Below, in pieces: positions 1 to 51,979 of a DNA stretch of 51,979 bases. The stretch lies in the IMG/VR virus record IMGVR_UViG_3300007734_000722, positions 1 to 51,979 of that record. The stretch is one strand, 5' to 3'. Position numbers and translations under genes: made by a program. Positions within the stretch are counted from its first letter, which is position 1, and every line of letters begins with the position of its first letter. Source of the DNA: a virus. The notes below the pieces were generated by a model. The model saw only the letters and a list, made by a program, of their open reading frames with translations, searched no databases and was not told where the DNA came from.

Positions 1-1101
1 AAACACTGGCAGCGTAAAAGGAAGATCATATCCAGTTCCACCAGTAACTTGTACACATAACGGATCTGTTTCCCACCCGCATGTCAAAGGTAATAAGTTT
101 AGATACTCAGGACACTCACAGGCATCAGGAACAGTGTTGACTGATACAACATTGCTTCCACCTACAATAGTTACAAATGCAGCGTACCCCGGTGTACTTG
201 GAGATACAGAGTATGACTGCAGTGTTGCTTTGCCAGTCAGACTTGCCGTGCGACCAAAACCAAACAGTGCCCCAATCGTTGCCTTTGCACTAATGGCAGA
301 CGTTTGCGGAAATTGACCTGCAGAGGTTAGTGTTGATGATGCACTAATAGATGTAGCACCAACGAATGACCCAATACTACTAAGCGTCCCAGCTGCGGAT
401 AGATTTGATGCGCCAACACGTGTAGCCGATGACGTTAAGGTTGAGCTTGCGCTTACACTAGACGATGCGTTCCGTATCCCATTTCCAGTTAAAGTGCTAC
501 TTGCACTAATTGCAGAAGATACGTTTGTAGCCGATACAACTGTGCCAGTACCAGCCAAGGTACTAGAGGTGGATATAGCACTAGTAAAATTAAATGTAAG
601 TAATGGAGTAAGTGTTGCTGAAGCACTTATACTAGATGCCGCTGACCCAGTTGGTGATGCCAACACGGTACTCGATCCACTAATCGCAGACCCAGTATTA
701 AATTGAAATGAACCAGATAAAGTAGTACCTGCACTTATTGACGCAGATCGAGGAAATGTTGGATTACTTGTTAATGTACTAGAGCCAGATAATGCTGACG
801 TACGAACAAATTGTATTGATGCAGTTAGTGTAGATGAACTACTTTGTGCCGATGCGCCAACAAACGATGCATTAGATGTTAATGTACTAGAACCACTTAT
901 TGCAGATGCACCAACAAATGATCCAGTACTAGTAAGTGTACTACTGGAGCTTATCGACGCAGAGCGGACAAAAGATGGAGACGCAGATAGCGTAGATGAG
1001 CCACTAAGGCTTGCTGTGCCAGTCGTTGTTGTTGACGGTGCAGCAAGCCTTGCAGCTATAAAGGCTACTGTTATATAGCCAGCGCCAAGCGGTCCAGCCA
1101 T
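1..1101 (-). CDS. Repeat-rich tail appendage/fibre protein, C-terminus beyond window
   Basis: The minus-strand frame opens at the ATG at 1101 and has no stop down to base 1, so 367 residues are visible and the C-terminus lies outside. Residues about 29-300 consist of roughly 15 tandem units of 18 residues (54 bp) with the core S-A-[IL]-S-x-S-S-T-L-T, for example ASAISGSSTLTSNASFVG. One unit carries a 5-residue insertion. Ser/Thr/Gly-rich repeats of this kind usually form a beta-solenoid or stacked beta-strand shaft. A short Cys cluster (CEC, TCGW, LCV) follows before the window edge. It is the last visible gene of the appendage set, 4 nt after the 172-aa gene and probably translationally coupled, as no good ribosome site is visible. 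The appendage role is inferred from composition and position; no database family is recognised. Confidence 0.8.
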   Translation of the reverse strand, partial: MAGPLGAGYITVAFIAARLAAPSTTTTGTASLSGSSTLSASPSFVRSASISSSSTLTSTGSFVGASAISGSSTLTSNASFVGASAQSSSSTLTASIQFVRTSALSGSSTLTSNPTFPRSASISAGTTLSGSFQFNTGSAISGSSTVLASPTGSAASSISASATLTPLLTFNFTSAISTSSTLAGTGTVVSATNVSSAISASSTLTGNGIRNASSSVSASSTLTSSATRVGASNLSAAGTLSSIGSFVGATSISASSTLTSAGQFPQTSAISAKATIGALFGFGRTASLTGKATLQSYSVSPSTPGYAAFVTIVGGSNVVSVNTVPDACECPEYLNLLPLTCGWETDPLCVQVTGGTGYDLPFTLPVF

Positions 1102-1105
1102 TAGA

Positions 1106-1624
1106 TTAGTCTAACGCTACAGAAATTGCTCCAGCAGCAAATGTAATAGACTGGCCAATAGCTAGTGAAACACTACCTCCAGTCAGGTCTCCGTAATACA
1201 GAACAGATGCATCAGTAGCCATGTTGGCTGGCGTGGCGTTTACTGTGGCTGAATAACAAATAGCAATACCTACAATTCCATTGTTTGCAGCACCAGTTGC
1301 TGTAAACGTAAGTGCGTTTGCGTTTACAAGCGATGCACCACCGCTTGAGGCTACGTTAGTACCAGCTCCTGTAGAAAACTGCTGACCAGATGTCCCGACA
1401 AAAGCTGGGCGAGTCGTGTATGCACCAGCCGATGCTAATTCAACTAACGTACCGTCGCTAGTCGCTGTCGTTAGGAATGCCAAATACAACGGCATGAGCG
1501 ATGCACCCGTACCAGTTGTATATGTAAGCGTATTACTACCAGTGACAGCCAACGAGCCACCACGTAGAGTAAGGTTTAAAATATTCGATTCAAGAGAACT
1601 AGAAAATGCTGTACCTGCTGGCAT
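1106..1624 (-). CDS. Small tail-fibre/appendage-like structural protein (172 aa)
   Basis: A Ser/Thr/Gly/Ala-rich 172-residue protein with alternating hydrophobic pattern, no signal peptide and almost no charge. Its end (LYYGDLTGGSVSLAIGQSIT followed by FAAGAISVALD) resembles the C-terminus of small phage tail-fibre-like proteins, where a YGDL turn precedes a final beta hairpin. It starts 2 nt after the stop of the upstream 337-aa gene, with an AGGTAGG-type ribosome site inside that gene. Role as a virion surface protein is inferred from composition and neighbours. Confidence 0.7.
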   Translation of the reverse strand: MPAGTAFSSSLESNILNLTLRGGSLAVTGSNTLTYTTGTGASLMPLYLAFLTTATSDGTLVELASAGAYTTRPAFVGTSGQQFSTGAGTNVASSGGASLVNANALTFTATGAANNGIVGIAICYSATVNATPANMATDASVLYYGDLTGGSVSLAIGQSITFAAGAISVALD

Positions 1625-1626
1625 AA

Positions 1627-2640
1627 TTACGTACCTACCTTTACGATTGGATCAGCACTTACACTTGTAGTAATAGGCTGAGACCATATAACGGATGTGT
1701 CCGCTTCATTGTACACATCAACCTGCGTACCTGTACTTGCATCAACTTTGTTTCGCAAAATACGTAACGCATTTCTTACTGTCCGACCACTAGATGTGGT
1801 GGACACTTCATTACCTGAACTATCTAAGTTACGGGCAAGGATAGCGTCTGCTATCTCTGCTGTAGCTGTTGCTGCCAACTCATCACTCCCAATAGCATCG
1901 GTGGCAATGGCAGCAGCATTAATAGCACCAGCTGCAAATGAACCAGTAGTAATACCGCCTGTAGCTACAGACCCAACTGATCCAGTTACATTACCAGTAA
2001 CACTTCCAACGGAACCTGTTGTTGAGAATGTTTGTGAAGTAGCCAGCGAGTATCCAGTCTTGTCGTTATTTGTGCCAACGGTAGTCGCACCACCAACAGT
2101 AATTGCTAATGTTGAGAAGTTTGTCGGGAATGTTTGTGTAAGAGAATAACCAGTTTTGTCGTTGTTAGTTGCTACCGTGACAGCGCCAGCAGCATTTCCA
2201 ATAGGCAGTGATCCAGCAGTGCCCTGTGCTACGTTAGGTATAGCAGTTAAGCCAAGACGTACTGCATCATCAGGATTAAACGCAACAATCTGATACTCAA
2301 GTAAAACAGGAGCCATGTTAGTCGCACCCTTCAACATTACGATAGCTTTATCTGCGCCAGCTGTTGCAAACACGGCATTTGGTATGTCAAATCTATATAG
2401 CCCCGGCATGTTTGTGCCATCAACGGCAACAAATCCACCAGATGAATATGCGCCAGTAGCTGTCTGCGTAACTAATGGAATGTTTACTCTTGCACCTCGC
2501 TCAACACAGTAATCAGCCGTAAGTCCAGCAGAGTTAAACACTAAACCAGTTAAACCTGCGCCAGTAGATACAGATGAGTTTTGGATAAACACATACTCTG
2601 TACGGCTAGTGTTGTTAATCTGTACTAATTGTTTAGCCAT
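1627..2640 (-). CDS. BppU-like baseplate/appendage protein, second copy (337 aa)
   Basis: The N-terminal about 125 residues look like a phage upper-baseplate/appendage domain: beta-rich, with GLYRFDIPNAVF followed by a hydrophobic strand pair. The middle is a low-complexity Gly/Ser/Val stretch (GSVGSVTGNVTGSVGSV). The last about 90 residues form a module, ADAILARNLDSSG then RTVRNALRILRNKV then a GT-VDVYNEADTS strand, that is also found at the C-terminus of the 396-aa protein at 3745-4935. The gene overlaps the upstream 370-aa gene by 8 nt. Probably an appendage attachment subunit; the exact place in the virion is not known. Confidence 0.75.
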   Translation of the reverse strand: MAKQLVQINNTSRTEYVFIQNSSVSTGAGLTGLVFNSAGLTADYCVERGARVNIPLVTQTATGAYSSGGFVAVDGTNMPGLYRFDIPNAVFATAGADKAIVMLKGATNMAPVLLEYQIVAFNPDDAVRLGLTAIPNVAQGTAGSLPIGNAAGAVTVATNNDKTGYSLTQTFPTNFSTLAITVGGATTVGTNNDKTGYSLATSQTFSTTGSVGSVTGNVTGSVGSVATGGITTGSFAAGAINAAAIATDAIGSDELAATATAEIADAILARNLDSSGNEVSTTSSGRTVRNALRILRNKVDASTGTQVDVYNEADTSVIWSQPITTSVSADPIVKVGT

Positions 2641-3745
2641 TAATTCCTCCGCTTAATCCGGGATGTACTATCATTCCGCTTCCAGATGCAGTAGCTACAG
2701 GTGTTGCATCAATTTGTGCAAATGGCAATGCCTGATAACTTGCAGTCGAGAATGATAAAAACGCTCCAGACGTTCCGTTTCTACTAACAACATCCAGCGA
2801 TAGTATTTCTCCATTAAATGTTTGAGAACTGTCTGTCGTATTTTGTATATGAAAATACTGAAGCGTTTTTTCAAAGTCGTTTTCAACTACAAAGAAGTAC
2901 GTAGTTCCACCAGTTAATGTTGGGCTAGTTGTAAAGTTAAAAGAATAGTTGCCAACAGTTTGAGTACCAACTCGCTGAAGTCCATGCGTGTATGATGGAC
3001 TAGATGCCACAGTTGTTGTTCCTGCAGTATCTAAAATACGTCCCGTATATGTACCAGTAGTTTGCGCTGCTGCACTTAAGCGCAAGCCTTTGATGACTAT
3101 CTCATTTAAAGTGTAATTAAAACCTGTAGGCAGACTAAATCTAAATCCAGTTTCTGACGTAACAGCTGAAGTCGCTGTTGTACTTTGAGGCAAAGCACGA
3201 GTGCACTTGTTTGAATACCATGTAGTTGCTGACCCAATAGATAAGTTCGGGTATCCAGCAGCTGGAGTTACTCCGTTTACGTTGTATTCATCAATATTTA
3301 ATGCATACGCTGTGCTAGTAGCATAGGCACAGTTGAAACCACAACCTGCTCCAAATGTGGTACCCGGAAAGATACGCAATGCATATCGTTGACCTTTTGT
3401 TAATGCGGAGGTGAGCGTCATTGTAAATTGAACAATTTCACCGGGAGGCATTGTGCCAATGTCGTTATCAATGTTTGCAGTACCCGAAAGCGGTGCTGCA
3501 CTATTCCACACGCCTACACCAGCTTGAATAGAAATGTCATAGAGTCTTGCTGAGACATTTTCGCCACCATTATTAGTGTTGGTAGCGCATTGAATGGCAA
3601 TCCTAAAACTTGCCCCATTAGCAAAATCAGCTGGAGAAATAAATACCAACGAAAATCCAGCCGTAGCACTAGCAGTCTGAATAGTCCTTAAGGCGTATGT
3701 GTAATCAGATGGACCAAATGGAAAGAATGTATTGAACTTTGCCAT
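2633..3745 (-). CDS. Two-lobed beta-sandwich appendage protein, second copy (370 aa)
   Basis: Begins MAKFNTFFPFGPSDYTYALR. Two beta-rich lobes are visible, each containing a strand like LTKGQRYALRIFPG (first lobe) or LTGGTTYFFVVEND (second lobe), separated by a short W/Y-containing linker (TTWYSNK). The same plan is seen in the 366-aa protein at 4935-6035, so the two look like paralogues. Start and upstream stop share TAATG. Carbohydrate-binding or receptor-binding function is possible for such lobes, but this is inference. Confidence 0.72.
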   Translation of the reverse strand: MAKFNTFFPFGPSDYTYALRTIQTASATAGFSLVFISPADFANGASFRIAIQCATNTNNGGENVSARLYDISIQAGVGVWNSAAPLSGTANIDNDIGTMPPGEIVQFTMTLTSALTKGQRYALRIFPGTTFGAGCGFNCAYATSTAYALNIDEYNVNGVTPAAGYPNLSIGSATTWYSNKCTRALPQSTTATSAVTSETGFRFSLPTGFNYTLNEIVIKGLRLSAAAQTTGTYTGRILDTAGTTTVASSPSYTHGLQRVGTQTVGNYSFNFTTSPTLTGGTTYFFVVENDFEKTLQYFHIQNTTDSSQTFNGEILSLDVVSRNGTSGAFLSFSTASYQALPFAQIDATPVATASGSGMIVHPGLSGGING

Positions 3746-4935
3746 TATGCAGTACCACCATCAGGGTTAACCGTCACGTCAGCAGTATTACTCAATGTTC
3801 CTTCCCATGCTGCTGTTTGATCATCTTCTTTGTACACGGACATTGTCCCGCTATTTACAATCACCCTATTACGCATAGCTCTCAGGGCAGACCGAACAGT
3901 ACGCTCATTCATCACGTCATTGCTTGACCCTGAACTATCTAGCAATCTGCCTAGTAACGCATCGGCAATCTGTGTTCTCTTATGCACGTGGATAGGAATA
4001 ATTGAAAACGCATCACCCGGTTGAGGCTCAGATGTAAGTGGGTCTTCCGTTGTAATAAATCCGTTTGTTTGTAGATATTCCGTGACTGGAACAGATTGAC
4101 CAGTACAAGCTCCCGTTGTAAACACAATGGTTTGCTCGTCGTATGTTTCGTTAATAGCGGTTAAGTTTGTGCTAAACGAGCTAAATGTGGCGGGAACCGT
4201 ACTGGTTACAAGACCTGTAACTCCAGTGTAAACAGAAGCTAGGTCACGTAATATCCTTCCTGCTGATCCAGATATAGAGTGTGTTGATAAAAGTTCATCC
4301 CATACTGCATCTACAAGTTCATTTACAAATGTAAGATCTGTTGCAGTGTTGGTTATGACGTTAGGCTGAAACTCGTGCACGTCGGCAGCTGCATGATGTG
4401 ACCCAGTAATAGATACTTGATGTTGTGCTGACTGCGACAATAATGGATATCCACTAAACGAATCATAGGTGGTAAATCGTGCGTTAGATGAAAGTGGATC
4501 ATTAGCAAGTCGTAAATTAATTGCTGAGTTACCAAACGTAGATGATGTTATAGCACCAGCTGTTAGTGACCTCGTCGTATGTGACCAGATATCGCTAACT
4601 GTAGGAGCAGTAGAAGATGTCAGAGGATCGCCTGAATAAACATAACCAACTGCTTGGACTGGTCGCATGACTGCATCTGAAATCGTGACAGTTATTATGC
4701 CGACTGTATCCAGTAATGCTTGCGTAAGTTCGTGAAACCACAGTCCATTGCTAATGTGCGTAAACGCTGGATTTAATACAGTTATTGCTGGTGTAACACC
4801 ATTCTTAGTAACTTGAACTAGCGTTGAAACACTTAAACCAGTTGTGACTGGAGTGTATCCATCAGCTGCAGCAGCTGCATAAAAAAATATACGCCTGCGT
4901 ACGCCATTAGTTTCGTTCTGTGTAAATTGAAACAT
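3745..4935 (-). CDS. BppU-like baseplate/appendage protein, first copy (396 aa)
   Basis: N-terminal domain of about 120 residues with IFFYAAAAADGYTP and a GLWFHEL strand, similar in plan to the 337-aa protein downstream. Residues 310-396 hold the shared module: IADALLGRLLDSSGSSNDV, then RTVRSALRAMRNRV, then GTMSVYKEDDQTAAWEG. The region between carries a TxxFSSFSTN stretch and a charged TEDPLTSEPQPGD loop. It overlaps its downstream neighbour by one base and its upstream neighbour likewise, so the appendage genes are probably translated as a coupled set. Likely virion surface protein. Confidence 0.75.
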   Translation of the reverse strand: MFQFTQNETNGVRRRIFFYAAAAADGYTPVTTGLSVSTLVQVTKNGVTPAITVLNPAFTHISNGLWFHELTQALLDTVGIITVTISDAVMRPVQAVGYVYSGDPLTSSTAPTVSDIWSHTTRSLTAGAITSSTFGNSAINLRLANDPLSSNARFTTYDSFSGYPLLSQSAQHQVSITGSHHAAADVHEFQPNVITNTATDLTFVNELVDAVWDELLSTHSISGSAGRILRDLASVYTGVTGLVTSTVPATFSSFSTNLTAINETYDEQTIVFTTGACTGQSVPVTEYLQTNGFITTEDPLTSEPQPGDAFSIIPIHVHKRTQIADALLGRLLDSSGSSNDVMNERTVRSALRAMRNRVIVNSGTMSVYKEDDQTAAWEGTLSNTADVTVNPDGGTA

Positions 4936-6035
4936 TAGTTAATACCTGCGTTTATTGTATACCGAGATGCTGCTGTCAATGAGCCGGGTGGAAGTGGATT
5001 AGCTGCAAACGTAGTGACATCAGGGTTTATACACCACCTTATCAATCCTGATTCAGTCCATACATTCGTTGTAAGATTTGCCTCGACACCAAACATTGCA
5101 ACGTCACTTAGGCTATCTGCGTCCTGTGACCTAACAAATGTAACTTTGGGTACAGTAAATGCATCTCCACTGGAAGCGATTCCTACTAAGTATTTAATGC
5201 CTGTTGTAAGTATCTGTTCAGTGTCAAATGGTATATACATCGAACCTTGCTGACCTTGCCAATACGCAATTTGCGCAGATGGCACTCCACCATTACCCAG
5301 TGTTTTACTTGTAATCAATGTAGGTGGATAAGATGTTGCATTGTAGAGCCTAAGAGATGATGTCTGAAAATTAGCATTAGTAGCTATCGGAACTTGCACT
5401 CCTTGAAGTCTATATGTCCCACCCATTGAAGTTGGGACTGTAAATGCCGTACCAGCAAATCCAGCATTACCAAATGGTGGTGCTACGTTAGGCCAGTTTG
5501 AAGTTGAAACTGGGTATCCATATGACTGAGTAGCATCTGCTATTCCCCACCTAAATGGTTGCGTAGAACCACTTGACGATGTAAATGCAAATGGAGATCC
5601 AGACAATTGAGCGTAATCTCGTTTTGATTGTTGTTGACCTTGTACAACACTCAGTCCACCACTCCATGTGCCATAAGATTCAATCCCGATAGCATAAGTA
5701 GTTCCACGAGTAATACTTTGTGGCGTTGTTAGATTCCACCAAACAAAAGTCGGTGTTGAAATACCAGCCGTAACACTAATTGGATTTGCATCTGTATATG
5801 TTTTAGTCCCGGAATTTGGTGTATACCCAGAGACGTATTGCCACATCGCAATACGCACTGGAGGTGTTCCCGATGAACTATTTACACACATCCCAAACTG
5901 CGTAATAGTCATGGTTTTCTCTGCTGTAAAAACCATCATTACATATTGGCCAGTAGCACTAAAACCAAAACTAGGTTCCGACCCACTAGCTCCTTGGAAT
6001 ACTGTAGAAAACCGACCCATTACGTCTAGAATCAT
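4935..6035 (-). CDS. Two-lobed beta-sandwich appendage protein, first copy (366 aa)
   Basis: An open frame extends to an ATG at 6050, but the ATG at 6035 is preferred. It overlaps the upstream stop as ATGA and has GGGTGA seven bases before it, giving MILDVMGRFSTVFQG. The protein has two beta-rich lobes with ITRGTTYAIGIES in the first and LTTGIKYLVGIASS in the second, and Trp-rich strands (TFVWWNL, FRWGIAD). The architecture matches the protein at 2633-3745. Probably a receptor-facing or carbohydrate-binding tail protein; that function is inferred. Confidence 0.75.
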   Translation of the reverse strand: MILDVMGRFSTVFQGASGSEPSFGFSATGQYVMMVFTAEKTMTITQFGMCVNSSSGTPPVRIAMWQYVSGYTPNSGTKTYTDANPISVTAGISTPTFVWWNLTTPQSITRGTTYAIGIESYGTWSGGLSVVQGQQQSKRDYAQLSGSPFAFTSSSGSTQPFRWGIADATQSYGYPVSTSNWPNVAPPFGNAGFAGTAFTVPTSMGGTYRLQGVQVPIATNANFQTSSLRLYNATSYPPTLITSKTLGNGGVPSAQIAYWQGQQGSMYIPFDTEQILTTGIKYLVGIASSGDAFTVPKVTFVRSQDADSLSDVAMFGVEANLTTNVWTESGLIRWCINPDVTTFAANPLPPGSLTAASRYTINAGIN

Positions 6036-6292
6036 GACGCAATCACCCATACATCATCGGGATCACTAATAGAAAGTGAAGCAGTTTTGCCTGCTATTTT
6101 TTGCTCTGAATAATCCATAATCAATAAGGCCCGTAATAAATCTTTTATACGTGGTGTTATTGATTGACAATATTCTTGCAGTGCTGCGTCGTTGTCAAAC
6201 ACAATGCAATCAGATTCATTCCACCAGACAATTATGCGTCCGTCTGGCAGTTCATCAGCTTTAATCAGTTGTGTTGAATCTGAGTATGTCAC
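6032..6292 (-). CDS. Small acidic hypothetical protein (86 aa)
   Basis: Not recognised. A soluble, acidic 86-residue protein (GRIIVWWNESDCIVF near the N-terminus, then a helical middle IKDLLRALLIMDYSEQ and C-terminal DPDDVWVIAS). Both ends overlap neighbours by four bases (ATGA type), placing it firmly in the late operon between the holin-like gene and the appendage genes. The tryptophan-rich strand and position could fit a tail-associated chaperone or small structural protein, but nothing decides this. Confidence 0.65.
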   Translation of the reverse strand: MTYSDSTQLIKADELPDGRIIVWWNESDCIVFDNDAALQEYCQSITPRIKDLLRALLIMDYSEQKIAGKTASLSISDPDDVWVIAS

Positions 6293-6573
6293 GGACTTAC
6301 CTTTTTAAGTGCACCTTCAATTAACGCATTAAAAGCCTGAACTGTTCGTAATCCTAATGTTCCAAGTAAAAAAGAAAGCCCAATCATCTGATGGGGCTGC
6401 TCCCACCCAAGTTGCTTAGCAACCAGAGGTGTTAAATATATTGCTGATGCAGTGCCTGACAACACAGTTATAAGTCCTTGCATGATGGTTTTAATTTTGT
6501 TCCAGTCAGTACCAATGACTGCACCAATAAAACCAGCAAGTAAAGTGTTCAGGTCAATCTGCAATTTATCCAT
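6289..6573 (-). CDS. Holin-like membrane protein (94 aa)
   Basis: The frame extends to a GTG at 6594, but the ATG at 6573 (MDKLQIDLNTLL) has GAGG seven bases upstream and is preferred. Three hydrophobic stretches are visible: residues about 8-21, 32-52 and 63-80 (MIGLSFLLGTLGL). The protein ends with a basic tail (ALKKVSP). Size, segments and charged C-terminus fit a phage holin, which would open the inner membrane for the endolysin. The CHAP lysin lies far away at 45.6 kb, so this is inferred from topology alone. Confidence 0.5.
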   Translation of the reverse strand: MDKLQIDLNTLLAGFIGAVIGTDWNKIKTIMQGLITVLSGTASAIYLTPLVAKQLGWEQPHQMIGLSFLLGTLGLRTVQAFNALIEGALKKVSP

Positions 6574-6862
6574 CGATATGCCTCGTCGTTTCACTGATCT
6601 TGGTAACCTCCGGTAATCTCGTGGAGAACACGGGCAGATTGCTGTCTTGCCTCATAAAGAAAGCAATCAACGCAGTTGCCATTGCAGGTATACCAGCACG
6701 TAAGCCTTCGACGCTACATAAAAGTAGAGCACGAGTCACCGTACCAAAAGTTGCATTATCAGGAATATGTTGAGTCTTCCAAGAGGCGTCAAACTCTGGA
6801 GCTGCACTAGCCGTAAATGCAGCTAGTGCAACTAAGACTAATCTACCCCAAGCGATTGTCAC
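6566..6862 (-). CDS. Small membrane protein, possible holin partner (98 aa)
   Basis: N-terminal hydrophobic segment (residues 7-21, LVLVALAAFTASAAP) that could be a signal peptide with an Ala-x-Ala site or a membrane anchor. A second hydrophobic helix follows at about 56-69 (GIPAMATALIAFFM), then a charged tail. It overlaps the holin-like gene by 8 nt and the adaptor gene by 4 nt. Two adjacent small membrane proteins suggest a holin/antiholin or spanin-like pair; no family is recognised. Confidence 0.5.
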   Translation of the reverse strand: MTIAWGRLVLVALAAFTASAAPEFDASWKTQHIPDNATFGTVTRALLLCSVEGLRAGIPAMATALIAFFMRQDSNLPVFSTRLPEVTKISETTRHIDG

Positions 6863-7788
6863 TGTTTGCCTCCAGCACTCATAACTGGAGGAACACTAAA
6901 GATTCCGTTGGGTCCTTTATACGATGGGTCTAAACGCATCCATAACTGCATACGGATTTGGTCATACCAATCACCCCAGAATGTACGGCCAACAATAGAT
7001 GGATCATCATAGTTTTTTAATGCAATTTTGCGAGCAGCATAGGCTGGCAATGCTTGCATTAATAAGTCGTCACTAAGAAAAGAAAACGATCCACTATACA
7101 CAGTAAATGTTCCACCAGTACCGCCAGTCGGAATAATTGATGCTCCACCAGATGTTGCTGAAATTTGAAATCCAGATGTAGTAAGTGATACTGCAGATAC
7201 GTAATACGTTACACCAGCGACAATGTTAGTTACAGTTGATGTATCAAAAACAATTTCTTGGTTTGCAACAAATGAGTTAGCTCCTGTTATTGTTGCCGTA
7301 CCAATGGCTATAGTGGCTAAACTTGAGGTTAGTTTTGTTGGTAATCCAGCACCGCGAGCTATAAATGAAATTGCCGTAGATGGTACAGAGTAAAATCCAA
7401 TGTTGCTGTAACCAGCTTCGTACCAGTACGTAGGCTCACCAGAAGTAATAGTGTAGTTAAGGTCATATGACCGTAACTCATTTTCTCCGCATCGGGTAAG
7501 TGGAATTGTTGTGCCGTTGATATGAATTGTAATTGGAAACGCTAGTGCCGATGCACTGAAGTCATATGTTCTTCCCGTGTGTGAACCAACAGATAATGTT
7601 GTTGGTAAGTAAACGCATGTGCGACACAAATCAAAAGCAGCATCGTTTAGATACTGCAATATTCCTGCATTATTTGATGCTGTTGGAGTCGTTCCGTCAC
7701 CAGCTGGTACTTCGGCTATAACTGAGTCATTAGTTTCATTAAGTAACCGCAGTGTTTCTACTTTTAATTCTGTAAAATCAACGGCCAT
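6859..7788 (-). CDS. Connector/adaptor protein with inserted beta domain (309 aa)
   Basis: The N-terminal helix (FTELKVETLRLLNE) and the segment NNAGILQYLNDAAFDLCRTC match the helical start of phage head-tail adaptor proteins that sit under the portal. The C-terminus returns to helices (DDLLMQALPAYAARKIALKN). Between them, residues about 155-235 form a beta domain with IVAGVTYYVSAVSLTTSGFQ followed by SATSGGA. A similar module occurs in the cement-like protein at 8438-9265. It follows another adaptor-like gene directly (start and stop share a base), so two stacked rings are possible. Ring position is inferred. Confidence 0.62.
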   Translation of the reverse strand: MAVDFTELKVETLRLLNETNDSVIAEVPAGDGTTPTASNNAGILQYLNDAAFDLCRTCVYLPTTLSVGSHTGRTYDFSASALAFPITIHINGTTIPLTRCGENELRSYDLNYTITSGEPTYWYEAGYSNIGFYSVPSTAISFIARGAGLPTKLTSSLATIAIGTATITGANSFVANQEIVFDTSTVTNIVAGVTYYVSAVSLTTSGFQISATSGGASIIPTGGTGGTFTVYSGSFSFLSDDLLMQALPAYAARKIALKNYDDPSIVGRTFWGDWYDQIRMQLWMRLDPSYKGPNGIFSVPPVMSAGGKQ

Positions 7789-8435
7789 TACTTTGTCCTC
7801 CGACCATAAGTACTAGCGTAATTATCCACCATAGATAAACGATCTGTGTACTCAGCTTTAAATATCTGATAGCCATTCATGTCACCCATCTGCATTGAAC
7901 GTGCTTGTAGGACTGCATAGACGAGACAGTCGTGAGCAACTTCAGGTAATGGGCATTCAGTAGAATCGGTGTTTGGTAGGGCTGTTCCAGTAGTTGTGTA
8001 CTGCCAGTTATCTCCCGGCTGTGCATATCCTTCAATAAGTAATCCGTTAGCTAACGTCGTCGTCACAGCAGGATACACACTAATATTGTTCATACCACGC
8101 AACACTACAATCTCAGGTCGCGTGTCATCTGGTTGATTTCGCCAGCTGTCAATGTATTGATCTTGATAATCAAACACTCTAATTTTTTGGTACTCGTTAT
8201 TTGTGTCAAGTAATTTAATTACTTTTATACGATAGATGTCTGGAGCACAGTAATCTTTAACGCTTGCTGTCAGATCGAGATATCGTCTGCCAACCAGACA
8301 GTCCGTTTGACGGGCTATCTGATTGGCTTGTTCGATAATTAAATAATCTAGGCCAAATGGATCACGATCCGCATCAGTGCCAAAGTAATTTCTACCAAGC
8401 ATCCTAACATTACGTTTAATTTGACCTAGATTCAT
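7788..8435 (-). CDS. Head-tail connector/adaptor-like protein (215 aa)
   Basis: Begins MNLGQIKRNVRMLGRNYFGT; the helical start with DYLIIEQANQIARQTDCLVG and the central beta strands (RPEIVVLRGMNNISVYP, LLIEGYAQPGDNW) match the layout of short phage adaptor proteins. The C-terminal half has PEVAHDCLVYAVLQARSMQMGD, the helix that typically docks on the portal. Located between the cement-like gene and a second adaptor gene. A podovirus gp4-like or gp16-like role is inferred. Confidence 0.62.
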   Translation of the reverse strand: MNLGQIKRNVRMLGRNYFGTDADRDPFGLDYLIIEQANQIARQTDCLVGRRYLDLTASVKDYCAPDIYRIKVIKLLDTNNEYQKIRVFDYQDQYIDSWRNQPDDTRPEIVVLRGMNNISVYPAVTTTLANGLLIEGYAQPGDNWQYTTTGTALPNTDSTECPLPEVAHDCLVYAVLQARSMQMGDMNGYQIFKAEYTDRLSMVDNYASTYGRRTK

Positions 8436-8437
8436 AA

Positions 8438-9265
8438 TTAGAATGTACCTTCACGACCAGTCTGGAATGCTGTTCGTCCAACAGCAATGTTTCCAGATGA
8501 TGCATCAGTACCACCATTTGCTGGAGCTGAAAGCGTCCAACGAACAGCAGTAAACTTTGCGTAATTTTGAAGTGGAACACTAAGAACTACGCTGTTGACA
8601 TCGTTATAAACAACAGTGCTAACGACTGCGGTCGTACCGGCTCCAACTGATGTCACTACACCTAACTGGTCATGCACTTTCAACCTAGCTGCATCAGCCA
8701 AGTTTACACAAGTAGCACTTGTTAAGTTAGTTAATAAACCACCACCACGAGTCGCGGAGAATGTAATTGCGCCAGTACTTGTGTTGATGCCTGCAACGTA
8801 ATACGTAACACCAGCGGTTACAGCACCACCAGCAGCAGTAACATATGTGATAGGAATTGCATATTGTGCTGGAGCAGACCAAATTGTCTGAGCCAATACG
8901 TTACCAGCTCCTAATGTAAATCCAGATGTATTAGATCCATGAACAGCCATTGTAATAGTGCTGCTAAATGGAATTAACGTAGTCTGAATTGGTGCAACTA
9001 CATATAGTGGATTAAGAATTTGACCACGCACATAGTCATTAGCATCAACTGTTCCCGACATATCATTGTCTAAAACAGTATTAGCAGTGCCTAATGTAAG
9101 CAATCCACCATAGTTAAGTTCGTTACTAGATGCAATAGGTACACCAGACGAACCATTCGAGTTTAAGTTTACTGATGGAGAGTTAGCTACTAAAACAACC
9201 TTTAGTACGTTAGATCCACCTGTACCTACGCCTGTATATCCAAATGTAAGTTTAGCGTCGCGCAT
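8438..9265 (-). CDS. Capsid-associated (cement/decoration-like) protein (275 aa)
   Basis: Immediately downstream of the major capsid gene (12 nt gap), a usual place for a decoration or cement protein. The N-terminal half is beta-rich (LTFGYTGVGTGGSNVLKVVL). Residues about 130-190 carry a module with AVTAGVTYYVAGINTSTGAI then FSATRGGG, which also appears in the adaptor at 6859-7788. The C-terminus has KFTAVRWTLSAPANGGTDAS. Function is inferred from position and fold pattern; it could instead be a minor tail protein. Confidence 0.5.
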   Translation of the reverse strand: MRDAKLTFGYTGVGTGGSNVLKVVLVANSPSVNLNSNGSSGVPIASSNELNYGGLLTLGTANTVLDNDMSGTVDANDYVRGQILNPLYVVAPIQTTLIPFSSTITMAVHGSNTSGFTLGAGNVLAQTIWSAPAQYAIPITYVTAAGGAVTAGVTYYVAGINTSTGAITFSATRGGGLLTNLTSATCVNLADAARLKVHDQLGVVTSVGAGTTAVVSTVVYNDVNSVVLSVPLQNYAKFTAVRWTLSAPANGGTDASSGNIAVGRTAFQTGREGTF

Positions 9266-9277
9266 ATCATTACCTCC

Positions 9278-10291
9278 TTAGTTGGTAGCCACACGTAAAC
9301 GTGCAATGGAGCGTGTGTTAGGCATCCAGAGACCCATACCCCAGTCGAATAGAACGTTATGCATAATGCCGTTTTCTTTCGACTTGCCTAAATACTCAGG
9401 CTTGAATGGACCAGACTGCCAACCCTGTACGTAACCAGTACCGTAACGGACAGCATAAATATCAGCAAAGTTAGCAGGGGAACTAATTACTGGAGTAGTA
9501 CCGTCAACCTTGCGTCCAACAGTACGGATCTTTGCACCCTTGAACGTATCGACATTTCGGTCAAATGCGTCCTTGTTAGCATCAAAACCAGTGCCAGATC
9601 CAAGTGCACGAATGACAAACTCAAAGCGACGCTTTGTTTCTTCATTCATGTACAACACAATACCAGTCCCATCAGGTGCGTTTAAGTTATCAAACATTTC
9701 CTGAAGAGCAGACATACATCCATTAGCTTCAAGGGCGTTGTATGAAGAAGTAGTATCAAGAGATGCAAGTGTAGATGCTGGCTGAACAAGACAGTCAGCT
9801 GGAATATCAAATGCAGCACGGTTTTCTAAACGGTATTTAAGACCGGGGAAACAATCAGCGCTGTTTGTACCACTAGTAGATGAAGGGTCGTTATTAATGA
9901 ATTTATCATTAAAATCGTAAGCAAAACCTTCTAAGAAGATCTTGATCTGTGCTTCTACAGGGTCAATGATATTGTTTGGCTGATCAAGCAAACGAGAGTC
10001 AACCGTAATCTTGTTACGGATGAGATACATCTGCTCTTCGTACGACTTTGGTTTACCCTTAACCGAGTTAGGTTCACCGTTAATGGTAGACCACGTCGGC
10101 ATTGGGATTGTGCCAGCTTCGTTCGTGTAACGAACACCAACTTGCCGTAAGGAAGGCGATGTGTAAAAAGGGATGTCCTTGATTGCGTTCCATGTCTGGT
10201 GCAAAGACATGGTGATTTCTTTTACAAGAGGATCATTTGAAAGGACAGCTTGGTCTGCGAGTGTAAGTGCACCATTGAAATCAATAGCCAT
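9278..10291 (-). CDS. Major capsid protein, HK97-like
   Basis: 337 residues, typical for HK97-fold capsid proteins lacking a delta domain. N-terminal arm MAIDFNGALTLADQAVL; the YEEQMYLIRNKITVDSRLLD and AYDFNDKFINNDPS segments match the spine helix and following loop of this family. The C-terminal GWQSGPFKPEYLG and LFDWGMGLWMPNTRSIARLR resemble the last strands of the P domain. It lies directly after the scaffold gene and before the cement-like gene. A strong ribosome site (AGGAG) precedes the ATG. No prohead protease gene is seen nearby. Confidence 0.85.
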   Translation of the reverse strand: MAIDFNGALTLADQAVLSNDPLVKEITMSLHQTWNAIKDIPFYTSPSLRQVGVRYTNEAGTIPMPTWSTINGEPNSVKGKPKSYEEQMYLIRNKITVDSRLLDQPNNIIDPVEAQIKIFLEGFAYDFNDKFINNDPSSTSGTNSADCFPGLKYRLENRAAFDIPADCLVQPASTLASLDTTSSYNALEANGCMSALQEMFDNLNAPDGTGIVLYMNEETKRRFEFVIRALGSGTGFDANKDAFDRNVDTFKGAKIRTVGRKVDGTTPVISSPANFADIYAVRYGTGYVQGWQSGPFKPEYLGKSKENGIMHNVLFDWGMGLWMPNTRSIARLRVATN

Positions 10292-10300
10292 TTCCTACTC

Positions 10301-11161
10301 CTACCGGATACCTAGTAATCGAGTGATACCAGACAATCGGTTCTGTGGGTTATTTTGCTGGGGTGGAACCATAGCATTTGCTGAGTCTCCACTACCAATT
10401 GGTGTTGGTGTGTTCTGTTGGTTGGATACCATGTCCACTAATTGGGGAACAAGTGATTCAACCAGTCCAGTAACTTGACGATGTACAGCAGCTGCTGCAT
10501 CCATTGGGTTCATACCTTGCTGGATTAAACTGTCCATTACATCTTGTGCGCGTGATGCATATGGAAACTGTTGCAGTGCCTGTTCACGTTGTTGCGAGAC
10601 CATATAGGAGTTCATCTGACTAACTACTTGGTCATAACGATACTTCTGGATCTCGGATTCAGCTTGTACACGAGCTAATTCTGGGTCCATGTAGTTATTG
10701 TTAACTTCATTTTGCCATCGCTCGCGAATTTGAGATTCTAAAGCTTGCTCTTGCTGTTGCTTGTATGCTTGTTGCACATCAGCAGCAGATTGAAAGCCAC
10801 TTTCCTCAAATTGCTTAATAACATCAGCCCATTTAGAGTACGCTTCCTGCGCATTTCTAAGCTGTTTTGCTTCATCGTTTACTTCTTTGAAGCGTTCGTA
10901 TGGTACATTTCCCGGTGTTTTTTCCGGTAATGCACTATCCAGTAAATGCTTTTTAACTCGTTCCTGCATGGAACTCTGATCAAAAACACTATCTGTTGTT
11001 TGTTGTGAAACGTCATTGCTGGATGTGGAACTGTTTAACGCCATGTCTCCACTATCGTTAGGACCGGCGGAATCTCTAACGAAATCAATTAACGCACCAC
11101 CTACATTGCCCGGTGCCGCTGCTGGCGAATCAGCGGTTCGTGTCACCATCTCTTCGGACAT
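10301..11161 (-). CDS. Scaffolding protein (286 aa)
   Basis: Highly charged, Gln-rich, predicted helical/coiled coil protein between portal and capsid, the usual place for a scaffold. Residues about 80-100 contain VPYERFKEVNDEAKQLR, a motif common near the start of the coiled coil in phage scaffolds. A Gln-rich helix (about 125-200) follows, and the tail NNPQNRLSGITRLLGIR is basic and could bind capsid. The ATG at 11161 is preferred to the GTG at 11167, given an AAAGG element ten bases before it. Confidence 0.8.
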   Translation of the reverse strand: MSEEMVTRTADSPAAAPGNVGGALIDFVRDSAGPNDSGDMALNSSTSSNDVSQQTTDSVFDQSSMQERVKKHLLDSALPEKTPGNVPYERFKEVNDEAKQLRNAQEAYSKWADVIKQFEESGFQSAADVQQAYKQQQEQALESQIRERWQNEVNNNYMDPELARVQAESEIQKYRYDQVVSQMNSYMVSQQREQALQQFPYASRAQDVMDSLIQQGMNPMDAAAAVHRQVTGLVESLVPQLVDMVSNQQNTPTPIGSGDSANAMVPPQQNNPQNRLSGITRLLGIR

Positions 11162-11182
11162 ATTCACTATACCTTTACTTTT

Positions 11183-13480
11183 TTAAAACATGCCAACATT
11201 TGTTGGCGGTTGCTCACCCAATTGTGGCAACATTGATTGGGATTGCATTGGCTGTTGCATCATAGATGGCTGTGGCATCTGCTGTTGCGGTGGCATTCCT
11301 CCCATGTCCATTGACGGCATCATCTGCTCTTTGCCAAGTTCCGTCATTGCATAATCTTCATTTTGCTGTGCGTCAATGCCAGCCTTAGCAGCTGCTAGTG
11401 ATATATCTGCTTCCAACTTAGCTTGTATAACAGCTTGCTGTTTTTGGATTTCAATCTGAGCCTTCATTTGCTCAACTTCAGGATTAAACTGCTCTTGTTT
11501 TGATTGAGCTTCCATAGCTGCTTGCTGTTGCATCATTTGTGCTTGCTGCTCTTGCATAGCTTGCATTTTTTGCGCTTGCTGATCAAGGTGTTGATATATT
11601 CTAGATGCATTTGGAATGTTAGCTAATTCAATAAACAAACGGTTTGTTTCAGGATCCATCGGATCTCCAAATACACCCATCTGTCTTAGAGCTGCCAGCT
11701 TCTGTAGCTTTTGGTCTGGACTATCATCCATAGACGAACCGGGGATGTATACAATCCTATATTGGCCACCAGATCGCAATGCATCAAACCGCATTACTCC
11801 CTGTCGGATCTGATCCTGTGGAAGCATCTTGCCTTGAATATTTCCAACAAATGGAACAATGGCAAATTGCTCAATCAAAGCAACCTCCCATTCTTTTATC
11901 TTGGAAGCACTAATCTCAATATCAGCACGGACAAACGAGTGTTGTGTGTTATCAGAGCGTTGCAGCAATCGAACAGATTCTGCAGGTGTGCCAGCACTGG
12001 CTTGACCTTGACTAACGTCGTGTAGGCCAGCAACATCCATCATGTCTTTTTCTAACATTTGCAACAACGGAAACAAATCTGATCCAATACCCGGAGCACG
12101 TTGAATATTTGGCGGATGTGCCCCACGCTTGTAGTTGATTCGTCGGTAAATACGATTCTTGTCATCAATACTGTCACCAGTATTGTCGTACGCATCAGCC
12201 CCTACACCACTAAGGTTTTCAACAAGGATGTAGTCTTTCTGATTTTCAAACTGCTCAATTAAACGAGAGTACACACGATTGTATGTTAACTGCAGTGAGC
12301 ATAAATCCCATCCAAGGCTATACCCATAAGGAGTTCCGCTACGTGGCTGCCATCGCAATGGAATAAACGGAAACGTGTCCTTCTTCTTATATGGCCATGG
12401 ACCAGCGTATAACAAACAACTGTTCGTACTGACAATATAACGACCGCTAGGATACAAAGCGGTAGGTTTTTCCCAATACTCATACACAACAGCAGCTTGT
12501 TTTTTTGTGTCAGTATTTCCTAAGTTAGCAGGTGAGGGAGGAACCCACCCACGACCGTTGCCATTAGTGCCATCTAAATATGTATCTACATATCCAGCAT
12601 TAGTACCGGTTTGCCCGTCAGGCTTAACCAACTTACCTTGCTCACCATACTTATCAATGAACCATGACAATGGTTTAACCATTGCATGTATCATCCATCG
12701 AATGTCAGCATCACGCTTTGCCGTTGGATCAAAGTAAACATCAAACGCTGGTAGGATTTGCTCAACAATGTCTCCAACACGCATCGATGTGTGACCAATA
12801 ATTTCGGAACCAGTTGCATCCATTTGAGGAACAATCTGTTCGTGGCTCGCATCCCAAAAGATTTTTAGGAATGATGTTCCACATACACATGCCCAGCGCA
12901 CTCGTTCTTTAGTTTGTGTTTCTCGGTCAAACTTCCGGTTGTAGTGATTGATGATGTAATTGGCCTCATCAGACGCCATTAAATCAACTGGATTATTACT
13001 AATTGGAACTGCGCTTGAATCCGGTGCACACTGCGTCAATTTACCAACCACGCCGTCAATTAGTGGACGCATCTTATTAACTGTCATGTACCTATTTGGT
13101 TCATGCTCATTCTGTAGCGTTTCTAAATTACGTGCTTGGCTATTAATTCTAAACCATTGACGACCTTCAAAAAAGGACGTTGCCATTACCCACTCAAGTT
13201 CCATTTCTTGGCGTGAGCGATAGGCTAAATCAAACTGTTGTTTAATAAACCCCGTTAATTTCTTTGCTTCATCAGGTTGATCTTTAGGAATGACGCGCCA
13301 ATCCTTAGATGTTAAGTCGATATTTAAATTGTCTTTGTTTTCTTTTGCTGGATTGCCGAGTTGAAAACTACCGGGTGTACCAACAGCAGACGGCTTCTCG
13401 AAAGCTGACATCTTTGGCTGTTGCCCCATGACTGATTTAGTTAATGCACTTCGCATTAAATTATTTATATCAATCGACAT
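11183..13480 (-). CDS. Portal protein, P22-like (765 aa)
   Basis: The frame reaches a GTG at 13492, but ATG 13480 (MSIDINNLMRSALTKSVMG) follows GGTGG by eight bases and is chosen. The core (residues about 100-560) has features of long podovirus portals: WVMATSFFEGRQWFRIN, VNKMRPLIDGVVGK, RVRWACVCGTSFLKIFWD and PFIPLRWQPRSGTPYG. The C-terminal 150 residues are Gln/Met-rich coiled coil (MQEQQAQMMQQQAAMEAQ), matching the barrel of P22-type portals that projects into the capsid. The portal forms the dodecameric DNA channel. It sits between terminase and scaffold as in most tailed phages. Confidence 0.9.
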   Translation of the reverse strand: MSIDINNLMRSALTKSVMGQQPKMSAFEKPSAVGTPGSFQLGNPAKENKDNLNIDLTSKDWRVIPKDQPDEAKKLTGFIKQQFDLAYRSRQEMELEWVMATSFFEGRQWFRINSQARNLETLQNEHEPNRYMTVNKMRPLIDGVVGKLTQCAPDSSAVPISNNPVDLMASDEANYIINHYNRKFDRETQTKERVRWACVCGTSFLKIFWDASHEQIVPQMDATGSEIIGHTSMRVGDIVEQILPAFDVYFDPTAKRDADIRWMIHAMVKPLSWFIDKYGEQGKLVKPDGQTGTNAGYVDTYLDGTNGNGRGWVPPSPANLGNTDTKKQAAVVYEYWEKPTALYPSGRYIVSTNSCLLYAGPWPYKKKDTFPFIPLRWQPRSGTPYGYSLGWDLCSLQLTYNRVYSRLIEQFENQKDYILVENLSGVGADAYDNTGDSIDDKNRIYRRINYKRGAHPPNIQRAPGIGSDLFPLLQMLEKDMMDVAGLHDVSQGQASAGTPAESVRLLQRSDNTQHSFVRADIEISASKIKEWEVALIEQFAIVPFVGNIQGKMLPQDQIRQGVMRFDALRSGGQYRIVYIPGSSMDDSPDQKLQKLAALRQMGVFGDPMDPETNRLFIELANIPNASRIYQHLDQQAQKMQAMQEQQAQMMQQQAAMEAQSKQEQFNPEVEQMKAQIEIQKQQAVIQAKLEADISLAAAKAGIDAQQNEDYAMTELGKEQMMPSMDMGGMPPQQQMPQPSMMQQPMQSQSMLPQLGEQPPTNVGMF

Positions 13481-13482
13481 CG

Positions 13483-13635
13483 TTAAATCCACCTTTCATT
13501 AGAGACAACGCGCTGTACTAGTAATCGTTCTTCCTTGATTTGTTGCAAATGGTTGACTATGCCGTACATAAATATTGTTTGTGCAATAAAACACAGCATC
13601 ACGATAACAGCACATGTAATTAAAAACACAGTCAT
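13483..13635 (-). CDS. 50-aa single-span membrane protein between terL and portal
   Basis: A short frame between the terminase stop and the portal start. ATG 13635 overlaps the terminase stop as ATGA, and its TAA (13485-13483) ends 2 nt before the portal ATG. The peptide is MTVFLITCAVIVMLCFIAQT, then IFMYGIVNHLQQIKEERLLV and a short charged tail ending NERWI. Residues 3-26 form one transmembrane helix, followed by an amphipathic charged helix. Exact fit between two genes with no spare bases argues for a real gene. A spanin-like or packaging-associated role is possible but unsupported. Confidence 0.65.
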   Translation of the reverse strand: MTVFLITCAVIVMLCFIAQTIFMYGIVNHLQQIKEERLLVQRVVSNERWI

Positions 13636-15377
13636 AGCCAACGTTTTTCTTCTTTCTTTTTCATCCAGCTTGGAATGTACTTTTCATTCATTGGGATTTT
13701 ATCCTCTAACTCAGGACATTTAACTGGATACTCTCGCCACATAACGCCATACCGAAAACTATCAATGGCGTGATCGTTTTTTGTTCCACTGTCAATATCC
13801 TCTGGATCACGTGGGTGTGACATAGTTACTGAAAGTTGTTTAATTAAATTTGGACACGCACCTCGTACAATTTGAAGTTTAGGTTTTGGTTCGCCGTTGA
13901 CTACATCAGTTGCACTAATCCATTCTTTAACTCGTCTCCATCCAGCTTTTCTATCTTTAACAGCACGTACTGCTGGCAAACCACGTTCCCACCAAACTTC
14001 TACCGGATATTCGCCAATGCGTTCCTCGGATTTCATTGGAGGGAATGTATTTGCCCAGTCAAATGCAATCGCTTCCAACTTTGTATTCCACACACCATCT
14101 CGTACTTTTGTATTTGCTGGTGATGCTAACTGTTTATGCTCAAGTAGTTCTAAACATTTTTCAGCTTGCTTACTACTCACTAAACCCGCTTCATACATTT
14201 CGCCAATGACATATACATTTTCTCTATCGTCACTTGCATATAGTAAAAAACACGCAGGTGCGCCAGTACCAAAGTCATGACTAGCCCACATTCTCCACCA
14301 TGGTTGTACTTCTACATGATCAACTACATGCCAAGGTTTACCATCAGAGTTGTATTCTCTAAATTCTGGGAAGAATAAACCACCTACTCCAACTTCATGT
14401 TGGCACTCACGCAAAAACGATAAAAGCCCATAAGTGTCGATTTCATGCTGACAAACATCTATTGTTTTATGTTCCCACGTTGGTGTGCCAGCCGTAATCT
14501 TGTAACCTAATCGTCCATCTTCACGTTCATATGTCGTGTATTCGAGGTCTTGGACAGCAGGAACAATAGGAGACTGTATGCGGTCTTGTAGCATATCTAA
14601 GTCACCGCTAAGCACTTGTGACATTACTGAGTTGGCATGGATTCTATTCTGAACAAATACAACGGCACAATCAGTGCTTTTAGCTGGAAGAATTGTCTGT
14701 GTAATAGTTCTAATCTTTTTATCAACACCATTGACTGAATCGTCTAGTTCGTCAATGTCGTCGAGAATAATCATGTCAGGACGTAGGTGATCCAGTTTAA
14801 CACCACGTGCACCAGTATCTAAACCAAAAGCTAATACGTTAAACCCATTTGCTGTGCGTAGCTTGGATGCACTCCATCCTTTAGAAAACCCATACTTGTT
14901 TACTGCACGTTCAATACCACAACGTTCCATTGCAGTCGCAATATCTTGTACGTGTCTATCTGCCATGTCTTGTGTAGCACAAACATATACTGCAAAACGT
15001 CTTGTTGCCTTAACCGCTAATCTACTAACAACTAGTTCCATAGTAGTGGACTTACCTCCACCACGGAACCAGCACTCAATCAGAGCAGGGCAAAACTTGC
15101 CGGGCGTTATATTTTCTGCCCATTGCCATGCACGATGATGGTGTTCTCCGAGCGTTGATGATGCTGAATGAGGAGCATATACGCGCAACCAATCCTCGTA
15201 TGACATGTCATGACCTGGCAATGCAGTAGCAAGACCACTGTCAAAATCACCTAATTCAATTGCGGTGTCAATTTCTTCTTGCAGTGCTTCAAGTAAAGCA
15301 ACCGCCAATGGCTTTGTAGGACGAACAAACTTTTTAAATGCGCGAGGTGTCGCTCGTGATGATGCCTGATTCTTCAT
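13632..15377 (-). CDS. terL: Terminase large subunit
   Basis: 581 residues. The ATPase Walker A is GGGKST at residues 106-111 and Walker B is DMIILDDIDE at 201-210. The RNase-H-like nuclease part has WASHDFG near 366-370, AIAFDWANTFPP further on, and KNDHAIDSFRYG near 545, supplying the acidic metal ligands. It cuts concatemers and drives DNA into the prohead through the portal. Its start lies 44 nt inside the small-subunit gene; the ribosome site for ATG 15377 is weak, so translation is probably coupled. It is followed at once by a 50-aa membrane protein and the portal. Confidence 0.92.
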   Translation of the reverse strand: MKNQASSRATPRAFKKFVRPTKPLAVALLEALQEEIDTAIELGDFDSGLATALPGHDMSYEDWLRVYAPHSASSTLGEHHHRAWQWAENITPGKFCPALIECWFRGGGKSTTMELVVSRLAVKATRRFAVYVCATQDMADRHVQDIATAMERCGIERAVNKYGFSKGWSASKLRTANGFNVLAFGLDTGARGVKLDHLRPDMIILDDIDELDDSVNGVDKKIRTITQTILPAKSTDCAVVFVQNRIHANSVMSQVLSGDLDMLQDRIQSPIVPAVQDLEYTTYEREDGRLGYKITAGTPTWEHKTIDVCQHEIDTYGLLSFLRECQHEVGVGGLFFPEFREYNSDGKPWHVVDHVEVQPWWRMWASHDFGTGAPACFLLYASDDRENVYVIGEMYEAGLVSSKQAEKCLELLEHKQLASPANTKVRDGVWNTKLEAIAFDWANTFPPMKSEERIGEYPVEVWWERGLPAVRAVKDRKAGWRRVKEWISATDVVNGEPKPKLQIVRGACPNLIKQLSVTMSHPRDPEDIDSGTKNDHAIDSFRYGVMWREYPVKCPELEDKIPMNEKYIPSWMKKKEEKRWL

Positions 15378-16086
15378 TTACTATTTCTGCGTCCTGTATG
15401 TCTTCGTGTTGATATTGGCGTAATAATCTACCAAATCCAGTTTTGATTGCTTCTAATTGACCAGCGTCCCTAACAGTGTCTTTCACGACTTTTAATATCT
15501 GCATAGCCAAACTATATGCTTGATCAACTTCGAGTGTATATGCTTTAGTGTGAAGCATTCTGGCTTCAGCCTCTACAATGTCTGTACGCTTTTCAATTAA
15601 CTCAACAACGTCTTGACTGGCACGATATACATCGATTCCTTCATCAACCATTTTCCCTAATGATTTAAACGCTTGATCAAACTCATCTGTGCCTAAAGTT
15701 GCTTTACATAAATACATTTGATCTTTGATTTGCTGATAATGATCAACAGAAATACCATGACTAGCAGCTTCAGCTCGTTGATCCATCAATGCCGTTAAGT
15801 AAGCTGCATCATCTTTTAAGCTGAATAACTCTGGGTCTTCTCGTAATTCTTCTATCCTCTGCAATAATTTTGGCGCAACGGAAGCAAATCTACGACGTTG
15901 CTTAGACCATAATCCAGTTTTAAATGCAGGACTATCGGGACCGATCAATGCTTTACCGCCATGATGTTTGCAGTAGTCTCTTCCTTTAATTGCAACATTA
16001 TTGCATGGTTCTCCTGTTGCATTGTGAGATGAACATAATTTAACTTTGCTGCCATTTGGCATAGTCCTTACATGTTCTTCCGTCAT
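15334..16086 (-). CDS. terS: Probable terminase small subunit with Cys/His N-terminal motif
   Basis: Residues about 18-60 contain CSSHNATGEPCNN and DYCKHHGGKALIGPDSPAFK, a C-C-C-H-HGG zinc-binding type segment found at the N-terminus of many phage small terminase or terminase-associated proteins. The rest is helical (FASVAPKLLQRIEELREDPE, a long middle helix with DIVEAEARMLHTKAY, and LEAIKTGFGRLLRQYQHED), as expected for DNA recognition and oligomerisation. It directly precedes and overlaps terL. Assignment rests on the motif and position; no pac or cos site is recognised. Confidence 0.65.
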   Translation of the reverse strand: MTEEHVRTMPNGSKVKLCSSHNATGEPCNNVAIKGRDYCKHHGGKALIGPDSPAFKTGLWSKQRRRFASVAPKLLQRIEELREDPELFSLKDDAAYLTALMDQRAEAASHGISVDHYQQIKDQMYLCKATLGTDEFDQAFKSLGKMVDEGIDVYRASQDVVELIEKRTDIVEAEARMLHTKAYTLEVDQAYSLAMQILKVVKDTVRDAGQLEAIKTGFGRLLRQYQHEDIQDAEIVNEESGIITSDTSRI

Positions 16087-17108
16087 TGCGAATTACGCAT
16101 TTCGTTTGCGGATGGCATTCTAAATGACATTGGTGGTGGAGCATTTGTTCCTTTGTATGGTTTACCGGCAGATGGCAATGGCTTTTGTATTGCCTTTGTC
16201 CATTCAGGTACAGCTACATCTAATCTGCCCATGTCAGCCATAAACTTTAAAATGGATTTGCCTTGTGGTGATGCTAACGCCTCAAACATTTTCTGTTGAT
16301 TAGCCTGAGCGCTGTTTACTGCTCCAGCATTGCGTTTCTGCAATGGCGACATAGGTTTTGTATTGTCAATTCGGACCCGTCCATCGTCTGTTATTTTAGT
16401 TGGAGGCACGTTTTTTGGATCTGCTGCTTTCATTAATTGTAGTAGCAGTTCATTATCACCAAGGTAATAATCACCAGTTTCGGAAGGATCCATTAATGAT
16501 TTAAAACCATCTTTTACATAATAAGAATCTCCTATGCCTGATTTAGCTGCTTTAGTTAATAACTCTGTAAGATAAGGAATCTTGTCAAATTTAGTTTTTC
16601 CAGATGAATCTGGTTGAGTCATATACTCGTTAAATTTATTCACGCCACTACTAAGCAACGGGTCTGTAATAACATTTACCCATCCTTCTAACTTACTAGC
16701 AGCAACTTTTCCAGCTGGTGTATTTCCGCCTAAGCGTTGTATTAATAATGATTGCAATGCGTCTTTTATAGCGTTTGATGCAGCCATTGTTGCATTAGTC
16801 CCAACAACATTTGTTCGTGTTTGAGGGTCCACGTCAGGCGTTAATGTACGTGCTATCTGTAATGCAGGTTCGTAATACATTGGCACTTCTTGACCAATTC
16901 TGCCAAGGACTTTACCAGCACCACCACGTTGTGTTAATGCTAGTGCTCCTGCGTCAATACCAAGTCGTGCACGTAAATCATTACTATACACAGACTGTAG
17001 GTGTCGTCCAATAGCTTTGGCTGGCGTACGACCCATTCGTTCCGCTGTTTTGGCTTTTTCCGTTTTAGGACCGAGGCCAATCAGTTTTTCGTTTAATACT
17101 TGTGGCAT
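16083..17108 (-). CDS. Candidate internal virion protein (341 aa)
   Basis: Not recognised. A basic protein starting MPQVLNEKLIGLGPKTEKAK, with Gly/Ala-rich and helical stretches (GNTPAGKVAASKLEGWVNVI, YLTELLTKAAKSGIGDSYYV) and a Pro-rich end. It overlaps the small terminase gene by 4 nt and follows the 1408-aa gene after 1 nt, so it is cotranscribed with the tagged internal-protein cluster. It lacks the glycine-zipper tag of its upstream neighbours. Internal or ejected virion protein is the best guess from context. Confidence 0.6.
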   Translation of the reverse strand: MPQVLNEKLIGLGPKTEKAKTAERMGRTPAKAIGRHLQSVYSNDLRARLGIDAGALALTQRGGAGKVLGRIGQEVPMYYEPALQIARTLTPDVDPQTRTNVVGTNATMAASNAIKDALQSLLIQRLGGNTPAGKVAASKLEGWVNVITDPLLSSGVNKFNEYMTQPDSSGKTKFDKIPYLTELLTKAAKSGIGDSYYVKDGFKSLMDPSETGDYYLGDNELLLQLMKAADPKNVPPTKITDDGRVRIDNTKPMSPLQKRNAGAVNSAQANQQKMFEALASPQGKSILKFMADMGRLDVAVPEWTKAIQKPLPSAGKPYKGTNAPPPMSFRMPSANEMRNSQ

Positions 17109-17109
17109 A

Positions 17110-20100
17110 CTATCTCTTCATGCCTCCCATTGCGCTACCAACAACTCCAACACCACTGATGATACCCATAGATCTACCGGGGCCGAATTTAGTTTTAGGC
17201 TTACTATCAGGTTGATACAGTCCAGCAAATGGAATCTTTCTTGGTTCTGCTTGCGGCACTGCGACGGTTGTTTTCTTTGCACCAACTGGTGCTGGTTTCC
17301 GATTAATTTTCTCACCACCAGCTGCAACTCTTTGGCCAGTCGTTGCACGTATATCTCTCGAATCAGCTTTACGCATTGTAGTAAGACCAGATTTTACGCG
17401 ATCAAAATTAATATTTTTAACCGACCCTTGAGATTTAGCTTTGGCTTCTAATGCTTTAAATTGATTAACAACATCCAATGGTCCATCTGCGTAAATCCAC
17501 CCTAAATCTGGGAAGAATGCTGTGTGGAAATATCTCTGCTTAGCTCGTCGTGCTTTACCTTCTTCCGCACTCTTATCTCTTGCCCTAGCAATAACCTCTT
17601 CAGTCGTAAGTTTTTCAACCTGATTTAATGGACGAGGAATATTTAATTCTGGACTTTTCACTAGTTCTCTGACTTGTGTGTCTATTGCTTCTTGAGAAGG
17701 TGTATAAGACCCAATGGTTTTAGATATCTTTTTACTTGCTTCTGTTTGAGCATCAGTATCATCATTTAATACAGCATCAATGTAGTCGCGTAGATTATCA
17801 CGCATTACAGCTGTTTCCGCGTTATTAGCGCCAAGTTCAGGGATAGATGATATTAAACCCTTCATAACCCTGTCGTGAGCAACTGCTCGTTGTTGATCAT
17901 TTTCAACACCAATACCAGCATCCATGTACTCGGAAGCCATATTGCGTATTGTTTGTTTTGCAGTTGTTGCTAATGTAAACATACGAGTCCTAGCGTCATC
18001 AGTTGCAGTCCGACCTGCTTCTCGCTCAATACCAGAAATCGCTGCACCTTCTGTGCCAGCTGATTGACCACGACTATTTGATGCGTTCATTGTCCAGCCA
18101 ACACGAGGATTTGGTCTCAGTAATTCACTCTCACCATACATGTCAACAAATGTAAGTAGATCACGTTGTTCTACCTTATTGGCTTTTTGCAGGAACATCT
18201 CAACAGACGAATTAGTAATACGTCCACGTTCATCTGGAATAATTCCTGTATGTTCCCATAACCATAATCTTCGTTCTTCAGAACCAGCTGCTTCTGGTAA
18301 AACGATGCGTTCTAGATGACGTGTGAACTCATGGACTTGAGAACGGATGTAGCTGGCATCTACATTATTTCCACGACCTGCGTCATTAGCTGCCCGTTGA
18401 ATTAAACCTGCTCTAGCTTGCTCTCCAGATGACTGTGCTTGAACTGTAAACCTATTATTACCAAACGGATCAGTGGCTCGTTGATACTTACCATCAACCA
18501 TTTCAAAAACTGGTACACGAACGTTACCTTTTTCGTCAGGCTTAACGGCTACTGGACTCATATTTGGAACAGGTCGCCCACGTGTATCTACTGGCACTAC
18601 CAGAACACTGTTAATTTTAGTAGTAGCTGCATCTGCTGCACCCTTAAAGTATCTGTTGATGTTAACACCGGGCGTATTAGTTACAGATGCGTATAACATA
18701 TCTGTAAGCTGTGCTACTTTACTTGCTGAGCCACTCGTCCTAATAGGTGCAGAATAATCAGGACCATCTTCAGTCATCCTAAATAAAAGATGTCGTCCAG
18801 CACCAGCTTTAACTACATCGTCAAGATCACCAAGTGCGCGATCACGAACGTCTTCCAATGCTTTCAATAACTCTGTAGAACCAGCAATTTTCTCCGTTGG
18901 GAGACGGTTATTATCTAAGTTAAAACGCAACTTACTAATGGTGTCATTAACACTATTTAGTGTCTCGTCAAATAGTGGGTCTACTGCTTTTTTATCTGGG
19001 CCATTAGTAACACTTGGTCGTAAGTACTTTTCAATGTCAGACAATACTGTTTGTATTTTCTGTTCATCTCCTGCTTCGGCAACAAATCCAATTTGAAAGT
19101 TGTTTTGCGCATCACGAGTTGTAATGCCGATTGTAGTAGGATCTGCCTTAAACTGACCAGCTAAACGTGCAACTAACTGTGGTCCTCGCATCTTTAATTC
19201 AGTTGAGTCAAACTTATCTGCAGCACGATTAAATGCACCACGTTGCGCTAAATAAGAATCAATTGCTTGCCGTCTAGACCCACCAGCACCTGTGATATCT
19301 TCTATTGCTAAAGGCAATACATTGCGATCTCTACCCTGTCCATCAATACCAGTAGTTTCACTTACACCAAATAATGTCTGGAGTTGATCGGTACTTGAAA
19401 ATGGTGCTAGTAATTGTGCTGCTCTCCTACTCTCTCCCGCATCTAACGCAGATTCAAGATCAGGCATCATTGCATCAAATTCAGCTTCCCTGCCTTGTGT
19501 GTCAAATGTAAACAATTCTCTCAATGCGCGTTTTACACCAAATGGAGCAGAAATGGAATCCATTAATGGCTTGCGAGATGGGTCGTCTGGTGCACCGGCT
19601 GTATCAATAATCTGCTTGAACATATTCTGTGTGTCAGTAACAGACATTGCTTGTTGTAATGGACGAGCAAATGCACGTCCCCATGGAGTATTTTGCAATG
19701 CTTGAAAACCAGACACAGACCCACTTTGCATTGCATCGTAAAAAGGCATAATGAATCTATTCATTAAACGCACAGTGCCTTGTCGTGCTGTTCTATTACC
19801 CGTCGCGCCACGCACTAAGTCATCAGATACAGAATCTAAACTATGTTTAACAACTTCTGCCAATGCACCATTAAGACCCTGCATTGATTGAACTGATTTA
19901 GAAATTGTGCCTTCGGCCCCACGCTTAAACATAAACCCAAAATCTGGATCATCTGCTAATTGTGATTCAATTCCATCACGATACATTTCCATTGTGGGAT
20001 CACCGCTAATAGCCATGTTGAAATAGCTTCTAGCTGTGTCAATATCAATCTCGTCAGATCGGCCAATTGCAGTCAAGTAACCTAAGCCAGCTTTAGCCAA

Positions 20101-21336
20101 TCTTTCAGATGCACTAGAGTTTAACTGCAATGTATCTTTACTTTTTAAAGTAGTATCTAAGATTTTGTATCCGGTGCTTTGCGTAATTGCTTGAGCATCA
20201 CCTAAAAACTTTTCAGCTGCTTTAGATGTGGCATCGCGCAGTATCTGTACATTTTTAGCACTTAATAACGGCTTACCATATGTGCGTTGATACTCTGCAA
20301 GCACAGTATCCAATGGCTTCCCATATGACTGTGCAGCAATCTTCTGGAACTCAGGCGTATTTGTTACATCAATACCAAGTGCAGCAATTTCACCAATCGT
20401 AGCTTTTTGTAAATTTGCACCACGCTGGCGTAACAAAGATACTTCTCTATCAAGTTGACTTTTTGTTGCTTGCATTAAAGTAAAAGGATTATTAGAGCCA
20501 CTACCTTTACGTATTGTGTCTCTAATACGCTGGTCAACTTGTTTAGTAGATGCAATATTACGAGGACCCATTGCTAGTGGGTCTTCCATTATCTTTAACT
20601 TACCAACCTCTTGGAATCTGGCTTCCGAATCGGACATCGTCTTAGGCGCAATACTTGTCATACCTTGACCAAAATTGGCACGGTTACTTGCACCGAGATC
20701 CCGATTTAAATCTTGTTGTGTAATCTCACCAGCTTGATAAGCAGCTTGTAAATCAGCGTCTGCTCTAGCGCCAGCCATTAAGTCATCAGCAGATGTGCGA
20801 GGAGATGGACCAGCCCCCTGCCCTGTAGGACGAATATCTTTAATTCGTGTTTGAGCGTCTTCTGTAGGCTCTACGCCAGTTTGCGCTACTGTTTCTTCAA
20901 GTACAAGATCACGACCCTTAGTCTTTACAATCTTGTTACCTTGCGCATCTAATGTCGGAACAAAAGTCCTATTCTGTGTAATAGGATCTACTTCGTATTT
21001 GCCCTCATACTCTGTATATGCTGGCATTGAACCGCCTTGTTCAGATCGCCAGTCATAAGCAGGAAGAGGAGCCTGTGTCTTAGGATTAACTGGCCCTCGA
21101 CCACCCTTGAGTAGATTCATCAATGCACGAGCTGCATCCTGAGTACTTGCGCCTTGCGTCGGTGGTTGTGGACCGGCTCCACCAGTACCTTGCTGGGCTG
21201 GAGTTACTGCTGCTGGTGATACTGGCATCTGCGGTGCAGGGGGTTGCGTTGGTGGTTGTGCGGGAGTTGAAGGTGCATTTGTTGCAGCTTTCTTCTTCTC
21301 ATCATCCATCATCATATTCATTAACGCAGATGCCAT
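17110..21336 (-). CDS. Giant internal virion protein with C-terminal glycine-zipper tag (1408 aa)
   Basis: Starts MASALMNMMMDDEKKKAATN, then a Pro/Gln/Thr-rich linker (residues about 20-80). The long helical, polar body has no recognised enzyme motif. Segments such as FIMPFYDAMQSGSVSGFQAL and repeated charged helices resemble large ejection proteins of podoviruses. The last 19 residues, MGIISGVGVVGSAMGGMKR, belong to the tag family shared with genes at 21.7-24.5 kb. No polymerase signature of an N4-type virion RNA polymerase was seen. Probably packaged in the capsid and delivered with the DNA; this is inferred from size, composition and neighbours. Confidence 0.65.
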   Translation of the reverse strand: MASALMNMMMDDEKKKAATNAPSTPAQPPTQPPAPQMPVSPAAVTPAQQGTGGAGPQPPTQGASTQDAARALMNLLKGGRGPVNPKTQAPLPAYDWRSEQGGSMPAYTEYEGKYEVDPITQNRTFVPTLDAQGNKIVKTKGRDLVLEETVAQTGVEPTEDAQTRIKDIRPTGQGAGPSPRTSADDLMAGARADADLQAAYQAGEITQQDLNRDLGASNRANFGQGMTSIAPKTMSDSEARFQEVGKLKIMEDPLAMGPRNIASTKQVDQRIRDTIRKGSGSNNPFTLMQATKSQLDREVSLLRQRGANLQKATIGEIAALGIDVTNTPEFQKIAAQSYGKPLDTVLAEYQRTYGKPLLSAKNVQILRDATSKAAEKFLGDAQAITQSTGYKILDTTLKSKDTLQLNSSASERLAKAGLGYLTAIGRSDEIDIDTARSYFNMAISGDPTMEMYRDGIESQLADDPDFGFMFKRGAEGTISKSVQSMQGLNGALAEVVKHSLDSVSDDLVRGATGNRTARQGTVRLMNRFIMPFYDAMQSGSVSGFQALQNTPWGRAFARPLQQAMSVTDTQNMFKQIIDTAGAPDDPSRKPLMDSISAPFGVKRALRELFTFDTQGREAEFDAMMPDLESALDAGESRRAAQLLAPFSSTDQLQTLFGVSETTGIDGQGRDRNVLPLAIEDITGAGGSRRQAIDSYLAQRGAFNRAADKFDSTELKMRGPQLVARLAGQFKADPTTIGITTRDAQNNFQIGFVAEAGDEQKIQTVLSDIEKYLRPSVTNGPDKKAVDPLFDETLNSVNDTISKLRFNLDNNRLPTEKIAGSTELLKALEDVRDRALGDLDDVVKAGAGRHLLFRMTEDGPDYSAPIRTSGSASKVAQLTDMLYASVTNTPGVNINRYFKGAADAATTKINSVLVVPVDTRGRPVPNMSPVAVKPDEKGNVRVPVFEMVDGKYQRATDPFGNNRFTVQAQSSGEQARAGLIQRAANDAGRGNNVDASYIRSQVHEFTRHLERIVLPEAAGSEERRLWLWEHTGIIPDERGRITNSSVEMFLQKANKVEQRDLLTFVDMYGESELLRPNPRVGWTMNASNSRGQSAGTEGAAISGIEREAGRTATDDARTRMFTLATTAKQTIRNMASEYMDAGIGVENDQQRAVAHDRVMKGLISSIPELGANNAETAVMRDNLRDYIDAVLNDDTDAQTEASKKISKTIGSYTPSQEAIDTQVRELVKSPELNIPRPLNQVEKLTTEEVIARARDKSAEEGKARRAKQRYFHTAFFPDLGWIYADGPLDVVNQFKALEAKAKSQGSVKNINFDRVKSGLTTMRKADSRDIRATTGQRVAAGGEKINRKPAPVGAKKTTVAVPQAEPRKIPFAGLYQPDSKPKTKFGPGRSMGIISGVGVVGSAMGGMKR

Positions 21337-21346
21337 ATCAATACCT

Positions 21347-21661
21347 CTACTTGCTACTCTTGGAGTTAAATAAAGCTTTCGTCATAGGAGCAGATCCTTT
21401 AGGTGCTGCGCTTTTTGATTTAGCTGGAGATTTTGTAGTAGGTTTTCCACTACTATCAAATTGGCGACCATCAACCTTACCTTTTTGATAAGACTGAAAT
21501 TCCTTATTACCAGCAGTCTTGTTCTTAGCTTCTTCGCGAGCAAGCATAGCAGTTCCTGCTGCACCTGCACCTACTAACATTCCTTGAGCACGACCTACAC
21601 TACGACTGTTACGTGGCCAATTCGCTTGGAATTTGGCTGACTTACCGGGACCTTGTGGCAT
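21347..21661 (-). CDS. Small basic protein with internal glycine-zipper segment (104 aa)
   Basis: Very basic protein (MPQGPGKSAKFQANWPRNSR, C-terminal KSKSAAPKGSAP). Residues about 28-42 are QGMLVGAGAAGTAML, a close relative of the C-terminal tag of neighbouring proteins but here internal and followed by a charged helix (AREEAKNKTAGNKEF). It sits 10 nt before the 1408-aa gene and 1 nt after the 419-aa gene. No enzymatic motif. Likely DNA-associated or membrane-active virion protein of the same set. Confidence 0.65.
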   Translation of the reverse strand: MPQGPGKSAKFQANWPRNSRSVGRAQGMLVGAGAAGTAMLAREEAKNKTAGNKEFQSYQKGKVDGRQFDSSGKPTTKSPAKSKSAAPKGSAPMTKALFNSKSSK

Positions 21662-21662
21662 T

Positions 21663-22922
21663 CTATCTTTTCCTTCCTTGCATTGCTGTTCCAGCAGTTG
21701 CAGCTCCTGTCAGTATATTAAACATGCGACCCTTAAACCATTTTCGCTTAGACGGGTCTGGTTGTTTTAAGTCATCTTCCATAAACTGCAACTCTGTTTT
21801 AGCCATACGTTCATTAAGCTTTTTCTGTGAACGAGATGGCATTGTAGATTTTTTCACTGATTTGTTTTGCGCTTCAATCTGGCGGACAACCGGATCATTT
21901 TTATCTAACTTAGGACGCATTGTGTTATCTTCCGTAAACCCCGGAAGTGTAAGTCGAGGATCCATAATAATTCCTGATGGTGTTTCAGGAGCAAGGAACC
22001 TAGCTAACCAAGGCGTGGCTTCTTTTCTTGCTGCCATTCGTTCTTTCATGACAGCAATATTTTGATCATTAATTGCAGATCTAGCCATTGGATTACCACC
22101 TGCAATAGATGGATCAATTGTCCCAGCTTGAAAATCTGGTTCTATTTTCCCACTCAATGATTGCAATATACGTGTTACTAATGCGTCTTTAGCGACAGGT
22201 GTTGTTTCTAAATTTTTAGTTCGTGATTCTTCCCAGTCAACACGCTTTGGTTTTTCTGGGACCCGCTGTGGTTCTGGTGGTGTAATTAAATCTTTTGCTT
22301 CTGGCGTTAAAGAATTATACAGGTCTTTACGTAAACCCATAATACTACGCAAATGACGTGGTAAGTTATCCCACTTAGTTTCAAATTCAGCATTACGTAA
22401 TGCTTGAACTAATTCTGGGCTTTCTTTATATGAACGGGATGATTCATCTAATAGACCATCTTCATTGTAACCATATACTGTTTGATCTTGATCACGCAGA
22501 TATTCTTGTCTTTTAGTGATCTCTTCTGGTGATGCCGTATTCATCCAAATTGGATCATTTAATTCACGTGAATATTTTTGATACAGAAGGTTGTATCGCT
22601 TAGGTTGTGTTTCAACAATTGAATTGTATTGTTGCGGGTACCTGTTAGCGGCTCCAGATATAAAAGCATTTTCACCGTTAAATGCAATGTCCGGTCTACG
22701 GATAAATTCATCTATTGACCAACGTGGTCTATTATATGTACTTATTGCACCTTCATGGGTTGGGTAGTTGTAGATGCTTTGTTTTTGTGCCATTGTCAAA
22801 TTATTTGTATTGCCAAAAAACACTTCATCAAGTTTATTTCTGTCAGATTGATTCAGACCTTTACGCATATTAAAGTAAAAGTCAAACCAAGGTTCATTTG
22901 GATCACGGCCATCTGGTTCCAT
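21663..22922 (-). CDS. Candidate internal virion protein with C-terminal tag (419 aa)
   Basis: Not recognised as an enzyme. Rich in Asn, Arg, Pro and Tyr (RWSIDEFIRRPDIAFNGENA; RYPQQYNSIVETQPKRYNLL). The final residues MFNILTGAATAGTAMQGRKR match the tag of the neighbouring genes with some changes, keeping the G-x-x-x-A-G-x-A-M core and the basic end. The stop lies 1 nt before the 104-aa gene. Probably packaged with the other tagged proteins. Confidence 0.65.
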   Translation of the reverse strand: MEPDGRDPNEPWFDFYFNMRKGLNQSDRNKLDEVFFGNTNNLTMAQKQSIYNYPTHEGAISTYNRPRWSIDEFIRRPDIAFNGENAFISGAANRYPQQYNSIVETQPKRYNLLYQKYSRELNDPIWMNTASPEEITKRQEYLRDQDQTVYGYNEDGLLDESSRSYKESPELVQALRNAEFETKWDNLPRHLRSIMGLRKDLYNSLTPEAKDLITPPEPQRVPEKPKRVDWEESRTKNLETTPVAKDALVTRILQSLSGKIEPDFQAGTIDPSIAGGNPMARSAINDQNIAVMKERMAARKEATPWLARFLAPETPSGIIMDPRLTLPGFTEDNTMRPKLDKNDPVVRQIEAQNKSVKKSTMPSRSQKKLNERMAKTELQFMEDDLKQPDPSKRKWFKGRMFNILTGAATAGTAMQGRKR

Positions 22923-22925
22923 GAG

Positions 22926-23318
22926 TTACCTCTTTTTATTACCCATAGCACTACCTGCAGTACCTATGCCGAGTAACATACCAAATGTTTTTCGTGGGCT
23001 TGCACGTAAAGACACCATTCCTTTAGCTAACGAGCTAGGCCCACGCGCAGCATTATTTTTACCTTCACGCGACATTGGTGGGTTTTCTCGCGGATCAATA
23101 CGTCCATACGTCTGCTTCTCTTCACCACCGTAGTAGCCACGCTTCCTGTTCTCCAACTGGTTAGTTATTCGCATTAAATAACCATCTTGTGTTTCGTTTG
23201 GACGAACAGGAGGCGGTTCTATGCCAAAGGACCTCCACTTATCTAAGGTTGATTGAGTCCTTAATGATATTTTCTGAGGTCTTCCAGATGGCGACGTAAA
23301 TTTAAATTCTTGATCCAT
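22926..23318 (-). CDS. Small tagged protein, start revised (130 aa)
   Basis: The frame extends to 23363, but that would overlap the upstream gene by 41 nt. The ATG at 23318 (MDQEFKFTSPSGRPQKISL) lies 4 nt after the upstream stop and is preferred, although its ribosome site is poor and coupling is likely. Basic, Pro-rich body, then a C-terminal FGMLLGIGTAGSAMGNKKR tag. Two charged regions (ENRKRGYYGGEEKQTYGR) suggest nucleic acid or scaffold contact. Function unknown. Confidence 0.65.
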   Translation of the reverse strand: MDQEFKFTSPSGRPQKISLRTQSTLDKWRSFGIEPPPVRPNETQDGYLMRITNQLENRKRGYYGGEEKQTYGRIDPRENPPMSREGKNNAARGPSSLAKGMVSLRASPRKTFGMLLGIGTAGSAMGNKKR

Positions 23319-23322
23319 CCAG

Positions 23323-24105
23323 TTATCGTTTCTTTGTACCCATTGCGGAACCAGCTGCACCAATACCTAATAACATACCCATTGTCTTTCTTTTTGGTGC
23401 GGCTTTTGATGTACTTGCTGGTGTTGCTGCTGCCTTTCGTGTAGCCAGTTGTTTACGCATTTTAGCTGTCTGATCACTTGTGTAATCATTCATGTAATCA
23501 CGTGCTTCGCCACGACCGAGTGAGATACTTTGTTTTGCAGCCTTTGAAAACTGACCTGCCTCTCGTCGTTCTGCAGCACTCATTGGTCCACCCAATGATT
23601 CAACAGCGCTCTTATATAATTTGCGTTTTGTAAATTCTGTTTTTGCTGCTCCGAAATGATAGTTTGCTCGTGGACTTGTAGTTTCCGTTGTATTTTTACT
23701 TCGTGTTGTTGGTCGTGTCGGCCTAGCTGCCGATGGTTTTAAATCTTCTAACCTAGACTTTGCGGCTTCAGTTGCTACACCGGGGTCGTTTATTCTGAAA
23801 TCATTCGGGTAGAAAGTGACGCCATAACTATGACCAAACATCGATTTACTTTTAGGTTTAGGTTTACCTTTAATTGATGCTGACGGTATAAAACTAGAAT
23901 TTGAAATAGCTGATCTACTTAAACCCATGGATGGTGCTTCTGATTGATATCCAGCAGCAGACATCCCACCTTGGTTGTTTGATTTTGATCCAAACGTAGT
24001 ATTTCCACGTGACGTTCCAACACTTCGTGTAACTGCACCTTTTTTACGTGCAGCAACGGCATCCGCCCGTCGTTTATCTCCGGGTCTATTTTGATCTTCT
24101 GGCAT
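23323..24105 (-). CDS. Basic tagged protein (260 aa)
   Basis: Strong ribosome site (AAGGAGA, 8 nt) before ATG 24105. Lys/Arg/Ser/Thr-rich, low-complexity protein (RPTRPTTRSKNTTETTSPRA), with repeated short basic blocks and few hydrophobic residues until the end. The last 19 residues are MGMLLGIGAAGSAMGTKKR, the clearest copy of the tag. A disordered basic body plus glycine-rich hydrophobic end suggests a DNA-condensing or membrane-inserting cargo protein; inference only. Confidence 0.7.
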   Translation of the reverse strand: MPEDQNRPGDKRRADAVAARKKGAVTRSVGTSRGNTTFGSKSNNQGGMSAAGYQSEAPSMGLSRSAISNSSFIPSASIKGKPKPKSKSMFGHSYGVTFYPNDFRINDPGVATEAAKSRLEDLKPSAARPTRPTTRSKNTTETTSPRANYHFGAAKTEFTKRKLYKSAVESLGGPMSAAERREAGQFSKAAKQSISLGRGEARDYMNDYTSDQTAKMRKQLATRKAAATPASTSKAAPKRKTMGMLLGIGAAGSAMGTKKR

Positions 24106-24122
24106 AGCTATATCTCCTTTTC

Positions 24123-24461
24123 CTAACGTTTCTTACCACTCATTGCTGATCCAGACGCGCCAATACCTAGTAATAAACCCATTGTTTTGCGTTTTGGACC
24201 TTCAAACCGTGCATTACGTGCTCTAACTCTAGCAACATGGTCGTCCATGCGTTTAGTTGTAGCTGCGGAATAGTCTTCTACGCGCTTTGTAGTAGCTGCA
24301 GACCATTCATTAGTACGCTTCTCAGCAGAACCCGGTGATGTTTTTAATTTTGCCACAGCAGCTCGTTTATCTGCACGATATGCAGCATCCGCTGTCTTTT
24401 TATCTGCAGCAAATTTAGAAGCTTCAGATTTTGTTGCACCTAATGGCTTGACTTGTGGCAT
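24123..24461 (-). CDS. Small basic tagged protein (112 aa)
   Basis: Starts MPQVKPLGATKSEASKFAAD, an Ala/Lys-rich helix-former (KKTADAAYRADKRAAVAKLK). The middle has an imperfect tandem of VEDYSAATTKR and MDDHVARVRAR-like units (ATTKRVEDYSAATTKRMDDH). It ends in MGLLLGIGASGSAMSGKKR, a further tag copy. Located 17 nt upstream of the 260-aa gene. The start MPQVK resembles the MPQVL start of the 341-aa protein, which could be chance. Confidence 0.7.
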   Translation of the reverse strand: MPQVKPLGATKSEASKFAADKKTADAAYRADKRAAVAKLKTSPGSAEKRTNEWSAATTKRVEDYSAATTKRMDDHVARVRARNARFEGPKRKTMGLLLGIGASGSAMSGKKR

Positions 24462-24464
24462 TAT

Positions 24465-24674
24465 TTAATATCCTTTACACCCACAGTTAGCTTTTCCACA
24501 CTTAGGGCACTTCTTGCCTTTACCGTATTCAGCTTTTTCATGTTTAGCCATTGCCTTTGGCGCTAAACCTTTTTTGCTATACTCTTTCTTCTCCATTGAA
24601 GCCATAGCTTTCTTCATGCCAGCATGACCGCCAATCTTCATGCCCATCATCTGTCCCATTGATTGTTTTCTCAT
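24465..24674 (-). CDS. Met/Lys-rich protein with C-terminal zinc knuckle-like motif (69 aa)
   Basis: The N-terminus RKQSMGQMMGMKIGGHAGMK is glycine/methionine-rich and weakly recalls the neighbouring tags. Lys-rich middle (KKAMASMEKKEYSKKGLAPK) and a Cys cluster CPKCGKANCGCKGY at the end, with four Cys able to hold one zinc. The upstream DUF6321-like gene overlaps it by 4 nt. Possibly a nucleic-acid-binding virion protein; not recognised as a named family. Confidence 0.65.
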   Translation of the reverse strand: MRKQSMGQMMGMKIGGHAGMKKAMASMEKKEYSKKGLAPKAMAKHEKAEYGKGKKCPKCGKANCGCKGY

Positions 24675-24922
24675 TTACAGTTCCACGCTCTCAAAGATTT
24701 ATTAATCCTACTATTAGGATCATTGGCGGTTTTTGTGGACGTATTCTTGGCTTTCATGCCAGACATTCGGGCACAAAAAGAGGCACGACGACCAGCGTCT
24801 GCCTTTGTTTTTGGGTTTGGAGCTGGAGGTTTTAAGTTAGCTCCAGTTGTGCGTTTAAAGTGCGCACGTCCAGCCGCGTTTAATCCGCCAGCTGGATTTT
24901 GATATTTTTTAACGACTCCCAT
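24671..24922 (-). CDS. DUF6321-like small basic protein (83 aa)
   Basis: Residues 9-40 (NPAGGLNAAGRAHFKRTTGA, then NLKPPAPNPKTKADAGRR) and SFCARMSGMKAKN resemble a conserved basic domain recalled as DUF6321, found in phages and some cellular genomes, of unknown function. The C-terminus DPNSRINKSLRAWNC is typical of that group. AGGTGA lies five bases before ATG 24922. It is the first gene of the late minus-strand block after the ssb terminator. Family name is from memory and should be tested by profile search. Confidence 0.6.
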   Translation of the reverse strand: MGVVKKYQNPAGGLNAAGRAHFKRTTGANLKPPAPNPKTKADAGRRASFCARMSGMKAKNTSTKTANDPNSRINKSLRAWNCK

Positions 24923-24937
24923 TTAATCACCTGAGTC

Positions 24938-24943
24938 ATTATA
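24938..24943 (-). promoter_or_regulatory. Possible -10 box (TATAAT) after the ssb terminator
   Basis: A perfect TATAAT on the minus strand, 15 nt before the ATG at 24922 and directly after the terminator T run. No convincing -35 is seen at 16-18 nt. If active it would restart transcription into the tagged-protein and late genes. Supported only by box and position. Confidence 0.35.
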
Positions 24944-24946
24944 CAT

Positions 24947-24968
24947 AAAAAACCCGCATATAGCGGGT
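24947..24968 (-). terminator. Rho-independent terminator of ssb
   Basis: On the minus strand a perfect 6-bp GC-rich stem (ACCCGC/GCGGGT, 5-nt loop) is followed by six T residues, 9 bases after the ssb stop. On the plus strand there is only a short CTTT after the stem, so it works mainly leftward. It separates the nucleotide-metabolism genes from the late block. Confidence 0.85.
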
Positions 24969-24976
24969 CTTTCTAT

Positions 24977-25366
24977 TTAGTCTGCAAATGGATCGTCTAT
25001 GTCATCAACCTTGAGTTGGCCAGCTGGCTTTGGATTTGGTGGACTAGATTCACTATCTTTTCTAGAGTCTAATAGCTGCCAGTTGTCAATCATAATCTTA
25101 ACTGACTGTTGTTTTACTCCTTCTTTATTTACGTATTGATCTAATTGAATTTTGCCAACAATGCCAATCAAGCGTCCTTTCTGTGCATATTCAGCAAGAG
25201 CATCACCCTGCTGACCAAATGCACTGCAGCTAAAAAAGTCCGTCTCTTTTTCACGCCCCTTACGATCCACAGCAACGCGAATGCTACAAACAGATTTACC
25301 GCTAGGTGTTTGACGAGACTCTGGATCAGCTACTAAGCGTCCTACGATAGTACATTGATTAATCAT
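24977..25366 (-). CDS. ssb: Single-stranded DNA-binding protein
   Basis: 129 residues with an OB-fold SSB layout: MINQCTIVGRLVADPESRQT, then SVCSIRVAVDRKG, TDFFSCSAFGQQGDALAEYA and KGRLIGIVGKIQLDQYVNKE. A disordered Pro/Ser linker precedes an acidic tip (DDIDDPFAD), like the SSB tail that recruits replication partners. It coats ssDNA during replication. No ribosome site precedes the ATG, while an extended -10 box lies 9 nt upstream, suggesting a nearly leaderless mRNA. Confidence 0.92.
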   Translation of the reverse strand: MINQCTIVGRLVADPESRQTPSGKSVCSIRVAVDRKGREKETDFFSCSAFGQQGDALAEYAQKGRLIGIVGKIQLDQYVNKEGVKQQSVKIMIDNWQLLDSRKDSESSPPNPKPAGQLKVDDIDDPFAD

Positions 25367-25383
25367 GATAAGATGATTATATC
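25355..25383 (+). promoter_or_regulatory. Plus-strand promoter of the moron-like gene
   Basis: TTGATT (25355-25360), a 17-nt spacer, then TATATC (25378-25383), each 4/6 to sigma70 consensus. It points into the lone plus-strand gene at 25415 and shares bases with the ssb -10 box on the other strand. Activity is inferred. Confidence 0.45.
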
Positions 25384-25384
25384 A
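25376..25384 (-). promoter_or_regulatory. Extended -10 promoter for ssb
   Basis: Minus-strand TGATATAAT (TG-n-TATAAT) with its -10 end 9 bases before the ssb ATG. Expected transcription start is at or within 3 nt of the AUG. It overlaps the -10 region of a plus-strand promoter driving the 64-aa gene, so the two may compete. Confidence 0.5.
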
Positions 25385-25414
25385 GATGTAATACACGAAA
25401 GTGAGAATAATGGC

Positions 25415-25609
25415 ATGAGTTGGTTTAGTAGAGCGCTGAAAAAGCTTAGTGGCGACAAGGTTCCAGAAGTTGATTTTTCTGAGTCATTTATTGCTAAGAA
25501 TGTAACAATCATGACCGTACAGCGGTTATTATTAGAGTTGGGTGATGAGGATCTTCGCAGATTGTGGCACATGATTGGAAATGAGCTAGCAAAACGCAAG
25601 AACCAATAA
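25415..25609 (+). CDS. Moron-like small protein between ssb and thyX (64 aa)
   Basis: The frame opens at 25355, but that start lies inside the promoter. The ATG at 25415 (MSWFSRALKKLSGDKVPEVD) gives a charged helical protein with MTVQRLLLELGDEDLRRLWH near the middle and a basic end AKRKNQ. A weak GTGAGA element lies about 9 nt upstream. It is the only plus-strand gene in this block and has its own promoter and terminator, the definition of a moron. Not recognised; an amphipathic N-terminal helix could contact membrane or host proteins. Confidence 0.6.
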   Translation: MSWFSRALKKLSGDKVPEVDFSESFIAKNVTIMTVQRLLLELGDEDLRRLWHMIGNELAKRKNQ

Positions 25610-25614
25610 TACGC

Positions 25615-25643
25615 AGAGCGCTGATTTTACTCAGCGCTCTTTT
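25615..25643 (+). terminator. Terminator of the moron-like gene, overlapping thyX 3' end
   Basis: Perfect 10-bp stem AGAGCGCTGA/TCAGCGCTCT with a 6-nt loop, followed by TTTC on the plus strand. It starts 5 nt after the stop of the 64-aa gene. On the minus strand no T run follows, and the thyX stop codon lies in the loop, so the signal is oriented plus. Confidence 0.8.
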
Positions 25644-26280
25644 CTTCTGTCATCCAATATCTTTCAAAGGCTTTTGTTGTTACTGGAAGTACTTCGTTTA
25701 AAACATTCCAGCAATCTGCAGCAATTTCACGGTGTTCTTGCTGAGTGTGTGGACTCATGCGAACTCTACAGTAGTGTAACCAGTCGCGAACTGTACCTTT
25801 CATGTACAACCGTGTGCCAACACAGAGCGGAAGAATCATACGCGCACTCTCAAGTGCAACACCCTGCTTAACTAGATCGTCATAAGCTCGCACAGCAACC
25901 AAAATTGGAGCAAGTGCTTTATTATCCATTTGAAATTGTGTTTCTTGATCCTCAAATTCAACACTTCCCTGCCTACTGGTACTGCCTTTTCGTCTCATTT
26001 TTGGCAAATCTAGTTCAATTTTACTTGTAACGGCATACCGTTGGCTAAATTCCTGAAAATGAAAGCTTCTATGACGTAAAATTTGTGCTGAAATAGCCCT
26101 TGATGTATAGATTTCCATGACTACGTCAACCATCTCAAACACAGACCAGTGTCCTTCGCGCATGCAATAGCGTAAAAGCCTTTCAAACTCAGGGTTATTT
26201 TCATTATCGGATGAAATCCGAGCTAAATGAATCATGAATTCTTCTGCGTCGGGCTGAATATACTTGAGTGTTGCTGCCAT
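25627..26280 (-). CDS. thyX: Flavin-dependent thymidylate synthase
   Basis: 217 residues with the ThyX signature RHRSFHFQEFSQR at residues 69-81 (RHRxxSxxxxSQR type) and the C-terminal GTVRDWLHYCRVRMSPHTQQ plus EHREIA, which bind dUMP and FAD. It makes dTMP from dUMP using methylene-tetrahydrofolate and reduced flavin. A good ribosome site (AGGAGA) precedes the ATG. With the dUTPase 2 kb upstream it supplies dTTP for phage replication. The gene sits between the moron-like gene and tRNA-Leu. Confidence 0.93.
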   Translation of the reverse strand: MAATLKYIQPDAEEFMIHLARISSDNENNPEFERLLRYCMREGHWSVFEMVDVVMEIYTSRAISAQILRHRSFHFQEFSQRYAVTSKIELDLPKMRRKGSTSRQGSVEFEDQETQFQMDNKALAPILVAVRAYDDLVKQGVALESARMILPLCVGTRLYMKGTVRDWLHYCRVRMSPHTQQEHREIAADCWNVLNEVLPVTTKAFERYWMTEEKSAE

Positions 26281-26291
26281 CTTTTCTCCTA

Positions 26292-26372
26292 TGCCTCAGA
26301 CGGGACTCGAACCCGTACGTCTTGCGACAACAGATTTTAAGTCTGTCGTGTCTGCCATTTCACCACCGAGGC
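26292..26372 (-). tRNA. tRNA-Leu (anticodon UAA)
   Basis: Cloverleaf on the minus strand: acceptor GCCTCGG/CTGAGGC (one G-T pair), anticodon stem ACAGA/TCTGT around loop CTTAAAA with anticodon TAA, a short variable arm with hairpin, and T arm ACGGG-TTCGAGT-CCCGT. Discriminator A, no encoded CCA. Reads UUA leucine codons, which an AT-leaning phage uses often. Confidence 0.93.
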
Positions 26373-26483
26373 TGATGGCGTATTGTATCACCAAGTATTA
26401 CATGATAGTATAAACGCAAGACGCGATGATAGTTTAAAAAGTCCGCCCATCATGCCTTAGAGACATTTAAACCGAGCGAATTA

Positions 26484-26507
26484 GAAGCCCCTTCACAGAG
26501 GGGCTTC
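26484..26507 (-). terminator. Hairpin across the SNase stop codon (weak terminator)
   Basis: An 8-bp perfect stem GAAGCCCC/GGGGCTTC whose loop contains the nuclease gene stop TGA. The following minus-strand bases (TAATTCG) are not a real T run, so it may slow or protect RNA ends rather than terminate fully. It separates the nuclease mRNA from tRNA-Leu. Confidence 0.5.
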
Positions 26508-26885
26508 TGTTATTATTGCCGTCGCAGTAATCTTCTTTTTTTTGGTCCCGCCAAAGTATTCATATGATCCAAGTGTTTTCATGACTTCCACGTTGAGTGT
26601 TGTTGGTGATTTATCCGTCTTTACATGGACTAATCTCCGTCCGTATTTATCTGCCTTTTGAAGTACTTCAATGCTAAAACGTTCAGCTGTATTTTGCCTT
26701 GAGGTAAACCAGTTCTTTGCTGCCTCCGCCGCAGCTTTACCTTCTGTAGTGTTCTTCTCTGGTGTGTCCACGCCAAAGAGACGACAGTGCTGATCCACAA
26801 GCCAAATACCAAAACCGAGATCAATGTCGCAAACGAAAGTATCTCCGTCGATGAGGCGCTTAAAGCGAATACCATATTCATACAT
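26493..26885 (-). CDS. Staphylococcal nuclease-like (thermonuclease) protein
   Basis: 130 residues with SNase family motifs: FKRLIDGDTFVCDIDLGFG at residues 8-26, RLFGVDTPE at 35-43 (Arg and Glu catalytic positions), and KYGRRLVHV with the second catalytic Arg. Calcium-dependent DNA/RNA phosphodiesterase is the family activity; no signal peptide, so it would act in the cytoplasm, e.g. on host DNA or during recombination. Start overlaps the upstream stop as TAATG. Confidence 0.82.
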   Translation of the reverse strand: MYEYGIRFKRLIDGDTFVCDIDLGFGIWLVDQHCRLFGVDTPEKNTTEGKAAAEAAKNWFTSRQNTAERFSIEVLQKADKYGRRLVHVKTDKSPTTLNVEVMKTLGSYEYFGGTKKKKITATAIITEAPL

Positions 26886-27271
26886 TAACGATGTCTCGCT
26901 GCTTTCTGTGCAACTGTACGTGGTTGCGCTACAAACTGTTTACCTGCGCGATTACCGGCTGCTTTAGCCCTATTGGTGGAGGCGATCTCACTCTTAGACA
27001 ATGAACCCCATGCCTTATCTGGCAAGTATCTTTTGGTTCCATTAGACGGAGTCCCATCGCTAGTACGCCATTTCTGGTCAGTCCATTTAGACAGACTATT
27101 ATCACTGGACTTAGGGCCTACGTATGACCCACCAGATGACTTGTACTGTTGTGTGGCAAGTTGTGCTTTACGTGCTGACCACTCACCGGGATCACCACCT
27201 TTAGTCCCTGCTTTTACACTAGCGACGATGCGTTTCCATTTAGCTGGATCTCGTTTAGTTGCTGTAGCCAT
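26885..27271 (-). CDS. DUF5872-like basic protein (128 aa)
   Basis: Contains KWKRIVASVKAGTKGGDPG, EWSARKAQLATQQYK, SDNSLSKWTDQKWRT and KRYLPDKAWGSLSKSE, a pattern recalled for DUF5872, a basic domain seen in phages and giant viruses, function unknown. Very high Lys/Arg/Ser content suggests nucleic acid binding. No ribosome site is visible; TATAAT ends 5 nt before the ATG, pointing to a leaderless mRNA. Start shared with the terminal bases of a small frame. Confidence 0.7.
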   Translation of the reverse strand: MATATKRDPAKWKRIVASVKAGTKGGDPGEWSARKAQLATQQYKSSGGSYVGPKSSDNSLSKWTDQKWRTSDGTPSNGTKRYLPDKAWGSLSKSEIASTNRAKAAGNRAGKQFVAQPRTVAQKAARHR

Positions 27272-27374
27272 ATGGCATTATAGCCAAAAAAGACCAGTGT
27301 GGCTGACTGGTCTTTTCTGTTTGCAGAGTATGAGTATGTCGGGCAGAGCCTGGAGTCTTCTGCTTTCTATACAT
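27255..27374 (-). CDS. Possible 39-aa peptide across terminator (doubtful)
   Basis: ATG at 27374 with an excellent ribosome site (GAGAGGTGAG) encodes MYRKQKTPGSARHTHTLQTE and a short tail ending MPYGYSN. The frame reads through the terminator at 27286-27316 and past the start of the DUF5872-like gene. A leader peptide that couples translation to terminator folding is conceivable; it may also be chance. Composition is not typical of a folded protein. Confidence 0.3.
   Translation of the reverse strand: MYRKQKTPGSARHTHTLQTEKTSQPHWSFLAIMPYGYSN
27277..27282 (-). promoter_or_regulatory. -10 box of the DUF5872-like gene
   Basis: Perfect TATAAT on the minus strand directly after the terminator T run and 5 nt before ATG 27271. 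Predicted start is at the AUG itself. No strong -35 visible. Confidence 0.4.
27286..27316 (-). terminator. Strong terminator upstream of DUF5872-like gene
   Basis: Perfect 11-bp stem AAAAGACCAGT/ACTGGTCTTTT, 7-nt loop, with a run of six T on the minus strand (and TTTT on the plus side). Ends transcripts coming from tRNA-Asn and upstream genes, directly in front of a new TATAAT. Confidence 0.85.
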
Positions 27375-27395
27375 AATGCTCACCTCTCGGTGGCA

Positions 27396-27443
27396 AAAAT
27401 ATAATACCACCCTCCGGGAGAAAGAGTAAGGACCGGAAGGTGG
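27396..27443 (-). terminator. Hairpin downstream of tRNA-Asn, likely 3' end
   Basis: Eleven-bp stem (CCACCTTCCGG on the minus strand paired with CCGGAGGGTGG, one G-T pair) 34 nt after the tRNA 3' end, followed by an AT-rich tract ending in five T. Could end tRNA transcripts or guide processing. Confidence 0.5.
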
Positions 27444-27476
27444 CATCATCCCCAGTGCGTTTACTTACATGGGGGA

Positions 27477-27548
27477 CTCCTACTGCTGGGATCGAACCAG
27501 CGACCATCCGGTTAACAGCCGGACGCTCTACCGCTGAGCTAAGTAGGA
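27477..27548 (-). tRNA. tRNA-Asn (anticodon GUU)
   Basis: 72-nt cloverleaf on the minus strand: acceptor TCCTACT/AGTAGGA perfect, D arm GCTC-AGCGGTA-GAGC, anticodon stem TCCGG/CCGGA with loop CTGTTAA (GTT), T arm GCTGG-TTCGATC-CCAGC, discriminator G, no encoded CCA. It reads AAC/AAU. The stop codons of the two overlapping frames upstream lie 8-13 nt before its 5' end. Confidence 0.95.
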
Positions 27549-27555
27549 TTACAAA

Positions 27556-27975
27556 CTATTCTATGGCTCCTTTGAGCCACTCTGTGACACGATCCGTAAA
27601 TGGTGGATATAGTGCGCTATTGCTTCTCTCACGAACCAACTTTGGTTCCTCCTCGACACTATCTCTTGGATGTTGCTCAACATCTCCGGTGTCATGCGTA
27701 GTACAAACATGCACGGATAGTTGACCTCCCTCTGTTTTTTTATCTTCATGCATTAATCCTTTACACACATGCACAACTGTTTTGGAGTAACTTGTATTCT
27801 TGGTCAATGCATATGCAAGAAACCAAAGTGCTTTAAGTACATCCTCCTCGTATGAGGATCCTTTCTTCTTACCGGCCCTAGCAAGATATGCCACAGCAGT
27901 AAAAAGATACCTGTCAAGGTTCCACGCATCAGCTGCGTGTACGGGTTGTAGCTCATCATTATTGTAGTACGCCAT
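27556..27975 (-). CDS. DUF3310-like protein (139 aa) with out-of-frame overlap
   Basis: The N-terminal 60 residues (NNDELQPVHAADAWNLDRYL, then FTAVAYLARAGKKKGSSYEE and DVLKALWFLAYAL) fit the DUF3310 domain, a short helical domain of unknown function common in phages near nucleotide genes. The remaining about 65 residues are Glu/Thr-rich and overlap an RHH gene in another frame, so that tail may be constrained by the other protein or be dispensable. It starts at the dUTPase stop (TAG-ATG). Confidence 0.65.
   Translation of the reverse strand: MAYYNNDELQPVHAADAWNLDRYLFTAVAYLARAGKKKGSSYEEDVLKALWFLAYALTKNTSYSKTVVHVCKGLMHEDKKTEGGQLSVHVCTTHDTGDVEQHPRDSVEEEPKLVRERSNSALYPPFTDRVTEWLKGAIE
27561..27749 (-). 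CDS. Ribbon-helix-helix regulator nested out of frame (62 aa)
   Basis: AAAGGA seven bases before ATG 27749 gives MKIKKQREVNYPCMFVLRMT, followed by PEMLSNIQEIVSRRNQSWFV and REAIAHYIHHL. This is the classic RHH layout: a beta strand (MFVLRMT), helix 1 (PEMLSNIQEIVSRR), a turn, and helix 2 (SWFVREAIAHYI). Such proteins bind DNA as dimers through the strands. The gene lies wholly within the 3' part of the DUF3310-like frame in a different reading phase. A regulator of nearby promoters is likely; the target is unknown. Confidence 0.65.
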   Translation of the reverse strand: MKIKKQREVNYPCMFVLRMTPEMLSNIQEIVSRRNQSWFVREAIAHYIHHLRIVSQSGSKEP

Positions 27976-28434
27976 CTATACCCCCGTTGATCCAAATCCA
28001 CCAGCGCCACGTTCAGTGTCCTCAAACAAAGACCCCTCTTTTAGCACCACTGGCTTACAAAGTATTACAGGAGCAATTACAAGCTGCGCAACGCGCATAC
28101 CGGGTACAAACGTAAACGTCTCATCACTCATATTTTTGATGATCACCTTTACCTCGCCTGTGTAATCAGCATCCACCGTACCGGGGCTATTAAGCACTAC
28201 GATGCCATGCTTATACGCCATGCCACTACGTGTGCGTACCTGAGCCTCATAGCCATCTTCTAGCTTAATCTTCATGCCAGTATTAACCAGCATGATCTGC
28301 CCCGGCCTGATTGTTACGTTGCGCTCAGCAATGTACTGCAGGTCTATTCCTGATGCTTTTTCTGTAGCGCGTTGTGGATTAAATAGATACTCGCTAGACC
28401 GAGGACCGCAATAAATAATTTCAAGGCTATCCAC
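27976..28434 (-). CDS. dut: dUTPase (trimeric type)
   Basis: 152 residues with the five dUTPase motifs: ASGIDL (27-32), RTRSGMA (67-73), NSPGTVDADYTGE (82-94), RVAQLVIAP (114-122) and ERGAGGFGSTG (141-151). It hydrolyses dUTP to dUMP, keeping uracil out of DNA and feeding ThyX. The start is a GTG at 28434 sharing a base with the upstream TAG; GGAG lies just upstream, so coupling is likely. Confidence 0.94.
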   Translation of the reverse strand: MDSLEIIYCGPRSSEYLFNPQRATEKASGIDLQYIAERNVTIRPGQIMLVNTGMKIKLEDGYEAQVRTRSGMAYKHGIVVLNSPGTVDADYTGEVKVIIKNMSDETFTFVPGMRVAQLVIAPVILCKPVVLKEGSLFEDTERGAGGFGSTGV

Positions 28435-28694
28435 TACTCCGTAGCCCCAGCCTCATACACTGTAACGACGCTGTCAAGCGCCATCTGCAGGAAGTCAATG
28501 ACAAACCGAGCAGGCACCTTAACGCCGTCATTACGCAGATTAGCACAGTGCTGTGCAGCTTCTACAAGCGACAACCCAGTGCGATACTCAGGAATGTTTC
28601 CATCGTCCTTGCGCTTAACTGTAACGGAGTACCCGTGCTTTGCACTCTGCTGAACCGTTACTTCGCTGTCATTACCCTGCGTTAACAAAAACAT
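28434..28694 (-). CDS. First gene of leftward middle block, unknown (86 aa)
   Basis: A longer frame reaches 28730, but ATG 28694 (MFLLTQGNDSEVTVQQSAKH) has GAGGTG four bases before it, and the upstream bases hold promoter boxes. The protein is small and soluble with YSVTVKRKDDGNIPEYRTGL strands and a helical end FVIDFLQMALDSVVTVYEAG. Not recognised. It overlaps dut by one base, so it probably shares expression with dut and the DUF3310-like gene. Confidence 0.7.
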   Translation of the reverse strand: MFLLTQGNDSEVTVQQSAKHGYSVTVKRKDDGNIPEYRTGLSLVEAAQHCANLRNDGVKVPARFVIDFLQMALDSVVTVYEAGATE

Positions 28695-28704
28695 GGCACA
28701 CCTC

Positions 28705-28732
28705 AATATATGTATAACATATGGTACCACAA
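28705..28732 (-). promoter_or_regulatory. Leftward promoter of the dut block (candidate)
   Basis: Two overlapping readings on the minus strand: TTGTGG (28732-28727), 16 nt, TATATT (28710-28705); or an extended -10 TG-T-TATACA (28719-28711). The second leaves the ribosome site inside the RNA and is preferred. It would drive the leftward genes at 28694 and beyond. Confidence 0.4.
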
Positions 28733-28957
28733 TTGTATGGATCCTAATTTTCTACTGGGGTAAATGAGTTTCTCCGATGGGAGAAATAGTATAGAGAATA
28801 GAGAGAATATAGGCGTAGGAATCGGTATCTAATCGACTGGAGGGAGGGTAGGGGCTTGCCATGCGGGTGGGGGGAGGGGTGGCTGGCCGGGGAGCATCTA
28901 GTCGTCTTCAGCTGCTTAGGATATTACGGGTGTAGGCGACGCACCATGCGTTCCCTG
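28733..28957 (+). ncRNA. Candidate untranslated RNA, G-rich, before strong terminator
   Basis: The gene-free stretch 28695-29053 holds no convincing frame. On the plus strand it contains a 7-bp hairpin TTTCTCC/GGAGAAA near 28770, a TATAGA box near 28790, then a G-rich tract at 28839-28892 with at least six runs of three or more G, and ends in a very strong terminator. A terminator with no gene before it implies a transcribed noncoding RNA. A frame opening at 28856 runs through the terminator and is not credible as a gene start. The 5' end is unknown. Confidence 0.4.
28839..28892 (+). other. G-rich tract with G-quadruplex potential
   Basis: Two clusters (28839-28854 and 28865-28892) of G runs of 3-6 separated by 1-3 bases, all on the plus strand, inside an otherwise AT-leaning phage. 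It lies between divergent gene blocks, so it could act in DNA (origin, barrier) or in RNA. Confidence 0.6.
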
Positions 28958-29001
28958 CGGGCGGGCGGTGTTCACGGTAGCATCGCCCGCCCGTTTTTTT
29001 T
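28958..29001 (+). terminator. Very strong plus-strand terminator
   Basis: Thirteen-bp stem (CGGGCGGGCGGTG paired with CATCGCCCGCCCG, one G-T pair), 10-nt loop, then eight T. It lies between the G-rich tract and the first plus-strand gene. Confidence 0.9.
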
Positions 29002-29016
29002 ACCGTATCATCGCCG

Positions 29017-29040
29017 ATTGTTTACTATTGTTTATCGTTT
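29017..29040 (+). promoter_or_regulatory. Helically phased direct repeats before the first early gene
   Basis: ATTGTTTA at 29017-29024 and again at 29027-29034, with GTTTA at 29037-29041, a 10-nt period. It lies between the terminator and the ribosome site of the gene at 29054. Candidate operator; a promoter here would need TTTACC (28999) with TACTAT (29023), which is weak. Confidence 0.35.
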
Positions 29041-29053
29041 ATGGGAGTTTATT

Positions 29054-29431
29054 ATGTCTAACATCGAAACCGTTCGTCAACAGTCCATTACCCTACTGGA
29101 GGGTATGGCATCCATGTTCGCCGATACCAGCGTGTCCGATAGGGTCGCTATGGGATTGTCTTATGTTCGTCAAGGTTACAACCCTAACCACGCTTTGTCT
29201 GCGTTCCTGCCAACGCGCACCACGTCCGCGTGGAAACCAGAGATTACGCTTGCAGACTTGGTCGGCATCATCAAGTTGGCACACCGCAACGGGCTGATTG
29301 ACAACGATTCTTACGTTGGTTTCAAGCAGTTCCACCTCGACCAGAAGGAACTGTTGCGTGGTGAGAACGTCGCCGACGCTATCACGATGCTCCAACGTCA
29401 GTTGGATGCGTTCGCCCGTCGCACACGCTGA
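29054..29431 (+). CDS. Early protein, unknown, richer in G+C than neighbours (125 aa)
   Basis: The longer frame from 28856 crosses a terminator, so the start is ATG 29054 with GGGAGTTT before it (MSNIETVRQQSITLLEGMAS). Helical, soluble protein with FADTSVSDRVAMGLSYVRQG and VADAITMLQRQLDAFARRTR. Codons favour C at third positions more than most early genes. It is enclosed by its own terminators, so it is expressed as a single gene, perhaps highly. Not recognised. Confidence 0.75.
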   Translation: MSNIETVRQQSITLLEGMASMFADTSVSDRVAMGLSYVRQGYNPNHALSAFLPTRTTSAWKPEITLADLVGIIKLAHRNGLIDNDSYVGFKQFHLDQKELLRGENVADAITMLQRQLDAFARRTR

Positions 29432-29440
29432 TGGGCTATG

Positions 29441-29473
29441 CCACCCGGTACAAGTTGCCGGGTGGTTTTTTTA
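29441..29473 (+). terminator. Strong terminator after the 125-aa gene
   Basis: Perfect 8-bp stem CCACCCGG/CCGGGTGG with a 9-nt loop and seven T, 9 nt after the stop codon. Confidence 0.9.
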
Positions 29474-29504
29474 TTATTTTAGTTTAAATGAAAAGAGGAA
29501 CAAA

Positions 29505-29810
29505 ATGGAAAACACACACTCAATCGACTGTCATGTATGCGACAGGCTCTACACGCTCTATATGGACAACTATCACATTGATGTGCCTACTACGGGGTGT
29601 ATGACAGACGGGCATATCTTTGAAGAGTTATTCAATGCATACACGAAGTTGTGTGCTGCGAATAAGCGCGTATGCTGTTTGTCTGACTTCTTCCCTATGG
29701 CTACTCGCTTGGAGACACCACGTACAGAGATTAAGGGAACATGGATTTTCATGAACCATTGTGAGGCTGGTGTTTACTACACGAGTGCTGAAGTGGAGTC
29801 GATGGGTTGA
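29505..29810 (+). CDS. Cys-rich early protein (101 aa)
   Basis: Start at ATG 29505 chosen because GAGG lies six bases upstream and the preceding terminator ends at 29473; a longer frame from 29298 would overlap the previous gene. Begins MENTHSIDCHVCDRLYTLYM, with a CHVC pair, later GCMTDGHIFEEL and KRVCCLSDFFP, giving enough Cys/His for a metal site. Ends FMNHCEAGVYYTSAEVESMG. Not recognised. Confidence 0.7.
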   Translation: MENTHSIDCHVCDRLYTLYMDNYHIDVPTTGCMTDGHIFEELFNAYTKLCAANKRVCCLSDFFPMATRLETPRTEIKGTWIFMNHCEAGVYYTSAEVESMG

Positions 29811-29818
29811 TTTCTTTG

Positions 29819-29845
29819 GGGCGCGTGGAATAACCATGCGTCCCT
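29819..29845 (+). other. Imperfect hairpin between early genes
   Basis: GGGGCGCGTGG paired with CCATGCGTCCC around a 5-nt loop, two G-T pairs, without a T run. A smaller GAGG-TTTA-CCTC hairpin follows at about 29848-29859. May be a processing site or weak terminator. Confidence 0.4.
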
Positions 29846-29884
29846 AAGAGGTTTACCTCGCGTCTGTTTAATAGGAGTTTAGTT

Positions 29885-30085
29885 ATGAAGAAGTTTGTTA
29901 CGTTCGTCAAGTCCTTGAATTGGGAAGGACACTACATGGCATTGATGCTTATCGCATTGGCGTTGACTGTCACACTTATTGTTGAGAATAGCAAGCGACA
30001 GGACGCAGAAATTCAACGGCAACGTGCTGTTGAGATGTTGGAGATCGAGCGTGATGCTCGCTACAACGATAGTTTGGTCAATTAA
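29885..30085 (+). CDS. Single-span membrane protein with charged coil (66 aa)
   Basis: Leader AGGAGTTTAGTT then ATG. Residues about 17-34 (YMALMLIALALTVTLIVE) form one membrane helix; the rest (NSKRQDAEIQRQRAVEMLEI) is a charged coiled coil. N-terminus MKKFVTFVKSLNWEGH is basic, so the C-terminal coil would face the periplasm or outside by the positive-inside rule. Not recognised; spanin-like or superinfection-related roles are possible. Confidence 0.75.
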   Translation: MKKFVTFVKSLNWEGHYMALMLIALALTVTLIVENSKRQDAEIQRQRAVEMLEIERDARYNDSLVN

Positions 30086-30096
30086 GGAGTTTAGTT

Positions 30097-30273
30097 ATGT
30101 ACATTGGAGTTCTCATGTTGAGCGTCCGTGGAGGCGCAAAACGTAGGGTAAAGATTTACCACAATCTCGACAACAGCTTTACGTTTCGGTGGGGGCTGTT
30201 CGGTAAGGTCACTGCAGAGTGGCTTGGTGGATCGTTCGATGACTTTGTGGAAGCCACGCTTCTGCACTGCTAA
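30097..30273 (+). CDS. Small early protein (58 aa)
   Basis: Leader AAGGAGTTTAGTT then ATG 30097, the same as the previous gene. Encodes MYIGVLMLSVRGGAKRRVKI, YHNLDNSFTFRWGLFGKVTA and EWLGGSFDDFVEATLLHC. Beta-rich, basic N-terminal half, acidic C-terminal half. Followed after 20 nt by a terminator. Short, but leader, stop position and terminator agree. Confidence 0.7.
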   Translation: MYIGVLMLSVRGGAKRRVKIYHNLDNSFTFRWGLFGKVTAEWLGGSFDDFVEATLLHC

Positions 30274-30293
30274 TCATTCATCGTTCGCGGACA

Positions 30294-30319
30294 GGGAGGC
30301 GCAAGCCTCCCATTTTTTA
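30294..30319 (+). terminator. Strong terminator with GCAA loop
   Basis: Perfect 7-bp stem GGGAGGC/GCCTCCC with a stable GCAA tetraloop, then six T. Confidence 0.9.
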
Positions 30320-30331
30320 TAGGAGTTTAAT

Positions 30332-30913
30332 ATGAAAGAAATCACTATCACTTACGGCAATAACATTGTCAATGAAAGCGGCCACAGTACCATCGTTGGT
30401 CACGTCAAGACAATGCTGCTTGAGACCTTGTACAGAAGAACATACTTCTGGTCCATCATCAACAATAAGCCGTTCACTGATGAATATGAGACATCGGACG
30501 CTAGGATGTACTTCCAGTGTGCAATGGTGCTTGCATTGAAGCAAGAATGGAATGAAGCACTTGCATGGTACACAATGGGTTCAAGGTGTTTCACCGATAG
30601 CGCAGTGCTGTTTGATGACAATGTTGATATTCAGTGTGACTACAACCACTACACTGCACAATACGACGTTCAAGTCAACGCTTGGATCAATACCTTGTAC
30701 GGTAGCAAGCAAGAATTAATTAAGGTTGGCAACCTTGACGTCCGCGACCTACATAATACAGACATGACAGGTCATGATGTCATAGACAGGATGAACGTCC
30801 TGCGAGACGAGTGGTTTGAGAGAATTGCTGCTGAACGCGCACAGATTAAAGCTAATGAAGCTGCAATCGAAGCGTTCAAACGTTCGTTTGGTAACTACAC
30901 AGAAGGAGTTTAA
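30332..30913 (+). CDS. Early protein, unknown (193 aa)
   Basis: Leader AGGAGTTTAAT then ATG. Mixed alpha/beta protein (MKEITITYGNNIVNESGHST, then VLALKQEWNEALAWYTMGSR) ending in a long charged helix (DEWFERIAAERAQIKANEAA). It lies directly after a terminator and 3 nt before the next gene. Not recognised; a coiled-coil C-terminus suggests oligomers. Confidence 0.78.
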   Translation: MKEITITYGNNIVNESGHSTIVGHVKTMLLETLYRRTYFWSIINNKPFTDEYETSDARMYFQCAMVLALKQEWNEALAWYTMGSRCFTDSAVLFDDNVDIQCDYNHYTAQYDVQVNAWINTLYGSKQELIKVGNLDVRDLHNTDMTGHDVIDRMNVLRDEWFERIAAERAQIKANEAAIEAFKRSFGNYTEGV

Positions 30914-30916
30914 AGA

Positions 30917-31267
30917 TTGACTGAGTATTTTATGAGCCTGTTCGCCCTCTTTGTTGAGGGCGGTGGCGTTACATCACGCCAAATCATCGCGTCAACCACA
31001 ACCGAAGACTACACAGCATACGAGCACAAAGAAGGAACATTCGTTGTGCATGAAGATGACAATGGTAAGCACTGGGTGCTTTTGTTTGAAGACCCTGACC
31101 ATGCAGAACGCGTAGCCAAAGATTACTTTGAAGCAACTGGTGACCACGCTCACCCAAAGATAACACTTGCATCTGGGTTAGATTATGAACAGAACATCAG
31201 GCTCTATCGCCTTGATGGATCATGGCAAGATGTTGATCGCCAGCACTATCTAGCCAACGCAAGCTAG
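30917..31267 (+). CDS. Early protein with TTG start (116 aa)
   Basis: AAGGAGTTTAAAGA is followed by TTG at 30917 at the spacing where neighbours have ATG, giving MTEYFMSLFALFVEGGGVTS; ATG 30932 is an alternative but lacks a ribosome site. Acidic beta-rich protein (AYEHKEGTFVVHEDDNGKHW). Followed by tandem terminators. Not recognised. Confidence 0.7.
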   Translation: MTEYFMSLFALFVEGGGVTSRQIIASTTTEDYTAYEHKEGTFVVHEDDNGKHWVLLFEDPDHAERVAKDYFEATGDHAHPKITLASGLDYEQNIRLYRLDGSWQDVDRQHYLANAS

Positions 31268-31276
31268 TCACGTAGG

Positions 31277-31310
31277 GGAGGGGTCAAAAATTATACCCCT
31301 CCAATTTTTA
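31277..31310 (+). terminator. First of two tandem terminators
   Basis: Perfect 8-bp stem GGAGGGGT/ACCCCTCC with a 10-nt AT loop, then AATTTTTA. It ends the small-gene cluster. Confidence 0.85.
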
Positions 31311-31311
31311 T

Positions 31312-31340
31312 AGGGGGGTGGGGTCAGATATTACCCCCCT
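31312..31340 (+). terminator. Second tandem hairpin, duplicate of the first
   Basis: Perfect 8-bp stem AGGGGGGT/ACCCCCCT, loop GGGGTCAGATATT. Sequence parallels the preceding hairpin, suggesting duplication. T run is weak. It lies 7 nt before the -35 of the main early promoter. Confidence 0.6.
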
Positions 31341-31347
31341 CATTATA

Positions 31348-31377
31348 TTGAATAACAATCAATGTAATACTTATAAT
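31348..31377 (+). promoter_or_regulatory. Main rightward promoter
   Basis: TTGAAT (31348-31353), 18-nt spacer, consensus TATAAT (31372-31377). Start expected near 31384, giving a short leader with AAGGAGTTTAGT before ATG 31401. Best sigma70-like promoter in the window and the probable source of the 14-kb early operon. Confidence 0.75.
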
Positions 31378-31400
31378 ACAAATGACCCAAGGAGTTTAGT

Positions 31401-31742
31401 ATGAATACACAACAGTCCGTTCCCGTACATTTGCTCAGCAAGAAAGAGCAAGCCCGCCTAATCAAGGCTGGCATCATCGAACCACTCTTTGACCCAATGG
31501 CTGAGACAAAGGAGCGATGGTTTGAGTTATGTCGTTACAGTCAGTTCGTTAGTAGCATTCGGATGGCTAATCTGTGTGGCGTTAGCCGTCCAACGTTTTT
31601 GACCTACCTTGGTAAGCCAGAGACACGTCAACGTTTGATTGACAAGTTCTGGGCTGCCACGCAACCATCTCAACGTGATGTCACATTGATTCATAACACG
31701 TTCCGTAACGTAGCACGAAAGGGTGAGATTGATAATGGTTAA
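31401..31742 (+). CDS. Putative HTH DNA-binding protein (113 aa)
   Basis: First gene of the long operon. The middle SIRMANLCGVSRPTFLTYLG fits a helix-turn-helix (MANLCGV turn SRPTFLTYL). N-terminal LLSKKEQARLIKAGIIEPLF is helical and C-terminal RDVTLIHNTFRNVARKGEID is basic. A regulator placed directly downstream of the main promoter would be expected to control it; the assignment rests on the HTH pattern only. Confidence 0.6.
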   Translation: MNTQQSVPVHLLSKKEQARLIKAGIIEPLFDPMAETKERWFELCRYSQFVSSIRMANLCGVSRPTFLTYLGKPETRQRLIDKFWAATQPSQRDVTLIHNTFRNVARKGEIDNG

Positions 31743-32031
31743 GTTTGCACTAGGAGATCGGGTCCACTCTGTACGAAGACCCGGCTTCTACGGCACTGTG
31801 GTAAACGTGGAGGGCAACCTCCACGTAAACCCGGAGCACAATCGGATTACAGTTAAATATGACCGCGTAACAAAGGATTCACGTGGTCGGTGGAAATCAG
31901 GCATTCTTGATGAATTGCCCATTGACTTGCGATACAGCAAGGACCGCAGCCTTTTACCCGCTGCGGAGAAAAAGATGACTCCATCGGAGTATGGTCGAAC
32001 ACTTGGTAATAAAAGGTTAAAAGAGCTATGA
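31735..32031 (+). CDS. Small SH3-like beta protein (98 aa)
   Basis: Start ATG 31735 (MVKFALGDRVHSVRRPGFYG) chosen over GTG 31723 because GGGTGA lies eight bases before it; it overlaps the previous stop by 8 nt. The GDRVHSVRRPGFYGTVVNVE start resembles SH3/KOW-like barrels that bind nucleic acid or ribosomal parts. The coding sequence contains two hairpins (31805-31826 and 31944-31966). Confidence 0.65.
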   Translation: MVKFALGDRVHSVRRPGFYGTVVNVEGNLHVNPEHNRITVKYDRVTKDSRGRWKSGILDELPIDLRYSKDRSLLPAAEKKMTPSEYGRTLGNKRLKEL

Positions 32032-32138
32032 CGCTTTTTATTTTTTGCATCGGCGTAGTTGTCCTGTCAGTCTTGTACTTGGCAGGATATTTTTTCACAA
32101 CAATCAGTAAGTATCAGAAAGAAATAGACAATGAGTAA
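32028..32138 (+). CDS. 36-aa membrane peptide
   Basis: ATGA overlap with the previous stop; encodes MTLFIFCIGVVVLSVLYLAG then YFFTTISKYQKEIDNE. Residues 3-24 are one membrane helix and the tail is polar. Its stop lies 8 nt inside the next gene. Exact ATGA coupling and clean membrane helix support it; function unknown. Confidence 0.6.
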   Translation: MTLFIFCIGVVVLSVLYLAGYFFTTISKYQKEIDNE

Positions 32139-32493
32139 ATTTATATCGCCCGGTTACTTTGTAAAACACTTGGTAGCCTCATTGCAAGGCGTGTACAACG
32201 CCAAGTTTGATGAAATCAATGTTCAACGTTCAACCATCAACAGCCACTACATCGATGGTCGCAAACGTTACCACGCAACCATTCAGGTTCACTGCCAAAA
32301 GGACAAGCCATATCAAGCTGCTCGCGCCACAATTGACCTTATTGTCCGGCAGGATGGAGAAGTGACGGTGTTTGTCTCGTCACCGTCATTTAACGAAGAG
32401 ATAAGCTGGCAGTCAGAGACTGACTCAGCCAATTACTGGCTGACAGATGTAGAGATATTACTTTTACAGGAGTACAACAATGACAGTAAATGA
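32131..32493 (+). CDS. Early protein, unknown (120 aa)
   Basis: Begins MSKFISPGYFVKHLVASLQG; beta-rich centre (RYHATIQVHCQKDKPYQAAR, then TIDLIVRQDGEVTVFVSS) and an acidic end (DVEILLLQEYNNDSK). Shares a rough plan with the 130-aa protein at 32689 (a PYQA turn between strands), possible paralogue. Two hairpins lie in its coding sequence (32363-32388 and 32427-32445). Confidence 0.75.
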   Translation: MSKFISPGYFVKHLVASLQGVYNAKFDEINVQRSTINSHYIDGRKRYHATIQVHCQKDKPYQAARATIDLIVRQDGEVTVFVSSPSFNEEISWQSETDSANYWLTDVEILLLQEYNNDSK

Positions 32494-32692
32494 GAAGAAG
32501 GTTGCCTACTGGAAGTGGGTGAACGATATGGTTTTAGTGGCAGAGATGACTAACATGTTCCTTCCTAAATCACTTAAGTCTGACTTCCAGAAAGAATTAC
32601 CAAACACTGATGATGTTGAGGTGCAGTATCAGTTTATGCTGAACTACAACACCAACAAAGCTAAGCAACTACGAGAGGAAATGAGCAAATGA
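32480..32692 (+). CDS. Small helical early protein (70 aa)
   Basis: Begins MTVNEKKVAYWKWVNDMVLV; all-helical, charged, ends NTNKAKQLREEMSK. Overlaps both neighbours (14 nt before, 4 nt after), with AGGAG eight bases before the ATG. Not recognised. Confidence 0.72.
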   Translation: MTVNEKKVAYWKWVNDMVLVAEMTNMFLPKSLKSDFQKELPNTDDVEVQYQFMLNYNTNKAKQLREEMSK

Positions 32693-33081
32693 CACATAAC
32701 GAATACATATCACCTGAAGACGCTGCAAATGGCGTGTATGACATTGTACGGGGCAACTATACGCACCCATACGACATGATGGTATCCAGCACTGGCAACC
32801 GATCCTGCTTTAAACGGCAGGGTCGGACAACCCTTACTCAAAACTACACCGTTGAGTTCGAGACAAATGTTCCATATCAAGCCTATCGCTTGCAAGTAAG
32901 TGCTGATTTGTTAGGCGATACAGGTAATGCGCAAATAACAATACATGGAGCTGGCTTGATGGCTTGCTATGTATTTCCAGCTGACATTGACAGCCTTGAA
33001 CTCTGGCTTGTCAAATTCAGAGCAGGCTTACGACGAGAGTTCACACTAGACACAAAAATGAAAGAGAAGACAAATGACTAA
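32689..33081 (+). CDS. Early protein, unknown (130 aa)
   Basis: Begins MTHNEYISPEDAANGVYDIV; strands QNYTVEFETNVPYQAYRLQV and NAQITIHGAGLMACYVF, then a helix LELWLVKFRAGLRREF and a Lys-rich tail. Plan similar to the 120-aa protein at 32131. A 10-bp hairpin lies in the coding region at 32799-32826. Not recognised. Confidence 0.75.
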   Translation: MTHNEYISPEDAANGVYDIVRGNYTHPYDMMVSSTGNRSCFKRQGRTTLTQNYTVEFETNVPYQAYRLQVSADLLGDTGNAQITIHGAGLMACYVFPADIDSLELWLVKFRAGLRREFTLDTKMKEKTND

Positions 33082-33397
33082 ACACTACAAGATCTTAATT
33101 CTCAGGTTCGCTTACCTACACATCCATCCGGGTGGAGGTTTTGAGCGACTCATCAAACTTACACCACAGTTTCAACAGTTCCTTGATAAGGAAGCTCGGA
33201 TGTTTCTTGCAGAGCTGCTTGACTTTGCAGACGCACACGTGCCTCATGATTGTAGAAACGTAATGGGATTCGATGATTGGCTCGGTGATGAGCCAACACG
33301 TGAAGAACACTTGCTATTCGATAAGTGGATGGCAACATTACAGGAGCTGCCAGTCAACCCGAAAGGTTGGGAAGAGGTAGATACAAGCAATGGGTAA
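33074..33397 (+). CDS. Early protein, unknown (107 aa)
   Basis: Begins MTKHYKILILRFAYLHIHPG; helical middle (QFQQFLDKEARMFLAELLDF, ADAHVPHD) and an acidic region DDWLGDEPTREEHL. Overlaps both neighbours by 8 nt. A TTGGCTC/GAGCCAA hairpin lies inside the gene. No family recognised. Confidence 0.72.
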   Translation: MTKHYKILILRFAYLHIHPGGGFERLIKLTPQFQQFLDKEARMFLAELLDFADAHVPHDCRNVMGFDDWLGDEPTREEHLLFDKWMATLQELPVNPKGWEEVDTSNG

Positions 33398-33662
33398 TTA
33401 CCCGTATACATACACAAATCAGTGCTATGACTTTGAGGGCCGTGAATTCGGCCCTCCTACTGTTTATAGAGACGCTAAGTCGGCTAAGGTGATGGCTCGC
33501 TACAGGGTCATCATCCAACAGGACTCCGTGCCTGTTATGCATGTACGGATTACACGCAGATTGAATGACACATACAACGATGAGCCATTCATGTTGGTCT
33601 GGTTTGATGACAAAACTGGGCAACCAACACAATCAACCCGTAAGGAACACTTAATTAAATGA
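33390..33662 (+). CDS. Early protein, unknown (90 aa)
   Basis: Begins MGNYPYTYTNQCYDFEGREF; beta-rich (MARYRVIIQQDSVPVMHVRI), ending in a basic tail. Near its 5' end the coding sequence forms a perfect 8-bp hairpin GAGGGCCG/CGGCCCTC (33435-33456). ATGA overlap with the next gene. Confidence 0.7.
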   Translation: MGNYPYTYTNQCYDFEGREFGPPTVYRDAKSAKVMARYRVIIQQDSVPVMHVRITRRLNDTYNDEPFMLVWFDDKTGQPTQSTRKEHLIK

Positions 33663-33919
33663 TTTTCGACTGGAAGCTTGTCAGTGGCGCAATACTTGTT
33701 GAAGCATTACTGAATGAAGGAATTATTTCTAAAACACAGTACGACAAAATACAAAAGCTTTATGATGATTGGCGTGATGAAACACATTATTTACTGCTAA
33801 TCTGGGATGATTTAACTGACGTTATTACTGATGAACAAAAACTAGAGGCAATCAACTATCTTAGAAACAAACACTTTCTAAGTAAAGAAGATGCCACTAA
33901 CGTAATGATCGCTATCTAA
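33659..33919 (+). CDS. Small acidic early protein (86 aa)
   Basis: Begins MIFDWKLVSGAILVEALLNE; helical and acidic (YDKIQKLYDDWRDETHYLLL, IWDDLTDVITDEQKLEAINY). Overlaps the previous stop as ATGA. Followed by a short intergenic element with a repeated hairpin. Not recognised. Confidence 0.7.
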   Translation: MIFDWKLVSGAILVEALLNEGIISKTQYDKIQKLYDDWRDETHYLLLIWDDLTDVITDEQKLEAINYLRNKHFLSKEDATNVMIAI

Positions 33920-33925
33920 TGTTTG

Positions 33926-33955
33926 ATGTGAGGGGTGCGCCTCACTAACAACGCA
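33926..33955 (+). repeat. 30-bp leader element, copy 1
   Basis: Contains hairpin GTGAGG-GGTGCG-CCTCAC followed by ACTAACAACGCA, 17 nt before ATG 33973. It matches copy 2 at 34469-34498 at 29 of 30 positions; the one change (C to T in the stem) leaves a G-T pair. Confidence 0.85.
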
Positions 33956-33972
33956 TAGAAAGAAACAAACAA

Positions 33973-34464
33973 ATGTCACTTCCAATCTACACAAACTACT
34001 TCGTAGAGCGCCTCACCGCTAACCATGCTCGCCTTCAAGAGGGCACGCTTGGCAAGTATGAATACTATGAGTCATACTCGCATGACTCTGACATGAATAT
34101 CAATGATTGTCGGTTCAAGTTGACATACAAACTGCGCATTGAGATTGCTGACAAAGAAGCCAACGCTTTGCCAGTACCAAACGTCATTATCGGAGTAACG
34201 TTCGAGGCGTATGAGAACAAGGATGTTTCATCCCTTTCGCCGTCAGCAAGTAAGACTACTGACTACAAGGTGCAGGTCAAAAAGACGGAGTTTCTTGAGC
34301 AGGTGGCAGAAGCCATCGATAACTACAAGAAGTTCATGGAGGACTTTCCGATTCCACAGCTTGAGTTTGACTTCTGGCCACAGACTGCTAAGCTCATGAA
34401 GCAGTTTGAGCGACAGACATCATCGACTGCACGTGATAACTCGGACTTCTTGTCCCTGAAGTAG
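33973..34464 (+). CDS. Early protein, unknown (163 aa)
   Basis: Begins MSLPIYTNYFVERLTANHAR. Beta-rich middle (RFKLTYKLRIEIADKEANAL, VIIGVTFEAYENKDVSS) and a helical charged end (EFLEQVAEAIDNYKKFMEDF). Preceded and followed by the two copies of the 30-bp element, so it is a cassette-like unit. Weak ribosome site (AGAAA). Not recognised. Confidence 0.75.
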   Translation: MSLPIYTNYFVERLTANHARLQEGTLGKYEYYESYSHDSDMNINDCRFKLTYKLRIEIADKEANALPVPNVIIGVTFEAYENKDVSSLSPSASKTTDYKVQVKKTEFLEQVAEAIDNYKKFMEDFPIPQLEFDFWPQTAKLMKQFERQTSSTARDNSDFLSLK

Positions 34465-34468
34465 TTAT

Positions 34469-34498
34469 ATGTGAGGGGTGCGTCTCACTAACAACGCA
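34469..34498 (+). repeat. 30-bp leader element, copy 2
   Basis: Near-identical to copy 1 (hairpin GTGAGG-GGTGCG-TCTCAC and ACTAACAACGCA), 25 nt before ATG 34524. Both copies lie in the only two longer gaps of this stretch of the operon, immediately upstream of a gene. Confidence 0.85.
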
Positions 34499-34523
34499 CA
34501 CTTCACAACACAAAGGTAACACA

Positions 34524-34754
34524 ATGAATAAAACATGGTATCAACGCAAGATTAAACTCGATGACAATTGGTCTGTCTCTATTATTTGCACAGAAGATAT
34601 AAGCTATGGGCACAAAGACAAATTATTTGAGTGCGCAATGATCGAACCCGATAGTGGCGTTGTTGACGATAGCGTTACTGGGCATCTTGATTTTGATCAA
34701 GTTGCTGAATACATAAAGAAAGCTAAGGAACTACACAATGACAAAACGAGATAA
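34524..34754 (+). CDS. Small early protein (76 aa)
   Basis: Begins MNKTWYQRKIKLDDNWSVSI; beta-rich first half with ICTEDISYGHKDKLFECAMI and a helical end AEYIKKAKELHNDKTR. AAAGG lies eight bases before ATG. Overlaps the next gene by 17 nt. Not recognised. Confidence 0.7.
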   Translation: MNKTWYQRKIKLDDNWSVSIICTEDISYGHKDKLFECAMIEPDSGVVDDSVTGHLDFDQVAEYIKKAKELHNDKTR

Positions 34755-34977
34755 AGACCACATGGATGCAGTACTTAAGCACTGCAACCTCGATGTATTT
34801 ACATACAGCCCCGGCGATGGAGTAACACGCTACAAGTTTGCACCCAAAGGTATGTACGGTGATTACTTTGTAGCTGACCGAGGAGCGCAAGCCTGTGGGT
34901 TCAAAGAAGCCATGACGTGGCTGTATGGCTATCAACAATCACTTATTGATCATCACATGAATGGAAACAAAATATGA
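34738..34977 (+). CDS. Small early protein (79 aa)
   Basis: Begins MTKRDKDHMDAVLKHCNLDV, then DGVTRYKFAPKGMYGDYFVA and a helical end EAMTWLYGYQQSLIDHHMNG. Start lies inside the previous gene and stop overlaps the next by 4 nt. Not recognised. Confidence 0.7.
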   Translation: MTKRDKDHMDAVLKHCNLDVFTYSPGDGVTRYKFAPKGMYGDYFVADRGAQACGFKEAMTWLYGYQQSLIDHHMNGNKI

Positions 34978-35216
34978 AAACACGAATCGCTTTAGTATCA
35001 GTCCCGATGTTCAACGCTCCCGGCATGTTGCGCTGGGCACGTCACTTCTATCGCATGAAGAATGCATCCAAGCAAGACAAGAAGTACTTCCTCGGAATAC
35101 TTAAGGCTTGGGTCAATAGTGAGAAGCGAGCCAAGTACTGCCTTGAATGCGACGACTCATTCATTGAATGGGAAGATGATGTCGTTACTATCACAATAAT
35201 TGAGGAGAAGAAATGA
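34974..35216 (+). CDS. Small early protein (80 aa)
   Basis: Begins MKTRIALVSVPMFNAPGMLR, basic helical middle (RWARHFYRMKNASKQDKKYF) and acidic end (YCLECDDSFIEWEDDVVTIT). ATGA overlaps on both sides. Not recognised. Confidence 0.7.
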   Translation: MKTRIALVSVPMFNAPGMLRWARHFYRMKNASKQDKKYFLGILKAWVNSEKRAKYCLECDDSFIEWEDDVVTITIIEEKK

Positions 35217-35530
35217 GTTTTGAATTTACACCTATTGCATACACATTCTGGAGCACGTTCGGTGATAACACCCCGAACGACTTCATCGCTCGCTATGTCG
35301 AACCAAGGTATGGCAAAGCAGATGGTGTAGCAATACGCCGTAGACTTGCCCGTGAGATTGGTTGTACTAGACTACGGCGTGGTGTTGAGTACTACGTCAC
35401 TGATGTGTATCACAGCATGTTCAGCGAACGTCACTGCATGGTTGGCTTTGCTGAGGTGCTTGCACCTATAACTGTTGAGTCTAAGAAACAAGCACAAGAT
35501 ATCTGTGCATTTATGGAGTTAAAACAATGA
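35213..35530 (+). CDS. Early protein, unknown (105 aa)
   Basis: Begins MSFEFTPIAYTFWSTFGDNT; DFIARYVEPRYGKADGVAIR then RRLAREIGCTRLRRGVEYYV, basic middle and a helical end. ATGA overlaps on both sides. A distant-arm 9-bp inverted repeat (ACGCCGTAG/CTACGGCGT) lies inside. Not recognised. Confidence 0.7.
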   Translation: MSFEFTPIAYTFWSTFGDNTPNDFIARYVEPRYGKADGVAIRRRLAREIGCTRLRRGVEYYVTDVYHSMFSERHCMVGFAEVLAPITVESKKQAQDICAFMELKQ

Positions 35531-35910
35531 GTGAATGGTTCAGCTTGGAAGACCGTAACTATCAAAACGACCACCGTGTACGCGGTGGTCGTGATCGTTG
35601 GTGGATAGACATCAATGAGCGCAAAATGATAGCAAGACATAAATGGGACAGCGAAGATGGAAAACAGTGTTGGTACAAATTCAAATATGAGACTTGCGAT
35701 ACATGTGATGGCAAAGGCAGTCATGTTAATCCTTCTGTTGATTGTGATGGTCTAACGCATGAAGACTTGTACGATGGCGGTTACGCAGAAGATTACTTTG
35801 ATGGTGTGTATGACGTGGCTTGCTACAAATGCCATGGCAACAGAGTAATGCCAGTCAAGTTTGGTAAGCCAATATACATAGAACACAATGAGGAACATGA
35901 CAATGAGTGA
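35527..35910 (+). CDS. Zinc-ribbon early protein, DnaJ-type Cys motif (127 aa)
   Basis: CDTCDGKG at residues 57-64 and CYKCHGN at 99-105 form two CxxC(x)G pairs like the DnaJ cysteine-rich repeat, separated by an acidic stretch (GLTHEDLYDGGYAEDYFDGV). N-terminal half has RGGRDRWWIDINERKMIARH. One zinc site is likely; such domains bind proteins or nucleic acid. Near the 5' end the coding sequence forms a 10-bp hairpin (35567-35592). Confidence 0.72.
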   Translation: MSEWFSLEDRNYQNDHRVRGGRDRWWIDINERKMIARHKWDSEDGKQCWYKFKYETCDTCDGKGSHVNPSVDCDGLTHEDLYDGGYAEDYFDGVYDVACYKCHGNRVMPVKFGKPIYIEHNEEHDNE

Positions 35911-36304
35911 TGACAGCATCTTTCTACAGGCGTGGAATGAGATTATTGAAGACCGTGAGGTAGCACAAGAGTGCTACCTTTCTCTTTATGAGAACGTGTC
36001 TTACTACGGTGGACCAGAGGAAGGAGGATGGTGGGGATACTTACAGATATTAAAAGAGTATTGCAAGTGCTCGTCTCGTGAAGCAGCAGAAATGCTAATG
36101 GGAAAACTACAGGAGCGTTGTGAACAATTAAATAAAGAATCAAAAATAGCTGACGGAGAAAACTGTTTACGTCACATGGAACGCGCTGATCAGCGTGGTG
36201 AAGACGTTAGTGATGACGGATATGACGGACCATCAACATACTACATGATAATAGAATCGATGCCGGGAGAGAATCAAAACACAACAAGGAGTCATTATGA
36301 ATAA
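35903..36304 (+). CDS. Early protein, unknown (133 aa)
   Basis: Start ATG 35903 (MSDDSIFLQAWNEIIEDREV) is preferred to 35888: GAGG lies nine bases upstream and the overlap with the previous gene becomes 8 nt. Acidic, with GGPEEGGWWGYLQILKEYCK and helical KLQERCEQLNKESKIADG. An AGGTAGCAC/GTGCTACCT hairpin followed by TTCTCTTT lies near the 5' end (35958-35987). Not recognised. Confidence 0.7.
   Translation: MSDDSIFLQAWNEIIEDREVAQECYLSLYENVSYYGGPEEGGWWGYLQILKEYCKCSSREAAEMLMGKLQERCEQLNKESKIADGENCLRHMERADQRGEDVSDDGYDGPSTYYMIIESMPGENQNTTRSHYE
35958..35987 (+). other. Intragenic terminator-like hairpin
   Basis: Perfect 9-bp stem AGGTAGCAC/GTGCTACCT, AAGA tetraloop, then TTCTCTTT, inside codons 19-28 of the 133-aa gene. 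Could attenuate or protect the operon RNA. Confidence 0.5.
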
Positions 36305-36677
36305 AAGATACAAAGAAAAGTATTACCACGCAGCTGCAAAAATCATCATGAAGACTGCTGCCACAATATGGGAATTGCAGTGGCACAACAGCGAGTGGAA
36401 AGATTGTCCTGTCAATGCACACCGAACATACAGTATCGACGTACTCGACGAGGTAGACCCACATTACACGTGGACATTTCGTATCGAGTGTGGCTTTGCA
36501 CTAGATTGCAAAGGCAAGAAATGCAAAGGCGAATGCGATGACCTTAGCACCGTCGGTATAAACATTGGCTGGGATGGCATTAGTGAAGAGGAGGCACATT
36601 ACATATGTGAGATCATCGAGAAAGACGACAACAAATACAATAAATATTGGTTTTGGAATGATGGAGTAACAAAATGA
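36297..36677 (+). CDS. Early protein with Cys cluster (126 aa)
   Basis: AAGGAG precedes the ATG. Begins MNKRYKEKYYHAAAKIIMKT, a basic amphipathic helix; FRIECGFALDCKGKKCKGEC carries four Cys and could bind zinc. The end DGISEEEAHYICEIIEKDDN is acidic. Overlaps both neighbours. Not recognised. Confidence 0.7.
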   Translation: MNKRYKEKYYHAAAKIIMKTAATIWELQWHNSEWKDCPVNAHRTYSIDVLDEVDPHYTWTFRIECGFALDCKGKKCKGECDDLSTVGINIGWDGISEEEAHYICEIIEKDDNKYNKYWFWNDGVTK

Positions 36678-37567
36678 CAGCTAAAGAATATCTCAACAAG
36701 TTTGGGCTGGATGCAGATCCAGCCCTTTTTACTAACGTACACAATGGCAGACAGATGAAGCCTAAGTACAACTCGTACTGTTTCTATGATGGTGCATCAC
36801 AACTTGATCGACGCTTCCCTATCATTGCTGTAATGTCTAACTGCCAGACCAACAATGAAGATTACAACATCAAGACTGGCGATATGTTGCAGACCTATAT
36901 CATCATGCGCTGGACTCATCCGCAGGATGCAATCGATATTGGTCTTGATAGTTGCATTTGTGGCAAGTGTCCACATATGCGTGGTTGGAAGACACATATT
37001 GTCAATGGCAAGATCAAGATTGTACGTACTTGCTATGTCAATATTGGTAAGGGTGTTGCATCCATATACGAATCGTTTCACAAGGGCAACATACCTATTG
37101 TGTCTAGCACTGTTGCTGCAACCATACAGATTGTCGCTGGTAAACAGACACGAATTGGTTCATACGGTGACCCTGTAGCCGTACCTTTTCCTGTATGGGG
37201 TGACATGCTACGCTATAGCCTTGGTCATCGTGGCTATACACATCAGTGGCGTGACAAACTTGCAGCACCATTCAAGGGCATACTGCAAGCGTCATGCGAC
37301 AACTACACTGACCAGATAGATGCTGAGCAAGCTGGCTGGGGTACGTTTACTGTTCTACCTGAGCATGACTACGTCAATCGTCGGCACGTAGCATACAGCA
37401 AGGGTATGCGACAATGTCCTAGCGATCCGTTCATCAATGAGATGCGCACATATCGCAATATGCTACCGATGCACACAACCTGCGTAAGTTGTCCTGCATC
37501 TCTACAATGTGATGGCGACAGTCATGTTGTCATCCGCGCCCATGGCAGTGCAGCTGCGTGGGTTTAA
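36674..37567 (+). CDS. Cys-rich conserved phage protein, DUF7227-like (297 aa)
   Basis: NIKTGDMLQTYIIMR is followed by DSCICGKCPHMRG (residues 92-104) and RTCYVNIGKG, then RIGSYGDPVAVPFPVWGDML, GHRGYTHQWRD and a C-terminal TTCVSCPASLQCDGD. This pattern resembles a phage/plasmid family recalled as DUF7227, of unknown function. Two Cys clusters imply metal binding. A perfect terminator-like hairpin lies in codons 11-19 (36704-36730). Followed by a 32-nt AT-rich gap. Confidence 0.7.
   Translation: MTAKEYLNKFGLDADPALFTNVHNGRQMKPKYNSYCFYDGASQLDRRFPIIAVMSNCQTNNEDYNIKTGDMLQTYIIMRWTHPQDAIDIGLDSCICGKCPHMRGWKTHIVNGKIKIVRTCYVNIGKGVASIYESFHKGNIPIVSSTVAATIQIVAGKQTRIGSYGDPVAVPFPVWGDMLRYSLGHRGYTHQWRDKLAAPFKGILQASCDNYTDQIDAEQAGWGTFTVLPEHDYVNRRHVAYSKGMRQCPSDPFINEMRTYRNMLPMHTTCVSCPASLQCDGDSHVVIRAHGSAAAWV
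36704..36730 (+). other. Intragenic perfect terminator-like hairpin
   Basis: Nine-bp stem GGGCTGGAT/ATCCAGCCC with GCAG loop, then five T, 30 nt into the 297-aa gene. By sequence it is as good as intergenic terminators in this window, so it may limit expression of downstream genes unless read through. Confidence 0.6.
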
Positions 37568-37599
37568 TTAAACAAATAAATAAACACAAGGAGTAAGTA

Positions 37600-38025
37600 A
37601 TGTTTTATTCAATATGTGAAGAGGAAGAATGGTCAACTGACCACTATGACTATGCTCGTGATTGTCACTACACAGATGACGGGGAGGTTCTCTCCCCGGC
37701 TATCGGTGCAGAGTTTATGTTCCGTATGGGCAAACTGTTGTTCTCTGATGTAAGCATCCAGTACACAGATCAAGCAGTCATCAAGTTTATTGATGAAGTC
37801 GCAGAGCAAATGAAAGTCAAGCGACCAACTGATGACGAGATTGAAAAGTTTTGTGCACTTGTTGCATCGGTGTATCACGAGTCAGACATCGAAGAGTTCA
37901 ATGTTGTACTTGCTGAATACATTCATGACTGCACATACGACGAATGGAATGACATGTTCAGTTCACATGATTTGTACATAGATACAAGTGTTGATCAACC
38001 AACAGGATGGGGAGAAGATAAATGA
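37600..38025 (+). CDS. Acidic early protein, unknown (141 aa)
   Basis: AAGGAG lies before ATG. Begins MFYSICEEEEWSTDHYDYAR; very acidic, helical (FIDEVAEQMKVKRPTDDEIE, EFNVVLAEYIHDCTYDEWND). A CGGGGAG/CTCCCCG hairpin lies near the 5' end (37680-37698). High negative charge could suggest a DNA mimic, but this is speculation. Confidence 0.72.
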   Translation: MFYSICEEEEWSTDHYDYARDCHYTDDGEVLSPAIGAEFMFRMGKLLFSDVSIQYTDQAVIKFIDEVAEQMKVKRPTDDEIEKFCALVASVYHESDIEEFNVVLAEYIHDCTYDEWNDMFSSHDLYIDTSVDQPTGWGEDK

Positions 38026-38318
38026 CAGAAGAAGAATGGAACGACAAAGACTTAGCTTTTGAGAAAGCACTACGCAAACTCCGGGATGACTTCCCGGAGT
38101 TTTACCTTGAAGTGTGGGGACCATATGACTTTGTTGTTGGAGTCAACAGGGAAGAGTTTCAATCACACGATTTAATCATGGCTGAAATCATTGAACGAGA
38201 AGATGAGTGGCCAGCTGTAGTAGAAGAACTACACGAGGGATTTGATGCCAACTACGGCACAAACTGGGACAGGATTAACATAACAGTAAAGGAAGTACGA
38301 CGTAATGCAAGCAAGTGA
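38022..38318 (+). CDS. Acidic early protein, unknown (98 aa)
   Basis: Begins MTEEEWNDKDLAFEKALRKL; alpha/beta, acidic (FYLEVWGPYDFVVGVNREEF), ATGA overlap with the previous gene. A terminator-like hairpin lies at 38079-38103. Not recognised. Confidence 0.7.
   Translation: MTEEEWNDKDLAFEKALRKLRDDFPEFYLEVWGPYDFVVGVNREEFQSHDLIMAEIIEREDEWPAVVEELHEGFDANYGTNWDRINITVKEVRRNASK
38079..38103 (+). other. Intragenic terminator-like hairpin
   Basis: Perfect 8-bp stem CTCCGGGA/TCCCGGAG, 5-nt loop, then TTTT, at codons 20-28 of the 98-aa gene. Confidence 0.55.
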
Positions 38319-38640
38319 CACACATATTAAGTGGGTAGTAGGAGATATTAATCGAGAGTTTTGGTATGACCAAATCACAGAAGGTATACGTTACTGTGAA
38401 TGGGTAACCCAATGGCATGCCAGCTGGATTGGTTTTGATAATCCAAAAACATTGTTCCATATAGATATTCACGATGAACAAGAGGAGGTGCATACAATAT
38501 CTTCTCTCGACGTGCTGACATGGTTACAGAAAGCATGGTTGCTTGGAGATACAACGTTTGAGGAAGAACAGCAAGTAGATCAAGATGTTATTGACACAAT
38601 GCTACAAGAGTTATGTTTCGGTGAGTTAGTTTACGGTTAA
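38305..38640 (+). CDS. Early protein, unknown (111 aa)
   Basis: Begins MQASDTHIKWVVGDINREFW; beta strands WVTQWHASWIGFDNPKTLFH then an acidic helical C-terminus (FEEEQQVDQDVIDTMLQELC). Overlaps the previous gene by 14 nt. Not recognised. Confidence 0.7.
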   Translation: MQASDTHIKWVVGDINREFWYDQITEGIRYCEWVTQWHASWIGFDNPKTLFHIDIHDEQEEVHTISSLDVLTWLQKAWLLGDTTFEEEQQVDQDVIDTMLQELCFGELVYG

Positions 38641-38651
38641 GGAGAAAGATA

Positions 38652-39149
38652 ATGCCTAATTGGTGTATGAATGAATTGACGATCACTGGCCCAGCAGACA
38701 AAGTGTTTGCTTGGGCTGAGTTACACACTACAAAGTATGAGACAAGCACATCAGTACTAGACTTTAATAAGTCTGTGCCACAGGAATTAGATGAAGATGG
38801 CAACGGTAATGTTGACTGGCAGTATAACAACTGGGGTACTAAATGGGGAGCTTGTGATACATCCTACCTTGACTATAAAGACGGTCACATAGTCATTGGG
38901 TTTGACACTCCATGGGGTCCAGCAGACATATGGATACTTACTATGTCTGACATGTTTCCTGACCTTGAGTTTACATGTCGCTATGCTGAACCCGGTATGT
39001 GCTTTGCTGGCAATATATATGCTGGAGCTAAAGGCTATGAACATGTACAGCGCAGTGGTGATGAACTAGAAGACGATGACTACCACCTAATGGGTGCTGA
39101 AACCTGTGATGAGTGCAAGAACTGGGATGCAAACTGCACGTGTGAGTAA
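38652..39149 (+). CDS. Api92-like (DUF1281-type) protein (165 aa)
   Basis: MPNWCMNELTITGPADKVFA at the start and YNNWGTKWGACDTSYLDYKD in the middle match the Api92-like family with a ferredoxin-like fold, common in phages and plasmids, role unclear. The C-terminus adds CDECKNWDANCTC, a Cys cluster. AAGGAG lies seven bases before the ATG. Confidence 0.75.
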   Translation: MPNWCMNELTITGPADKVFAWAELHTTKYETSTSVLDFNKSVPQELDEDGNGNVDWQYNNWGTKWGACDTSYLDYKDGHIVIGFDTPWGPADIWILTMSDMFPDLEFTCRYAEPGMCFAGNIYAGAKGYEHVQRSGDELEDDDYHLMGAETCDECKNWDANCTCE

Positions 39150-39170
39150 GGTATACTCATGTATTACTTT

Positions 39171-39176
39171 TATAAT
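39171..39176 (+). promoter_or_regulatory. Possible internal -10 box
   Basis: TATAAT on the plus strand 12 nt before ATG 39189, with AAAGG in between; no good -35. May add transcription inside the long operon. Confidence 0.3.
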
Positions 39177-39188
39177 TGAAAGGTTCGT

Positions 39189-39587
39189 ATGTTACAAGAT
39201 TTAATTAATTTGTTGGATGCCATGAAAAAGAATAGTGATTACAAAGATGGATGGGACAAGCTAGAACCACTAATTGGATTGAATGGAGTTGTTTCATTAT
39301 CGTGGCCACAATGGCGACTTAAGATTGTTACGTTCCGTATGCCTAGAGAATGGGATGGCACTGCTGAAGCAGCAGAAGATATACGCACTATCGATAATTT
39401 GTTTTGGCACGAAGATCGTATTGTTTGGATTACAGATAAAAACAAAAACATGTATGACGAGACAACGTTAATACGAGTAACAGTAGCTGATGTAATAGAT
39501 GAGTTCCTATCCGGTAAATGGACTCCGCCATGGAAATGTGGTTACTGTGTCAGCCGACACAAAGGTTTATTGCAACCTAAGTTCTAA
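39189..39587 (+). CDS. Early protein, unknown (132 aa)
   Basis: Begins MLQDLINLLDAMKKNSDYKD; middle strands VSLSWPQWRLKIVTF and IVWITDKNKNMYDETTLIRV; end has KCGYC. AAAGG precedes the ATG by five bases. Shares TAATG with the next gene. Not recognised. Confidence 0.72.
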   Translation: MLQDLINLLDAMKKNSDYKDGWDKLEPLIGLNGVVSLSWPQWRLKIVTFRMPREWDGTAEAAEDIRTIDNLFWHEDRIVWITDKNKNMYDETTLIRVTVADVIDEFLSGKWTPPWKCGYCVSRHKGLLQPKF

Positions 39588-40141
39588 TGCCAACACGTAG
39601 ACGTAATGCATATCACGCTGTCTGTTACATTGTGTCTAGTAATAAACGCAATGTAGCAGTCAGCAATCAATTTGTTGCCAAGATTGTTTATCAACACTGG
39701 ATAAGCATCTGTCAACAAAATGCTATTGATAATGTCATTAGTGTGCATGCACTAATGTCACCCAATAGCTGGTCTACTTGGAGCCGTAAGCATATTGTGC
39801 GCTTGTTAAACAACGCATGGAAGTGGAGGCTGTTATGTAAAACAGTAATTAAAAACGAAACAACTAAAGAAACAATGTCAAATACACAAATGAAAATAAC
39901 AGGAGATGATTATGAATACAACGCTGAATACACGTACAGCTCACTACCTAAGCCAGTTCTACACGCTCTCGATAATGCTCTGTCAGATGCTAACATCCTT
40001 CAATTACTATTACGTGCACCGACTGCATTGTCTGCACACGTAGCAGTAAAAGCCGAAGGATATGTTAAGTGGGCAGACGGTACAAGAATAGACCATATCA
40101 AACAAGTATGGGAGTTCTTGAACTATGAAGTCAAAAGATGA
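39587..40141 (+). CDS. Basic early protein, unknown (184 aa)
   Basis: Two parts: a basic N-terminal half (MPTRRRNAYHAVCYIVSSNK, then WSRKHIVRLLNNAWKWRLLC) and an acidic/neutral C-terminal half (MKITGDDYEYNAEYTYSSLP ... EVKR). The second half could alternatively start at the internal ATG 39875 (MSNTQMKITG). Not recognised. Confidence 0.65.
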   Translation: MPTRRRNAYHAVCYIVSSNKRNVAVSNQFVAKIVYQHWISICQQNAIDNVISVHALMSPNSWSTWSRKHIVRLLNNAWKWRLLCKTVIKNETTKETMSNTQMKITGDDYEYNAEYTYSSLPKPVLHALDNALSDANILQLLLRAPTALSAHVAVKAEGYVKWADGTRIDHIKQVWEFLNYEVKR

Positions 40142-40229
40142 AGATGTACGAGTAGGGTGCATCACGACGTTTATTATCTTAGTCTTGATTGCAATTACAT
40201 TGTACATTGATGTAATACGTAGTCGATGA
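40125..40229 (+). CDS. 34-aa membrane peptide
   Basis: ATG 40125 lies within the previous gene with GGGAG ten bases upstream; encodes MKSKDEDVRVGCITTFIILV then LIAITLYIDVIRSR. Residues 12-28 form one membrane helix with a basic end. Stop overlaps the next start as ATGA. Confidence 0.55.
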   Translation: MKSKDEDVRVGCITTFIILVLIAITLYIDVIRSR

Positions 40230-40609
40230 GACGCAATAGAGCAGAAGCAACACTGCAACAACAAGTTGTACACCTATTAACTACCTGCGGTTACACAGTA
40301 ATGGAGATAGGTAAGTCACGTGGAAAAACAAGATGTACTAAATGTGGCAACTGGAGTTACTCTACAGGGTGGCAAGGCAACACAGTTGGTGCACCTGACT
40401 TATATGTACATCACAAGCAATGGAACTTCTGCTCTGTTGGCATTGAATTGAAAACAGAGAAAGGATTAGTAAGAAAAGAACAACAAGACTTTTCAGATAA
40501 ACACTTAGTTGTAATATGCAGATCAATTGAAGACGTGATTAATCACATTATCACTATTGACAAAATGTTTGGATTAAATAGTAAATTGGAGAATCTTACG
40601 TGGATGTAA
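40226..40609 (+). CDS. VRR-NUC-type nuclease with zinc insertion (127 aa)
   Basis: GAPDLYV (residues 55-61), GIELKTEKG (72-80) and KEQQDF (84-89) give the VRR-NUC order of catalytic Asp, Glu-x-Lys and Gln; the end HLVVICRSIEDVINHI matches the family. An insertion with RCTKCGNWSYSTG adds a CxxC. Such enzymes act on branched DNA or as Holliday-junction resolvases. It starts the recombination part of the operon. Confidence 0.8.
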   Translation: MRRNRAEATLQQQVVHLLTTCGYTVMEIGKSRGKTRCTKCGNWSYSTGWQGNTVGAPDLYVHHKQWNFCSVGIELKTEKGLVRKEQQDFSDKHLVVICRSIEDVINHIITIDKMFGLNSKLENLTWM

Positions 40610-41256
40610 ATAAAATTTGGCCTTTAGCTTTAGAAGATCACGATGCATGGTTAGATGTTGAGCCATTTACGATGGTATATGTGGCAAGACATCAGATGCG
40701 CGAGCAATCACTCTCATGTAAAAGCACTGGGCCATGGACGTTTTTGAATATATGGACTACCAAAGAATTAGCAATCACACAATTAAATGAAGGCGGTGAA
40801 GGACCTGATGACTACTTCCTAATAGAAGTACCCTTAGCTGAATTATGTAGTGTATACAGAGCGATTGTCCTTGATGGCAAGCCAATGCTTTTGACGGGAT
40901 CAACTATTAGTTTCACTATGTCATCTACATATTTACCTAGTAATCATTTGTTCTCATGCCCATCATCTATTTGGCTTTATGCTGTAGACAAAAATGGAAA
41001 TGACGTAACAAGCATGGACGAAGCATTAGTTATCAGTTTGACAGTAGTTGGTTTATTAGTTGAACTACAAGATATCATCCCTGATTTTGATGCAGACTTT
41101 GCCAAAGGATTATATGAAATTAAAGCTATACCTTTCATAGGGCTAGTTAGCAAAGCGAGATATGTTTACACTGATCGTGATACTCACGACATGAAGAAAG
41201 CACTAGCACTCAGCAAGGCTAGTCGCACATCAATAATGGAGAAAGACAATGTTTAA
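40600..41256 (+). CDS. Early protein, unknown (218 aa)
   Basis: GTG start at 40600 with GGAG eight bases upstream (MDVNKIWPLALEDHDAWLDV). Alpha/beta protein with VYVARHQMREQSLSCKSTGP and TKELAITQLNEGGEGPDDYF; C-terminal DTHDMKKALALSKASRTSIM basic helix. Lies between the nuclease and annealing genes, so a recombination accessory is possible; not recognised. Confidence 0.68.
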   Translation: MDVNKIWPLALEDHDAWLDVEPFTMVYVARHQMREQSLSCKSTGPWTFLNIWTTKELAITQLNEGGEGPDDYFLIEVPLAELCSVYRAIVLDGKPMLLTGSTISFTMSSTYLPSNHLFSCPSSIWLYAVDKNGNDVTSMDEALVISLTVVGLLVELQDIIPDFDADFAKGLYEIKAIPFIGLVSKARYVYTDRDTHDMKKALALSKASRTSIMEKDNV

Positions 41257-41842
41257 CCCACGTGATCACTTTATTAATCTCAAAGGCAAGCAATACTTGC
41301 CTGTTGCTGCACGTATTGCATGGTTTAGAGAGGACCATCCAGACTGGACAATTAAAACGTATGCAGTGCCCGAACTTTCGGGCGCTGATTACTGTACTTT
41401 TGCTGCCGAGATTCTTGATTCATCAGGCAGACTTATTGCTAAAGCTCACAAGACAGAACACGAAAAGCACTTTGCTGATTACCGTGAGAAGGCAGAGACA
41501 GGCGCTATTGGGCGAGCATTGGCATTGTGCGGGTATGGGACACTGTTTGCTCAGGAGTTAGAGGAACCTATTACACCAGCTGGTGACATGCGTATTGTAG
41601 ATACACCACAACAAGTTAAGACTACTACTCTTACACCGGGTAAACAGTTTAATCTAGAATGCAAACGTATATGGGGCGCAGGTATTACATCGTCAGATAT
41701 GAAACGTGTGTTTGAGCGTCTGGCTGGCCACACGGACACAAGTGATACAAACCTACGGTTGGTTGTTGAAGTGCTTCAAGGGTTCAATACACCTGAAGAA
41801 GCTGAGGCTGTGTTTCTAGCAGTAGAGGAAGAGGGTAACTAA
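41249..41842 (+). CDS. Rad52/Sak-like single-strand annealing candidate (197 aa)
   Basis: KGKQYLPVAARIAWFREDHP at the start and KAETGAIGRALALCGYGT at residues 81-98 match a phage group related to single-strand annealing proteins (Sak/Rad52-type). The C-terminal half (TPGKQFNLECKRIWGAGITS) is a separate helical domain often seen in this group. The gene precedes a Gam/Gp157-like gene and follows a VRR-NUC nuclease, a typical recombination set. Biochemical activity is inferred. Confidence 0.58.
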   Translation: MFNPRDHFINLKGKQYLPVAARIAWFREDHPDWTIKTYAVPELSGADYCTFAAEILDSSGRLIAKAHKTEHEKHFADYREKAETGAIGRALALCGYGTLFAQELEEPITPAGDMRIVDTPQQVKTTTLTPGKQFNLECKRIWGAGITSSDMKRVFERLAGHTDTSDTNLRLVVEVLQGFNTPEEAEAVFLAVEEEGN

Positions 41843-42405
41843 TGAATACAGAAAAGTTTGACATCATTGGAGATAGTTATTGGGAGAAAGAGACCGGCGA
41901 GTATGCCGGTCCAGTAGATGGCTGGTTGGGTGATGAACTTAAAACAGAAGATGACGTTCTTTTAGCTTTACAGCGTTTACTAAAATATGAAACAGAACTT
42001 AAAGCTGAGCAACTTGCTATGCAATCTGTTGTAGATAGATACAAAGCAATGGTCAAAGATAAAGAACGTAAGGTTCAATGGTTACAAGCACGGTACGGCG
42101 CACAGATTGCCGACTTTGCTAAAACGCAATTGACAGGTAAAACAAAGACATGGAAGTGTCCATGGGGTCAGGTTGCATTTCGCACATCGCAACCGACGTT
42201 CTCTATTCTTGATGATGAGAAGGCTGCATACGTAATTCCACTTAGCCTTGACGCTATCAAAACTGAATACAAGATCTACAAAAGCAAGATCCCAAAAGAA
42301 GTACAACTTACGTTAGTTGAGCAGTACCCTGACATCTTCAGTGTGACAGAAGCCACAGAGAACTTTAGTGTTAAAGCATTGACAGCAAGCGACACTGAGG
42401 AGTAA
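41842..42405 (+). CDS. Gam/Gp157-like host-nuclease inhibitor candidate (187 aa)
   Basis: Long helical N-terminal coil (LLALQRLLKYETELKAEQLA then VVDRYKAMVKDKERKVQWLQ), then GKTKTWKCPWGQVAFRTSQP and PLSLDAIKTEYKIYKSKIPK. This coiled-coil plus beta layout resembles Gam and siphovirus Gp157 proteins, which protect DNA ends. Stop-start overlap TAATG with the annealing gene. Hairpin GACCGGC/GCCGGTC near the 5' end. Confidence 0.6.
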   Translation: MNTEKFDIIGDSYWEKETGEYAGPVDGWLGDELKTEDDVLLALQRLLKYETELKAEQLAMQSVVDRYKAMVKDKERKVQWLQARYGAQIADFAKTQLTGKTKTWKCPWGQVAFRTSQPTFSILDDEKAAYVIPLSLDAIKTEYKIYKSKIPKEVQLTLVEQYPDIFSVTEATENFSVKALTASDTEE

Positions 42406-42414
42406 GATTGCATT

Positions 42415-42486
42415 GCTCCGTAACTATATCCCACGGAGCACAACTACCAAATGGAGGACCACGGACATCAACACCGTGGTCCTTTT
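42415..42486 (+). other. Two consecutive hairpins between gam-like and next gene
   Basis: First GCTCCGT/ACGGAGC (42415-42439), then GGACCACGG/CCGTGGTCC with TTTT (42456-42486). The second looks like a terminator. They fill the largest gap of the recombination/replication segment. Confidence 0.6.
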
Positions 42487-42506
42487 GCACCATAGAAAGA
42501 AAGAGT

Positions 42507-43124
42507 ATGAGTGACGAGTTAGTTTATATTGGTAGCATCCCAGACGCGGTAAGCGTCACTGACATTGGATTACAGTTTAACCACGACATTGAATACGATC
42601 AGTGGTTACGCCTGATGGCTACACTACAGCAATTAACAACAGCATTTCAGTTTGCAATTGGTGATGCACTTAACTACGGACAAAAACGATACGGTGAGAA
42701 GTATGCACAGGCTATGGATGTTACTGGTTGCGCTTACCAGAGTCTTGCTAACTGGAGCTGGGTTTCTAGTCATGTTCCTATTAATAACCGTGTTGCAGGT
42801 CTTAGCTGGACTCACCACAGGTTGGTCGCAAATATGGGAACCGAGCAACAGAAACAAATCTTAGAGTCAGCAAAAGCCAGAGGCGTGTCTGTTACAGAGT
42901 TTGAAAGAGAACTAAAAGGCGATAAAGAAGAAGAGAAGAAACCACTTAAATCAATTGAGATACCAAGTGGCTGGACAGTTGACGATGTTAATAAAGCTTT
43001 GTCACTAATCAGCACAACACCAATACCACTACAAGAAGTTTATGACGCAGGACTTACAAAGCTATCTGAAGATGATGAAGTACAGCGAGTAAGGTATTGC
43101 GATCAATGTCCATATAACCAATAA
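42507..43124 (+). CDS. Conserved phage protein, unknown (205 aa)
   Basis: Start ATG 42507 (MSDELVYIGSIPDAVSVTDI) chosen because a frame from 42408 would cross the hairpins. FQFAIGDALNYGQKRYGEKY and LSWTHHRLVANMGTEQQKQI are typical of a phage/plasmid group with HTH-like helices; C-terminal YCDQCPYNQ has a CxxC. A DNA-binding role in replication is plausible given the next gene. Confidence 0.68.
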   Translation: MSDELVYIGSIPDAVSVTDIGLQFNHDIEYDQWLRLMATLQQLTTAFQFAIGDALNYGQKRYGEKYAQAMDVTGCAYQSLANWSWVSSHVPINNRVAGLSWTHHRLVANMGTEQQKQILESAKARGVSVTEFERELKGDKEEEKKPLKSIEIPSGWTVDDVNKALSLISTTPIPLQEVYDAGLTKLSEDDEVQRVRYCDQCPYNQ

Positions 43125-43133
43125 GGAGTTTCA

Positions 43134-43844
43134 ATGATTACCGTATTTAACGGCAAGTCTTTTGGCTTGTCCGGTGCATCGTCGTCTGGCTTTGTACAAA
43201 TTGATAGACTACTCGTCAATCACATTGCCAGCTTTACACCATCTGGATTTGTCACATTCATGGCTTTAGTTATGCATGTTGACAATGAGGGATACTGCTG
43301 GCCTAGTATCAAACGTTTATGTGAATGCACAGGCTTGTCGGAGACAACAGTGAAGACTGCACTACATCATCTGTCATCAATGAAAATCAATGACTGTCGC
43401 TTGCTAGAAATCAATGGCAGAACTTCTCCTAATGGGAGAACAACAAGCAATGGATACAAGCTGTTTCCAGATTCTGTACAGCATTCGGACAACGTAAAGG
43501 TACAAGCAGTAAAGCAAGTACAGAAAGAGGTTTCTAAAGAAGATGACCCTGCATTCCCTCTCATGCAAGCATTTATGATTGAACGGTGGGGTCCATTCTC
43601 AAGTGAAAACATTACCGATAAAGATTGGAAAAACAATAGGTTAATCATCTGGCAAATGCATAAGGCTGGAGTAAAGCCAAGCGATGTCATAGAGAAGGTC
43701 AAGACACTCAAAAGCAAATGGCAATTAGAGATGATTACAGTTAGATCACTATGGAAGCATTGGGACACATATGCTTCATCGACGTATGGCAAAGTTACAA
43801 AAACTGCAAAGATAGAGGATTGGTTCAATGACAATAACGGATAA
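43134..43844 (+). CDS. wHTH replication initiator-like protein (236 aa)
   Basis: Leader ATAAGGAGTTTCA then ATG. N-terminal winged helix: FVTFMALVMHVDNEGYCWPS, IKRLCECTGLSETTVKTALH. The C-terminal half FPLMQAFMIERWGPFSSENI and IIWQMHKAGVKPSDVIEKVK is DnaD/O-like. Such proteins open the origin and bring in helicase. Two genes before DnaB, so origin binding is likely; the origin may lie within this gene. Confidence 0.7.
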   Translation: MITVFNGKSFGLSGASSSGFVQIDRLLVNHIASFTPSGFVTFMALVMHVDNEGYCWPSIKRLCECTGLSETTVKTALHHLSSMKINDCRLLEINGRTSPNGRTTSNGYKLFPDSVQHSDNVKVQAVKQVQKEVSKEDDPAFPLMQAFMIERWGPFSSENITDKDWKNNRLIIWQMHKAGVKPSDVIEKVKTLKSKWQLEMITVRSLWKHWDTYASSTYGKVTKTAKIEDWFNDNNG

Positions 43845-44265
43845 ATTACTAGCAATACTTTCGCAACTACCTAGTTCAATCCCATGGACTGAAACTAGTG
43901 AGACTGTATATAGAGTAGCTATCAACGGATTAAAGGATGAAGACATCAAAGGTGGCACACAACGTATTCTTACACGATGTAAGTTTAGACCTACACCATC
44001 AGAGGTGTTAAATTACATCGCTATCGACAAGTATGGTGATGCACAACCGCATATGGTTACACACGACATTAGTGAAGGAATCAGAAAGGGTACCGATCCC
44101 AATAGCCTACATCCAACGGTGGTACTAGTACTAAAGAAGACTGGCGGATACAAAGCATGGAGGGTTGAGCCACCACTCAAAGGGCAACAACTTCAAGATG
44201 TTATTAATGAAGTGCATATCGTTAGACTGACGGAATACATAAATGAACAAAGAACCAAATCTTAG
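43828..44265 (+). CDS. Possible helicase loader (145 aa)
   Basis: MTITDKLLAILSQLPSSIPW followed by VYRVAINGLKDEDIKGGTQR and FRPTPSEVLNYI resembles the short helical loader/inhibitor proteins (G39P type) that pair with phage DnaB. It overlaps both the initiator (17 nt) and DnaB (23 nt). Assignment is mainly from position and helical pattern. Confidence 0.4.
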   Translation: MTITDKLLAILSQLPSSIPWTETSETVYRVAINGLKDEDIKGGTQRILTRCKFRPTPSEVLNYIAIDKYGDAQPHMVTHDISEGIRKGTDPNSLHPTVVLVLKKTGGYKAWRVEPPLKGQQLQDVINEVHIVRLTEYINEQRTKS

Positions 44266-45628
44266 AAGCGTCGGCTTCAATATTGAAATCCCTTCAGATA
44301 TTATGAGTGAGCAATCGCTCATAGCATCTGTTCTTCTTGGTGGAAAGAAGTTATTTAAGAACCTAACACACATAAATAAAAGCATGTTCTATAGGGTGTC
44401 GCATAGCCTTATATGGGATGCATACATAGCAATTGATGCAGCAGGTCAAGACATCGATATTGTTACCGTAAATGAGGAATTGACAAAGCGTAATGCATTA
44501 GAAGCTTGTGGTGGTCTTGGATACATCATGCAGTGTGCTGAACTATTACCAAGTACTTCCAACTACGAGAGTTATGTCAAGCTAGTAATTGAATACCACC
44601 GTCGTAGAGAGATAATCTTTTCATCAGAATTGGCTAGCAAGAAGGCATCTATTGGTGACGATGATATTGATTCGATCATAGCTGATTTAAATAAATCTGT
44701 TTCTTTTACTAATTCCGGAAACGCATCTGAAGATTTATCCAAATTAATTTGGGACACAACATCAGAAGCGTTATCCAGAGAGGTTGATAAAGCAGACTTC
44801 TCGATTGCGTCTGGTTATGAAGAAGTTGATTCGATTACAGGTGGCTGGAGGGATGGTGAATTAATCATCTTGGGCGGTCGTCCATCAATGGGTAAATCCA
44901 GTTTAGGGTTACAATATGCATGGAACGCAGCTCGTTTCATGAGGACGCTAGACAAAAGGACAGGAGTACTTATCATCAGCGCAGAGATGTCGAAAGACAT
45001 GGTAACTGCACGTATGCTTTCAATCTACAGTGAAGTGGATAGCCAAGTTATACAGACAAAGAAACTGAATAACTATCAGAAGGATAAGCTACAGACCGTA
45101 GCTCAGGAGGCTAGGACACTTAATGTTAGGATTATCGCAGATAAAACTGTCACCCTTGGAGGAATTAGAGATGCCATCAGGGACGCACAAAAATCTTTTC
45201 ATGTTGGCTTGGTGGTTGTTGATTACCTACAGATGATAGCAATGCCAAGTTCATACAAGTCAGAGAATCGTACTCGTGACATCGGTGTGATTAGTCGTGG
45301 GTTGAAAGACATTGCTCGTGAGTACAAGTGTCCCGTGATTGCTTTGTCGAGTTTATCTAGAGCAGTTGAACAGCGACAGGATAAGCGACCCATGATGTCA
45401 GACCTAAGAGAATCAGGAGACATTGAATCAGATGCTGATGTTATTCAGTTTATATACCGAGCTGGCTACTATGAGCAGAAGCAATCTGGCGATGAAGAAC
45501 AAGGATCGGACAAGGCAGAAGTAATTACTGCTAAGAATAGAAATGGAAAAACCGGGGTGTCACTACTACAGTTTGAACCCCGGTACGCAAAGTTTACTGA
45601 GTTTCAATCAGGAGGGTTTTTCCTTTAA
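44243..45628 (+). CDS. dnaB: Replicative DNA helicase, DnaB family
   Basis: 461 residues. N-terminal domain EQSLIASVLLGGKKLFKNLT; RecA core with Walker A GGRPSMGKSS at 211-220, Walker B GLVVVDYLQM, and ALSSLSRAVEQRQDKRPMMS then DLRESGDIESDADVIQFIYR. It unwinds DNA at the fork as a hexamer. Last gene of the operon; its 3' end overlaps the convergent endolysin gene by 21 nt. An ACCGGGGT/ACCCCGGT inverted repeat lies near its end (45551-45584). Confidence 0.94.
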   Translation: MNKEPNLRSVGFNIEIPSDIMSEQSLIASVLLGGKKLFKNLTHINKSMFYRVSHSLIWDAYIAIDAAGQDIDIVTVNEELTKRNALEACGGLGYIMQCAELLPSTSNYESYVKLVIEYHRRREIIFSSELASKKASIGDDDIDSIIADLNKSVSFTNSGNASEDLSKLIWDTTSEALSREVDKADFSIASGYEEVDSITGGWRDGELIILGGRPSMGKSSLGLQYAWNAARFMRTLDKRTGVLIISAEMSKDMVTARMLSIYSEVDSQVIQTKKLNNYQKDKLQTVAQEARTLNVRIIADKTVTLGGIRDAIRDAQKSFHVGLVVVDYLQMIAMPSSYKSENRTRDIGVISRGLKDIAREYKCPVIALSSLSRAVEQRQDKRPMMSDLRESGDIESDADVIQFIYRAGYYEQKQSGDEEQGSDKAEVITAKNRNGKTGVSLLQFEPRYAKFTEFQSGGFFL

Positions 45629-46396
45629 GTAAACTTTCTTCTGGTCACTATTGACGATGCAATCAAAACCAAGACTACGAGAAATATCTCGGACGGATGC
45701 ATACGATTTACCATCCCGGAGAATACATTGAACGGCCAGTGGTTCACCATCGACCACTGGCCCATCTTCCCAAGCCAATAAAGAATCATCCCCAAGGACA
45801 AGCCTAACAAAGTCTCGCACAGGAGCATACGTCCTACCATTTTGTACCAATGCCAAAATGTGTTTATCCCCATTAACTATCTTCCAATCTTGCCCACTCT
45901 GCACTAGAAGCCATGGCCTAATAAAGTAAAGCATGTCTTTACTTCGATTCCTAAACAATGGTCGATGCGCTACTTCATATCCATTGCGACTTCCGTCATT
46001 GTTACTATTACCTTCGATGGAATACCATATTCCATTTTCGTCTTGTCCTTCGACAATGCCAATGTGAAATGCATCTTGACTTCCACTCTTTGATGTCTTC
46101 ACCAATAACACAAGATCGCCAGCCATTGGCGCACGGTGTAGTGCGCCATGTTTTTTAGCAACAGCTAACCAGACATCGCAGTCTGCGCTAAAACATAACG
46201 GCCAGTCCAAACCACTTTTATTTTCCCACTCTGCAGCAACACCACTTACAAATGAGGCACACCAGAAACTTCCTATCGGAGCGTTTACTAATGTATTCCA
46301 TCGATCGATAAGTGGACCACAGTTGCTTCCAACCGGCTGCTCAGATACGCCAATGTATTTTTGCGCAATATCTACAAACTGCTTAACACTACTCAT
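45608..46396 (-). CDS. CHAP endolysin with copper-amine-oxidase-like stalk
   Basis: 262 residues. Catalytic CHAP domain (about 1-165): Cys46 in SFWCASFVSG, His111 in DAFHIGIVEG and YSIEGNSN near 126-132. CHAP enzymes cut peptidoglycan peptide or amide bonds. C-terminal about 90 residues hold two repeats like VQNGRTYAPVRDFVRLVLG and LRDGKSYASVRDISRSLGF, the copper-amine-oxidase-N-like stalk domain that likely binds cell wall. No signal peptide, so a holin is needed. Convergent with dnaB. Confidence 0.85.
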   Translation of the reverse strand: MSSVKQFVDIAQKYIGVSEQPVGSNCGPLIDRWNTLVNAPIGSFWCASFVSGVAAEWENKSGLDWPLCFSADCDVWLAVAKKHGALHRAPMAGDLVLLVKTSKSGSQDAFHIGIVEGQDENGIWYSIEGNSNNDGSRNGYEVAHRPLFRNRSKDMLYFIRPWLLVQSGQDWKIVNGDKHILALVQNGRTYAPVRDFVRLVLGDDSLLAWEDGPVVDGEPLAVQCILRDGKSYASVRDISRSLGFDCIVNSDQKKVYLKEKPS

Positions 46397-46408
46397 AATT
46401 CATCATCC

Positions 46409-49400
46409 CTATTTCTGCATATCTAAAAACTCTTCGTATGAAATTTCCGGAAGAGTAGCACGACCTTGCTGTTCTTTAACCTTTTCCTTCATGCGTTCTG
46501 GCCTTGGCTTTGAAACGTCTATCAGTTTTTGTGTAGGCATTCCCGGTAATGGTATAGATTGTGTACTTCCAATTCCACGAGTACCTATATCTCCAGTTTC
46601 AGGAATACCAGACCATAGAGCACCAAGTCCAAAATTACTAATAACCTCAAAAATATTTGGATAGTCGTATTCAAATTCCTTTTTGAGCCTAGTGATATCA
46701 GCAACCGAAATACCATCCTTAGACATTCTTGGTATAGTCGTGTCTAATCTAGTATTGTAATACTCGTTTTCCATCCCAATAAATCGCATCCAGTTAGCAG
46801 CAGTATGGTTGTATGTTGCATCATCAACATACATCATGCGCTCGATGTCGTTCATCATTTTCTGAATAGGTACCATCTGCCCATTCATTGCAGCTCGACT
46901 CATACCATTAGGGTATGTCATCTTAAGCAATGCTAACTGAGGAGCAAATGGACCAGCCTGAGAAATTAGTTCATCTGAATGCGCTAAGAAATATGTCCAT
47001 CCCGGATGTTGTTGGTATGTTGCAGCATTAAATATATTTGTCTTGCCAACCAACTGATCCCTCAATGCCGTATACATTGGGTTAGCCCTAGATGTAACTT
47101 CTGTACCAAATAATGCCGAACCAGCTGCTTCAGCAAATGAAGAACCATTTTTCATGTTCCTCTGCATTTGCATATATGGCTGCATTAAAAACCTATTCCA
47201 TCCCATAACAATAGGAGGACCTTGCATTTCCATATTGCCAAAGGTAACCACCTTACCCGGACCCGCTTCTGGTTGTGCTGGGTCAACTTTAGATTCCTCC
47301 ATCAATTGTTTAATCTTAGATATCTGATACCACTGAGTTTGCTTTCCTTGGCTAGCCAAATACATTCTGCTCTGAATAATGTTTTGAGCTTGTAATGCAA
47401 ATGCAAACATAGCAGCAGTAGCACCAGCAGAAGCTAAGAATCTTGTTAAGTAATAAGCAAATGGAGCGTTCTTCCACTCTCCACTAGCCGTCTTTACTTG
47501 ACCGATAGCGGAAAGGAAATTGTGATATGCACCTAAGTTGATGGTGTTATAACCAACGCCTTTGAAAAACTTCTTCCAGACAGGACGTAAAGCTCCGTTG
47601 ATAGCATAACCAAGCGCCAACTCTGGAATCATAGGCAACAAGGTAAATGCTTTCAATGATTTACCCCAGTTAGGCGCAGTAAAAAATGCTTGGGATCGAT
47701 ATTGAATTGTACGCATGACTGGATGAATTAATACATCCTCACCTACAGGAGATCCTGAAATAGTATTTATGATGCGAGCAAAGTTACGTTTTAATTTCCC
47801 TTGCTCATATGGGATAGTTCCTACAGTGCCTCCAAATCTTAATGACGCAAGTTCATCACGATCCACAATACGAGCCTGCTCTAAAAACTGTTTGATGCGC
47901 AATAAGTCAGTTGATAAAGTACCGCCTCGTTCAGTCATTCCAACAAACGGTATTAATCGTTGACCAATCACACCACCACCTAGATTTTCTGCTCCAGTTA
48001 GCTGTATAGGAATATCTTTTAATTCAATCAATGGATTCATAGCCTTGATTGCAGATGCTGCTGCGTACCACTCGCCATAGGTAGTAGATAAGCCAAATTC
48101 ATTTAAGTCTTCAATTGTATAACTGCGCTTGCGACCTAGTTCTTTGTCGTACATACCTTCAATTCGAGCTTTGTTTTTAAATGGTATAAATCCAACACCA
48201 ACTTTACTACCAACAGTTCCGTATCTTTTTAAAATCCCTTCAATGACTCTGTGGTACATCATGTCACCAAGAGCCACAGGGATTTCTTTTCCACCTACAT
48301 TAATTGCACGTTGATGACCAAACAGTTTTTGGAATATAGTTCCCTTGCCATTATGTCCACGTGGGAACCACAGGTTTGGCATCATTCCCATCAATCCATA
48401 AAACTGCATGCCAAAATCTTTAGGTCGCCCTGCTGTTAGTGCAAAGTTCTGAATAAATGGTCTAGCAAAGTCACGACTCAAACGCTTTACAACTTCCCAA
48501 CCTGATAGCTCGGTCCATGCATCCATAACCATACGCCAAACAGGATAGTCAGGAGGCAACTGGTTGGTTGGCATAGTAGCACCATTGCCATTCGGTAAAT
48601 TGTTAAGTCGATCAACTTCTGTTGGGCTTGTGCTAAACATTGTTTGAATAATGTCTGCATACTGCTTGTCAGGAATAGTAATGTGTACATCATTCCCATC
48701 AACAGCAATACCGACTTGGTCTACATCGGAATGTTTCTTTAAAACAATATTTTCTGGCTGCCTATTTACACTGACACGTTTGTCAATATCCTCTAAGCGT
48801 TGTTGCCTCCACGCAGATTCGACTTCTTCATTACCAACAGCCTCTGCTGGTAGATCCTGTAATCCACGGACAAGTTCCATTTCTAAATCACTAAATGGTT
48901 TTCCGCTTTCATCAATTAAGTCTCCAGATGACATCCATGTACCAGACCTCTTATTGTTTACAACCGCAGATTGCAACATAGAGTATGTCTGATCACCCTG
49001 CCCTACAGTTACAGAGTTAACCTTATACTGGGATGCCATCTGTCTTTTCCATTGCTGATTAATCTGCTCTGGATTGGTTCGCTGAGCGCGAGCAATAAGC
49101 ATTTTAGCAATGAATACCTCTGGTCTAATAATTGATGTATTTCGGATGCGTTCAATGGACTCGTAGTTTTCAGTATTTGCAGTGTCAAAATACTGGTGCA
49201 TAGCCATTGCCATTAAATAAGACGGACTCTGATTCAATACACGTTGATTGTTCACCTCAGTTATTGAGCCATCTTCTCCTGTGACATGATAGAAACCCTT
49301 GTAAGGATTATTTACTGGATAAACGTTGTATCGTTGGCCAGTCTCTAAAAAGTCTTTTGTGGGAGCTTTGGTGATTTTGTACAAATTAATACCAAGCTCA

Positions 49401-51979
49401 CCACTTGAAGTTCGATAATCCTTCTCACGTACGATCACAATTCCCTTAGAGTCTATACTTAATTGCTCAAGTTCAAGTTTACTAAGTGAACGCATAATAG
49501 AATCTGTTTGAGTAACGTTTAGCGCATCTCCATTAGTTTGCATTCGGACTATCGCGTCAGGATTATAAAGCGGATATCTATTGCTGTGTACGTCAGCTTT
49601 AATAATCCTGCCCGGTTGCAAATAATCAGGACCTATATTGGTGACTTCATTTGTCAAAAAGTTAACTTGTAACATTCTGCCAGAAGCATCAACAATGCGT
49701 ACCTTTCCATTGTCAGCAAATGCACCAGAAGGCAATGAGTACCGTTGCCAGTTATATCTAGCATTTGCAATGACTCGCTCTTGCAGGTCAAGGATACTAG
49801 CAGTACTAGTCACAAGGCGTAATGCTTTAGCCCTCTCGTTTTCATTGAGACTACTTAATCTATCCAGAAATTCAGATTTGCCAACAAAGTTGTTCCGCCC
49901 AAAAACAACATCCATTGTTCTGTGTAGTACGTATCCTGCACCATTAATCTGATGTGGGCGACCATCGAGTTCAATTGGTTGATTAGTAGCCACAGCGGTA
50001 AGTAAGTTGTTAATCTGAGTCATGCCGACAAAACTGTCACTGCCACCTATGCGATTTGATCCAAGTATGTATTCAAAAATAGGCAATACACTGCGAGATG
50101 CTGTTCCTTCAATATAATTGAGAGATAACTGTTGCTCCTCTGGTATGCCACTGTTAAATTCATCAAGAACTTGCTTGACTCTTTCTTCAACAGGACGCGC
50201 TGCTTCCTTTGCAGATGCTTTATTAACAGGTTTTACATACATTGCGGAGTAAAGACTTCGGAAGAATTCATCCTGCGCATCTACAATAAATGTATCCAAC
50301 TCAGTAAATGGAACACCAGATGCTAAACCCTTTTGTCGCAACGCATCCTCTAATGAACGCGAGAAGTTTGAAAGAGCATTGTATTCTGGAGTGCCATAGG
50401 CAATCTTAAATGAATCATTCTCAAATGCACCATGCCTAGAATCTTTAAGTGCATGCCTAAAGATTCCTTCTCGTTGCATATACTCAGCAATTGGCCCAAT
50501 AGAAAATGTATTCAGCCTATCTAAATACATCAAACCTTCTTCTGTATATGCGCCATTCACGTCCATCATCTGACGGCTACGCATAATTTCTAAGACGGTG
50601 TTTTCAAATGTGTTACGACCTGCAACGATTGGTGCATACATGTCTACACCAGCAGCTCGAACATCCTTACCTTGATCTGCATGATATGCAGCAATACGTT
50701 GCGTTGGCGTGAACTGATCACGTGTGTCAGTTTTAAAATCAGCAGGAGTACCTGTAAATAGTTTGCTTTCAAGGTTAAGTTGATCCTGATACGAATGATA
50801 GTCAGATATAGCTCTAGTGACAGTATCAATCTTGCTATTCATGTCATAAAGGACGGCACTAAACTTAGGATTAAAATCGCCCGTGTATCCTAATAACTGC
50901 GGATTATATGTAGAATCCATCATGTCATTTGCTGAGACTAGGAATCGTGCTGTTCCAGTAAAACGACTTGATGTGCGTGGTCTGTTCCTGTCACGTATAG
51001 CAACAGTTACTGGTGCCTCAATTACAAAATATGCATCTGCATTTGGGACAGTGGTGTAACGATCATCAACTTTACCGTCCTCATCTGCAACATCAGAAAC
51101 TGCAAATCGCGTATTAAAAAATCCACTATCAGTAACGCCATCGTTATCCTTCATGCTCACGAAATCAAACTGCTTGCCACCAATGGTGTACGCAAAAACT
51201 GTTTGTCTTGTGTAATCATTTTTGTTGCGCAACACAACCTTATCAACAATGCGACCATTATGAGGTTGACCCCATTGTGTTGATTCAGCATTCATTTGAG
51301 TTAAATATTCACTACCAGCAGGAATGGTGAAAAACTCTACCTCACCACCTTCCATAGCTAACTGATGTATGTATGAGATGGCCTTGCTATTATCAAATGG
51401 AACACTAACGTTACGAGTTATTAATTGCCCATCGGAATTTTTGACAGTGTACTCAACCTTAAACCCAAACTTATGGTGCACTGAATCAGTTTGACCAGTA
51501 GACATCCACATTCCGAGCAAATCATTTACATTGAAGATGTTGTGGGCATCAGTTTGCATACGACCCTTGTTTGGAATAAGCATGCGTACATAATCGCCTT
51601 GCCGTACAGCAGGATACTGTATGGATCGCTTACGCCCAGTAACGTATGTTGCTGTAGGAATTGGAGCCGACCATGCTTTATGTGGACGACCACGTTCTAA
51701 TATAATGTCAGCCGGACTCTGCCGTGCTAGCTGTGTCCACATACTACGAATAGGAGCAGCAACCTGTTGAAATATTGCAGCAGCATCTGTATCTACAGCA
51801 CGTGAAGGATTATCAGATATAGGTTCACCGAAATCAGCAATAAAGTTCTGTAATGCAACAGCAAACATTTCGTGTGCAGAGTTAAACCAATCAGTCTGCA
51901 TTAATCGAATTCTGTCTTCACTAATACCTTGCTCGCGCCATAGATCTACAGCTTCATCGCTACGCCATTTTGTGCTAAG
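46409..51979 (-). CDS. Giant candidate internal virion protein, N-terminus beyond window
   Basis: The frame is open to base 51979 (26 further codons upstream of the first ATG at 51901, reading e.g. WRSDEAVDLWREQGISEDRI), so at least 1857 residues are visible and the N-terminus is missing. Body contains large helical, polar regions and, near the C-terminus, two hydrophobic segments (FTLLPMIPELALGYAINGAL and FLASAGATAAMFAFALQAQN). No polymerase, lysozyme or protease motif seen. Size and membrane-seeking end fit an ejected podovirus inner protein. The stop lies 12 nt after the endolysin start region on the same strand. Confidence 0.75.
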   Translation of the reverse strand, partial: LSTKWRSDEAVDLWREQGISEDRIRLMQTDWFNSAHEMFAVALQNFIADFGEPISDNPSRAVDTDAAAIFQQVAAPIRSMWTQLARQSPADIILERGRPHKAWSAPIPTATYVTGRKRSIQYPAVRQGDYVRMLIPNKGRMQTDAHNIFNVNDLLGMWMSTGQTDSVHHKFGFKVEYTVKNSDGQLITRNVSVPFDNSKAISYIHQLAMEGGEVEFFTIPAGSEYLTQMNAESTQWGQPHNGRIVDKVVLRNKNDYTRQTVFAYTIGGKQFDFVSMKDNDGVTDSGFFNTRFAVSDVADEDGKVDDRYTTVPNADAYFVIEAPVTVAIRDRNRPRTSSRFTGTARFLVSANDMMDSTYNPQLLGYTGDFNPKFSAVLYDMNSKIDTVTRAISDYHSYQDQLNLESKLFTGTPADFKTDTRDQFTPTQRIAAYHADQGKDVRAAGVDMYAPIVAGRNTFENTVLEIMRSRQMMDVNGAYTEEGLMYLDRLNTFSIGPIAEYMQREGIFRHALKDSRHGAFENDSFKIAYGTPEYNALSNFSRSLEDALRQKGLASGVPFTELDTFIVDAQDEFFRSLYSAMYVKPVNKASAKEAARPVEERVKQVLDEFNSGIPEEQQLSLNYIEGTASRSVLPIFEYILGSNRIGGSDSFVGMTQINNLLTAVATNQPIELDGRPHQINGAGYVLHRTMDVVFGRNNFVGKSEFLDRLSSLNENERAKALRLVTSTASILDLQERVIANARYNWQRYSLPSGAFADNGKVRIVDASGRMLQVNFLTNEVTNIGPDYLQPGRIIKADVHSNRYPLYNPDAIVRMQTNGDALNVTQTDSIMRSLSKLELEQLSIDSKGIVIVREKDYRTSSGELGINLYKITKAPTKDFLETGQRYNVYPVNNPYKGFYHVTGEDGSITEVNNQRVLNQSPSYLMAMAMHQYFDTANTENYESIERIRNTSIIRPEVFIAKMLIARAQRTNPEQINQQWKRQMASQYKVNSVTVGQGDQTYSMLQSAVVNNKRSGTWMSSGDLIDESGKPFSDLEMELVRGLQDLPAEAVGNEEVESAWRQQRLEDIDKRVSVNRQPENIVLKKHSDVDQVGIAVDGNDVHITIPDKQYADIIQTMFSTSPTEVDRLNNLPNGNGATMPTNQLPPDYPVWRMVMDAWTELSGWEVVKRLSRDFARPFIQNFALTAGRPKDFGMQFYGLMGMMPNLWFPRGHNGKGTIFQKLFGHQRAINVGGKEIPVALGDMMYHRVIEGILKRYGTVGSKVGVGFIPFKNKARIEGMYDKELGRKRSYTIEDLNEFGLSTTYGEWYAAASAIKAMNPLIELKDIPIQLTGAENLGGGVIGQRLIPFVGMTERGGTLSTDLLRIKQFLEQARIVDRDELASLRFGGTVGTIPYEQGKLKRNFARIINTISGSPVGEDVLIHPVMRTIQYRSQAFFTAPNWGKSLKAFTLLPMIPELALGYAINGALRPVWKKFFKGVGYNTINLGAYHNFLSAIGQVKTASGEWKNAPFAYYLTRFLASAGATAAMFAFALQAQNIIQSRMYLASQGKQTQWYQISKIKQLMEESKVDPAQPEAGPGKVVTFGNMEMQGPPIVMGWNRFLMQPYMQMQRNMKNGSSFAEAAGSALFGTEVTSRANPMYTALRDQLVGKTNIFNAATYQQHPGWTYFLAHSDELISQAGPFAPQLALLKMTYPNGMSRAAMNGQMVPIQKMMNDIERMMYVDDATYNHTAANWMRFIGMENEYYNTRLDTTIPRMSKDGISVADITRLKKEFEYDYPNIFEVISNFGLGALWSGIPETGDIGTRGIGSTQSIPLPGMPTQKLIDVSKPRPERMKEKVKEQQGRATLPEISYEEFLDMQK

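Follow-up and report, generated by a model that had tools for sequence, protein, structure and literature searches.

The window analyzed here is the whole of an IMG/VR virus record (IMGVR_UViG_3300007734_000722; 51,979 bases). Five of its proteins, although dissimilar, carry the same Gly/Ala-rich peptide with a basic end at their C-termini (tag A, Table 1), and a tag-like helix is present inside a 104-aa protein of the same region. A sequence-only reading had pointed out these five C-termini and the internal relative, and all of them were confirmed in position on the minus strand. The description of the proteins as otherwise unlike each other was also correct: their bodies are dissimilar and matched no PHROG or Pfam family. 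The tagged block has SSB-like and DUF6321 genes to one side and terminase genes to the other. When 11,018 same-genome pairs of C-termini from the window and its relatives were compared, all pairs scoring at least 34 were accounted for by tag A, a second related tag (tag B) or paralogues.

Table 1. Positions of tags and related segments in the window and, for tag B, in related loci
Feature	Position	Strand	Gene	Sequence or remark
Tag A, C-terminus of 1408-aa protein	17113..17169	-	17110-21336	MGIISGVGVVGSAMGGMKR
Tag A, C-terminus of 419-aa protein	21666..21725	-	21663-22922	MFNILTGAATAGTAMQGRKR
Tag A, C-terminus of 130-aa protein	22929..22985	-	22926-23318	FGMLLGIGTAGSAMGNKKR
Tag A, C-terminus of 260-aa protein	23326..23382	-	23323-24105	MGMLLGIGAAGSAMGTKKR
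Tag A, C-terminus of 112-aa protein	24126..24182	-	24123-24461	MGLLLGIGASGSAMSGKKR
Internal tag-like helix of 104-aa protein	21542..21583	-	21347-21661	GMLVGAGAAGTAML
C-terminus of 104-aa protein	21350..21385	-	21347-21661	MTKALFNSKSSK
N-terminus of 69-aa Cys-rich basic protein	24639..24659	-	24465-24674	MGQMMGM
C-terminus of 288-aa scaffold-like protein	10304..10333	-	10301-11167	SGITRLLGIR; proposed template of the tag core
Tag B proteins			L063:3053-4769; L064:421-831 and 5469-6140; L047:5268-5855	

Among the tagged proteins, the small ones are basic, with pI values of 10.5-10.7. The 130-aa protein, for which a family alignment (A2) was made, begins at an ATG within an ORF listed at 145 aa with a TTG start. 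Orthologues of the 419-aa protein are present in the related loci L008 and L020, and the body of the 112-aa protein was found in this genome only. The 1408-aa protein is large and mostly helical according to its predicted fold (residues 209-1408, pLDDT 73.5, pTM 0.41), in which the tag portion falls below confidence. No informative match to it, including to known ejection proteins, was detected in the PDB by either sequence or fold; its best structural match was A0A6J5NHX9, a protein of an uncultured phage.

Several other features of the window were recorded. An 83-aa basic DUF6321 protein (24671-24922) shows 70-96% identity in the relatives listed; a DUF6321-like protein occurs near the coat gene of Pelagibacter phage HTVC104P (L169:9854-10138), and in PHROGs larger proteins are found with the domain fused at their ends. 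A 128-aa basic protein (26885-27271) with a weak DUF5872 match is conserved in relatives, and an 1830-aa protein (46409-51901) had no Pfam or PHROG match. Genes for tRNA-Leu(taa) (26292-26372) and tRNA-Asn(gtt) (27477-27548) lie between the structural and early regions.

Relatives were collected by a terminase search, which yielded 80 related loci, and by a second such search, which yielded 80 that partly overlapped with the first. Orthologues of the 1408-, 130-, 260-, 419- and 104-aa proteins occupy the equivalent place in these relatives, and those of the 1408-aa protein share the N-terminal start MASALMNMM. The C-terminal tags, those of the 1408-aa orthologues included, vary from genome to genome and agree inside one genome across dissimilar proteins. 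This genome specificity, which the sequence-only reading missed, extends to the last residues: xKR in five window proteins, xNR in four of L008, GKR in three of L029 and xGR in four of L020, with a pair ending in AKK also matched within its genome, and two proteins of L021 both ending in GALLGIAGVINAS[AS]KRR. Among about ten distinct genomes with enough tags, and with families set by orthology and position (in part by eye), cross-family tag similarity within genomes was 51.9, compared to 23.1 +/- 3.2 after shuffling (0 of 10,000 permutations). With shuffles confined to close relatives, the expected value was 45.6 (p=0.00015); the window and L008 by themselves, for which few arrangements are possible, gave p 0.06. 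The tag of the window 1408-aa protein scored 46-63 against the tags of its unrelated neighbors vs 42 against that of its own orthologue in L008. Exceptions were L010, L013 and L014, in which the tag of the large protein is not the best match to those of the small proteins. In addition, several tags of L020 and L027 are not glycine zippers.

The tag pattern was not found outside this phage group in a search of 2.9 million viral contigs. No cultured relative was detected with either the DNA or the 1408-aa protein as query, and terminase and portal had only distant cultured relatives; the three inspected (HTVC104P, RHph_N3_13 and Shocker) have no shared tag. A terminase search of bacterial genomes yielded no host. 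The possibility that, in L023-L028, small tagged proteins had become fused into the large proteins (1743-1795 aa) was rejected, as blastp gave it no support. Two adjacent proteins of L041 (3070-3723 and 4172-4726) share both body and C-terminus (LAAGLGSLTRMIR...) and appear to be ordinary paralogues.

The head genes of the window are arranged as TerS-like, TerL, portal, 288-aa protein and coat, and matches to SU10-type adaptors occur on the tail side. In P22, the head genes are likewise ordered small and large terminase, portal, scaffold and coat. The 288-aa protein is predicted to be helical with disordered ends and a loose linker ahead of its C-terminal end. It had no database match as a scaffold and its predicted fold had no PDB match; synteny and the predicted helices suggest that it is the scaffold. 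In an alignment of 28 homologues (A6), a Pro/Gln-rich linker is followed by a conserved end, [ILVF][STAG]xL[LM]GI, in which Leu284, Gly286 and Ile287 are invariant.

This scaffold-like end resembles the first half of the tags. A position matrix was built from scaffold ends alone and used to scan the last 24 residues of every other ORF. At 10 bits it matched 12 families, compared to 2.2 expected (0 of 250 shuffles); at 11 bits the numbers were 11 and 1.2, and at 12 bits 8 and 0.6. Nine of the 12 families are tagged or tag B proteins in the block upstream of terminase, and the other three are small and apparently unrelated. The top single match was the large protein of L026, whose end ITQLLGIAPAL may be compared with ITRLLGIR of the scaffold, and a bridging case was provided by a 160-aa protein of L063 ending in VSKLMGVTNKK, the scaffold of the relative L047 having LSQLMGITNR. 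Some tag copies fell below the matrix threshold, and the core is weak in several tags (the 1408-aa protein of the window, the 1414-aa protein of L008 and the large proteins of L010, L013 and L014).

Tag B is the second form of the tag and occurs in more distant relatives; an example is SYPRQSKVSKLMGVTNKK in L063, compared with scaffold ends such as SLSQLMGITNR. Its consensus, [S/A]Y[PAS]xQ[SG]xMSKLMGVxxKK, is scaffold-end-like and is found at the C-termini of dissimilar basic proteins. Orthologues of the 104-aa protein end in FTKALMK or ITKALGIKK, like the scaffold end ITRLLGIGR (tag B), and the internal helix of this protein resembles the tags of its own genome, a likeness that is partly specific beyond kinship. 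The 104-aa protein may be an adaptor. Its family also has a conserved GKxxGRQ motif after the helix, and in L010, L013, L014 and L097 it forms the C-terminal portion of a larger basic protein (364-383 aa). The MGQMMGM start of the 69-aa protein, whose relatives begin with TMSQMMGM or TISQMMGM, is possibly an N-terminal version of the core; enrichment of N-terminal copies of the core was not significant when tested by family. The same protein has a zinc-ribbon-like end (CPKCGKANCGC). In L067, L070, L073 and L084, 343-345-aa proteins immediately upstream of terminase have scaffold-core-like N-termini (NLLSDLLGI or similar).

Taken as a whole, these observations are best explained if the tag is a C-terminal capsid-loading signal, composed of a scaffold-end-like first half and a glycine-rich second half that packs with like helices, and we consider this reading probable. 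The LLG[IMV] core would dock where the scaffold end docks, as suggested by the statistics of the scaffold-only motif. The glycine-rich second half and the basic end would pack on the same helices where these occur in the other tagged proteins or the 104-aa protein; such packing is suggested because tags match within each genome, whereas from one genome to the next the scaffold end is almost constant and so does not explain covariation of the second half. Packing with like helices would in turn keep tags matched within each genome. The tagged proteins would be inside virions, with these sites and helices as their putative binding partners. Of the three functions proposed from the sequence alone, capsid loading is the best supported, given the likeness of the tag core to the end of the scaffold-like protein, and that interpretation as a whole is partly supported.

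Helix-helix docking had been proposed as a separate function, and it is plausible for the glycine-rich second half because the tags and the internal helix of the 104-aa protein match within a genome. In its full form, the tagged proteins would join one complex through their glycine-rich helices with the 104-aa protein as a hub, and the likeness to the scaffold would be incidental or the contact with it indirect. GxxxG-type spacing, the match of tags and 104-aa helix per genome, and variability of the tag where the scaffold end does not vary are consistent with this possibility. However, a motif derived only from scaffolds selects tagged C-termini far beyond chance, the match between 104-aa helix and tags exceeds kinship only in part, and the non-zipper tags of L020 and L027 do not fit, making docking as the sole function rather unlikely.

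A membrane-inserting segment, which had also been suggested, would be used on ejection into the host envelope and form a channel. A stretch that is hydrophobic, rich in Gly/Ala and basic at its end would suit such a role, as would the size and helical character of the 1408-aa protein, since ejection proteins can be of this kind. However, a membrane span requires a mean hydropathy above ~1.6 over about 19 residues, and none of the 30 tags reaches this: their uncharged runs are 8-18 residues and their maximum 19-residue hydropathy is 0.18-1.07. A membrane segment would also not predict a genome-specific match down to the last three residues, and we regard this role as improbable.

A further alternative is a mobile segment of C-terminal coding sequence, spread and homogenized by recombination and with little function; codon usage bears on it. 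The Ser of GSAM was reported to be encoded by AGT, TCC and TCA, which is correct (130-, 260- and 112-aa proteins, respectively), and the 1408-aa protein has AGC. In all ten pairs of window tags, the same codon was used at 38 of 103 shared non-Met/Trp residues, whereas codon usage predicts 39.5. Synonymous codons are thus randomized among the window copies, which excludes recent copying, and codon identity at the level of chance with residues kept implies that the peptide is maintained by selection in this genome, as had been proposed. Most tag pairs of L020 also show codon identity near chance with residues kept. Codons were shared above chance in L021 (15 of 19 identical in the 130/260 pair), L097 (12 of 16), L029 and the 1408/419 pair of L008 (10 of 12), indicating occasional copying of tag DNA from one gene to another. 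DNA copying therefore accounts for part of the within-genome matching in some genomes. As a general account, recombination of a segment with little function is very improbable, given the selection required by the window and L020 pairs and the placement of the tag in frame at the extreme C-terminus of at least five dissimilar gene families. Equally improbable is a degradation or host-targeting signal acting during takeover (a C-degron, or polar or cell-surface sorting): C-terminal location, hydrophobic core and basic end follow the general layout of sorting signals, but a conserved sorting motif is absent ahead of the hydrophobic part, no cellular families were matched and the likeness to the scaffold end would be left unexplained.

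The capsid-loading reading has partial precedents, and the earlier statement that no described phage system with this layout was known was too strong. No description of the layout was found in the open-access papers searched. In T4, the capsid targeting sequence (CTS) of the internal proteins IPI-III and Alt is a short terminal peptide common to dissimilar proteins of one phage. It loads them into the head core; these head proteins are frequently basic, and their genes show fast turnover among relatives (PMC9026906, PMC5694885). The small tagged proteins are likewise basic, as T4 internal proteins are. However, the CTS is N-terminal and is removed by the gp21 protease, whereas the tag is C-terminal, glycine-rich, genome-specific and related to the scaffold end; no prohead protease was detected in Pfam and PHROG scans of part of the ORFs. 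The second precedent is CpmB of SaPI1, which copies the C-terminal RIIK helix-and-hook of the 80alpha scaffold and attaches to the coat protein at the same site (PMC5644958). As in that mimic, a scaffold-type C-terminal motif is common to the tagged proteins and the scaffold-like protein of the phage. CpmB, however, serves a satellite element as an alternative scaffold and alters capsid size, whereas here several non-scaffold proteins of one phage bear the motif, together with a glycine-rich half.

P22 has the same head gene order as the window. Its ejection proteins gp7, gp16 and gp20 require the scaffold gp8 for loading (PMC8402733, PMC12005531). For gp7 and gp20, loading is assigned to an N-terminal region, and the parts of the literature covered describe no shared terminal tag on the P22 proteins. 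Scaffold-dependent loading in P22, the T4 CTS and the RIIK end of CpmB/80alpha make each step of the proposed mechanism plausible. By analogy, the tag would best be explained as working like both the T4 CTS and the CpmB/80alpha scaffold motif while belonging to neither. Encapsulin cargo-loading peptides are also C-terminal and direct cargo into a capsid-like shell; these systems have neither phage head nor scaffold, and the comparison with the tag is one of layout, not sequence.

How podophages choose the proteins of the head interior is largely open; P22 needs its scaffold, and the literature covered describes no simple signal. A C-terminal signal that can be read from sequence would allow internal proteins of uncultivated phages to be listed, and the tag would be a natural counterpart of engineered cargo loading by scaffold tails. 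It also offers a compact case of one short peptide evolving in coordination on several dissimilar proteins. More tentatively, the tag may belong to an address system for the head interior, in which numerous unrelated cargo proteins bear a terminal peptide derived from the coat-binding end of the scaffold and a rapidly changing half is unique to each phage. If so, this second, lock-and-key half would prevent cargo of different phages from mixing in one cell.
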